DNA from: Gemmatimonadota bacterium
Lineage (GTDB): Bacteria; Gemmatimonadota; Gemmatimonadetes; Gemmatimonadales; Gemmatimonadaceae
Reading direction: 5' to 3'
Length of the DNA: 35,914 bases
Assembly (NCBI GenBank): GCA_003171215.1
Contig: PMYN01000150.1
Coordinates: 1 to 35,914 of the forward strand
Numbering within the stretch: the stretch's first letter is position 1; each line of letters starts with the position of its first letter. Under the pieces are notes generated by a model, which saw only the letters and a list, made by a program, of their open reading frames with translations, was not told the DNA's origin and searched no databases. The translations under genes and the position numbers were made by a program. This document shows positions 1-35,914 of this stretch, one piece after another.

Positions 1-1
1 G

Positions 2-133
2 GATTCCATCCCCGTGCGCCTCACCATCCCGGCGCTCGACGAAGGTCCGCACCAGAGCTACGCGATCCAGTGGTTCAGCTTCGCCCTCGTGGCCGTCGTC
101 GGGGGCGTGGCGCTCTCACGCCGTCCACGCTAG
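2..133 (+). CDS. SURF1-like cytochrome oxidase assembly protein, C-terminal end (partial)
   Basis: Only the last 43 codons are in the window; the gene enters from the left edge and stops at TAG 131-133. The tail reads as a short conserved stretch (GPHQSYAIQWFSFALV) followed by one hydrophobic segment and a basic end (SRRPR). The pattern of a Gly-Pro-His, then Ser-Tyr-Ala, then Gln-Trp-Phe motif running into the last transmembrane helix is the usual end of SURF1 proteins. These are inner-membrane factors that help haem a insertion into aa3-type cytochrome oxidase. The next gene starts 9 nt downstream on the same strand, so the two may be co-transcribed. The short fragment limits certainty, but the motif is distinctive. 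Confidence 0.75.
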   Translation, partial: DSIPVRLTIPALDEGPHQSYAIQWFSFALVAVVGGVALSRRPR

Positions 134-142
134 GTATCAGGC

Positions 143-2065
143 ATGGCCGACCATATCCAGAATGCCCGCGCCTCCGAGGCGGAAGCGCGCGACGTCGCCG
201 AGCAGGCGCGTGAGACCGAGTGGACGCACCCGAGCTTCGTGCGCGAACTCTTCCTCGGACGGTTCCGCGCGGAGTTGATCCATCCGCACCCACTGGAAGA
301 TCCGGCGGAAGCGGAACGGGCGAAGCCGTTCCTGGACAAGCTGCGCGCGTTCCTCGACACGTACGATGCGGACGAAACCGACCGCACCGGCACCATCAAG
401 GAATCCGACGTGCAGGCGCTGCGCGAGATGGGCGCGATGGGCATCAAGATTCCCAAGGAGTACGGCGGGCTCGGCCTCTCGCAGATGACCTACGTGAAGG
501 CCATGGAGCTGGTGACGTCGAAGTGCGGATCGCTCGTCGCGCTGGTCTCGGCGTCGCAGTCGATCGGCGTGCCGCAGCCGCTCGCGCTCTTCGGCACCGA
601 GGAGCAGAAGCGGAAGTATTTCCCGCGCATCGCGAAGGGCGCGATCACGGCGTTTGCGCTGACCGAGGTGAACGCGGGATCCGATCCGGCGAACATGACG
701 ACGACCGCGACGCTCTCCGAGGACAGCAGGCACTGGATCATCAACGGCGAGAAGCTCTGGTGCACGAACGGCACGCGCGCCGAACTATTCGTGGTGATGG
801 CGCGCACGCCGGACAAGGTCGTGAACGGCAAGCCGCGCAGGCAAATCACGGCGTTCATCGTCGAGGCCGACACGCCGGGCTTCGCGGTGAAGATGCGCCT
901 CCATTTCATGGGACTGAAGGCGATCGAGAACGGCTGGCTGTCGTTCACGAACGTGAAGGTTCCCGTGGAGAACGTGCTCTGGGGCGAGGGGAAGGGACTC
1001 AAGCTCGCGCTCATCACGCTGAACACGGGGAGGCTCACGATTCCCGCGAGCGTCCTCGGCGGGGCCAAGGCGCTGATCAAGGCGATTCGCGCGTGGTCGA
1101 TGGAGCGCGTGCAGTGGGGCCAGCCGATCGGGAAGCACGAGGCGGTCGCGCAGAAGATCGCGCGCATGGTGTCGAACACCTTCGCGATGGAGGCTGTTGC
1201 GTTGCTGTCCACTGCACTCTATGAGAAGGGCGGCTACGACATTCGTCTCGAGGCCGCGATCGCGAAGCTGTGGAATACCGAGGCTGCCTGGCGCGGGGTG
1301 GACGACGCGCTGCAGATCCGCGGCGGCCGCGGCTACGAGACCGCGGATTCGCTGCGCGCGCGCGGCGAGAAGGCGATCCCGGTGGAGCGCATGATGCGCG
1401 ACTCGCGCATCAACCTGATCTTCGAGGGCTCGAGCGAGATCATGCGGCTGTTCATCGCGCGTGAGGCGGTGGACGCGCACTTCTCGCTCGCGTTCCCGAT
1501 CGTCGCGCCCGAGTCGTCGTTCTCGACGCGCATCAAGGCGGCGGTGAAGGCGGCGCCGTTCTACCTCACGTGGTATCCGGCGCGATGGATCCCGAGCTTC
1601 AAGTCATACGGCGATTTCGGGAAGCTCGCGGGACACATGCGCTTCGCCGATCGCACGACGCGCAAGCTCGGGCGCTCGCTGTTCCACGCGATGGTGCGCT
1701 TCGGCCCGAAGCTCGAGCGCAAGCAGATGGTGCTCTTCCGCGCGGTGGACATCGGCGCCGAGCTCTTCGCGATGGCCGCGAGCTGTGCCCGGGCGCAGAT
1801 GCTGGCGACGAAGCTCAACCAGCCCGAAGCGATCCAGCTGGCCGATGCCTTCTGCGTCGAGGCGAGAGGACGAATCGCGGTGCTCTTCGCGTCACTGTAC
1901 GGCCCGCACGACGAGCAGCTGTACAAGCTCGCGATGAGCGTGCTGAAGGGCGAACACGCCTGGCTGGAGCAGGGGATCGTGGATGAAGCGTATTATCATG
2001 ATGCGGCGCCGAATACCAACGATGGAAGATCGAAGATGGAAGATCGAAAACTCGTCCCGGTCTAG
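143..2065 (+). CDS. Acyl-CoA dehydrogenase, long (VLCAD/ACAD9-like) form
   Basis: A 640-residue FAD-dependent acyl-CoA dehydrogenase that would introduce the trans-2 double bond into acyl-CoA in beta-oxidation. Family landmarks in order are an N-terminal helical domain with GIKIPKEYGGLGLS near residue 100, the FAD/substrate segment FALTEVNAGSDP near 175, a beta domain with NGEKLWCTNG, and the C-terminal helical domain with QIRGGRGYE. The motif LIFEGSSEI holds the glutamate that aligns with the catalytic base of the MCAD class. About 170 residues follow this motif, as in the membrane-associated VLCAD/ACAD9 type and unlike short-chain forms of about 380 residues. The ATG at 143 lies 9 nt after the upstream stop. 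The last 15 or so codons are unusual: they are made of a purine-rich repeat (ATGGAAGATCGAAG units) also found between genes at 11576-11685, so the C-terminus looks overwritten by repeat DNA. Confidence 0.93.
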   Translation: MADHIQNARASEAEARDVAEQARETEWTHPSFVRELFLGRFRAELIHPHPLEDPAEAERAKPFLDKLRAFLDTYDADETDRTGTIKESDVQALREMGAMGIKIPKEYGGLGLSQMTYVKAMELVTSKCGSLVALVSASQSIGVPQPLALFGTEEQKRKYFPRIAKGAITAFALTEVNAGSDPANMTTTATLSEDSRHWIINGEKLWCTNGTRAELFVVMARTPDKVVNGKPRRQITAFIVEADTPGFAVKMRLHFMGLKAIENGWLSFTNVKVPVENVLWGEGKGLKLALITLNTGRLTIPASVLGGAKALIKAIRAWSMERVQWGQPIGKHEAVAQKIARMVSNTFAMEAVALLSTALYEKGGYDIRLEAAIAKLWNTEAAWRGVDDALQIRGGRGYETADSLRARGEKAIPVERMMRDSRINLIFEGSSEIMRLFIAREAVDAHFSLAFPIVAPESSFSTRIKAAVKAAPFYLTWYPARWIPSFKSYGDFGKLAGHMRFADRTTRKLGRSLFHAMVRFGPKLERKQMVLFRAVDIGAELFAMAASCARAQMLATKLNQPEAIQLADAFCVEARGRIAVLFASLYGPHDEQLYKLAMSVLKGEHAWLEQGIVDEAYYHDAAPNTNDGRSKMEDRKLVPV

Positions 2066-2112
2066 AAGGGCAGACGGCGGACGACGGACGACAGTAAACT
2101 CGTTTCAGTCTA
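2020..2112. repeat. Purine-rich GAAGATCGAAGATGG repeat and short direct repeat at convergent gene ends
   Basis: Copies of ATGGAAGATCGAAGATGG-type units occupy about 2022-2048, inside the last codons of the acyl-CoA dehydrogenase. They are followed by GGCGGACGACGGACGACAG-type units near 2074-2093. The block is framed by two near-copies of AAACTCGTYYCRGTCTAG (about 2048-2065 and 2095-2112). One supplies the TAG stop of the plus-strand gene and the other supplies the stop of the minus-strand transporter. The same purine-rich unit forms a large hairpin at 11576-11685. Confidence 0.7.
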
Positions 2113-3033
2113 GGCCACACGCTGGCGACGGAACTGAAGCACCACGACGGCGGCGACGATCATCGCACCGCCGGTCAGGATGTTCATCGTGATGGCCTGC
2201 CGCAGCACGAGGGCGCCGAGTATCGCCGTCAGGAACGGCTCGACCGTGGAAACGATCGCCGTGCGAACCGGCCCGAGCCGCATCAGCCCCATCAGGAAGA
2301 ACACCGAGGGCAGCACCGTGCTGAAGAGCGCCAGCGCGATGATGGCCATCCACGCCGTCGAGGGCAGGTTCGCCGTCAGTGTCTGATCCCCCACGGCGAG
2401 CAGCAGGAAACAAAAGGCCGACCCGATCTTTCCGTAGGCGCTGGTGACCGACACCGGATGCGACTTCTGCATCCATTGCATCAGCGGGATATACAAGCCG
2501 TAGACCACCGCGGCGCCGAGGGCGAGCGCGATCCCCGTCCATGGCAGCGCGGCCGCGCTCGCGCCGCCGGCGAGCGGCGCGCCCACGATCACGACGATCC
2601 CGCCGAAGCTCAGGGCGAGTGCCGCGAGCCGGCGCATCGTCACCGGCTCCGCGCCGCGAATCGTCTGCACGAGCGTCACCCACGCGGGATACGTGTAGAA
2701 CAGGAAGGCGAGCGTCGCGACGCCGATGTACTTCAGGCTCGAGAGCGCCATTCCCACGAGCAGCGCCTGCCCGCCGCCGCCGAGTGTGATGAAGCGCACA
2801 GCCTCGCGCCACGGCATGCGCGGATAGCTCCGCGTGCCGACGAACGAAACCATCACCACCGCGCCGATCACGTAGCGCCACATCAGCACCACGGGGAGCG
2901 GAACGCCCTGGCCCGTCGCGATGCTCGTGAGCGTACTGACCGCGGCGAACCCGAGCGCCGCGAGCAGGGTGAACATCGTTCCGGCGCCCGTCTCGGCCGG
3001 CGAGGCGGCGATTCGTGTTTTCGGGTCGCTCAT
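2110..3033 (-). CDS. EamA/DMT-family transporter
   Basis: A 307-residue integral membrane protein of the drug/metabolite transporter superfamily, with two EamA repeats giving about ten hydrophobic segments. Typical features are a first helix after TMFTLLAALGFAAVSTLTS, RYVIGAVVMVSF near residue 60, and a second half with VVYGLYIPLMQW and VEPFLTAILGALVLRQAI near the end. The Glu-Pro in the penultimate helix region is characteristic of the family. The substrate cannot be told from sequence; members export amino acids, nucleosides or small metabolites. An open frame extends upstream to 3360, but that part is low-complexity and covers a hairpin. I chose the ATG at 3033 (MSDPKTR), where the compact family fold begins. 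It converges on the acyl-CoA dehydrogenase and its stop lies in a repeat shared by both gene ends. Confidence 0.88.
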   Translation of the reverse strand: MSDPKTRIAASPAETGAGTMFTLLAALGFAAVSTLTSIATGQGVPLPVVLMWRYVIGAVVMVSFVGTRSYPRMPWREAVRFITLGGGGQALLVGMALSSLKYIGVATLAFLFYTYPAWVTLVQTIRGAEPVTMRRLAALALSFGGIVVIVGAPLAGGASAAALPWTGIALALGAAVVYGLYIPLMQWMQKSHPVSVTSAYGKIGSAFCFLLLAVGDQTLTANLPSTAWMAIIALALFSTVLPSVFFLMGLMRLGPVRTAIVSTVEPFLTAILGALVLRQAITMNILTGGAMIVAAVVVLQFRRQRVA

Positions 3034-3148
3034 GGGAAACAGTGTAACCGGCGCTAAAGTCCCGGACCATCCGATACGAAACTTTGACAATCCGGACGCG
3101 TACTGAATGCAACCTTTCGGAACTCCGGGTGTTCTAATCTCAGTGAAC

Positions 3149-3243
3149 AAAAGGACGGGCGACGGGCAGTTGGTATTGGAGTGACGGCCGGTGCTGGTGG
3201 GGGGCCGGCCTCCTTCATGCCAACTGTCCGTCGCCTTCCTTTT
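3149..3243. other. Long imperfect inverted repeat, candidate structured RNA or terminator
   Basis: The arms are AAAAGGA (3149-3155) plus GGCGACGGGCAGTTGG (3158-3173), pairing with CCAACTGTCCGTCGCC (3220-3235) plus TCCTTTT (3237-3243). The inner 16-bp stem has a single G-U wobble; the outer 7 bp are separated by a small internal loop. A second hairpin, GGCCGG 3186-3191 with CCGGCC 3205-3210, sits in the loop. It lies in the intergenic space between two divergently oriented genes, upstream of the dehydrogenase gene at 3421, where no ordinary terminator is expected. It does not match a riboswitch class I recognise. Confidence 0.6.
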
Positions 3244-3420
3244 AAGACAGGGGCGAGTGGCGAGACCAGTGGGGAGTGGAGCGGGTGAGGGGGGAGTGGG
3301 GAGAACCGAGCGGCGAGGGGCGAGTTTGAGTGGCGAGACAACATCATGATGTCTCGCCACTCTCTTCCGCAGTTCGGACAGGGGTAGCGATTCAATCGAT
3401 GGGCGATGACCTTACTCGTC
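3244..3420. repeat. GGCGAG/GGGGAGTGG low-complexity repeat ending in a perfect hairpin
   Basis: The stretch 3250-3335 consists of variants of GGGGCGAGTGGCGAG and GGGGAGTGG. It ends in a 13-bp perfect stem, GAGTGGCGAGACA 3328-3340 with TGTCTCGCCACTC 3350-3362, around a nine-base loop that is itself part of CATCATGATG. Together with the upstream inverted repeat it fills the 387 nt between the EamA start and the dehydrogenase start. I see no gene here. Confidence 0.6.
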
Positions 3421-4311
3421 ATGTCTACCATCGCATTTCTCGGCCTCGGCGCCATCGGCGCTCCGATGGCAAAGCATCTGACGCCGCCCGGATTCACACT
3501 TTCAGTCTGGAACCGCACGGCCTCCAAGGCCGCTGCCTTCGCGGCGGCCAACAATGCGCGCCATGCCAGGACTCCCGCCGATGCCGCACGCGGCGCGGAG
3601 ATCGTGATCACCTGTCTCCCCACCTCGCGCGAAGTCGCCGCCCTGCTGGACGGTGCCGACGGTCTCCTCGCGACGATGGCGAAGGGTTCGCTCCTCATCG
3701 ACTGCACGTCCGGCGATCCTGCCACATCGCGCCAGACCGCCGCGCGCCTGGCTGAAAATGGAATCGGATTTCTCGACGCGCCCGTGAGCGGCGGAGTCTC
3801 GGGCGCCGAGGCGGGGAAGCTCACGGTCATGGTCGGCGGCGATGCCGCGCTGCTCGAGCGCGCGCAGCCCGCCCTGCAGGCATTCGGCGAGAAGATCGTG
3901 CACTGCGGGCCCGTCGGCGCGGGTCACGCGATCAAGGCGATCAATCAGGCGATGCTGGCGGTTCACATTTGGAGCCTCGCAGAAGGCATGCTCGCGCTCT
4001 CGAAGGCCGGCGTGAAACCGGAAGTCGCGCTCGACGTGATCAACGCGTCGAGCGGACGGTCGAACACGTCGATGAACCTCTTTCCGCAGCGCGTCATCGG
4101 CCGCGCGTTTCCGCGCACCTTCAAGCTCGCTCTGCTCGACAAGGACGTGCGCATCGGCGCGCAGTTCCTGCGCGAGCAGAACGTTCCGTCGCCGATGATC
4201 CAGCTCGCGGCGGAACTCTTCGCCGCCGCGCACGCCGAGCTCGGCGACGACGCGGACCACGTCGAAGCGGTGAAAGTCGTCGAGCGCACCGGCGGGGCGG
4301 AGATCAAGTGA
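3421..4311 (+). CDS. 3-hydroxyisobutyrate dehydrogenase family NAD(P)-dependent oxidoreductase
   Basis: A 296-residue beta-hydroxyacid dehydrogenase. The N-terminus has the Rossmann nucleotide-binding signature GLGAIGAPMA (about residues 8-17). The substrate-binding signature DAPVSGGVSGAEAGKLTVMVGG starts near residue 119. The general acid lysine of the family is in GAGHAIKAINQ (K172), and it is present. Substrates in this family include 3-hydroxyisobutyrate, tartronate semialdehyde and glyoxylate-type aldehydes; the exact one cannot be chosen from sequence. An in-frame ATG at 3406 would add MTLLV, but MSTIAFLGLG at 3421 gives the standard family N-terminus. The next gene starts within the stop codon context (GTGA at 4308-4311), so the two are very probably one operon and may act on related carbon and nitrogen metabolites. 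Confidence 0.9.
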   Translation: MSTIAFLGLGAIGAPMAKHLTPPGFTLSVWNRTASKAAAFAAANNARHARTPADAARGAEIVITCLPTSREVAALLDGADGLLATMAKGSLLIDCTSGDPATSRQTAARLAENGIGFLDAPVSGGVSGAEAGKLTVMVGGDAALLERAQPALQAFGEKIVHCGPVGAGHAIKAINQAMLAVHIWSLAEGMLALSKAGVKPEVALDVINASSGRSNTSMNLFPQRVIGRAFPRTFKLALLDKDVRIGAQFLREQNVPSPMIQLAAELFAAAHAELGDDADHVEAVKVVERTGGAEIK

Positions 4312-5567
4312 GCGCGGGGGCCGTCAGCCGCGGCGTGCATGGCGCGCGCGTGTCGCCGCTCGAGCAGATTCGCGCACGCTTTCCCGCCCTCGAGCGCGTG
4401 CACGAGGACCGGCCCGTCGCGTACTTCGACGGGCCCGGTGGCACGCAGGTGCCGAAGTCGGTCGTCGACGCGGTGCGCGACTACCTGCTGCACCACAACG
4501 CGAACACCGACTGGGCATATCCGACGAGCATCGAAACGGATGCGCTGATCGCCTCGGCGCGACTCGCCCTCGCCGATTTCCTGAACGCCGACGCATCGGA
4601 GATCGCGTTCGGAAACAACATGACGACGCTCACCTTTCACCTCGCGCGCTCGCTCGGCGCGGCGTGGGGCCCGGGCGACGAGATCGTCGTCACCGACCTC
4701 GACCACCACGCGAACGTCGCACCGTGGCGCCGTCTCGAGCGCGAGCGCGGCGTCACCGTGCGCAGCATCGGCGTGGACCTCGAGCGCGGCCAGCTCGACT
4801 GGGAGAGCCTCAAGAGTTCGCTTGGGCCCCGTACGAAGCTGCTCGCGATCGGCGCGGCATCGAACGCTCTCGGCACGATCAACGACGTCAAGCGGGCGAC
4901 GCGTCTCGCGCACGACGTGGGCGCGACCGTGTTCGTCGATGCCGTGCACTACGCGCCGCACGCCCTCGTGGACGTGCGCGCCTTCGACTGCGATTTCCTC
5001 GCGTGCAGCCCGTACAAGTTTTACGGGCCGCACACCGGCGTGCTGTTCGGCAAGAAGCGGCTCATCGAAGCTCTCGACGTGCCGCGCCTCGATCCGGCGC
5101 ACGACAACTCGCCGGACCGCCTCGAGACCGGCACGCTGAATCACGAGGGGATGGCCGGCGCCGCCGCGGCGGTCGATTTCTTCGCGTCGCTCTCGAGCGG
5201 CGCCACGCGCCGCAAGCGGCTCGAGACCGCGTTCGCCGGACTGCACGCGCGGTCGCAGGAACTCGTCGAGCGACTTTGGGGCGGGCTCTCCGCGCTCAGG
5301 GGCGTGACGATGTACGGCCCCACGCCCGATCAGCCCCGTACGCCGACGGTCTCGTTCACGATGCGCGGCCACAGTTCCAGGGAGATCGCCGAGCATCTCG
5401 CGACGCGCGCGCTGTTCGTTTCACACGGAGATTTCTACGCGGCGACGATCGTCGAACTGCTCGGCCACGGCGCGGACGGACTGCTGCGCGTGGGCTGCGC
5501 GTGCTACACCTCCGCGGAGGAAGTGGAGCGCTTGATCGCTGCCGTGGCGGAGTTGCAGACGAAGTAG
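4308..5567 (+). CDS. Class V aminotransferase, cysteine-desulfurase-like (VC1184-type)
   Basis: A 419-residue PLP enzyme of fold type I. It shows YFDGPGGTQVP near residue 39, TDLDHHANVAPW near 129, the cofactor aspartate in VFVDAVHYAPH (D211) and the PLP lysine in CSPYKFYGPH (K237). At the loop where true cysteine desulfurases carry the catalytic cysteine, this protein has FVSHGDFYAAT with no cysteine. It therefore belongs to the desulfurase-like group of unknown substrate and is unlikely to mobilise sulfur. The start is set at GTG 4308, which overlaps the upstream TGA by 4 nt and is preceded by a GGAG about 5 nt away; GTG 4350 is a possible alternative. An open frame continuing upstream to 3969 overlaps the dehydrogenase gene and is not credible. 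Confidence 0.87.
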   Translation: MSAGAVSRGVHGARVSPLEQIRARFPALERVHEDRPVAYFDGPGGTQVPKSVVDAVRDYLLHHNANTDWAYPTSIETDALIASARLALADFLNADASEIAFGNNMTTLTFHLARSLGAAWGPGDEIVVTDLDHHANVAPWRRLERERGVTVRSIGVDLERGQLDWESLKSSLGPRTKLLAIGAASNALGTINDVKRATRLAHDVGATVFVDAVHYAPHALVDVRAFDCDFLACSPYKFYGPHTGVLFGKKRLIEALDVPRLDPAHDNSPDRLETGTLNHEGMAGAAAAVDFFASLSSGATRRKRLETAFAGLHARSQELVERLWGGLSALRGVTMYGPTPDQPRTPTVSFTMRGHSSREIAEHLATRALFVSHGDFYAATIVELLGHGADGLLRVGCACYTSAEEVERLIAAVAELQTK

Positions 5568-5854
5568 AACAACTGCCTTACCACGGATCTACGCGGAGGA
5601 ACTGCTGGCAGGTTTGCAGGACCTGATCAAGCAACTGCCTTGCCACGGATTTCGCGGATGTAGCGGATAGACAACTGCAACAACTTCTTGGGGGAACTGC
5701 AGCTTCGGCATCGGTGCCGCTGTTGCAGTTCCCCCAAAAGTCTTGCAGTTGCAGTATCAGGCCGTTGATCCGTGCGATCCGTGATAAAGCAGTGGCAGTG
5801 TCAGTTGTAGTATCCGATCCAATCCGCGCAATCCGTGGCAGGGCCGCTGCCGTT
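5568..5854. repeat. 287-nt palindromic block of CCACGGAT/ATCCGTGG repeats with nested hairpins
   Basis: No gene is visible here. The left half carries forward units of the type GCCACGGATTTCGCGGAT (near 5580-5600 and 5641-5660). The right half carries the inverse units ATCCGTGCGATCCGTG and ATCCGCGCAATCCGTGG (near 5767-5785 and 5821-5840). In the centre is a perfect 14-bp stem, TTGGGGGAACTGCA 5688-5701 with TGCAGTTCCCCCAA 5724-5737, whose loop holds another 5-bp stem (CGGCA 5706-5710, TGCCG 5715-5719). AACTGC/GCAGTT words recur throughout. The block sits exactly between two convergent genes, so it could act as a two-way transcription barrier, but it is far larger than an ordinary terminator. 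Confidence 0.8.
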
Positions 5855-7039
5855 TCAGTCGCCTTTCTTTCCGGACACCGGCGCCGGAGCCGGCGCCGTG
5901 AACGGCTTCTTGTGCGAGACCCGCGTCTTCTCGAGCGCGCTCAGGAACGGCTCGAACTTCGACCCCGGATTCCAGAGCACCCAGCCGTCGTACCCCGCGT
6001 CGTACACCGCACGCTTCTGCTCGCGCAGTTCATTGGGTCCGTAGGCCGGCTTGCCGAGCGTGAAGGCCTGCAGCCACGGCCGCACGCGCTCGCCGGACAG
6101 CCCGAGCTTCGCGTTGCGCTCGTGCGCGCGGAGGATCGCGGCGTGCACGATCGCGTAAGGCTCGGCGTTCGGATGCGCGACGTTGAGCGAGCCCGGCGGA
6201 TAGTGCGACGGATACGTCATCGGCAGGAGCACGTCGACCACGGGCGCGAGATGCTCCCACTGCTGCCCCACTTCGAGCGCGTTCGGCACGCTCGTGACGA
6301 GGCCGAAGATATCGGCGGTCGTGCGCACGCCGAGCTTCGAGAGGCGCGCATGCGCCATCGCGAGGAAATTGGCGAGCGCCTGTTCCTTGTTCTGGCCGTT
6401 CTGGTCGGGAAAGATCTGCGGCGGCAGCGACTTGTACGGCTCGGGAAAGCGGATGTAGTCGAACTGCACCTCGCCGAATCCGAGCTTCACCACGTCCTCG
6501 GCGACGTGGATGTTGTACTCCCAGAGTTCGTGATGGTACGGGTTCACCCAGAGCGTGCCCTTCTTGTCGCGCCAGGGCGAGCCGTCGGCCTTCCGAATGG
6601 TCCATTCGGGGTGGACGCGCGCGGTGACCGAATCCTTGAACACGACGATTCGCGCGACGGCGAGAATTTTGTGCGCGCGCAGCGTGTCGAGGAGTTCCTT
6701 GAGTTTGGGGATCGTCCCGGCCTTCCCCGCGTTCCGTTGCAGCGACGGATCGGTGGGCGCGTAATTCAGCCCGAACTCGTCCTTGATGTCGATGATGAGC
6801 GCGTTGATTTCCGTTTGATCGGCGATCTGGATGAGCTGGTGGATCCGCTTCGTGCTTTGCGCCGCGAACCGGTTCACGTACAGGCCGCGCACGATTTGCG
6901 TGTCGGGTGACGACGCCTTCGCAGGAGGCGAAACCGTCTGCGCTGGAGTCGTAACCGTCTGAGCGGGAGCCGTTGCGGCTGAGAGACCCTGCGCGAACGC
7001 CGTCGAGCCCAGGAGCAGGGCGAAGAGACTGTATTTCAC
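5855..7039 (-). CDS. Secreted putative glycoside hydrolase (DUF4015 family)
   Basis: A 394-residue exported protein. It begins with a signal peptide (MKYSLFALLLGSTAFAQG). A short Ala/Pro/Thr/Gln-rich linker with repeated APAQTV words follows to about residue 45. Then comes a TIM-barrel-like domain starting at RGLYVNRFAA. Family markers are IIDIKDEFGLNY (near 82), the barrel motif FDYIRFPE (193-200), VLLPMTYPSHYP and the late GYDGWVLWNPGSKFE. DUF4015 proteins are classed with putative glycosidases; the substrate is unknown and I cannot confirm the catalytic acids from sequence alone. The C-terminus is Lys/Pro/Ala-rich. It is divergent from the lipoprotein gene at 7075 with only 35 nt between start codons, so both promoters must lie in or next to that gap or within the neighbour's coding region. 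Confidence 0.87.
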   Translation of the reverse strand: MKYSLFALLLGSTAFAQGLSAATAPAQTVTTPAQTVSPPAKASSPDTQIVRGLYVNRFAAQSTKRIHQLIQIADQTEINALIIDIKDEFGLNYAPTDPSLQRNAGKAGTIPKLKELLDTLRAHKILAVARIVVFKDSVTARVHPEWTIRKADGSPWRDKKGTLWVNPYHHELWEYNIHVAEDVVKLGFGEVQFDYIRFPEPYKSLPPQIFPDQNGQNKEQALANFLAMAHARLSKLGVRTTADIFGLVTSVPNALEVGQQWEHLAPVVDVLLPMTYPSHYPPGSLNVAHPNAEPYAIVHAAILRAHERNAKLGLSGERVRPWLQAFTLGKPAYGPNELREQKRAVYDAGYDGWVLWNPGSKFEPFLSALEKTRVSHKKPFTAPAPAPVSGKKGD

Positions 7040-7074
7040 GGGTGTATATTAGTCGAATCGTGAGGAATCCTTGC

Positions 7075-8247
7075 ATGTTCCCGGCTTTGCTCGCGGCGGT
7101 GCTCGCGGCGGCGTGCGGCGGCCGCAGCGGCGGCTCGCCGAGCGCGGTGCCGCACGCCGATCTCATCGTGGCCACTGCCGATTCCTCGTACTGGGTCACG
7201 AGCGGGGAGCGGGGGCTGCGCGTGCGAGGCGTGCCGATGCAGCTGGCGCGGGTGGACGGCCGCTTTCGCGAGATCTACGTGGCCGACGACGACCGGTCGT
7301 ATTTCGACGCCATCCTCGTGGGCCAGCGGCTCTGGTCGCGCGATCTCGTGCGCGGCGACTCCGTCGAGCTGTTCGCCGACACGCTCGTCCCGCGCTTTGC
7401 CAAGTCGTACGCGAAGGCGCACCCCGACGACGCGCCGCTCGCGAAGGACGAGGAAGCCGCCGAGCGTCCACGCATCACCGTCACGGCCGAGCTCGAAGTG
7501 CTCGGCGTGCACGGTCCGTACGTGTCGTTCGAGTACCGCACCGACATGGACGTGACCGGCGAGCGCACCAACGCCGACCGGCACACTGCGCGGCGCGGCG
7601 TGCTCGACGTGCGCACGGGAAAGGCGGTGACCGTCGCGGCGCTGTTCGGACGCGAGGCGGCCGTACGCGCGGAAGGCGATGCGAACGTCGAGTGGCGCCT
7701 GGCGCGCGACTCGCTGCTCGCGCTTCGCGACCGCCGGAGCCGGCGCGCGCAGCGGGCGATCGCGTCGTTCGCGTTCGATCCCGGCAGCTTCACGATCGAG
7801 TCCCGCGATGGAACGCCGCGGGTGCGGTATGCGGTGCCCGGCGAGGTATCGCGGGGATCGCTGAACGCGGTCGAGCTCGAGCCGCGCGAGGTGCCGGCCA
7901 TGCCTTGGTGGAGCGGCGTGCGCGACGAGCTGCCCACCGGCCCCGACTCGCTGCTCACATGGGAGCACGGCGGGCTCGAGCTGCAGGCGTCGCTCGCGAA
8001 GGACGGCGACATCGCGCGGTTGACGCTTCGCGATTCGAGCCGCAAGGACTGGCCGGTCGCCGCCGTGACCGCGCCGGTGTGGCGCGTGATCTGGCTCGAC
8101 GCCGCGGTGAAGGCCGACGAGCGCAAGGCGCTCAACCACGCGTTCAACGATGCCTCGATGTACTCGGATGATTCACGAATCGTGATGGCGCCGCGGCGCG
8201 CGAAGCCGCGCGCCGGATTCGCGCTCGCCTCTTTCCATCGCCGCTGA
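7075..8247 (+). CDS. Predicted lipoprotein of unknown function
   Basis: A 390-residue protein beginning MFPALLAAVLAAACGG, a compact lipoprotein signal with a lipobox ending in Cys14. I do not recognise a firm family. The region ITVTAELEVLGVHGPYVSFEYRTDMD through RRGVLDVRTGKAVTVAALFG loosely recalls the beta-strand layout of DUF3298/RsiV-like domains (a description of strand order ending in a TGK..tv..LF motif). I treat that as a hint only. The start is fixed by GAGGAA about 8 nt before ATG 7075; upstream in-frame codons fall inside the divergent glycosidase gene. The stop TGA and the next gene's ATG share one base (TGATG at 8245-8249), so it is the first gene of a three-gene coupled unit. Confidence 0.8.
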   Translation: MFPALLAAVLAAACGGRSGGSPSAVPHADLIVATADSSYWVTSGERGLRVRGVPMQLARVDGRFREIYVADDDRSYFDAILVGQRLWSRDLVRGDSVELFADTLVPRFAKSYAKAHPDDAPLAKDEEAAERPRITVTAELEVLGVHGPYVSFEYRTDMDVTGERTNADRHTARRGVLDVRTGKAVTVAALFGREAAVRAEGDANVEWRLARDSLLALRDRRSRRAQRAIASFAFDPGSFTIESRDGTPRVRYAVPGEVSRGSLNAVELEPREVPAMPWWSGVRDELPTGPDSLLTWEHGGLELQASLAKDGDIARLTLRDSSRKDWPVAAVTAPVWRVIWLDAAVKADERKALNHAFNDASMYSDDSRIVMAPRRAKPRAGFALASFHRR

Positions 8248-8777
8248 TGCCGAAGCCTCCGGAACGACGTCCATCCCGCACGGTGAGCGAGTCGGCGCAC
8301 GAGACGTCCGCGCTCATGATGCCGCTCGACGAGAACGCGCGCGGCCATGTGTTCGGCGGCGTGGTGCTCGCGATGATGGACAAGGCCGCGGCGGTGTGCG
8401 CGATCCGCCACGCGCGGACGAGCTGCGTCACGGTCTCGGTGGACCGCGTCGATTTCCGCGAACCGATCCTGGTGGGCGACCTCGTGCACATGAAGGCGAG
8501 CGTCAACTTCGTGGGCCGCACGTCGATGGAGATCGGAATCCGCATCGAGGCGGAGAACATGCTGCTCGGCACACGCCGCCACACGAACTCGTGCTACGTC
8601 ACCTACGTCGCACTCGATCGCGACGGAAAGCCGACCGAGGTTCCGGCGCTCGTGCTCGAGACCGACGCGGACAGGCGGCGAAGCGACGCGGGGAGGGAGC
8701 GCCGGCGCCGGCGCGTGGAGGAACGCGCCGACGAGCGCGCGAAACTCGATGAAGTCTCCGGGAAGAACGCGAAGTGA
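8247..8777 (+). CDS. Acyl-CoA thioesterase, hotdog fold (YciA/BACH type)
   Basis: A 176-residue single-hotdog thioesterase. Markers are LMMPLDENARGHVFGGVVLAMMDKAAAVCA near residues 23-52, with the Asn..Gly.VfGG..l..mD pattern that forms the active site. Then come VTVSVDRVDFREPILVGDLV (substrate tunnel) and VGRTSMEIGIRIEAEN. Relatives hydrolyse acyl-CoA to free acid and CoA in the cytoplasm. The last 40 residues are highly charged (RERRRRRVEERADERAK) and look like a helical tail rather than part of the fold. It overlaps the preceding lipoprotein gene by 1 nt and the following DUF2203 gene by 4 nt (GTGA), implying translational coupling. A link with the acyl-CoA dehydrogenase at 143 is possible but distant. 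Confidence 0.88.
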   Translation: MPKPPERRPSRTVSESAHETSALMMPLDENARGHVFGGVVLAMMDKAAAVCAIRHARTSCVTVSVDRVDFREPILVGDLVHMKASVNFVGRTSMEIGIRIEAENMLLGTRRHTNSCYVTYVALDRDGKPTEVPALVLETDADRRRSDAGRERRRRRVEERADERAKLDEVSGKNAK

Positions 8778-9277
8778 GTGAGGAGAGCGCCGAGAGCGCA
8801 GCGTTCGCGCACAGGCCGTACTCCGAGGCGCTCGCGAACCGCGCGCTCCCGCTCGTGCGCCGCATCGTCGACGACCTCGTGATGCGCTATCGCGAGTGGC
8901 TGGACGCGGTGCGCCGATTCGAGTACGCCACCACCAAGTCGACCGCCGAGGCACCCGATCCCGAGGCGGAAGGACTCCAGGCCGAGGCGGAGCGGACGGC
9001 CGCGGAAATCGATGCCTGCGTGAATGAACTCGCCGAGCTCGGCGTCGAATGCCGGGCGTTCGACAGCGGCCTCGTGATCTTTCGGGGAGAGCGCGACGGC
9101 CGGCCGTCGCGCTTCGTGTGGCGGCGCGGCGATGTGGTGGTCAGCGAGTGGCCCGGTTACGACGCGGGCTCGGCGTCGGCGAACGGCACGTCGAGTTCCA
9201 TGCCGTCGCGCGCGCAGCTGGTGGCGGGGAAAACCTCCCTCGCTTCCCGCTCGAGATCCGACGGATCGCGCGAGTAG
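8774..9277 (+). CDS. DUF2203 family protein
   Basis: A 167-residue protein starting at GTG 8774 inside the previous gene's stop context (GTGA). The N-terminal half is helical (ANRALPLVRRIVDDLVMRYREWLDAVRRFEY). A Glu-rich helix follows, then the typical C-terminal piece ELAELGVECRAFDSGLVIFRGERDGR with VWRRGDVVVSEWPGYDAG. This matches the usual DUF2203 order: helical hairpin, then a Gly-Val..Asp..Gly-Leu-Val-Phe strand and a short basic end. DUF2203 proteins have no assigned function. After DAG (near residue 133) the sequence is Ser-rich with no family resemblance, and this tail overlaps the 3' end of the convergent RNase Z gene by 121 nt. Confidence 0.75.
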   Translation: MSEESAESAAFAHRPYSEALANRALPLVRRIVDDLVMRYREWLDAVRRFEYATTKSTAEAPDPEAEGLQAEAERTAAEIDACVNELAELGVECRAFDSGLVIFRGERDGRPSRFVWRRGDVVVSEWPGYDAGSASANGTSSSMPSRAQLVAGKTSLASRSRSDGSRE

Positions 9278-10092
9278 CGCGCCGAGAAGTGCGTGAGCAC
9301 GAGCTTGCGTGCTCCCGCCCGTGCGGCGATGGTTGCGGCTTCGCGCGATGTCGAGTGTCCCGTTTCCTCGGCGCGCGCGGCTTCTTCGTCGGCGAAGGTC
9401 GCCTCGTGAACCAGCAGGTCGGCACCCGCCGACGCGGCGACGGTTGATTCGCTCGGCCGGGTGTCGCCGGTGACGACGACGCGCCGTCCGCTGCGCGTGG
9501 GGCCGACGAGCGTCGCGGGATCGATCGTGCGGCCGTCCGGAAGGGTGACGGTTTCGCTCTTGGCGAGTTGGCCCCAGAGCGGGCCTTCGGGGATCCGCAT
9601 TTCGCGCGCGAGTTCGGGATCGAACCGTCCGCGGCGCTCGTCCTCGATGAGCGCGTATCCGACCGCGGACTGCGCGCGATGCTCCACGGGGAAGGGCAGG
9701 ATCGAGTAGCCCTTCCGCGCGATCGGCGTGCCGGGAGTAATCTCGGTGACTTCGAGCGGGAACGAGAGGCGCTCGACTCCGAGTCCCTCGGCACGCTTGA
9801 GGAACGCGTGCAGTCCGGGCGGTCCCCACAGGCGGAGAGGTTCCGCGCGGGCCTGTAGGGTCAGGGTTCGGAGAAGGCCAAGGATGCCGAGGACGTGATC
9901 GGTGTGGTAGTGCGTGAAGAAGAGGTCGCCGAGGGCGAACGAGATGCCGTAGCGCATCATCTGGCGCTGGGTCCCTTCGCCGCAGTCGATGAGCAGCGTC
10001 TCGCCCTCGCGGATCAGGGCCAGGGACGCAACGCCGCGCTCGATGGTGGGGCGACTCGCGGAGGTTCCGAGGAAGCGAAGGCTAAGGCTCAC
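9157..10092 (-). CDS. rnz: Ribonuclease Z
   Basis: A 311-residue metallo-beta-lactamase-fold endonuclease that cleaves the 3' trailer of tRNA precursors. It shows the N-terminus LSLRFLGTSASRPT, the glycine-rich IDCGEGTQRQMMR typical of tRNase Z (about residues 35-47), and the metal motif HYHTDH (H61, H63, D65, H66). Further ligands lie in VVTGDTRPS, LLVHEATF and the late LTHFSARYS. The motif has Thr where many RNase Z proteins have Gly (HxHGDH). The start is GTG 10092, which gives the normal family N-terminus; I see no clear Shine-Dalgarno. This is relevant to the two tRNA genes nearby, neither of which encodes CCA. Its last 121 nt lie antisense to the DUF2203 gene. Confidence 0.93.
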   Translation of the reverse strand: MSLSLRFLGTSASRPTIERGVASLALIREGETLLIDCGEGTQRQMMRYGISFALGDLFFTHYHTDHVLGILGLLRTLTLQARAEPLRLWGPPGLHAFLKRAEGLGVERLSFPLEVTEITPGTPIARKGYSILPFPVEHRAQSAVGYALIEDERRGRFDPELAREMRIPEGPLWGQLAKSETVTLPDGRTIDPATLVGPTRSGRRVVVTGDTRPSESTVAASAGADLLVHEATFADEEAARAEETGHSTSREAATIAARAGARKLVLTHFSARYSRDPSDLEREAREVFPATSCARDGMELDVPFADAEPAS

Positions 10093-10116
10093 TCGGAAAA
10101 TGTAACTGTGACTGCG

Positions 10117-10189
10117 GGTAAACGGTCATTGGTCGTTGGTCATTGGTATTTGGCAGTGGCGAATGACCAATGACCAATGACCGTTTACC
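10117..10189. repeat. GGTCATTGGTC repeat forming a 28-bp hairpin
   Basis: Left arm 10117-10144 and right arm 10162-10189 pair over 28 positions with one mismatch. Both are built from units of GGTCATT/AATGACC and end in GGTAAACGG/CCGTTTACC. The loop is 17 nt. The right arm continues into CGATTACCGATTACC words that touch the stop codon of the threonine dehydratase gene (10199). It lies between two minus-strand genes and is the only occupant of that 106-nt gap. Confidence 0.85.
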
Positions 10190-10198
10190 GATTACCGA

Positions 10199-11215
10199 TT
10201 ACCCGCTCTTGTAGTTGTCGCTGAGCACCGCCTTGTGCTTTGAGTCATCGATGTTTCCGCCGCTCACCACAACCACCAGGGGAAACTCGAGGTGAGGCAC
10301 CCGCCCGGAGAGCAGCGCTGCAACTCCCACCGCCCCCGCTCCTTCAACCTTGAACCCTTCCTCGATCCACAAATACGCGATGGCACTGGCGACATCCTCT
10401 TCACTCGCCACCACGATGTCGTCGAGTGCCGCCTGTCCCTGCGCGAGCATACCGGCATCCGCCTGGCCCGAGAGCCCATCCGCGAGCGTCGGCAGATCGG
10501 GGATGTCGGTGGGCCGGCCCGTCGCCATCGCGATCGTCATCGCGTTCGTGCGTTCGCTCTGCGCGCCGACGATCCGCACGCCCGGTGCCTCCGCACGCAA
10601 CAGTCCCGCGATGCCGCTGGCGAGTCCGACTCCGCCGATGGGCACGATGATCGTTCGCAGCGCGGGAAGTTCCTCGAGGATTTCCAGCGCCACGGTCCCT
10701 TGTCCGGCCATCACCTCCCGCCCGGCGTACGCGCTCACGAACGTCGCGCCGGTGCGCTCCGCATATTCTCGCGCGAGCACTTCGGCGTCGTCGTATTTCG
10801 CGGCGGTCGCGTCCACCGTCGCGCCGAACTCCGCTATTCGGTCACGCTTCACGGCAGGTGCGGTGCGCGGAACGAAGACCGTCAGCGTCACCCCGAGTTC
10901 CTTCGCGGCTGCCGCGATGCCGAGCCCGTGATTTCCTGCGCTCGCGGTCACCACGCCGCGCGCGCGCTGCTCGTCGGTGAGTGTCGCGAGCGCGTTGGTG
11001 GCGCCGCGGATCTTGAACGACCCGGTGTTCTGTTCGGACTCGAGCTTGAGCCAAGTGGGGCCGCCGAGGAACGCCGAGAGGGTCTCGGATTTATAGAAAG
11101 GCGTTTGGCGGATGGCCGGGGCGATGCGGAGCGCGGCGTCCCGGATGTCCTGTGGTGACGGGAGGATCGACGCTGTGGGGATCGACGCTGTGGGGTTGAC
11201 TTCTGGTGTGCTCAT
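10199..11215 (-). CDS. Threonine/serine dehydratase (PLP, short form)
   Basis: A 338-residue fold-type-II PLP enzyme that deaminates threonine to 2-oxobutyrate (or serine to pyruvate). The cofactor lysine is in SFKIRGA (K68), the substrate loop is SAGNHGLG (family SSGNHAQG-like), and DIVVASEEDV and SGGNIDDS occur near the end. The phosphate-binding glycine loop reads PIGGVGLASG, where most relatives have GGGGL.SG; this is a small departure. There is no C-terminal ACT domain, so it is more like the catabolic or unregulated type than biosynthetic IlvA. The N-terminus contains a tandem 5-residue repeat (PTASI twice) from a 15-bp duplication. The tRNA-Ala promoter runs through its first codons on the opposite strand. 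Confidence 0.9.
   Translation of the reverse strand: MSTPEVNPTASIPTASILPSPQDIRDAALRIAPAIRQTPFYKSETLSAFLGGPTWLKLESEQNTGSFKIRGATNALATLTDEQRARGVVTASAGNHGLGIAAAAKELGVTLTVFVPRTAPAVKRDRIAEFGATVDATAAKYDDAEVLAREYAERTGATFVSAYAGREVMAGQGTVALEILEELPALRTIIVPIGGVGLASGIAGLLRAEAPGVRIVGAQSERTNAMTIAMATGRPTDIPDLPTLADGLSGQADAGMLAQGQAALDDIVVASEEDVASAIAYLWIEEGFKVEGAGAVGVAALLSGRVPHLEFPLVVVVSGGNIDDSKHKAVLSDNYKSG
11165..11194. repeat. 15-bp tandem duplication in the start of the dehydratase gene
   Basis: GATCGACGCTGTGGG occurs twice head to tail and is in frame, giving PTASI-PTASI in the protein. It abuts the -35 box of the tRNA-Ala promoter at 11196. Confidence 0.9.
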
Positions 11216-11224
11216 GCCTATAAT
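11196..11224 (+). promoter_or_regulatory. Near-consensus sigma-70 promoter for tRNA-Ala
   Basis: TTGACT at 11196-11201, a 17-nt spacer, and a perfect TATAAT at 11219-11224. Transcription would start near 11231 and give a leader of roughly 105 nt before the tRNA. The promoter overlaps the first codons of the divergent threonine dehydratase gene. On the minus strand the same bases read ATTATA a few nt before the dehydratase ATG, so that gene may have little or no leader. Confidence 0.85.
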
Positions 11225-11336
11225 ATGGGGAGTGAAGTCGGCCCCGCCCGAAGCTTTACGGCGGGGTTTGTAGTATCGGGACCTGAGTGCGAGACCGGTC
11301 CCGGCAAGTGCAGCGAAGCGCGCCCGAGTAATGTTT

Positions 11337-11409
11337 GGGGCTGTAGCTCAGCTGGGAGAGCGCTGTCCTCGCACGACAGAGGTCAGGGGTTCGATCCCCC
11401 TCAGCTCCA
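11337..11409 (+). tRNA. tRNA-Ala(CGC)
   Basis: A 73-nt cloverleaf. The acceptor stem is GGGGCTG with CAGCTCC and contains the G3-U70 wobble that is the alanine identity element. The anticodon stem CTGTC/GACAG (11363-11367, 11375-11379) encloses loop CTCGCAC with anticodon CGC at 11370-11372, reading GCG codons. The T arm has GGTTCGATCCC. CCA is not encoded. A near-consensus promoter lies upstream and an intrinsic terminator downstream at 11534. Confidence 0.97.
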
Positions 11410-11533
11410 CTTGTTTCTTCCGTGACTTTTTCGAGATTTTGGTTGTCCTTGTAGTGAATGCCCGCCGCCGTTCGGTAGGACGTAGAGTTCCAATGACGGT
11501 GCGCGTGGCAGCTACAGGACAACTTTCAATGAT

Positions 11534-11568
11534 GGCCGCAACCTCTCGGGGATTGCGGCCTTTTTGTT
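11534..11568 (+). terminator. Intrinsic terminator downstream of tRNA-Ala
   Basis: An 8-bp stem, GGCCGCAA 11534-11541 with TTGCGGCC 11553-11560, is followed directly by TTTTTGTTT. The orientation fits transcripts coming from the tRNA-Ala gene. The 124 nt between tRNA and terminator hold no gene that I can support. Confidence 0.85.
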
Positions 11569-11575
11569 TGCATGG

Positions 11576-11685
11576 ATGGAAGATCGAAGATGGAGGATCG
11601 AAGATGGAAGATCGAGGCTCGACGGCCGAGCATGCTTAGTCGTTCTCCATCTTCCATCTTCCATCTTCCATCTTCGATCTTCCAT
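11576..11685. repeat. Purine-rich GAAGATCGAAGATGG repeat hairpin
   Basis: The left arm (11576-11617) is made of ATGGAAGATCGAAGATGG-type units. The right arm (11645-11685) is made of CCATCTTCCATCTTCGATC-type units. They are reverse complements over roughly 40 positions with a few mismatches, around a loop that itself contains CTCGACGGCCGAG. It lies between the tRNA-Ala terminator and the stop of the convergent DinB gene. The same unit is at the 3' end of the acyl-CoA dehydrogenase gene near 2022. Confidence 0.85.
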
Positions 11686-11699
11686 CGCTGTTGTTCGGC

Positions 11700-12251
11700 C
11701 TAGAATCCTCCCCGCTTGCGTAGTTCCGTCACGTGCGCCACGTGATGCGGCCCGTGCCATGCGTAGATCTCGAGCAGCCCATCGAGCGTGAGCGCGCCGT
11801 GCTCCGGGCGGAACATCGTTCGATTGAACTGCGCCGCGTTCAGCGTCTTCAGCAGGTGTACCCAGCGCGCGTGCATCGCTTCGAGGATCGCGAGCGAGCC
11901 ATCGATCGGCATCGTCTTCGCGTCGGGAAGCTCCGCCCATTTCGCCTCGTCGTACGGTTTCACGGTCGGATTCTCCTCCGTGAGCGTGAGGCGTGTGCGC
12001 ACGTACGCGTTCATGTGCGAGTCGGCAACGTGATGCACGAGCTGGCGCACGGTCCATCCGCCCGGACGGTAGGGCGTGTCGAGCTGCGCATCCGTGAGAC
12101 CGGTTACGGCGCGGCGAAGATTTGCGGGCGTCTCCGCGATCGTCTTGAGCGCGGCCGCACGCGATGCATCGGTGAACGACGTGCGCGGAACGCGCTTGCC
12201 GATCGGGTACCGCAGGTCGGGTGCTTCGCTGGTGGATGTCATGTGTGACAA
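11700..12251 (-). CDS. DinB/YfiT-like putative metal-dependent transferase
   Basis: A 183-residue four-helix-bundle protein of the DinB_2/YfiT type. Diagnostic pieces are RYPIGK near the start, RPGGWTVRQLVHHVADSHMNAYVR (about residues 62-85) and the late LDGLLEIYAWHGPHHVAHV. The histidines in LVHHVADSH and HGPHHVAH would form the usual three-His metal site. In Firmicutes, relatives act as bacillithiol S-transferases; here the thiol cofactor is unknown, so I do not assign a reaction. Two starts 9 nt apart are possible: 12251 (MSHMTS) and 12242 (MTSTSE). The gene is convergent with tRNA-Ala and divergent from the DUF1800 gene. Confidence 0.88.
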   Translation of the reverse strand: MSHMTSTSEAPDLRYPIGKRVPRTSFTDASRAAALKTIAETPANLRRAVTGLTDAQLDTPYRPGGWTVRQLVHHVADSHMNAYVRTRLTLTEENPTVKPYDEAKWAELPDAKTMPIDGSLAILEAMHARWVHLLKTLNAAQFNRTMFRPEHGALTLDGLLEIYAWHGPHHVAHVTELRKRGGF

Positions 12252-12324
12252 TTAGCACAATCTTCGCGCGGGTTGCTCGGGGTTGAGGCCGCAACAAATC
12301 TCGGGCACCGGAATACCATTCATC

Positions 12325-14013
12325 ATGATGATCCGCGTCCGCTCGTTCATGCCGTTCATCTCGCTCCTGGCAGTCGCCGCGTGCGGCGGCGGGGCCACGC
12401 GGCTCGCGAGCGCGCCGCCGCTCGCGCCCGTCGCAGGAATGCGGGAACTCACCGCCGACCAGCAGGCCGCGCAGGCGATCGGCCGCCTCACGTTCGGTCC
12501 CCGTCCCGGCGAGGTGGATCGCGTGAACGCAGCCGGCACCGATCGCTGGATCGAGCGCCAGCTCTCGCCCGATGGGATCGCGGATGTCGCGCTCGAGGGA
12601 GTGCTGCAGGGACTGCCGGTGTGGTCGATGCCGCTGAAGGTTCTCACCGACTCGTTTCCGCCGCAGGACGTCTATATACGAAGGCTCCGCATCGTGCGCG
12701 GACTCGCGCCGGCCTCGCAGCTCCAGCTGACGCCCGACGACAGCGCCGCGTTCAAGGCGATGAACGACCGCGGGAACCAGTACTTCAACCAGTTCCAGGC
12801 GGCGAAGGTCGTGCGCGCGCAGATGAGCGAACGTCAGCTCGTCGAAACGCTCACCGATTTCTGGGAGAACCATTTCTCGGTATACGTGGGGAAGATGCCC
12901 ACCCGTTTCACCCTCCTCGAGTACGATCGCGACATCATCCGTCCGCGCGTCCTCGGCAAGTTCCGCGACCTCCTCGGCGCCGTCGCGCACAGTGCGGCGA
13001 TGCTCTACTACCTCGACAATTTCCAGAGCGCCGCCGACTCGAACCACATGACGCTGCCCGAGTACCGCCAGGCGGAGAAGAGCGGGCGTCGTCCGGTGAA
13101 TCACCGTCGCAACGGCCTGAACGAGAACTACGGCCGCGAGCTGCTCGAGCTGCACACCCTCGGCGTGGACGGCGGATACACGCAGAAAGACGTGATCGCC
13201 GTCGCGCGTGCGCTCACCGGATGGACGCTCGACGATCCGCGTGCGGGCGGCGGTTTCATTTTCCGCGAGGGAATGCACGACGCCGAGCCGAAGGTCGTGC
13301 TCGGACACACGCTGCCTGGCGGCCGCGGCCTGGAGGACGGCGAGGATGTGCTCGACATCGTCGCACGTCATCCGTCAACCGCTCGTTATATAGCCTTCAA
13401 GCTCGCGCGGAGGTTCGTGAGCGATACGCCGGGCAAAGCGCTGGTGGAGCGGGCGGCGGAGACTTTTCGGAGGACCGATGGCGACCTCAGGGAAGTGATG
13501 CGCACGATCCTCACGAGCCCGGAGTTCTTCTCGCGCGCGGCGTATCGCGCGAAGGTGAAGAGTCCGTTCGAGCTGGTGCTGAGCGCGCGGCGGATCATGA
13601 ATGCGTCGCCCGATACGTCGGCGAGCACCGCGTTCCAGATACAGCGGCTCGGGCAGCAGCTGTTCGGGCATCTCGCGCCGAACGGGTGGCCCGAGACCGG
13701 CGACCAGTGGATCAACGCGGGATCGCTGCTCGACCGGATCAACTTCGGGGTGCAGGTGGGCGGCGGGCGGCTCAGGTTCGCGCCGGCGGAGCAGTGGCCG
13801 GGATGGGCGCTGTTGAGCGCGATGCCGCTCGACCGGCAGGTGGACGGCGTGGTGGACCAGCTGCTGGGCGGGAACGTGTCGCTCGAGACGCGGAGCATCC
13901 TGTTCAAGGGGCAGAATCCGCTGGCGGCTGCGAATGCGCCGGCGCCGGTCAGGCCGTCGCTGAGGGATCTGCTCGGAATCGCGCTGGGATCGCCGGAGTT
14001 TCAGAGACGATAG
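12325..14013 (+). CDS. DUF1800 family lipoprotein
   Basis: A 562-residue exported protein with a lipoprotein signal (MMIRVRSFMPFISLLAVAACGGG; lipobox LAVAAC). The body is a DUF1800 domain. It begins QAIGRLTFGPRPGEVDRVNAAG and includes LVETLTDFWENHFSV, RELLELHTLGVDGGYTQKDV, ARALTGWTLDD, IAFKLARRFVSD and LTSPEFFS. DUF1800 proteins are large helical proteins of unknown function, usually next to a DUF1501 (sulfatase-like) gene. No DUF1501 gene follows here; the next item is tRNA-Gln. I chose ATG 12325 (12328 is equally possible) because the lipoprotein signal starts there; the frame is open further upstream without a signal. A much longer open frame on another register over the same DNA is an artefact of high GC. 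Confidence 0.9.
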   Translation: MMIRVRSFMPFISLLAVAACGGGATRLASAPPLAPVAGMRELTADQQAAQAIGRLTFGPRPGEVDRVNAAGTDRWIERQLSPDGIADVALEGVLQGLPVWSMPLKVLTDSFPPQDVYIRRLRIVRGLAPASQLQLTPDDSAAFKAMNDRGNQYFNQFQAAKVVRAQMSERQLVETLTDFWENHFSVYVGKMPTRFTLLEYDRDIIRPRVLGKFRDLLGAVAHSAAMLYYLDNFQSAADSNHMTLPEYRQAEKSGRRPVNHRRNGLNENYGRELLELHTLGVDGGYTQKDVIAVARALTGWTLDDPRAGGGFIFREGMHDAEPKVVLGHTLPGGRGLEDGEDVLDIVARHPSTARYIAFKLARRFVSDTPGKALVERAAETFRRTDGDLREVMRTILTSPEFFSRAAYRAKVKSPFELVLSARRIMNASPDTSASTAFQIQRLGQQLFGHLAPNGWPETGDQWINAGSLLDRINFGVQVGGGRLRFAPAEQWPGWALLSAMPLDRQVDGVVDQLLGGNVSLETRSILFKGQNPLAAANAPAPVRPSLRDLLGIALGSPEFQRR

Positions 14014-14027
14014 GGCGATTTTCAGGG

Positions 14028-14056
14028 TTGCTGGGGCGCGCGAGGCCGACTAGAAT
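14028..14056 (+). promoter_or_regulatory. Promoter of tRNA-Gln
   Basis: TTGCTG at 14028-14033, a 17-nt spacer and TAGAAT at 14051-14056. The predicted start point near 14063 is about 6 nt before the mature tRNA end. Confidence 0.7.
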
Positions 14057-14068
14057 TCGTCTCCTGAC

Positions 14069-14141
14069 TGCCCCTTGGTGTAACTGGCAACACGCCTGCC
14101 TCTGGAGCAGGAGAGTCCTGGTTCGATCCCAGGAGGGGCAA
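14069..14141 (+). tRNA. tRNA-Gln(CTG)
   Basis: A 73-nt cloverleaf starting with T and ending in discriminator A. The acceptor stem is TGCCCCT with AGGGGCA, where the weak T1-A72 pair is typical of tRNA-Gln. The anticodon stem CCTGC/GCAGG encloses loop CTCTGGA with anticodon CTG. The T arm is CCTGG-TTCGATC-CCAGG. CCA is not encoded. Its 3' end from the T arm onward, plus the terminator, is duplicated at 14924-15001. Confidence 0.96.
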
Positions 14142-14196
14142 CTGCAAGCAACTCAGGGCGAGCCAACCGGTTTCGGTTGGCTCGCCCTGTTTCGTT
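14118..14196 (+). repeat. Left copy of a tRNA-Gln 3'-end direct repeat (att-like), with terminator
   Basis: This covers the T arm and acceptor 3' strand of tRNA-Gln plus the downstream terminator. The first 29 nt are identical to the copy at 14924. Over 79 nt there are two substitutions and a one-base indel. The arrangement is what a tRNA-targeting integrase leaves as attL. Confidence 0.85.
14155..14192 (+). terminator. Terminator of tRNA-Gln
   Basis: A perfect 15-bp stem, AGGGCGAGCCAACCG 14155-14169 with CGGTTGGCTCGCCCT 14174-14188, has a GTTT loop and is followed by GTTTCGTTTCTT. It is very stable, and it is duplicated at 14961-14993. Confidence 0.85.
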
Positions 14197-14205
14197 TCTT
14201 GGGGG

Positions 14206-14856
14206 TCAGGCGGCGGTCGCAACCCGGCGATCCTGCAGCCACCAGATCACGAGCGCAAACAAGCCATACGCCACGATTGCGGTCGACGCCGCAGCGCGAT
14301 CAGAGCTGGGAGGCGGGCCGAAGAAGAGGTAGGCCTGGATGCCGAGCATAATCACTCCAAGTATCAGCGTCCCGACCGACCGAGCCAGACGTCCTCGGAG
14401 ATAAAGCCACATCCCGCCGAACAGTAGGGCCGCCTCCAGTCCGAACGCGACCGCCGGGGAGTTCCAGAGGCCCAATCCGACCTTGGCATGGTTGTCGTAC
14501 AACGGGAGGTCGGGCGAGTGGACGATGAAATCCAGAATCCAATGCGAGAACACAGCCAGCCCGATTACGAAGCTCGTTCGCCAAGCTGACGCGCGAGTCA
14601 CGAAATGGTAGGCGGCACCGACCGCGCAGGACCAGAAGAGGGCCGCCGGGAGACTATGCGTGTACGGCATGTAGTACAGGTCGAGCGGGTTGGATGCGGT
14701 AAAGCCTGGAACGATGCGGACTTTCTCGATTCCCAGGAGAATGAAGGGGGCCCACAGAACATCGAGAAACTGGACTGCGAGAAAGAGCACCCACAGGGGT
14801 ATCGAGGGCTCGAACCTTTTCGCTGGAAAGCTCACCCCATAGTGACCTACGAACAT
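14206..14856 (-). CDS. Multi-spanning membrane protein, metal-dependent-hydrolase-like; cargo of the mini-island
   Basis: A 216-residue protein with about six hydrophobic segments. It begins MFVGHYGVSFPAKR and continues IPLWVLFLAVQFLDVLWAPFILLG. It carries conserved polar motifs facing the membrane: MPYTHSLPAAL, FSHWILDFIVHSPDLPLYDN and VGLGLWNSP. His and Asp in TH and HW.LDF..H recall YdjM-type membrane-bound hydrolases and DUF457-like proteins; I do not claim an activity. ATG 14856 gives the GHYG start seen in such proteins; an extension to 14916 would be soluble and run toward the att-like repeat. It is the only gene between the two tRNA-Gln 3' ends, is less GC-rich than its neighbours, and is transcribed toward the tRNA-Gln terminator. 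It probably arrived by transfer. Confidence 0.8.
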   Translation of the reverse strand: MFVGHYGVSFPAKRFEPSIPLWVLFLAVQFLDVLWAPFILLGIEKVRIVPGFTASNPLDLYYMPYTHSLPAALFWSCAVGAAYHFVTRASAWRTSFVIGLAVFSHWILDFIVHSPDLPLYDNHAKVGLGLWNSPAVAFGLEAALLFGGMWLYLRGRLARSVGTLILGVIMLGIQAYLFFGPPPSSDRAAASTAIVAYGLFALVIWWLQDRRVATAA

Positions 14857-14923
14857 GAGTATCCTCCTGGCGTGTTGCGCAGAATGGAGTTGTGTGCGGC
14901 CTGGCTTGTGGATCACTAAAGTT

Positions 14924-15001
14924 CTGGTTCGATCCCAGGAGGGGCAACTGCAGGCAACTGAGGGCGAGCCAACCGGTTCGGTTGGCTCGCCCTGTTTCGT
15001 T
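14924..15001 (+). repeat. Right copy of the tRNA-Gln 3' end and terminator (att-like)
   Basis: It starts in the T arm (CTGGTTCGATCCCAGGAGG) and continues through the acceptor 3' strand. It includes a second terminator with arms 14961-14975 and 14979-14993 and a GTT loop. The 5' half of a tRNA is absent, so this is not a second tRNA gene. Confidence 0.85.
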
Positions 15002-15111
15002 ATGTGGGTCGCTCCCCCAGATTGGTCCCCGAACAGTTCTTGATTCGCGCGAATGGGAGATTGGTGCTACCGTCGGTGCGGTCGGTTGACCACCACTTCC
15101 AGAGGCTCATC

Positions 15112-15603
15112 ATGAACAGTCGGCAGCTGGCCCAGGTCGGGCTCGGCCTCATCGGTGTCTGGGCGCTTCTCATCGCTCTCCAGGGCTTCATGACGCTCGC
15201 CGTCGTCGCCGGCGCTTCACTCGGACCGATGCTGCTCTCGATAGCCGTGCCCGTCGCGCTCTTGCTGGCGCTCAGCTATGTGTTGGTTTTTCACAATGGT
15301 CAGCTGGTGGCCGCCATCGCGCCCGATGTCCGTGCCACGAGCGAACACGCTACGCCGGATCTCCCCCGCATTCTGGTTGTCCTTCTCGGAGTGCTCCTGC
15401 TGGTGCAGGCGATACCAGGGGCGATCAGTGGCCTCCTCGCCGTTCTTGCCGCGGGTGAGTTCCCGACGATGCCGTCTCGCGCGGGGCCGGTTCGCTTTTT
15501 CATCAGCTCCGGCCTGCAGCTCGCAATCGCGCTGTTCTTGATCATGCGGCCCGAGCGCCTTCTCGATTTCGTGCGACGCCCGGCCTCCAGGGAAATTCCA
15601 TGA
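15112..15603 (+). CDS. Small integral membrane protein of unknown function
   Basis: A 163-residue protein with four hydrophobic segments: GLGLIGVWALLIALQGF, LLSIAVPVALLLALSYVLVF, RILVVLLGVLLLVQAI and FISSGLQLAIALFLIM. The ends are short and charged (MNSRQLAQ and RPERLLDFVRRP). I do not recognise a family. I chose ATG 15112 because the first helix begins just after it; the upstream in-frame part (from 15004) is in the region next to the att-like repeat and encodes nothing hydrophobic. The stop overlaps the start of the next gene (ATGA, 15600-15603), so it is translationally coupled to the MetX-like hydrolase. Confidence 0.75.
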   Translation: MNSRQLAQVGLGLIGVWALLIALQGFMTLAVVAGASLGPMLLSIAVPVALLLALSYVLVFHNGQLVAAIAPDVRATSEHATPDLPRILVVLLGVLLLVQAIPGAISGLLAVLAAGEFPTMPSRAGPVRFFISSGLQLAIALFLIMRPERLLDFVRRPASREIP

Positions 15604-16718
15604 ACAGCCACGCCCGTCTCTCCCTTCTGCTCCTGTTCGCGGCGCCGGTCGCGCTCACCGCGCAGGCAGGCGCCGCGCGCATCGATCGTGCCGATCACCG
15701 CGAGTTCGCGATCGACAACTTCCGCACCGAGTCCGGTGTCACGCTGCCCACGGCGCGCGTCGTGTATGGCACCTACGGCCATCTCAACGCCGCGCGCGAC
15801 AACGTCGTGCTGCTGCCGTCGCACTACATGGCGACGCACCATGGCTACGAGTGGCTCATCGGACCGGGGCTCGCGCTCGACACCACGAAACTGTTCCTCG
15901 TGGCGACGGAACTGTTCGGCAACGGCTTCTCGTCGTCGCCCAGCAACACGCCGGAGCCGTTCCATGGGCCGCGCTTTCCGGTGATGACGATCCGCGACAA
16001 CGTCGAGGCGGTGCACCGCTTGCTGGTGGAAGACCTCAAGGTCACGCACCTGCGCGCCGTCATCGGATTCTCGATGGGGGCGCAGCAGGCATTTCAGTGG
16101 GCGGTGAGCTACCCCGCGTTCGCCGACCGCATCGTCGCGACTTCTGGAACCGCCAGGACGTACGGCCACGGCATCGTGCGGCTCGAGGGACAGATCGCGG
16201 CGCTCACGGCCGACTCGGCGTTTCACGGCGGCGACTATACCACGCCGCCATCGCAGGGACTCGCCGCGTTCGGCATGGTGTGGGCGGCGTGGCTCTACTC
16301 GCAGGAGTGGTGGCGGCGCGAGTTGTGGCGCAGCGCGAGCGCGCCGGGCACGACGTTCGAGCAGTTCATGGGCAGCTTTCGCACGCGCTTCAGCGCCGAC
16401 GCGAACAACTACATCCTGCAGGCGCGCACCTGGCAGCGGCACGACGTGGGCGGCACGCCGGGCTTCAATGGCGATACCGAGCGCGCCCTGCGCTCGATCA
16501 CCGCACCGGTGCTGTACATGCCGTCGGAGACCGACCTGTACTTCCCGGTCGGCGACGCGCGATACGAGGCGCAATTCATCCGCAACGTCTCGTTGGTGCC
16601 GATCCCGTCGTTGTGGGGACATCCCGCCGGCGCCGGCGCGAGCCCGGCGGACAAGAAGTTCCTCAACGAGACGATCGCGCGGTTCCTCGCGGGGGAGCGA
16701 CTCGCGCCGGCTCCATAA
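15600..16718 (+). CDS. Secreted alpha/beta hydrolase of the homoserine acetyltransferase (MetX) family
   Basis: A 372-residue alpha/beta hydrolase with a cleavable signal peptide (MNSHARLSLLLLFAAPVALTAQAG), which is unusual for MetX proteins because those are cytoplasmic. The fold is clear: VVYGTYGHLNAARDNVVLLPSHY, the oxyanion and nucleophile-elbow region VIGFSMGAQQAFQWA with nucleophile S158, the late aspartate in MPSETDLYFPV and the histidine in LWGHPAGAG. The cap domain (WAAWLYSQEWWRRELW) resembles MetX-like acyltransferases. Because it is exported, where acetyl-CoA is absent, hydrolase activity is more likely than methionine biosynthesis. It is preceded by a coupled membrane-protein gene; 132 nt then separate it from the CocE-type hydrolase, another exported alpha/beta hydrolase. 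Confidence 0.87.
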   Translation: MNSHARLSLLLLFAAPVALTAQAGAARIDRADHREFAIDNFRTESGVTLPTARVVYGTYGHLNAARDNVVLLPSHYMATHHGYEWLIGPGLALDTTKLFLVATELFGNGFSSSPSNTPEPFHGPRFPVMTIRDNVEAVHRLLVEDLKVTHLRAVIGFSMGAQQAFQWAVSYPAFADRIVATSGTARTYGHGIVRLEGQIAALTADSAFHGGDYTTPPSQGLAAFGMVWAAWLYSQEWWRRELWRSASAPGTTFEQFMGSFRTRFSADANNYILQARTWQRHDVGGTPGFNGDTERALRSITAPVLYMPSETDLYFPVGDARYEAQFIRNVSLVPIPSLWGHPAGAGASPADKKFLNETIARFLAGERLAPAP

Positions 16719-16850
16719 TCGAACTCGAGCCCGGACTGATCAGGGGGGTCCGGAACGCGGCGCATCAACCTTCCCGGCGTGCTCGACGTTCAAGGAAGGA
16801 AGCTGGACGCGTGCCCGAACGAAACTTCACCGACGACGATGGAGGATTCC

Positions 16851-18791
16851 ATGCGCAACCGTCTACCCCGCCGCTCCGCGCAACGACCCGCGCGGCTGCT
16901 CTCCCTCCTTGTACCGTTGTTCCTCGCACTCTTGAGTGCGGCGCCGCTCGTGGCACAGGGCGGCCGCGGCGGCCGCGGGGGATTGCCGCCGGACGACTCG
17001 AGGGTACGTGCGTCATACGAGAAACGCGAAGTGCGCGTCCCGATGCGCGACGGCGTGACGCTGTTCACATCGATCTACATCCCGCGCGACACGTCGCGAA
17101 GCTATCCGATCATGCTGTCGCGCACGCCGTACGGCGTCGCGCCCTACGGCGAGGCGTACAAGACGTCGCTCGGCCCGAGCCCGACGTTCGAGCGCGACAG
17201 GTTCATCTTCGTCTACCAGGACGTGCGCGGACGATACATGTCGGAAGGAAAGTTCGAGGACGTACGCCCGGTGAAGTGGCAGTACAGCGGCAAGACGGAC
17301 GTCGACGACGCGACGGACACGTACGATGCGATCGATTGGCTGATAAAGAACCTGCCGCACAACAACGGACGCGTCGGCATGTGGGGCATCTCCTATCCGG
17401 GTGGGTACGCCGAGGTCGGCCTCGTCAATTCGCATCCGGCGCTGAAGGCCGTTTCGCCGCAGGCGCCGGTGTCGGACTGGGGGCACGGTGACGACTGGCA
17501 CGACAACGGTGCGTTCCGTCTCCCGCACGCGTTCGGCTTCATTTCCGGATTCGACTGGCCGCACGCGGGGCCTATCACCACGTATCCGGCGCGGATGCAG
17601 ATGCCGACGCAGGACGGCTACGCGTTCTATCTCGAAGCAGGCTCGGTCGGCAATCTCGACGCGAAGTACTTCAACGGCGCGCATCCGTACTGGAACGAAC
17701 TGCTCAAGCACCCGAACTACGACCAGTTCTGGAAGGACCGCAACCTGCTGCTCCACATGAAGGACGTGAAGCCGGCGGTGATGACCACGGGCGGATGGTT
17801 CGACAACCAGAACCTCTTCGGCGCGCTGCAGCTGTTCAAGCACATCGAAGCGCAGAGCCCCGGCACGGTGAACTCGATGGTCTTCGGTCCCTGGGTGCAC
17901 GGCGGCTGGGCCCGCGGCGAGGGCGAGAACCTCGGCGACGCGCACTTCGGGTCGGCCACGTCGCTCTTCTACCAGGACAGCATCGAGTATCCGTTCTTCG
18001 CGTATTACCTGAAGGGGCGCGGAACGGCGTCACCAACCCCGAAGGCATACGTGTTCCAGACCGGCTCGAACCGCTGGCAGAAACTCGACGCGTGGCCGCC
18101 GAAGAGCGCCGCGGCGAAGTCACTCTACCTGCGCGCGGACGGGAAGCTGTCGTTCGACCCGCCGGCGGCCGGTGGCGCGGCGTTCGACGAATACGTGAGC
18201 GACCCGGCCAAGCCCGTGCCGTACACGAAGGAAGTGAATAACGGGATGACGAGCACCTACGCGTCGGAGGATCAGCGTTTTGCCGCGACGCGGCCGGACG
18301 TGCTCCTGTACGACTCCGGAGCGCTGGACCACGACGTGTCGATTGCCGGGCCGATGACGGCCAGCCTCTGGGTCTCCACGAGCGGCACCGACTCCGACTG
18401 GATCGTGAAGCTGATCGACGTCTATCCCGCGGACACGCCCGACGCGGTGCCGATGACGTACGGTGAGCACCTGAGCGGGTTCGAGCAGCTGGTGCGCGCA
18501 AACGCGATGCGCGGCCGTTTCCGCGAGAGCTTCGAGATGCCCAAGCCGATGGTGGCCGGCCAGCCGACGAAGGTCGAGTTCACCATGAACGACATCAACC
18601 ACACGTTCAAGGCCGGGCACCGGATCATGATCCAGGTGCAGAGCACGTGGTTTCCGATCATGGACCGGAACACGCAGAACTACGTGCCGAACATCGAGCT
18701 GGCGAAGGATTCGGACTTCAGGAAGGCGACGGAGCGGGTGTATCACACGGCGCAGATGCCGTCGGCCATCAAGGTGATGGTGGTGCCGTAA
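16851..18791 (+). CDS. Secreted CocE/NonD family hydrolase (X-Pro dipeptidyl-peptidase-like)
   Basis: A 646-residue exported serine hydrolase. It has a signal peptide ending near LVAQ at residues 33-36, then a Gly/Arg linker (GGRGGRGG). The catalytic domain has EVRVPMRDGVTLFTSIYIPRD, YQDVRGRY, nucleophile elbow GISYPGG (S181), the aspartate in TTGGWFDNQN and the histidine in GPWVHGGW. A C-terminal jelly-roll follows (DVSIAGPMTASLWVSTSGTDSDW, then NDINHTFKAGHRIMIQV). Relatives include alpha-amino-acid ester hydrolases, cocaine esterase and glutaryl-7-ACA acylase; the substrate is unknown, probably a peptide or amino-acid ester in the periplasm. ATG 16851 follows GGAGG (16841-16845) at 5 nt, which decides against in-frame starts at 16779 and 16839. 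A strong hairpin follows the stop. Confidence 0.92.
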   Translation: MRNRLPRRSAQRPARLLSLLVPLFLALLSAAPLVAQGGRGGRGGLPPDDSRVRASYEKREVRVPMRDGVTLFTSIYIPRDTSRSYPIMLSRTPYGVAPYGEAYKTSLGPSPTFERDRFIFVYQDVRGRYMSEGKFEDVRPVKWQYSGKTDVDDATDTYDAIDWLIKNLPHNNGRVGMWGISYPGGYAEVGLVNSHPALKAVSPQAPVSDWGHGDDWHDNGAFRLPHAFGFISGFDWPHAGPITTYPARMQMPTQDGYAFYLEAGSVGNLDAKYFNGAHPYWNELLKHPNYDQFWKDRNLLLHMKDVKPAVMTTGGWFDNQNLFGALQLFKHIEAQSPGTVNSMVFGPWVHGGWARGEGENLGDAHFGSATSLFYQDSIEYPFFAYYLKGRGTASPTPKAYVFQTGSNRWQKLDAWPPKSAAAKSLYLRADGKLSFDPPAAGGAAFDEYVSDPAKPVPYTKEVNNGMTSTYASEDQRFAATRPDVLLYDSGALDHDVSIAGPMTASLWVSTSGTDSDWIVKLIDVYPADTPDAVPMTYGEHLSGFEQLVRANAMRGRFRESFEMPKPMVAGQPTKVEFTMNDINHTFKAGHRIMIQVQSTWFPIMDRNTQNYVPNIELAKDSDFRKATERVYHTAQMPSAIKVMVVP

Positions 18792-18810
18792 CCGTTTCGC
18801 GAAGTGCGGA

Positions 18811-18857
18811 GACGAAAGCGGCCTCGCATCGGAACTCCGTGCGAGGCCGCCTTCGTT
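18811..18857. terminator. Bidirectional terminator between convergent genes
   Basis: The 11-bp perfect stem GCGGCCTCGCA 18818-18828 with TGCGAGGCCGC 18840-18850 extends outward through ACGAA/TTCGT after one mismatch. It lies between the CocE stop and the small lipoprotein stop. There is no long T tract on either side. Confidence 0.7.
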
Positions 18858-18860
18858 CGC

Positions 18861-19181
18861 TTACTGCTCCGAGGGCGGCAGCTTGTCGGAGTGCGCGCTC
18901 TTGCCACGCGAGTAGCGGGCCTCGAGAGCCTGTCTCTCGGATGCCTGTCGCGAGTCCCTCTGGTTGCTCGATTCGTCGGATCGCGGGCTGGCGATTTCCT
19001 GGTTATGCCGCGCGATCATTTCGTCGTGCGCGCGACCGTAGTCCCGGTCGAGCGGCCCGGAGTCCCACCGCACGGAGATTTCAGCGCCGCTTTGCGACTG
19101 CCTGCCATATGGGGCGCACGCGGCGAGCGACGCGAGTGTCGTGAGGGTGATCAGGGTCTTCAGGTGGCGGTGAACACGCAT
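18861..19181 (-). CDS. Small lipoprotein, paralogue of the protein at 28774
   Basis: A 106-residue predicted lipoprotein (MRVHRHLKTLITLTTLASLAACAPYG, lipobox LAAC). The mature part is polar, rich in Arg, Glu, Ser and Gln, and probably helical. It contains VRWDSGPLDRDY, then RHNQEIASPRSDESSNQRDSRQ, and EARYSRGKSAH near the end. These blocks recur in order in the protein at 28774, so the two define a small family that I do not recognise. The start is supported by a GGGAGGCCTCC purine-rich site just before the ATG, also conserved in the paralogue. It lies downstream of, and on the same strand as, the lipoprotein operon ending at 19368, 186 nt away. It may be read through from that operon or have its own promoter in the conserved upstream segment. 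Confidence 0.8.
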   Translation of the reverse strand: MRVHRHLKTLITLTTLASLAACAPYGRQSQSGAEISVRWDSGPLDRDYGRAHDEMIARHNQEIASPRSDESSNQRDSRQASERQALEARYSRGKSAHSDKLPPSEQ

Positions 19182-19290
19182 GGAGGCCTCCCGGCCGAGA
19201 GTGTGGAGTCACGCGCGTCTCGGTGAGTCCGTATTGAGCGTGCGCCATCACTATGCTCGAGGCTATCGGGTTCGACCATGTCGGACAATC
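19182..19290 (-). promoter_or_regulatory. Upstream segment duplicated with the small lipoprotein gene
   Basis: About 110 nt before the start codon aligns with 29164-29285 before the paralogue. Shared blocks include CTCGGTGAGTCCGT / GCGGTGAGTCCGT, GAGCGTGCGCCATCACT / GGGCGTGAGCCATCACT, CTCGAGGCTA / ATCGAGGCTA and a final ACAATCGCTCG / GCAATCGCTCG. Conservation outside the coding region suggests a shared promoter or operator. The exact boxes are not clear to me. Confidence 0.5.
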
Positions 19291-19367
19291 GCTCGTTGTG
19301 CCTAGTCTCATCGGCACACCATCCGCCGCCCCCGCCGCGCAGGCGAGGGCGACTACCAGTAGCATGG

Positions 19368-20093
19368 TCAGCGCACCGTGACTTGAAGAGAGTCGAGCAG
19401 CGAGTCCCGCGTCGCCACGATCCACGTCGATCCCGATTTGCGCGCGATCACCGTGGCCGCGCGAATGCCGACGGGCGAGACACTCGCGACCGTCGTGTCG
19501 CGCGTGACGAACGTCGCGACGGGCGTTCCGGTGGCGGGGTTCGCGGTGCCGCTGGTCAACGCGTAGATCTTCTGGTTGAGAGCGTCGAGGCCGTCGACCC
19601 ACACGGACCACGCTCCGCCCGCCGACAGGGTATCACACGCGTGCGTGTCGGGACAGCGGAGCTGAATGTGCGTAACTCGCTGCGTGAACACCACGTTCTT
19701 GTAGCCTTGGTGGCGCCAGATGTTTGTTTGAATGATGTTGGTGGTGGTGGAGTTCCCCGCGAACGCGGTGTCGATAGCGCCGATGACCGCCTGTACCGCA
19801 CCTGTGTAGGTCTCCGGCCAGAGCGGCGGAGTCGCGTTGGCGATCGTAAATGTGCGACCGGACGTCAGGTTGCTGCCGGATCCCCAATGGATGGCAGAGT
19901 CCGGAAAAGACGGGAGGGTTTGGGCACTGTAGGTTGCGTGCTCATAGGAGCTGAAGAGCGTATCGGGACCCGAGACGGTGATCGTGACGGGGAACGCCGG
20001 ATCGTACGGATTCGTGTGCTGGTACGGGTCGCCGCAGCCGAAGAACGCCACGAGGAGCGTGGCGCCGAGCACGCCTGCGATGCGTCGGCTCAC
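19368..20093 (-). CDS. Ig-like lipoprotein A (third of three tandem paralogues)
   Basis: A 241-residue predicted lipoprotein, the last gene of the sigma/FecR operon. The start is GTG 20093 (VSRRIAGVLGATLLVAFFGC), sharing one base with the stop of paralogue B (TAGTG). The lipobox is AFFGC, followed by GDPYQHTNPYDPAFPVTITVSGPD. The centre is unique to this copy (GNSTTTNIIQTNIWRHQGYKNVVF). The C-terminal part is shared with B and C: LRCPDTHACD with a CX5C cysteine pair, GAWSVWVDGLDALNQKIYALTSG, then a strand-rich end, RDTTVASVSPVGIRAATVIARKSGSTWIVATRD-type, cut here to its recognisable BIG_2-like pattern of D..VASVS..G..T..G...I.A. Probably anchored to the outer or inner membrane facing the periplasm or surface. 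Function unknown. Confidence 0.8.
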   Translation of the reverse strand: MSRRIAGVLGATLLVAFFGCGDPYQHTNPYDPAFPVTITVSGPDTLFSSYEHATYSAQTLPSFPDSAIHWGSGSNLTSGRTFTIANATPPLWPETYTGAVQAVIGAIDTAFAGNSTTTNIIQTNIWRHQGYKNVVFTQRVTHIQLRCPDTHACDTLSAGGAWSVWVDGLDALNQKIYALTSGTANPATGTPVATFVTRDTTVASVSPVGIRAATVIARKSGSTWIVATRDSLLDSLQVTVR

Positions 20094-20842
20094 TATCGCA
20101 CGACGAGTTGCAACGAATCGAGGAGCACGTCCCTCGTCGCTACGATCCACGTCGTTCCGGTCTTCCTCGCGGTCACCGTAGCTGCGCGAATGCCGACGGG
20201 CGAGATACTCGCGACCGTCGTGTCGCGAGAGACGAAGGTCGCGACGGGCGTTCCGGTAAGCGGATTCGTCGTCGCAGCCGTGAGGGCCACGATCTCATGG
20301 TTCAGCGCGTCGAAACCGTCGACCCACACCGACCACGCACCGCCGACCGGGAGCGCATCGCACGCGTTCGTATCGGGGCAGCGGAGCAGAATGCGCACCA
20401 CCCGCTGGGTCAGGACCACCATTTTGGATCCGACATGGCGGTACCAGTGGGTTCTGATGGTGACGATGCAGGCGCATGCGTTGTTCCACTGTGAATACGT
20501 GGTATCGATGGCGCCGATCCCGGCGAACACCGTGACGGTCTTCGTCGCCGGCCAGAGCGGCGGTGGAATTGTCGGGCCTGCCTCGAACGATGCAGCACCT
20601 GCGGGCATGAACGACAAGCTGTCCGACGAGTCGAACTTCACGGCCGTGTCCGGAAAAGCGGGCACGATCACGGCGCCGAAGTATGCTATTTCCGCGTAGC
20701 TGAAAAGTGAATCCGGGCCCGTGACCGTGACCGAAACGGCGTGCGCCGGATCGTACGGATTCAGGTGCAGGTACGGGTCGCCGCACGCGAAGAACGCCAC
20801 GAGGAGCGTGGCGCCGAGCAGGCCGGCCAGTCTTCGGGCCAC
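20093..20842 (-). CDS. Ig-like lipoprotein B (second of three tandem paralogues)
   Basis: A 249-residue predicted lipoprotein. The start is GTG 20842 (VARRLAGLLGATLLVAFFAC), overlapping the TAG of paralogue C by one base, with no recognisable Shine-Dalgarno in the preceding coding sequence. The mature protein begins CGDPYLHLNPYDPAHAV. The central part is specific to this copy and holds extra cysteines (QWNNACACIVTIRTHWYRHVG). The end is nearly identical to C at nucleotide level over the last 150 nt or so and carries the CX5C pair in LRCPDTNACD and the BIG_2-like C-terminus. The frame is open much further upstream, into gene C, but that stretch is antigenic-looking Arg/His-rich shadow coding and is rejected. 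Confidence 0.8.
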   Translation of the reverse strand: MARRLAGLLGATLLVAFFACGDPYLHLNPYDPAHAVSVTVTGPDSLFSYAEIAYFGAVIVPAFPDTAVKFDSSDSLSFMPAGAASFEAGPTIPPPLWPATKTVTVFAGIGAIDTTYSQWNNACACIVTIRTHWYRHVGSKMVVLTQRVVRILLRCPDTNACDALPVGGAWSVWVDGFDALNHEIVALTAATTNPLTGTPVATFVSRDTTVASISPVGIRAATVTARKTGTTWIVATRDVLLDSLQLVVR

Positions 20843-21630
20843 TAGCGCACGACGAGTTGCAACGAATCGAGGAGCACGTCCCGCGTGGCCACGATCCACG
20901 TCGTTCCGGTCTTCCTCGCGGTCACGGTGGCTGCGCGAATACCGACGGGCGAGACGCTCGCGACTGTCGTGTCGCGCGAGACGAACGTCGCTATGGGCGT
21001 TCCGGTGGCGGGGTTCGCAGTGCCGCTGGTCAACGCGTAGATCTTCTGGTTGAGCGCGTCGAAGCCGTCGACCCACACCGACCACGCATCGCCGGCCGAG
21101 AGCGGATCGCACGCGTGCGTATCGGGGCAGCGGAGCAGAATGCGCACCATCCGCTGCGTGATGACCACCGTCTTGGATCCAATGTGCCGCCAGGCCGTAT
21201 CCATGGGCGCCCGACCGCCTGGCAGTCCGGCGTCCGATCGGAGGGTGTCGAAGGCGCCGATCCCGGCGGTCACCGTGACCGTCCTCGTCGCGGGCCAGAG
21301 CGGTGGTCCTACCCGAGGCCCCGCCTCGAACGTGCCGGAACCCACCAGCTGGAACTGGCCATTGTCGGAAGACGAAAACTGCACGGCGGTATCCGGGAAA
21401 GCGGGCACGATCTGGGCGGTGAAATGCGCCTGTTCCGTGTAGCTGAACACCGAATCCGGGCCCAGCACGGTGATCGTGACGGGCACTGTCGGATCGTATG
21501 GATTGGTGTGCAGGTATGGGTCGCCGCACGCGAACGACGCCACGAGAATCACGGTTGCAAGCACCGAGACGAACCGCCGTTCCGAGAGGGACGGCCGTCG
21601 AGCGCGCGCATTCAGGTTGGTCGGCGTCAC
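20842..21630 (-). CDS. Ig-like lipoprotein C (first of three tandem paralogues)
   Basis: A 262-residue predicted lipoprotein. The start is GTG 21630, overlapping the stop of the DUF5683-like gene by 4 nt (GTGA). The N-region is longer than in A and B (MTPTNLNARARRPSLSERR), followed by a hydrophobic segment VSVLATVILVASFAC with the lipid-attachment Cys. The mature start CGDPYLHTNPYDPTVPVTITVLGPDSVFS is the family signature. The centre differs from A and B (RSDAGLPGGRAPMDTAWRHIG). The end has LRCPDTHACD (CX5C) and the BIG_2-like domain. The longer N-region and lead position suggest C may be the ancestral copy, with B and A derived by tandem duplication; that is inference. Confidence 0.8.
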   Translation of the reverse strand: MTPTNLNARARRPSLSERRFVSVLATVILVASFACGDPYLHTNPYDPTVPVTITVLGPDSVFSYTEQAHFTAQIVPAFPDTAVQFSSSDNGQFQLVGSGTFEAGPRVGPPLWPATRTVTVTAGIGAFDTLRSDAGLPGGRAPMDTAWRHIGSKTVVITQRMVRILLRCPDTHACDPLSAGDAWSVWVDGFDALNQKIYALTSGTANPATGTPIATFVSRDTTVASVSPVGIRAATVTARKTGTTWIVATRDVLLDSLQLVVR

Positions 21631-23282
21631 CGGAACTCGAATCTCAATCCGCCGGCGAGTCCCGGCCCACTTCCGCCCGGTCCGGTCGGCGCCGTGATGA
21701 TGGGCCGGAACCAGAACTCGTGCACCGCCGCCAACCGGGACGCGTGAACTCTCTCCTGCCATTCGGCCTCGATGGCCGCCGCGAGCCAGAGCGCCACGGT
21801 CGCGGTCGCGACGGTGCTCGCGTTGTTGCGCTGGCTGACCGCCGTCGTGAAGAAGCGCGGCGCGATGCCCGAGCGCTCCGCCTGATAGCGGGCGTACCAG
21901 CTGTTCGCCGACTGCAGGAAGCTGTACGAGGTGAACGCGAGCGTCGCCGTGAGGGCGCCGGTCGAGAGCCCGATGAGGTGCGACCACGTCTTGTACTGGC
22001 CGTAGCCCGGGATCAGGATGCCGCGCAGGAATGTCGCGCCGGGACGGTACGCGAAGCACCGCACGCCGCCTCGCGTGTGGTCCAGCAGCGCGCCCGCCGC
22101 GCGCATGCCCGTGTATGCCTGGTTCCCCACGGCCGCGCCGCCGGGATTCTCGCCGCCGCTGAGCGCGCACGGATCCAGCGCGGTCAGTTCGTTCGCGACG
22201 AGCGCCGCGGAGGGCAGATCGTCGTCCGCCTGGAACGTGCTCGCCATCGACATGAGCGCGATGCGCCGGTCGTTCACGGAAATCTTGTCGTCGGTCAGCC
22301 GTTCCAGGAATATCCCCGTGGCCTCCGCGTCGCGGCCTTCGCCCTGTCGGCGAAGCGCCGTCCTGAGCCCGGTGTCGGACGGCGCCGGCACCCGGACGAT
22401 CACTCGACGCGCCGAGGCGGGCGCCGCGCTCGTCGCCTTGTCGCGCGTGGCCAGCCGCTCCGCACGCCAGTGCAGGTACTCCCACCACACGGTGTGCAGG
22501 ATGTTGCTCGGCAGCGGGATGTGATCCGGCTCGCCGCCGGCCTTCGTCCAGATCATCAACTCGACCTGCGGCATGTCGCCCGTGGCCATAGGCGCGATCG
22601 CGTCGTACGGGATGTACAGGCGGAGCTGGCTGGTGTTCTGCTGCGGCACGCCGCCGCGGCTCATGACCATCACCGGTGCGGTCGCGAGCATCGTCGCCTT
22701 CACGATGCGCAGGCGCGAGATGAGCACCGCGCTCACCGGGTCGCGGGTGGGATCGTACGCGAACTCCGTCACGAAGCGCATGCCGCGCCGGATCATCGCA
22801 GGGCGGCCCAGGTTCTTGAAGCCGCACTCGGTGAAGTTGCGCAACACCGGCATGATCGAGATCACGAGCACCGGCCGGTCGTCCACGATCGAATCGAACG
22901 GGGCCCACGGACGCGCCACGGCGAAGCGCGCGCTGTCCGCCGCCGAGATGTTCAGCGGCCTGCGGCAGTTCGCGAGCGTGGTGTCGATGATGCGGCTCGA
23001 GTCCATCGCGTCCATCGCCCGCGGCGTGCCCATGAGAAAGTCCCAGTCGCCGGCCCGCATCGTCCACGCCGCGGGCGTCTTGTCATGGCGCGGAATCGGG
23101 ATGCGCCGCCATTTGCCGAAGCCCGAATCGGCGGGATCGGGTGGCGTGCGCAGGAACGGCACGCTCGACGGCACGGGTGGAAAAACGGAGGTGTCGGCCA
23201 CCTGCGCAGGCAGCGCGACAGAAGACGACGCGAGCACCAGCGTCCCCGCCAGCGCGTGGAGGAATTGCATGCGGCGGGTCAT
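21627..23282 (-). CDS. Secreted protein with DUF5683-like C-terminal region
   Basis: A 551-residue exported protein (signal MTRRMQFLHALAGTLVLASSSVALPAQ). The body begins VADTSVFPPVPSSVPF and KWRRIPIPRHDK, which is the segment duplicated exactly at 27266-27449. The middle has VDDRPVLVISIMPVLRNF and WWEYLHWRAERLA and no family I know. Around residues 420-480, LRGILIPGYGQYKTWSHLIGL and two short hydrophobic stretches resemble the DUF5683 pattern PG.GQ.y....; the last residues (GLAGGLRFEFR) end in an aromatic residue then Arg, as outer-membrane strands often do. The start ATG 23282 overlaps the STN gene's stop by 4 nt (ATGA) and its stop overlaps gene C by 4 nt. Probably an envelope component of the sigma/FecR system. 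Confidence 0.78.
   Translation of the reverse strand: MTRRMQFLHALAGTLVLASSSVALPAQVADTSVFPPVPSSVPFLRTPPDPADSGFGKWRRIPIPRHDKTPAAWTMRAGDWDFLMGTPRAMDAMDSSRIIDTTLANCRRPLNISAADSARFAVARPWAPFDSIVDDRPVLVISIMPVLRNFTECGFKNLGRPAMIRRGMRFVTEFAYDPTRDPVSAVLISRLRIVKATMLATAPVMVMSRGGVPQQNTSQLRLYIPYDAIAPMATGDMPQVELMIWTKAGGEPDHIPLPSNILHTVWWEYLHWRAERLATRDKATSAAPASARRVIVRVPAPSDTGLRTALRRQGEGRDAEATGIFLERLTDDKISVNDRRIALMSMASTFQADDDLPSAALVANELTALDPCALSGGENPGGAAVGNQAYTGMRAAGALLDHTRGGVRCFAYRPGATFLRGILIPGYGQYKTWSHLIGLSTGALTATLAFTSYSFLQSANSWYARYQAERSGIAPRFFTTAVSQRNNASTVATATVALWLAAAIEAEWQERVHASRLAAVHEFWFRPIITAPTGPGGSGPGLAGGLRFEFR
23024..23207. repeat. 184-bp perfect duplication, copy 1 (inside the DUF5683-like gene)
   Basis: I read this as identical base for base to 27266-27449, in the same orientation and reading frame. 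It covers 61 codons just after the signal peptide, from QVADTSVF to FLMGT. The flanking sequence diverges immediately on both sides. Confidence 0.92.
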
Positions 23283-25393
23283 GGGAGTCTCGCGCCCACA
23301 TGCGAGGGAAGCACCGCCTCGATCACGTCGATGGTCGTCGCCCGCGTGAGCTGCACTGCCGTGGAACTCTCGTCGCCGTCGGGTCCGCGGACACGCACTT
23401 CCAGCGTCGACGTCGCGTCGCCGGGCCTCGCACAGATCATGAAGCGTCCTTCGGCGTTCGAGCGCCGCAGCACGCCCTCGACTCGCTCGCCGGGGCCAAG
23501 GAGCGGATTGGAGACATCGTAGACCGCGAGCTGTGCATCGGCCACGGGCGCGCCATCGCGGCTGACGGTCCCGACGATCGCGTGCCGGTCGGTGCCGCAG
23601 CGCTGGCGGACGATCTCCCCCGGCGTCTTGAGCGAGACTCCCGCGCTCGTCACCACGCCGGTCGCCACGCGCACGACGACGATGGCCGGCGGCTCGAGCA
23701 ACAGGGCGTTGGTCCGGGTGTTCACGGCGACCTGATACTCGCCCTCAGTGAGACGGTCGAACGTCGCGGTGCCCGTTTCGTCGCTCATGCGCTGGCGGCG
23801 CGAGCCGATCAGCATCACTTCTGCTCCGTGGACGGGCACACGAACGCCGTCCTCGCGCTGGCCGTCGGTGACGTGAACGAAAATGGCCCCCGTGGGTGCC
23901 GTCCACAGCGCCGTGCTGTCCGCGCTCGCCGGTTCCCGATACGCGGAGAGGACGTTGCCGCGCTGCTCGTTCAGGCCGCCCGCGCTCCACCTGAACGACC
24001 GGCGATCCGTTCCTTCCACCTGCTCGCTGAAGAGGCGGAGCTGGTCCTCGACGCGCATCGCGCGGCCCGCGACGAGAGCGGGAATGGGCGCGCGTATCGT
24101 CCACGAAGCGATGAACCAGTCCTGCGCGCTGAGCTTCGCGAAGTTCACCGTGGACACTCCCGTCGAGTCGTCGAGCGCAAACGGCAGGCCGGTGTAGCGA
24201 AAGGTCAGCCGCCTCAGTTCGTGCGACACGGTGTCGACCCAGAACGTCCCGGCAATGTCTGTGTGGTTCTGCAGCGTGCTCGCGGGCGCGAACGACAGGC
24301 CGACCATCGGGCCATCATGGAGGAGGCCCGGTTGGAAACAGTGCGTGTTCTCGAACGTCCGCGAGAGGAGCACGTCGAGGTCGGGCGACGCGAACGTCAG
24401 CCGGTCGTCGGCGAACCTCACGTAGCCCCGACGCGAGAGGATGTCGGGCGAGAGGCTGGTCCACGGCTGCTGCGCGGTCAGCGTCCGCTCGAGCACGACG
24501 ATGTCGCGCATCGCCATCCGCGGGGTGTCGTAGATCCGCTTTACCTGGACGAGCGTGAATCGGCTTCGCTGCTCCGAGTACGTGATCGACGTTGCTATCA
24601 GCGCCGTGCGAACGTCCTCCCAGAGATTCCACGCGGTCTCGGCCGTGGCGCTCTGCCTGTGGCACGCGGACATGGCCGTGGACAACACCATGGGGAGCGT
24701 CACGGCCGGGAGCTCGTCGAGCGCGATCACGCCCGTCGTGTCGCGGCGAAGCCAGAACGGGGCGCTCTCGAACGGCCGCACGCCGATGCGCTGAACTCGC
24801 AGGCTCACGAGCCCGGCATCCATGGTGCGGAGCACGAAGCGGCCGTGCTCATCCGACCGCGCCTTCGCCTGAATCGTTCGCGACGTGTCGATTAGGGTGA
24901 CGATCGCTGCCGCGACCGGCGCACCCCGCGCGGCCGTGCGCAGCGTGCCGTGGAAGTACCGCGCCGCGGCCGGCACCCTTCGTACGAGGATCAGATTCTC
25001 GTTCTTCGCGACCGCGATGTCGACGCCCGCGCCGGCGAGGACTTCGAGCAGTGCCGCGGCGACCGTCATGGAGTCCGGTCGGGTGCGCACCACACCGGCG
25101 GCGGCCAGCAGGTCCTCCGCGTATATGAAGTGGACGTTCGCGGCGAGGCCGATCGCCTGCAGCGCGGCGGCGCGACTCATCTCGCCACCGTTGAGCGCGA
25201 TCCTGCGGCTCAGCAAGGGAAGCTCGGAAGGCTCAATGGCCACGGGATCACGCGAGGCTTCGGCCGACACGCGCACGAAGCGAGGGCCCTGTTCCGCCAT
25301 GCCCGTCGTCAGCGTTTGCGCCGCCGCGAGCATCGGACGCACGGCAAGGATCACCGCCGCAACGATGAGCCTCCACGCGCGCGTCGCGCTCAC
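23279..25393 (-). CDS. Exported STN / carboxypeptidase-regulatory-like protein without TonB barrel
   Basis: A 704-residue protein with a signal peptide (MSATRAWRLIVAAVILAVRPMLAAAQ). Residues about 62-140 form an STN domain (RRIALNGGEMSRAAALQAIGL, later LLEVLAGAGVDIAV and LILVRR), the periplasmic signalling module of FecA-type receptors and secretins. Residues 146-210 are a carboxypeptidase-regulatory-like Ig domain (FHGTLRTAARGAPVAAAIVTL, DEHGRFVLRT, VQRIGVRPF). The middle (to about 520) has strand-rich FWVDTVSHELRRLTFRYTG. Two further Ig-like pieces follow (AEVMLIGSRRQRMSDETG near 550 and IVGTVSRDGAPVADAQLAVY near 640). There is no plug or 22-strand barrel, so it is not a transporter. The start is GTG 25393 overlapping the FecR stop (GTGA). 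By analogy with FecA the STN would contact FecR; that is inference. Confidence 0.85.
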   Translation of the reverse strand: MSATRAWRLIVAAVILAVRPMLAAAQTLTTGMAEQGPRFVRVSAEASRDPVAIEPSELPLLSRRIALNGGEMSRAAALQAIGLAANVHFIYAEDLLAAAGVVRTRPDSMTVAAALLEVLAGAGVDIAVAKNENLILVRRVPAAARYFHGTLRTAARGAPVAAAIVTLIDTSRTIQAKARSDEHGRFVLRTMDAGLVSLRVQRIGVRPFESAPFWLRRDTTGVIALDELPAVTLPMVLSTAMSACHRQSATAETAWNLWEDVRTALIATSITYSEQRSRFTLVQVKRIYDTPRMAMRDIVVLERTLTAQQPWTSLSPDILSRRGYVRFADDRLTFASPDLDVLLSRTFENTHCFQPGLLHDGPMVGLSFAPASTLQNHTDIAGTFWVDTVSHELRRLTFRYTGLPFALDDSTGVSTVNFAKLSAQDWFIASWTIRAPIPALVAGRAMRVEDQLRLFSEQVEGTDRRSFRWSAGGLNEQRGNVLSAYREPASADSTALWTAPTGAIFVHVTDGQREDGVRVPVHGAEVMLIGSRRQRMSDETGTATFDRLTEGEYQVAVNTRTNALLLEPPAIVVVRVATGVVTSAGVSLKTPGEIVRQRCGTDRHAIVGTVSRDGAPVADAQLAVYDVSNPLLGPGERVEGVLRRSNAEGRFMICARPGDATSTLEVRVRGPDGDESSTAVQLTRATTIDVIEAVLPSHVGARLP

Positions 25394-26304
25394 CGGGTCC
25401 TCAACGTAATCACTCGTCCGTCGCGCGCTACGACCGCATCCGTCGCTACGGCAAGCGCATCGATCATCTCCGCCGGCGCCTGCGGCGAGAAATCGGCGGT
25501 CACGCGGCGGCCCTTGAGGCGCGCGTCCTCGACGCGCACATCGAGATCGTACCAGCGTCCGATCGTGCGCAGCACCTCTTCCAGCGGACGGTCTGTGAAC
25601 GAGAGTCGGCCGTTCGCCCAGGCCAGATATCCCGCCACGCTCGCGGGACGCTCGCTCGAGACTCTGCCTAATCTATCGACGCGTCCGACGCCCCCTCGCT
25701 CGAGGACGATCGCCGGACCGGCGCGCGCGGCGACAGACGGGGAGTGGGAACGCGCCGCCGTCATCGACACCGATCCTTCGGCGACGGCGACCGTCACGTT
25801 CGTGTCGCTCGCGTAGGCGCTCAGATCGAACCGGGTTCCGATGTCCTCGATCAGCACGCCGCGCGCGCGTACGCGCAACGGATGCGCAGCATCGTGATGC
25901 ACCGTGAAGATCGCCTCGCCGTCGAGCGAGATCTCACGATCGCCCTCGGCGAAACGCGGGGCGACCGTCAAGCGGCTCTCCGGCGCAAGCGTCACCTCGC
26001 TGCCGTCGGGGAGCCGGATAGTCGAGTACTGTGCGCGGGAGGTGCTGTACTGACCCGGCCCTGCCCCGAGTGAGGAGGCGCCGGGCACATCGCCGCGCCG
26101 GATCAGCGCGACGGCCGCCCCCGTCACGACGAGCGCCGCGCCTGCGGCGTATGCCACGTTCCGCCATCGCGAACGTACCGCGCGCTCCATCTCGTGGCCG
26201 AACGAGCCAGTCTCGGGAGCCGTGCGGGATCTCACGCGCTCCCACGCCGCGTCCACGTCCCACGACTCGTGTGGAAATTCCGGGAGGTCGTCGATCGGGG
26301 TCAT
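25390..26304 (-). CDS. FecR-family anti-sigma factor with DUF4974
   Basis: A 304-residue inner-membrane regulator. There is a short cytoplasmic N-region (SWDVDAAWERVRSR, the likely sigma-binding helix) and one transmembrane helix at about residues 50-68 (VAYAAGAALVVTGAAVALI). The periplasmic FecR domain spans about 86-180, with STIRLPDGSEVTLAPESRL, REISLDGEAIFTVHHDAAHPLRV, IEDIGTRFDLSAY and VTVAVAEGSVSM. The C-terminal DUF4974 domain runs from about 235 (LSFTDRPLEEVLRTIGRWYDLDV), a fold related to STN. It would hold the ECF sigma factor until signalled from the periplasm. It starts 36 nt after the sigma gene and overlaps the STN gene by 4 nt. A hairpin straddling the sigma stop precedes it. 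Confidence 0.93.
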   Translation of the reverse strand: MTPIDDLPEFPHESWDVDAAWERVRSRTAPETGSFGHEMERAVRSRWRNVAYAAGAALVVTGAAVALIRRGDVPGASSLGAGPGQYSTSRAQYSTIRLPDGSEVTLAPESRLTVAPRFAEGDREISLDGEAIFTVHHDAAHPLRVRARGVLIEDIGTRFDLSAYASDTNVTVAVAEGSVSMTAARSHSPSVAARAGPAIVLERGGVGRVDRLGRVSSERPASVAGYLAWANGRLSFTDRPLEEVLRTIGRWYDLDVRVEDARLKGRRVTADFSPQAPAEMIDALAVATDAVVARDGRVITLRTR

Positions 26305-26323
26305 ACTGCAACTACACTGTAGC

Positions 26324-26360
26324 GCCGAAAACCCCCTAGTTCAGCTCATAAGCCAGGGGG
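26324..26360 (-). promoter_or_regulatory. Possible attenuator hairpin at the sigma/anti-sigma junction
   Basis: Read on the minus strand, CCCCCT (26360-26355) pairs with AGGGGG (26337-26332) across a 17-nt loop containing the sigma stop codon, and TTTT follows directly. The stem is only 6 bp, so it would be a weak terminator at best. It could lower anti-sigma and downstream expression relative to sigma. Confidence 0.35.
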
Positions 26361-26934
26361 CGAGCGCGGCACGCAGGATCCCTATTGCTCTCGTCATGTG
26401 GATCTCGACGGTCTTGGGCGAGATGCCCATCACGTGTGCGGTGTCCGCGTAGCTCAGGTGCTGCAGCCGCACGAGCGTGAAAGCCTCCCGGCAGCGCGGT
26501 GTCATCAGGGCGACGGTGCGCGCGGCTACAGCGGAGAGTTCGGCCTCCGAGACCAGAGCATCGGCCGGTTCCGCCCGGCGCTCCGATCTCGCATCGAGCG
26601 CGTATCTCTTATGCGCGGAGAGCTCCAGGCGGCGATCCCGGATCACGTTCAGCGACCGGTTTCGCACGGCCGTGAACAGCCAGAGTCGCACGCCACACGG
26701 CATATCGAGCGTGAATCGCCGGTCCCAGATCCAGCAGAAGAGATCCTGCACGATCTCCTCGGCCGTCTCATGGCTGCGCACGTACGAATGCGCGAAGTCG
26801 CACAGCGGCGCGTAGTGGGCGCGGAATATGTGCTCGAACGCCTTCGGGTCACCCACTCGCAGCTGCTCAAGCGACTCAAGCTCGGCGCGGTCGCGTTCCG
26901 AGGTCGAAGCGGAGAGGACCCTCGCGCGCACCAT
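26341..26934 (-). CDS. ECF RNA polymerase sigma factor (FecI/Bacteroides-expansion-like)
   Basis: A 197-residue sigma-70 family protein. Region 2 is AFEHIFRAHYAPLCDFAHSYV with ETAEEIVQDLFCWIWDRR (about residues 32-73) and RLWLFTAVRNRSLNVIRDRR, the core-binding and -10 recognition helices. Region 4 is LMTPRCREAFTLVRLQHLSYADTAHVMG-type, ending with ISPKTVEIHMTRAIGILR (about 143-187), the -35 recognition helix-turn-helix. There is no extra C-terminal domain. It is the first gene of the seven-gene operon and is paired with the FecR gene, so it is very likely controlled by envelope signals and probably activates its own operon. I see no clear Shine-Dalgarno at ATG 26934; the upstream 302 nt hold a GTGACGTCAC palindrome. 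Confidence 0.93.
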   Translation of the reverse strand: MVRARVLSASTSERDRAELESLEQLRVGDPKAFEHIFRAHYAPLCDFAHSYVRSHETAEEIVQDLFCWIWDRRFTLDMPCGVRLWLFTAVRNRSLNVIRDRRLELSAHKRYALDARSERRAEPADALVSEAELSAVAARTVALMTPRCREAFTLVRLQHLSYADTAHVMGISPKTVEIHMTRAIGILRAALAPWLMS

Positions 26935-27236
26935 GCGATCAAACTGGCGCCACTCCGGTGCCGCGTCAATGACTGGTCAGCGCGGGAGAAGTGGATCGAT
27001 GTCCCGTTCTCCGAACTCGGCGCCGCCGCGAGACGAAGCGAACGAGGCGGCGCCGTTCCCTGAGCGTGGAGCCGACTCGATGCGCACACCGTGACGTCAC
27101 CACTCCGATTCCGGGGAAGACGCCCTCTTGGGAAAAGTGGCGAAGTAGTGCTACAACTCATCTCATGAACCTCCCCGCCAATTCGCGGCGAGGGCGCGCG
27201 ACCAGGTGAGCTAGATGTAGATGATCAGGACGTTGT
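26935..27236 (-). promoter_or_regulatory. Leader/promoter region of the sigma-FecR operon
   Basis: 302 nt without a gene, between the truncated copy (stop at 27237) and the sigma start. The only striking element is a perfect 10-bp palindrome GTGACGTCAC at 27091-27100, a possible operator. I could not identify a convincing -35/-10 or ECF-type promoter by eye. Several open frames here are GC-driven and lack coding character. Confidence 0.4.
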
Positions 27237-27503
27237 TCACAGGATCGCGACGAGCTTCTGCCGGCGCGTGCCCATGAGAAAGTCCCAGTCGCCGGCCCGC
27301 ATCGTCCACGCCGCGGGCGTCTTGTCATGGCGCGGAATCGGGATGCGCCGCCATTTGCCGAAGCCCGAATCGGCGGGATCGGGTGGCGTGCGCAGGAACG
27401 GCACGCTCGACGGCACGGGTGGAAAAACGGAGGTGTCGGCCACCTGCGCCTTGAGCGCACCAGCTGCGACGGCGAGCACGACGGGGATCATGCACCGACG
27501 CAT
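27237..27503 (-). pseudogene. Truncated paralogue of the DUF5683-like gene (88 codons)
   Basis: A short gene with its own signal peptide (MRRCMIPVVLAVAAGALKAQ), which differs from that of the full-length gene at 23282. Codons 20-80 or so are identical at nucleotide level to the full gene (the 184-bp duplication). It then ends in eight unrelated residues (RRQKLVAIL) and a TGA. AGGAG sits 6 nt before ATG 27503, so it may be translated as a small secreted protein. Two readings are possible: a 3'-truncated pseudogene, or a deliberate short form sharing the N-terminal module. The perfect identity beside unrelated signal sequences points to recent recombination or gene conversion. Confidence 0.75.
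27266..27449. repeat. 184-bp perfect duplication, copy 2 (inside the truncated gene)
   Basis: Same orientation as 23024-23207. The two copies bracket the DUF5683-like gene's start, the STN gene, FecR and sigma, about 4.2 kb, so recombination between them could delete or multiply the regulatory genes. Confidence 0.92.
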
Positions 27504-27578
27504 GAAGGCTCCTGGCTGGTGGGGACGCCAGCGCGAAATCGAGTTACCGGACTCGTGCCGTCTGCTTTCTACAGCGTT

Positions 27579-28145
27579 CTACTTGTTGTTGATCAGCTTG
27601 AGCACCATGTCTCCGATCTTCTTCTCGAGCTCGCCTTTCGTGGAGCACGGCGTGAGGTCACGGTTCGAGCCATCCGTCGGGTTTCCCAGCGCCTGAATCC
27701 GAGTGAAGATCTGCGCACCGCCGCCCTGACCGGGCTGCACGTAACTCAGGAGATTCATGTGGATGTCCCACGTCTCGGCGTTCGGGGTTCCCATCTTGTC
27801 TCCGCAATCCAGCACGTTCTGCATCGGCATTCCCGCAATGCGGCGCCGAATCTTGATCTCGTCGTTCCCGACCGCGCGCTTGACGTCCACCGGCGCGACG
27901 GGAATCTCGAGCATTGTGTAGACGCGCGACAGGACCTGATACGCGGAGTCCGGCGACACGGAAACGGACGTGGCGATCGCCGTATACATGTTGGTCGTCC
28001 CGATGTTCATCGTGCTCATGCTCGAACTGCCCACCACGAGGCTCGTGGTGGATGGCGTCACGGTCGTCTCCGGACCTCCGGATGTCGAGCTGGCACAGGC
28101 TGTTCCGAGCACGAGAAGCAGCACGGACGGCCGAAGGTGACGCAT
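27579..28145 (-). CDS. Predicted lipoprotein of unknown function
   Basis: A 188-residue lipoprotein (MRHLRPSVLLLVLGTACASS, lipobox LGTAC). After a Ser/Thr-rich linker (SSTSGGPETTVTPSTTSLVV) comes a compact domain: NMYTAIATSVSVSPDSAYQVLSRVYTMLEIPV, then KIRRRIAGMPMQNVLDCGDKMG and AETWDIHMNLLSYV, ending KGELEKKIGDMVLKLI. Two cysteines in LDCGDK and LTPCSTKG may pair. I do not recognise the family. ATG 28145 is preceded by GGAG at 8 nt, better than the GTG at 28154. It lies upstream of the truncated DUF5683-like gene on the same strand (75 nt gap) and may be co-transcribed with it. Confidence 0.78.
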   Translation of the reverse strand: MRHLRPSVLLLVLGTACASSTSGGPETTVTPSTTSLVVGSSSMSTMNIGTTNMYTAIATSVSVSPDSAYQVLSRVYTMLEIPVAPVDVKRAVGNDEIKIRRRIAGMPMQNVLDCGDKMGTPNAETWDIHMNLLSYVQPGQGGGAQIFTRIQALGNPTDGSNRDLTPCSTKGELEKKIGDMVLKLINNK

Positions 28146-28344
28146 GGCTAACACTCCGATGGAGGGGATTATTTCTGGTACGCCGCGCGCCTACGCAGGT
28201 TCCAAATAGTCACTCAAAGAAGGGTGAGAAGCAATGCAACCTATGGTAGCTTCCTGTGTATTCCAATTCGCCTCGGCACGCCGCGAAGCATCGGCCGACC
28301 AGCAGCCCGCCCCCGCCCACAGCCGGACTCCCAGAGGTTCGATC

Positions 28345-28755
28345 ATGCGTGTTGCTCTTGCTCTTGCTGTTGTGGTTGTCTCGTCGATGCTCGCCGGCTG
28401 CTCGAAGTCCGCCACCACGACTGCCCCGGTCATCACGGCCGCCTTCACCGTCGCAGGCCCTTGGAGCGGATGCATCCGGGAGCCTGGAGCTTCGTGCTCG
28501 CCAGCCTCGATGACGCTGGCGGACTCATCCCTGACGGACTCTTCCGCAACCGTGACGGGCACCGGAAACTGGGGTGCGACCGTCACGATTCGCGGGAAGA
28601 TCGTCAACTCCAACGTCAGTCTCGACGCCACCACCGTCGGCGTGCTGCAAGGGTGGAGCTTTTCAGGAGTCCTTTCCGGCAATTCCCTTGCCGGAAACCT
28701 GACCATACCGGGAAACGCCTCGAGTTTTCCGGCGACGTTCACGCGATTACCGTAA
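28345..28755 (+). CDS. Small predicted lipoprotein
   Basis: A 136-residue lipoprotein (MRVALALAVVVVSSMLAGCSKS, lipobox LAGC). The mature part is a small all-beta protein: FTVAGPWSGCIREPG, SATVTGTGNWGATVTIRGKIV, VSLDATTVGVLQGWSFSGVLSG and NSLAGNLTIPGNASSFPATF. The alternating GTxxG and G.l.GN.l.G patterns resemble small lipocalin-like beta sheets that appear as repeats of a hydrophobic strand and a glycine turn; no family is assigned. ATG 28345 follows AGAGG at about 9 nt and is where the signal starts. It is convergent with the small lipoprotein at 28774, with only 18 nt between stops. Confidence 0.75.
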   Translation: MRVALALAVVVVSSMLAGCSKSATTTAPVITAAFTVAGPWSGCIREPGASCSPASMTLADSSLTDSSATVTGTGNWGATVTIRGKIVNSNVSLDATTVGVLQGWSFSGVLSGNSLAGNLTIPGNASSFPATFTRLP

Positions 28756-28773
28756 GGTGCTGACTTCGCGCGC

Positions 28774-29163
28774 CTACCGTTCCGCGGGCGGCATGGTCCG
28801 GGAGTGCGCGGTTTTTCCTCTCGTATAGCGAAGCTCGAGCGCCTTACTCTCCGTCTGGTGCCGCTGGTCCCGCTGATTCGACGATTCGCCCGAACGCGGG
28901 CTGGCGACTTCCCGAGCGTGACGTTCATCCATATCCTTGCGTTCGCGCTGATACGCGAGGTCCAGCGGCCCGGAGTCCCATCGCAGGTTGATGTCGACGG
29001 CCGGGGCCGGCTCAGGAGCCGGGGCGGCGACGACGGGCGCCGCGGCCGGGGGCGCGGCAGGGGGCGCGGCATCGGGCTGGGCGTTCGACGACGCACCAGG
29101 TGAACTGCACGCGGCGAGTGTCGCGAGAATTGTCAGGAACTGCATGGAGCGGTAGGCGCGCAT
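28774..29163 (-). CDS. Small lipoprotein, paralogue of the protein at 18861
   Basis: A 129-residue lipoprotein (MRAYRSMQFLTILATLAACSS, lipobox LAAC). Compared with the copy at 18861 it has an extra Ala/Pro-rich linker after the lipid-attachment site (DAAPPAAPPAAAPVVAAPAPE), then the shared core: LRWDSGPLDLAYQRERKDM, HAREVASPRSGESSNQRD, ALELRYTRGKTAHS and PPAER. Conservation across both copies is strongest in ASPRS.ESSNQRD and RGK.AHS. A GGGAGGG site lies just before ATG 29163. The preceding 120 nt align with the region before the other copy. The core is highly polar; role unknown. Confidence 0.8.
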   Translation of the reverse strand: MRAYRSMQFLTILATLAACSSPGASSNAQPDAAPPAAPPAAAPVVAAPAPEPAPAVDINLRWDSGPLDLAYQRERKDMDERHAREVASPRSGESSNQRDQRHQTESKALELRYTRGKTAHSRTMPPAER

Positions 29164-29330
29164 GAGCCCTCCCGGGCCGATAATGTGGCGGCACGCGCGG
29201 CGCGGTGAGTCCGTGCCGGGCGTGAGCCATCACTGCCATCGAGGCTAGCACGCGCAACCACGGTCGGGCAATCGCTCGATGTGCGTACTCCCGTCGGCAT
29301 TCCCCGATTTCACCTAGATTGATCCGCACG
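29164..29330. promoter_or_regulatory. Divergent intergenic region with the duplicated upstream segment
   Basis: It contains the second copy of the sequence preceding the small lipoprotein (29164-29285) and must also hold the promoter of the YihY/BrkB gene at 29331. I cannot point to definite promoter boxes. Confidence 0.4.
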
Positions 29331-30245
29331 ATGATGTCGAAATTCAGCGTGCTCGTTCGATCGGCCGAAATCCTGAAGCATTCGGCTTCGGCGATCGTGA
29401 AACGTCCAGGCCCCTTCGCGCTGCGCGTGCTCAAGGGCTTCAAGGCGAACCAGGGACTCCTGCTCGCCGGCGCCGTCGCGTACTACACGCTCCTCTCGCT
29501 GATCCCGCTGCTCATCCTGCTGCTGATCGTGCTGTCGCACGTCATCGACGAGGCGAGTCTGCTCTCGACGCTCAGCGAGTACCTCGAGTTCATCGCGCCC
29601 GGCGCCGGCGCCGCGATCGTCGATAATCTGCGCGTGGTGCTGGCCAACCGCGGTGTGGTCGGAGGCGTGGTGACGATCACCATGCTCCTCTCGAGCGCGC
29701 TCGCGTTCGCCGTGCTCGAGAACTCGATGTCGGTGATCTTCTACCATCGCGTCAAGGCGCAGCGCCGGCGATTCATCGTCTCGGCGGTGCTCCCCTACAC
29801 GTTCATCCTGTCGCTTGGCATTGGCCTGCTGATCATGACGATCGTGTCGGGAAAGCTCGCGGTGCTGGCCGCGCACAACCTCCTGCTCTCCACCTATCTC
29901 CTGTATTTCATGGGCGTCCTGGGCGAGATCCTGGTGCTGACGGCGATCTATCACGTGATGCCCGTAGGCCGGCTGTCGTGGCGGCACGCGCTCATCGGCG
30001 GAGTGACGGCGGCGGTGCTCTGGGAGATCTCGCGACACGTGCTGCTGTGGTACTACGGCTCGATCTCGCACATGCACGAGGTCTACGGCTCGCTCACCAC
30101 GGCGATCGTCGTGCTCCTGAGCGTCGAGGTCGCCGCGATCGTGCTGCTGCTGGGGGCGCAGGTGATCGCCGAGTACGAGCGGGTGCTGCTGGAGCCGGTG
30201 GAGACGCCGCCGAGACCGATGACGACGGCTCCGAAGACCGTCTAG
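29331..30245 (+). CDS. YihY/virulence factor BrkB family membrane protein
   Basis: A 304-residue inner-membrane protein with six main hydrophobic segments. Family landmarks are the early NQGLLLAGAVAYYTLLSLIPLLILLL (about residues 44-68), a middle ENSMSVIFYHRV, the LSLGIGLLIMTIVSGK helix, YHVMPVGRLSWRHALIGGVTAAVLWEI and the late YYGSISHMHEVYGSLTTAIVVLLSVEVAAIVLLLGAQV. The motif YGSL..(A/V)I..LLW/S is a hallmark. Function is unresolved; the old ribonuclease BN name does not apply. ATG 29331 or 29334 gives the usual short basic N-terminus; an upstream TTG at 29319 is less likely. It stands alone between a divergent lipoprotein gene and a convergent response regulator. Confidence 0.9.
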   Translation: MMSKFSVLVRSAEILKHSASAIVKRPGPFALRVLKGFKANQGLLLAGAVAYYTLLSLIPLLILLLIVLSHVIDEASLLSTLSEYLEFIAPGAGAAIVDNLRVVLANRGVVGGVVTITMLLSSALAFAVLENSMSVIFYHRVKAQRRRFIVSAVLPYTFILSLGIGLLIMTIVSGKLAVLAAHNLLLSTYLLYFMGVLGEILVLTAIYHVMPVGRLSWRHALIGGVTAAVLWEISRHVLLWYYGSISHMHEVYGSLTTAIVVLLSVEVAAIVLLLGAQVIAEYERVLLEPVETPPRPMTTAPKTV

Positions 30246-30268
30246 CGCCAGCCCCCTTCGGTGGAGTG

Positions 30269-30299
30269 CCAGCCGCGATCTTCGTGCAAACGCGGCTGG
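30269..30299. terminator. Possible hairpin terminator between convergent genes
   Basis: A perfect 9-bp stem, CCAGCCGCG 30269-30277 with CGCGGCTGG 30291-30299, lies 24 nt after the YihY/BrkB stop. There is no T tract. Nothing else is recognisable in the 193-nt gap. Confidence 0.4.
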
Positions 30300-30438
30300 A
30301 GAATGAGTGCGGCGCGCCCCGGCAACCGGCCATCACACGATCGGACTACGCCCAGCGCCACCACCAATTCGTCCCATCGCGCGATGGTTTTCCGCCGCGA
30401 GGACCGGCAGGTTCCTATCGACGCGATATTGCCCTAAG

Positions 30439-31080
30439 TCACGCGTCGGCGCCGCGGTGCGAGAACGCGGCGATCTGCAACCGCGTGTGGAGAGTGAGTT
30501 TCTCCATGACGTTCCGTACGTGACTCTTCACAGTGTGGGTGGCGATGTTCAGCCGCGACGCGATCTCCTTGTTGCTCAACCCTTCGCCGATGAGGCCGAC
30601 CACCTCCCTCTCGCGTGTGGTCATTCTCACGGAGTCGATGGCCATCGCCCGGCTCTTTACGACGGCCTCCTTCGCGATTTGCGAGAAGAGCGACGAGGTC
30701 ATTGCGGGCGGCAGCACGCGTTCACCGTCGGCGACCGATCGAATGGTGCCGACGAGATCCTCGAACGTCGCGTCCTTGAGTATGAAGCCGGACACGCCTG
30801 CGTTCACGAAATCGACGATGTCCTCGTGCACGGGGAGCAGGTCCATGATGATCACCTTGGACTCCGGATGCTCCCGCTTCACCATCTCGGCGACGCTCAC
30901 GCTGTCGTCGTCCCAGAGCCCGACGTCCAGCAGAATCACCTGGGGATTGGCGTCTCTCAACAGGGCAGGGTCGCCGCCGGACGCGGTGGCCACGACCCTG
31001 AAATCCTCGGTCTGGTTTAGCAGGGCCGCGAGGCCTTCGCGGACCATGCGATTGTCTTCGATGAGCGCGACTGAGATCAT
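30439..31080 (-). CDS. NarL/FixJ-type response regulator (orphan)
   Basis: A 213-residue two-domain regulator. The receiver domain (1-120) has E8-D9 in ALIEDNRMVREGLAALL, the phospho-acceptor D52 in VILLDVGLWDDDS and K102 in GFILKDATFEDLV. The conserved Ser/Thr of the switch position after beta-4 is replaced: the strand reads KVIIMDLLPVHEDI, with Asp at about residue 80. The DNA-binding LuxR-type helix-turn-helix is at about 150-210 (MTTREREVVGLIGEGLSNKEIASRL, ATHTVKSHVRNVMEKL). No histidine kinase gene is in the window. It is divergent from the ABC exporter remnant at 31236, which it may once have controlled. Confidence 0.93.
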   Translation of the reverse strand: MISVALIEDNRMVREGLAALLNQTEDFRVVATASGGDPALLRDANPQVILLDVGLWDDDSVSVAEMVKREHPESKVIIMDLLPVHEDIVDFVNAGVSGFILKDATFEDLVGTIRSVADGERVLPPAMTSSLFSQIAKEAVVKSRAMAIDSVRMTTREREVVGLIGEGLSNKEIASRLNIATHTVKSHVRNVMEKLTLHTRLQIAAFSHRGADA

Positions 31081-31235
31081 GCTCGTCCAGATCCTCCGCT
31101 CGGTGGAGCCCGGGGGAAGCCCGGGACATGCCCACCGCGATATTTGGCGGCGTTTTGGAAGGTACCTCCTGAGTTAAGGAAGCACCAGTAATCGGCCTTC
31201 CGGCGTGAGGGCTTTCGGCGACACGTTCATGCCAT

Positions 31236-32193
31236 ATGAGCGATCCGCCCGCCCCTCCCGCACCACCGGAGGCGAAGCGGAAGAAGCGCGCCGAGCGGCG
31301 CCGGTACGTGCGCGAGTACCTGCGCTGGCTCCTTCCGCATCGCCAAGCGGTTGGCGGCTTCATGCTGCTCGCGCTGGCCGTCGCGGGATTGCAGATGATC
31401 GAGCCGCTGTTCCAGCGCAACATCGTGGACAAGGTGTTGCTGAACACGACGCTCGACTACACGGCGCGGATCACCAGGCTGAATCTGACGGGCGCGGTTT
31501 TCGTGGGCGTGATCGTCGCGTCGAACCTCGTCGGCGCGTGGAAGGACTACCGGCAGCGCCTGCTCAACACGCGCGTGATGCTGTCGCTTCGGCGCGAGCT
31601 GTTCGATCGCCTGCTCAACCTCCCGCTCCCGCAGCTCTGGGAAAGGAAGACGGGCGGAATTCTCTCGCGATCGTGCCGGGGATCATGTTCATCAGCTTCG
31701 TCCAGGCGAAGCGCATCAGGCCGATCTACCGCTCGCTGCGCAAGGAACTGTTCGCGCAGCGTCGTGAAATGGCGATCTGGACGTCGTGGGGACTGCTGAT
31801 ACGGTTGCGGATCTCGTCGCGCGATTCCACGACCCGACCAAGGGGCGCATCATGCTCAACGGCACCGACATCCGCGACTTGCCATTGCGCGCGCGATCCT
31901 GAAGGCGCCACAAATTCTCGTCCTTGATGAAGCCACCAGCAATCTCGACACGGAGAGCGAGCGGCTCATCCAGGCGTCGATGGCGGGGCTCCTCGCCGGC
32001 CGCACGACGGTCGTGATCGCGCACCGGCTCTCGACGGTGCGTCGCGCCGACCTCATTCTATTATATGGACGACGGACGCGTGATCGAACGCGGCGCTCAC
32101 TCGGAACTGATGGCGACACGTGGCGTGTACCACGCCATGGTGATGCGCCGGATGGAGTCGCACACCGACGACGACGAGGCCGTGCTGCGGTGA
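31236..32193 (+). pseudogene. ABC exporter (fused permease-ATPase) remnant with several internal deletions
   Basis: Recognisable pieces of one ABC exporter occur in the correct order but in different frames. Frame 1 (31236-31668) has a basic N-terminus, TM1 (GGFMLLALAVAGLQMIEPLF), TM2 and RRELFDRLLNLPLPQLWERKTGGILSR. Then VPGIMFISFVQAKRIRPIYRS, then LRKELFAQRREMAIWTSWGLL, then [23 protein letters not shown], then [22 protein letters not shown] with the Walker B and H-loop ([18 protein letters not shown]), and after another frame change [15 protein letters not shown] to the TGA at 32191-32193. Missing are much of the TM domain, Walker A, the Q loop and the LSGGQ signature. At 958 bp against about 1.8 kb for intact relatives, it cannot make a working transporter. 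Four deletions and one small frameshift are needed. Confidence 0.9.
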
Positions 32194-32218
32194 CGAACGA
32201 CTCAGGCGAGGCGCCCGA

Positions 32219-32266
32219 TTTCTGTCAGGGTTTCCCCCTCAACAATCAAGCTTAACCTGACAGAAA
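32219..32266. promoter_or_regulatory. Perfect 11-bp inverted repeat upstream of korA
   Basis: TTTCTGTCAGG 32219-32229 and CCTGACAGAAA 32256-32266, separated by 26 nt, lie 34 nt before the korA ATG. It could be a regulator binding site or an RNA hairpin ending transcripts from the ABC remnant. There is no T tract after the right arm, so I lean to a regulatory site. Confidence 0.55.
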
Positions 32267-32299
32267 CTGGGTACCTGCGCTGGCGAAATTGATCGTCAA

Positions 32300-34234
32300 A
32301 TGCACACTGAAACCGAAGCGAGGCCTACCGGCGAAGCCGGCGCGGCCGGCGCGGCGCGGCGGAAGTTGCTCTCCGTCGCCGAACATACGATAGAGATCGT
32401 TTCGGACGCTGGCGAAGGCGCGCAGAAATGCGGCCAGATCTTCGGCGCCGTTTCGGCCAAGATGGGCAACGGCGTCTGGACGGTCGAGATCATCCCGGCC
32501 GAAATCCAGCCCCCTCCGCGCGTCCCTGAAGGTGCGAGCGGTTATCGCATCCGGATCGGCTCGCAACCCGTCACCAACTGGGGCGATGCGACGACGCTCG
32601 CGGTCGCGTTCAACGAGCAGGTCCTGCTCGCCAGGCATCGTCTCGACGCGCTGGCGCCCGACGCGGTGTTGCTCGTCGAGAACAAGTGGGCGACCGACGA
32701 GGACCCCGACATCCGCGCGGCGTGGGAGAGCGCGATGTCCGAACTGTCCGGACGCGAGTACCGGATCGTCCCGGTCCCGATGGAAGAGCAGTGCCTGACG
32801 CTCGTGGACAATCCGCGCAAGGGCAAGAACATGTTCGCGCTCGGGATGCTTGCCTGCATCTACGATCGCGACATGGACCGGGTCCGCGAGCAGATCGCCT
32901 ACGCCTTCCGAAAGAAGAGTGAAGAGATCTACCGCTCGAACGTCGCCCTGCTGGAACTGGGATACGCGTGGGCCGGCGAGCACCTCGACTTCCGGATCGA
33001 GGTCGAACCGGCGCCGTCGAGCGGCGCGCTGGTGGTGATGAACGGCAACGAAGCGCTCGGTCTCGGCGCGATCGCCTCGGGGATGGAGTTGTGCGCGATG
33101 TACCCCATCACCCCGGCGACATCGGTGTCGCACTATCTGAGCGAGGTGTTCGAGCGCTTCGGCGGGATCGTCCATCAGGCCGAGGACGAGATCGCCGCAG
33201 TCGGCGTCGCCATCGGTGCGTCGTACGCCGGCAAAGTCGCCTTCACCATCACGTCGGGCCCGGGACTCGCGCTGAAGACGGAGTTCCTGGGACTGGCGGT
33301 GATGACCGAGATGCCGCTGGTGGTCGTCAACGTGCAGCGCGGCGGTCCGAGCACGGGCCTGCCGACGAAGGTCGAGCAGTCGGATCTGCTCGCCGCGCTG
33401 TTCGGCCAGACGGGCGATGCGCCTCATGTGATCATCGCGCCGGCCACGATCGAAGAGTGCTTCCATGTGATGGTGACGGCCCGGCGGATCGCAGAAGCGT
33501 TTCGCACCGTCGTGATCGTGCTTTCCGACGCCAACCTGGCAACGGGCGTGACGCCGTTCGCCCGACCCAAGCCCGAGGTGCGCTGGCAGGCCGAACCACT
33601 CGATCTCGCCCCGGTACCGGATGGGCAAAAGGCGTATCAGTGGGATCCGCGGACCGGCCTCTCTCCGCGCGTGATTCCGGGGCAGCCGGGCGGGATGTAC
33701 ACGGTCACGGGCCTCTCGCACGACGAGGGGAGCAAAGTGGCTTATAGCTCCGGCGTGCATCAGCACTCGTCGGCGATGCGCAGCCGGAAGCTCGCGGTGC
33801 TGCAGTCGCTCCTGTCGCCGCCGCCGGTCTACGGCGAGTCGAAGGGCGATCTCCTCGTCGTCGGATGGGGGAGCACCAAGGGCGCGATCGAGGAAGCGGT
33901 GGACCGCGCGCGCGCCGACGGGCTGCAGGTGTCGTCGACGCACCTGCGCTTCCTCTCGCCGCTCGAGCCGGGCCTCAAGAAGATCTTCAAGCGCTTCCGC
34001 AAGGTGATGACGGTCGAGATCAACTACAGCGATGAACCTGGCGAACCGTTCATCACCGACGAGAACCGGCGGCGCGGCCAGCTGAGCTTGCTGCTGCGCT
34101 CCGCCACGCTCGTGGATGTCGACTGCTGGACGCGCGTGCCGGGTGAGCCGCTGCGCCCCGGGTCGATCGTCGAGGCCATCCGCAGCCAATTGCACCACTT
34201 GCACCACTCGCCGCGCGGAGGCAACCAGTCATGA
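32300..34234 (+). CDS. korA: 2-oxoacid:acceptor oxidoreductase, fused gamma-alpha subunit
   Basis: A 644-residue subunit of a thiamine-diphosphate 2-oxoacid:ferredoxin oxidoreductase, most like the 2-oxoglutarate type. The N-terminal third is the gamma domain (IVSDAGEGAQKCGQIFGAVSA near 33, VEIIPAEIQPPPRVPEG, IRIGSQPVTNWGD). The alpha domain begins near 245 (ALVVMNGNEALGLGAIASGMELCAMYPITPAT, the YPITP motif). It continues with HQAEDEIAAVGVAIGASYAG, FTITSGPGLALKTEFLGLAVMTEMPLV-type and NVQRGGPSTGLPTK, and ends in a transketolase-C-like domain (LLVVGWGSTKGAIEEAV). It oxidatively decarboxylates the 2-oxoacid to acyl-CoA, passing electrons to ferredoxin. The stop overlaps the korB start by 4 nt (ATGA). 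Confidence 0.95.
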   Translation: MHTETEARPTGEAGAAGAARRKLLSVAEHTIEIVSDAGEGAQKCGQIFGAVSAKMGNGVWTVEIIPAEIQPPPRVPEGASGYRIRIGSQPVTNWGDATTLAVAFNEQVLLARHRLDALAPDAVLLVENKWATDEDPDIRAAWESAMSELSGREYRIVPVPMEEQCLTLVDNPRKGKNMFALGMLACIYDRDMDRVREQIAYAFRKKSEEIYRSNVALLELGYAWAGEHLDFRIEVEPAPSSGALVVMNGNEALGLGAIASGMELCAMYPITPATSVSHYLSEVFERFGGIVHQAEDEIAAVGVAIGASYAGKVAFTITSGPGLALKTEFLGLAVMTEMPLVVVNVQRGGPSTGLPTKVEQSDLLAALFGQTGDAPHVIIAPATIEECFHVMVTARRIAEAFRTVVIVLSDANLATGVTPFARPKPEVRWQAEPLDLAPVPDGQKAYQWDPRTGLSPRVIPGQPGGMYTVTGLSHDEGSKVAYSSGVHQHSSAMRSRKLAVLQSLLSPPPVYGESKGDLLVVGWGSTKGAIEEAVDRARADGLQVSSTHLRFLSPLEPGLKKIFKRFRKVMTVEINYSDEPGEPFITDENRRRGQLSLLLRSATLVDVDCWTRVPGEPLRPGSIVEAIRSQLHHLHHSPRGGNQS

Positions 34235-35187
34235 CGGCGCACAGCGTGCACCTCCCCGTGCTCGAGTTGAACCTGGAGGATTACGAATACGAGATGAGCG
34301 ATTACGAGGGGGCGCGGGCCCGCTGGTGTCCGGGCTGCGGCGACCACTCGATCCTCACCGCGGTCCAGCGCCTGCTCGCGGCCGAACAGCTCGCGCCGGA
34401 GAACACGGTGTTCGTCTCCGGCATCGGCTGCTCGAGCCGGTTTCCGCACTACCTGAAGACGTATGGGTTCCACGGCATTCACGGTCGCGCGCTTCCCATC
34501 GCGACTGGAATCCGGCTGCACCGGCCGGACCTCACGGTATTCGTGGTGATGGGTGACGGCGATTGCACGTCGATCGGCGCCGGCCATTGGGTGCACGCCC
34601 TGCGGTACAACCTCGACCTCGTGGTCATGCTGCTGGACAATGGCATCTACGGGCTGACGAAGCAGCAGACGTCACCGACCACGCCGCAGGGCTTTCGCAG
34701 CAACACCCAGCCGCGCGGCAGCTGGCTTCCCGCACTGAACCCGCTGCAGGTCGCGCTTGGCGTCACGAACACATCGTTCGTCGCCCAGACCGCCGAGTGG
34801 GTTCCGGCGCACCTGTACGCGACGCTCCGCGCCGCGCGGCAGCACCGGGGGCTCAGCTTCGTGCGGATCCTGCAGCGCTGTCCCGTCTACTCGAGCGCGG
34901 TCTACCTCGAGGCGGTGCAGAAGCCTTCGAACATCAACATGCTCGTGCACGACGACGGCGTGGTGGTGCACGAGCTCGACAAGATCTACACGAACCAGGT
35001 TGCGCACGACCCGCACGATCTCGACGCGGCGCGGCGGATCGCCGGCGCCACGGATCGCGTGAACCTCGGCGTGCTGTTCCGTGACGGCTCGAAGCCGCGT
35101 TACGAAGAGACGCGGCGCGTGCCGCCGCGCACGCAGGCCGAACGGGTGGCACTCATCGACGCGGAGCTCGACCGATATGCCATCTGA
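34231..35187 (+). CDS. korB: 2-oxoacid:acceptor oxidoreductase, beta subunit
   Basis: A 318-residue ThDP-binding partner of KorA. It shows RWCPGCGDHSIL (about residues 31-42, with two of the cysteines used for the Fe-S cluster) and SGIGCSSRFPHYL (a further cysteine). The pyrophosphate/Mg motif is VMGDGDCTSIGAGHWVHALRYNLDL, and LLDNGIYGLTKQQTSPTTPQG is the Kor-type substrate loop. A final cysteine in ILQRCPVYSS completes the four expected ligands. There is no separate ferredoxin-like delta subunit gene, as is usual for two-subunit Kor enzymes. The ATG at 34231 overlaps the korA stop, and the stop overlaps the next open frame by 11 nt. Such enzymes support an oxygen-tolerant or alternative TCA-cycle step; the exact 2-oxoacid is inferred. 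Confidence 0.95.
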   Translation: MTAHSVHLPVLELNLEDYEYEMSDYEGARARWCPGCGDHSILTAVQRLLAAEQLAPENTVFVSGIGCSSRFPHYLKTYGFHGIHGRALPIATGIRLHRPDLTVFVVMGDGDCTSIGAGHWVHALRYNLDLVVMLLDNGIYGLTKQQTSPTTPQGFRSNTQPRGSWLPALNPLQVALGVTNTSFVAQTAEWVPAHLYATLRAARQHRGLSFVRILQRCPVYSSAVYLEAVQKPSNINMLVHDDGVVVHELDKIYTNQVAHDPHDLDAARRIAGATDRVNLGVLFRDGSKPRYEETRRVPPRTQAERVALIDAELDRYAI

Positions 35188-35914
35188 TCCCCGCACCGCG
35201 CTGGCGATTGCGGCGCTCGCCCAGCCGATCGCCGAGTTCCGCGCACTCGTGCAGGGCGCCCTCACGCAGGCGGACGCCTTCCTCGCCGCGCAGGGTGCGA
35301 CGCTCGACGATCAAGCCGAGCGGGCGCGCGCGGAACTCGGCGCATTCGCCGACATGCGCATCGATGCGGCGGCGTTCGCGTCGCTGTTCCCGAAGGCTCG
35401 ACGCGTCGACGCCGACGCGCTCGACGCGTTGCGCCGCGCGGCCGCGGTGCTGCGCCTCGTGGGTGCCCGTGGCGACGGTCTCTTCAGGATAGCGGTGCCG
35501 TCCGGCGCGCGACTCGGCATCGCCGTGAACGCGGCGCTGGGCGGAGCGGGCCGGGCGTTCGGCGCGGTGATGCTGTCGGAAGTCGTGCGCGGCGGGCGGT
35601 ATCACGCGGCGCAGCACGACCGGCTCCTCGACGAGGTCGAGTTTCTCGCCTGGAGCAAGGTGGAACGACGCTTCGCTCCGCCCCTCGTCATCGAGGTGGA
35701 TGGGGCCGACTTCCACGCCGGCGCGCTCACCGACTTCGCCGACGGGCGGGAAAAGCTGGTGCTCGTGGTGCGCGGCCCCTGCGGGCCTGCGCCACTCGCA
35801 CGATGCATCACTCCCGGGACGCTCGTGCTGCAAACCACCGACGGCTCCGGACTGGATCGCGTTGCGTCGTTCGACGGCCCGGCCATCGCGGCGATGCTGC
35901 CCGAGGGTGCGGCG
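35177..35914 (+). CDS. Protein of unknown function, third gene of the kor operon (partial, runs off the window)
   Basis: An open frame of 246 codons from ATG 35177 to the right edge without a stop; I read it through codon by codon. It begins MPSDPRTALAIAALAQPIAEF, overlaps the end of korB by 11 nt, and keeps strong third-position GC, so it looks genuine. The first 110 residues are mostly helical and Ala-rich (ALVQGALTQADAFLAAQG, DDQAERARAELGAFADM). A beta-rich part follows (GLFRIAVPSGARLGIAVNAALG, EVDGADFHAGALTDFADGREKLVLVVRG, TPGTLVLQTTDGSGLDRVASF). I do not recognise a family. Its position suggests a partner or assembly role for the 2-oxoacid oxidoreductase, or simply shared expression. Confidence 0.75.
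   Translation, partial: MPSDPRTALAIAALAQPIAEFRALVQGALTQADAFLAAQGATLDDQAERARAELGAFADMRIDAAAFASLFPKARRVDADALDALRRAAAVLRLVGARGDGLFRIAVPSGARLGIAVNAALGGAGRAFGAVMLSEVVRGGRYHAAQHDRLLDEVEFLAWSKVERRFAPPLVIEVDGADFHAGALTDFADGREKLVLVVRGPCGPAPLARCITPGTLVLQTTDGSGLDRVASFDGPAIAAMLPEGAA

Follow-up and report, generated by a model that had tools for sequence, protein, structure and literature searches.

Barrel-less STN receptors are already known, but few natural cases show how signalling came to be separated from transport. In P. aeruginosa, the STN protein VreA, encoded in one operon with a sigma/anti-sigma pair, is periplasmic, mostly soluble and barrel-less (PMC2729926, PMC4971064). Deletion of vreA left the regulon unchanged under phosphate starvation (PMC4971064); an STN protein that lacks a barrel does not have to act as the sensor. 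In our literature searches, no paper used the phrase "STN and carboxypeptidase regulatory-like" for a named barrel-less system. Here we analyze a locus with a protein of this make-up in a 35,914-nt window (the whole stretch studied; PMYN01000150.1 positions 1-35,914, GCA_003171215.1) from a single MAG of 162 contigs. Its features are collected in Table 1.

Table 1. Features of the locus with their positions in the window, strand and supporting evidence.
Feature	Coordinates	Strand	Basis or remark
Tandem lipoprotein paralogue a, 241 aa	19368..20093	-	ORF
Tandem lipoprotein paralogue b, 249 aa	20093..20842	-	ORF
Tandem lipoprotein paralogue c, 262 aa, CGDPY..NPYDP motif	20842..21630	-	ORF
DUF5683-like secreted protein, 551 aa	21627..23282	-	97% to G010; homologues 25-31% in genus g47
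Direct repeat copy 2, 184 bp, within intact DUF5683-like gene	23024..23207	-	100% identical to copy 1
Inserted block, 4,058 bp: transposase remnant, sigma, FecR, STN gene, new signal peptide	23208..27265	-	Absent from syntenic G010 locus
Chimeric barrel-less receptor (predicted), 704 aa	23279..25393	-	Pfam, profile and AF2 analysis
FecR-type anti-sigma, 304 aa, TM segment and FecR_C (DUF4974)	25390..26304	-	Pfam
ECF sigma factor (TIGR02985 / FecI-like), 197 aa	26341..26934	-	NCBIfam/Pfam and G002 match
Remnant of rve_3 (IS481-like) transposase: last codons and 3' flank, outer insert end	27205..27264	-	60-bp match (83%) to the 3' end of a transposase at G017 C245
Truncated 5' copy of DUF5683-like gene, 88 aa	27237..27503	-	Original signal peptide MRRCMIPVVLAVAAGALKAQ, same as intact G010 gene
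Direct repeat copy 1, 184 bp, in 5' part of interrupted DUF5683-like gene	27266..27449	-	100% identical to copy 2
Upstream lipoprotein-like gene, 188 aa	27579..28145	-	In G010 directly upstream of DUF5683-like gene

A sigma-FecR pair followed by a barrel-less STN protein

All seven ORFs of the 19368-26934 region lie on the minus strand. A spacer of 36 nt separates sigma from FecR, and the junctions from FecR/STN gene onward overlap by 4, 4, 4, 1 and 1 nt, in agreement with a sequence-only reading that had described seven same-strand genes with 1-4 nt overlaps after sigma-FecR. The sigma factor passes TIGR02985 (1.8e-40; 138.8 bits against a cut-off of 126.4), and its top match (49%) is the sigma of a sigma-FecR-receptor operon in G002, a genome of the same genus. 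FecR scores above the Pfam cut-offs for PF04773 (3e-17) and PF16344 (FecR_C, formerly DUF4974; 7e-10) and shows 51% to the G002 FecR. Both identities had been proposed in the sequence-only reading and are borne out by these matches; together with the G002 operon, the domain matches also uphold its assignment of sigma, FecR and STN to a FecIRA-type surface-signalling set. A scan for promoters and terminators inside the operon returned a count no higher than chance, and Rfam gave no match across 18800-28300.

The third gene encodes a signal peptide (judged by eye only), an STN domain (~45-138), a TTR-like CarboxypepD_reg domain (145-225; PF13620 in Pfam), a region termed "mid" (248-490), a second TTR-like domain (500-591) and a beta-sandwich tail (600-698). 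Pfam does not match STN in the window protein itself; PF07660 is matched by 19 of the 23 aligned members, and a search of the STN profile against the PDB finds PilQ N0 and the signalling domains of PupA, FpvA and FecA. The protein is without a barrel, as had been proposed: Pfam finds neither TonB plug nor barrel, the ORF ends at 704 aa, and the barrel is absent from the AF2 model (pLDDT 85). A LolA/RseB-like fold, suspected for the mid domain from its strand order, had no Pfam or PDB profile match, and our structural search with this protein covered mainly the TTR-like domains.

The two parts of the protein have different relatives. Residues 1 to ~145 resemble the STN found in ordinary TonB transducers, with 40% to the STN of the G002 transducer and 88.6 bits against transducers compared with 22 bits against Cpd-mid-tail proteins. 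From residue ~140-145 to 704, the best match is the Cpd-mid-tail family, a separate secreted family, and the mid domain retains 12 of 12 invariant residues. For sigma, FecR and STN alike, the top match is the G002 operon, in which the third gene encodes STN-Cpd-OMP_b-brl_4. Sequence comparison thus identifies the protein as an in-frame fusion of a transducer STN to a Cpd-mid-tail protein, with a predicted swap boundary at about residue 145. Within the stretches fetched, all 19 Cpd-mid-tail relatives examined lack both an STN and an adjoining sigma/FecR gene, and a search of 179 family and 395 phylum genomes yielded no second copy of the fusion; at the remaining sigma-FecR-STN loci not cut by contig ends, the third gene is receptor-sized. 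Since no orthologue occurs in the searched genomes, selection on the fusion is not measurable, and the fusion may be non-functional.

A recent insertion into an older gene pair

When genome contigs were searched with the DUF5683-like protein, the sole match was the record of a sister genome, G010 (Gemmatimonadaceae MAG Chersky.15_25). Its syntenic locus, with 94-95% nucleotide identity on both flanks, is an empty site: it holds an intact DUF5683-like gene and a lipoprotein, without sigma, FecR or STN. The two copies of the 184-bp repeat that bracket the block in the window show 0 differences from each other and 6 from G010; given 6/184 expected, the Poisson chance of 0 differences is 0.0025. 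The sequence-only reading mentions neither this exact repeat nor the truncated DUF5683-like copy. The comparison with G010 indicates that the sigma-FecR-STN block is an insertion, probably a recent one made after the split from that genome.

The insert carries the transposase remnant at its outer end, and the transposase gene that it resembles (at G017 C245) matches PF13683 (6e-15). DDE transposases duplicate a few bases of their target; 184 bp is far beyond this. Ordinary transposon target duplication was rejected on the length of the repeat and the lack of inverted repeats of at least 30 bp, of which none were found. A DNA search for the donor of the insert gave scattered weak matches only.

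Downstream of the block, the insert supplies the DUF5683-like protein with a new signal peptide (residues 1-27). The gene is intact, in frame and under strong purifying selection (dN/dS = 0.085). Its name, taken over from the sequence-only reading, goes back to one P-F-PGxGQ motif of ~20 residues, and hhalign aligns only 20 residues to DUF5683; membership of DUF5683 (PF18935) was rejected, the window protein and five homologues having no Pfam match, and a genome scan places DUF5683 elsewhere in G000, not at this gene. As to a lipobox, the lipoproteins all have an invariant Cys after a hydrophobic segment, but with a non-canonical F, S or A at position -3. The description of these as Ig-like found no support in Pfam, which gives no match, and their AF2 model (pLDDT 44) is too poor for a fold search.

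The DUF5683-like/lipoprotein pair recurs in 12 of 12 distant loci, none with adjoining sigma, FecR or STN. The DUF5683-like gene and lipoprotein are an older pair of their own and, as they occur without sigma/FecR/STN in G010 and these 12 loci, have an older function of their own. The proposed seven-gene system as such is therefore not sustained: its gene order occurs in no relative searched, an outcome that the sequence-only reading had itself named as refuting it. Instead of a seven-gene operon kept by conservation, the set is a chimera of recent date.

Proposed origin, signalling and alternative readings

The best explanation, which we regard as fairly probable, is that the transducer of a FecIRA-type operon was replaced and the resulting block inserted here, giving transport-free surface signalling. 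The starting point would have been an operon of sigma, FecR and a TonB-dependent transducer, in which a secreted Cpd-mid-tail protein with TTR-like domains was joined in frame to the STN signalling domain, with loss of plug and barrel. The sigma-FecR-STN block would later have entered the 5' end of the DUF5683-like gene, in this lineage after the G010 split. A truncated copy would have stayed behind upstream, while the intact copy acquired another signal peptide and came to overlap the STN gene by 4 nt. In this way, the DUF5683-like gene and the lipoproteins would have become part of the sigma operon.

By analogy with P. aeruginosa VreA, cell-surface signalling without transport is the most likely mode of action. 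The STN protein would be exported to the periplasm, where its STN domain may bind FecR_C and protect FecR from proteolysis. The TTR-like and mid domains would respond to a putative ligand or envelope state and thereby alter this contact; FecR would then be degraded, and the freed sigma would transcribe the operon, presumably including its own gene. We tentatively propose, in addition, that this is an envelope-lipoprotein locus captured very recently and in one lineage by a sigma operon whose transporter had already been domain-swapped into a dedicated periplasmic sensor, with the captured DUF5683-like protein and lipoproteins serving as its output or input.

The sequence-only reading took the seven genes for one working unit, in which FecR is signalled to by an STN protein that responds, at the envelope, to the lipoproteins or to the DUF5683-like protein. 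The overlaps now couple all genes after FecR, internal promoters and terminators stay at chance level, and the DUF5683-like gene is constrained; yet the pair stands without sigma/FecR/STN in G010 and 12 distant loci, and its linkage to them is younger than the G010 split, which makes this reading unlikely. More doubtful still is the reading that the insertion is dead or a passenger: the receptor fusion would be broken and have arrived beside a mobile-element remnant, and the downstream gene would have survived because it gained a new signal peptide by chance. The transposase remnant, the truncated gene copy and a fusion unique among the genomes searched would suit it, but the reading frames of sigma, FecR and the 704-codon fusion are all open, retain conserved residues of their domains and have ordinary GC3 (0.81-0.87), and the DUF5683-like gene is intact.

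An assembly artefact appears quite improbable. The true chromosome would resemble that of G010, with sigma-FecR-STN elsewhere or on a small circle (4,242 bp), and the assembler would have crossed the 184-bp repeat, as the exactness of the repeat and the single MAG, fragmented into 162 contigs and larger than its genus mates, would allow. However, the junctions of new signal peptide with repeat and of repeat with transposase remnant are non-repeated and must derive from reads; a circle of this size without a replication gene is unlikely, and the STN fusion, lying inside the block, is unaffected. Least credible is the reverse polarity, an ancestral window order from which G010 lost sigma-FecR-STN: recombination between the direct repeats would yield exactly the G010 structure, but a pre-split age predicts ~6/184 differences between copies that are identical (Poisson 0.0025, which gene conversion could mask), and the block is absent beside the pair in the 12 outgroup loci.

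Comparison with described systems

The sequence itself reveals the swap boundary (~residue 145), both parent families, the later insertion and the empty site of the sister species. This makes the locus a testable case of how a sigma/anti-sigma pair is connected to another sensor and another target locus. With FecIRA systems, including the G002 operon, it shares a TIGR02985 sigma, FecR and a third gene with STN and CarboxypepD_reg; it differs in that a Cpd-mid-tail protein stands in place of plug and barrel. Gemmatimonadota Cpd-mid-tail proteins (secreted, "carboxypeptidase regulatory-like") show ~25-36% identity over fusion residues ~140-690. Unlike the fusion, the members examined lack STN and a sigma/FecR neighbour, and two end in a TonB plug domain. 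The TTR-like domain after STN resembles the NTE of Bacteroidota SusC (BT3090 NTE; Z 11.4, rmsd 2.8, 80 aligned), whereas the SusC barrel is absent after it in the fusion. PUMA3 (VreA/VreI/VreR) differs in gene order (A-I-R, here I-R-A) and in its STN protein, VreA being 23 kDa with a TolA/TonB-like C-terminal domain, whereas the protein here has 704 aa with two TTR-like domains, mid and a beta-sandwich. Both systems have in common a signal-peptide STN protein without a beta-barrel, encoded in one operon with a sigma/anti-sigma pair.

Gene cluster and domains of the STN protein

The seven open reading frames proposed by the sequence-only reading are present where it placed them (19368-26934), all on the minus strand, and its account of their tight packing was borne out: sigma and FecR are separated by a 36-nt gap, and the following junctions overlap by 4, 4, 4, 1 and 1 nt. 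Pfam and NCBIfam also agreed with its calls of sigma, FecR with DUF4974 and carboxypeptidase-regulatory domains, returning a FecI-like sigma factor, FecR plus FecR_C, and CarboxypepD_reg in the third protein. The barrel-less STN protein that it had placed beside FecI/FecR is real, with neither plug nor barrel according to Pfam and NCBIfam. The seven-gene "system" is not conserved in the genomes searched.

The AF2 model (32 input sequences, pLDDT 85) orders the domains as STN, TTR-like, helix-plus-sheet "mid", second TTR-like and beta-sandwich, and contains no barrel; matches for the TTR-like domains are carboxypeptidase D and a SusC N-terminal extension. A Pfam search of the window protein left its STN domain unmatched, this domain being too diverged for detection. 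Aligning the protein with 22 relatives gave matches to PF07660 for 19 of the 23 sequences; searched against the PDB, the alignment profile retrieved PilQ N0 and the PupA, FemA, FpvA and FecA signalling domains.

Origin of the STN protein

Sequence comparison shows that the STN protein is a fusion of a transducer STN domain with a Cpd-mid-tail protein, a secreted Gemmatimonadota family. Residues 21–147 score 88.6 bits against TonB transducers (40% identity to the same-genus genome G002), compared with 22 bits against the best Cpd-mid-tail protein; from residue 140 onward, the best match is the Cpd-mid-tail family. A single G002 operon (contig C124) is the common best match for sigma (49%), FecR (51%) and STN (40%), and its third gene encodes a 1,371-aa STN-CarboxypepD_reg-OMP_b-brl_4 receptor. 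In our survey of FecR loci (23 related genomes and a few more), the third gene of sigma, FecR and STN loci with genes uncut by contig ends was always receptor-sized (~840–1,490 aa, measured stop to stop). No STN or adjoining sigma or FecR gene was found for 19 Cpd-mid-tail proteins, each within a 4–14 kb stretch. Searches of 179 family and 395 phylum genomes, covering one phylum, yielded no full-length orthologue of the fusion, the best matches beginning only at residues 131–154. All 12 invariant mid-domain residues, two cysteines among them, are kept in the window protein, suggesting a grafted portion still able to fold.

Elsewhere, two Cpd-mid-tail proteins (L049 in G030, L050 in G008) carry a terminal TonB plug domain (PF07715) in the same barrel-less ORF. 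In one genome of the same family (G024, L060–L091), FecR was matched 30 times, for the most part within sigma-FecR-STN receptor loci; this expansion is similar to the one in Bacteroidota.

Insertion beside an older gene pair

Comparison with the sister genome G010, of the same genus, points to an insertion in the window lineage of the block carrying sigma, FecR and the STN gene. G010 contig C98 runs from a small secreted protein through a 200-aa lipoprotein-like gene and an intact DUF5683-like gene (protein 97% identical to the window's) to a lipoprotein (87%). The flanks on both sides of the block share about 94–95% nucleotide identity, and the block has no counterpart in the G010 locus. The intact window DUF5683-like gene has a signal peptide differing from the original, and its junction with the STN gene is a 4-nt overlap. 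Within the window both repeat copies are identical, and G010's only copy departs from them at 6 of 184 positions, so the duplication is younger than the split from G010, unless gene conversion acted. We take the transposase remnant to be IS481-like.

Features of the locus in window coordinates
Feature	Position	Strand	Description
Small secreted protein	18861-19181	minus	Brackets the whole operon with its paralogue ~10 kb away; common ASPRS-ESSNQRD motif, DNA ~71% identical; both also in G010
Three tandem lipoprotein paralogues	19368-21630	minus	64–71% identical; fast-evolving (dN/dS 0.56–0.77); in G010, contigs end at this array
Exact 184-bp direct repeat	23024-23207, 27266-27449		Common to intact and truncated DUF5683-like copies
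Inserted block	23208-27265		4,058 bp
Transposase remnant	Outer end of insert		rve_3 core; last codons and 3' flank 83% over 60 bp to G017 C245
88-aa truncated ORF	Upstream of sigma		Original 5' end of DUF5683-like gene; signal peptide MRRCMIPVVLAVAAGALKAQ as in G010
Second, smaller stretch	28204-28769		Beside upstream gene; no match in G010 contig; includes plus-strand 173-aa ORF with weak bacterial Ig match
Small secreted protein	28774-29163	minus	Paralogue of 18861-19181

The exact repeat would let an assembler walk two ways, giving either the window order or an intact locus as in G010 together with a circle of 4,242 bp, and the source assembly comprises 162 contigs. We consider such an artefact unlikely; the fusion would be unaffected by it, since it lies inside the block.

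The genes that the inserted block joined have a history of their own. In genus g47, each of the 12 DUF5683-like homologues (25–31% identity) is followed immediately downstream by a lipoprotein homologue, with no sigma, FecR, STN or mid protein next to any of them, so the pair is an older unit. Judged by dN/dS between the window and G010, purifying selection is strong on the DUF5683-like gene (0.085; housekeeping neighbour, 0.077) and much weaker on the lipoproteins (0.56 and 0.77). The g47 proteins (L146–L157) form a secreted family without a Pfam family, in frames of about 525–690 aa that carry a PGxGQ motif towards their C-terminal end. Their partner is in every case a lipoprotein with a CxxxPYxxxNPYDP-like N terminus. 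Membership in DUF5683 was rejected by Pfam, the alignment being limited to the 20-residue PGxGQ motif.

Possible signalling and known barrel-less STN proteins

Transducer STN domains interact with FecR-type anti-sigma factors by binding their periplasmic domain (PMC11637429). In the Fox system of P. aeruginosa and the Iut system of P. putida, overproduction of the signalling domain keeps the anti-sigma factor from being proteolysed, and signalling is blocked (PMC11637429); induction is also inhibited when periplasmic FecA signalling domain is added (PMC9249621). We infer an STN–FecR contact, its direction of control, sigma autoregulation and a ligand: in the periplasm, the window protein would keep FecR protected for as long as its TTR-like/mid domains sensed no ligand or envelope state, and the operon, of which the DUF5683-like gene and lipoproteins are now part, would be its own output.

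VreA of P. aeruginosa is a natural, mostly soluble barrel-less STN protein from a sigma/anti-sigma operon (PMC2729926). Its deletion left the regulon unaffected under phosphate starvation (PMC4971064), so a sensing role for the window protein may not hold. The window protein is a further form of the barrel-less STN kind known from VreA, one that arose by domain replacement, and its sigma operon has recently captured the neighbouring DUF5683-like/lipoprotein locus.
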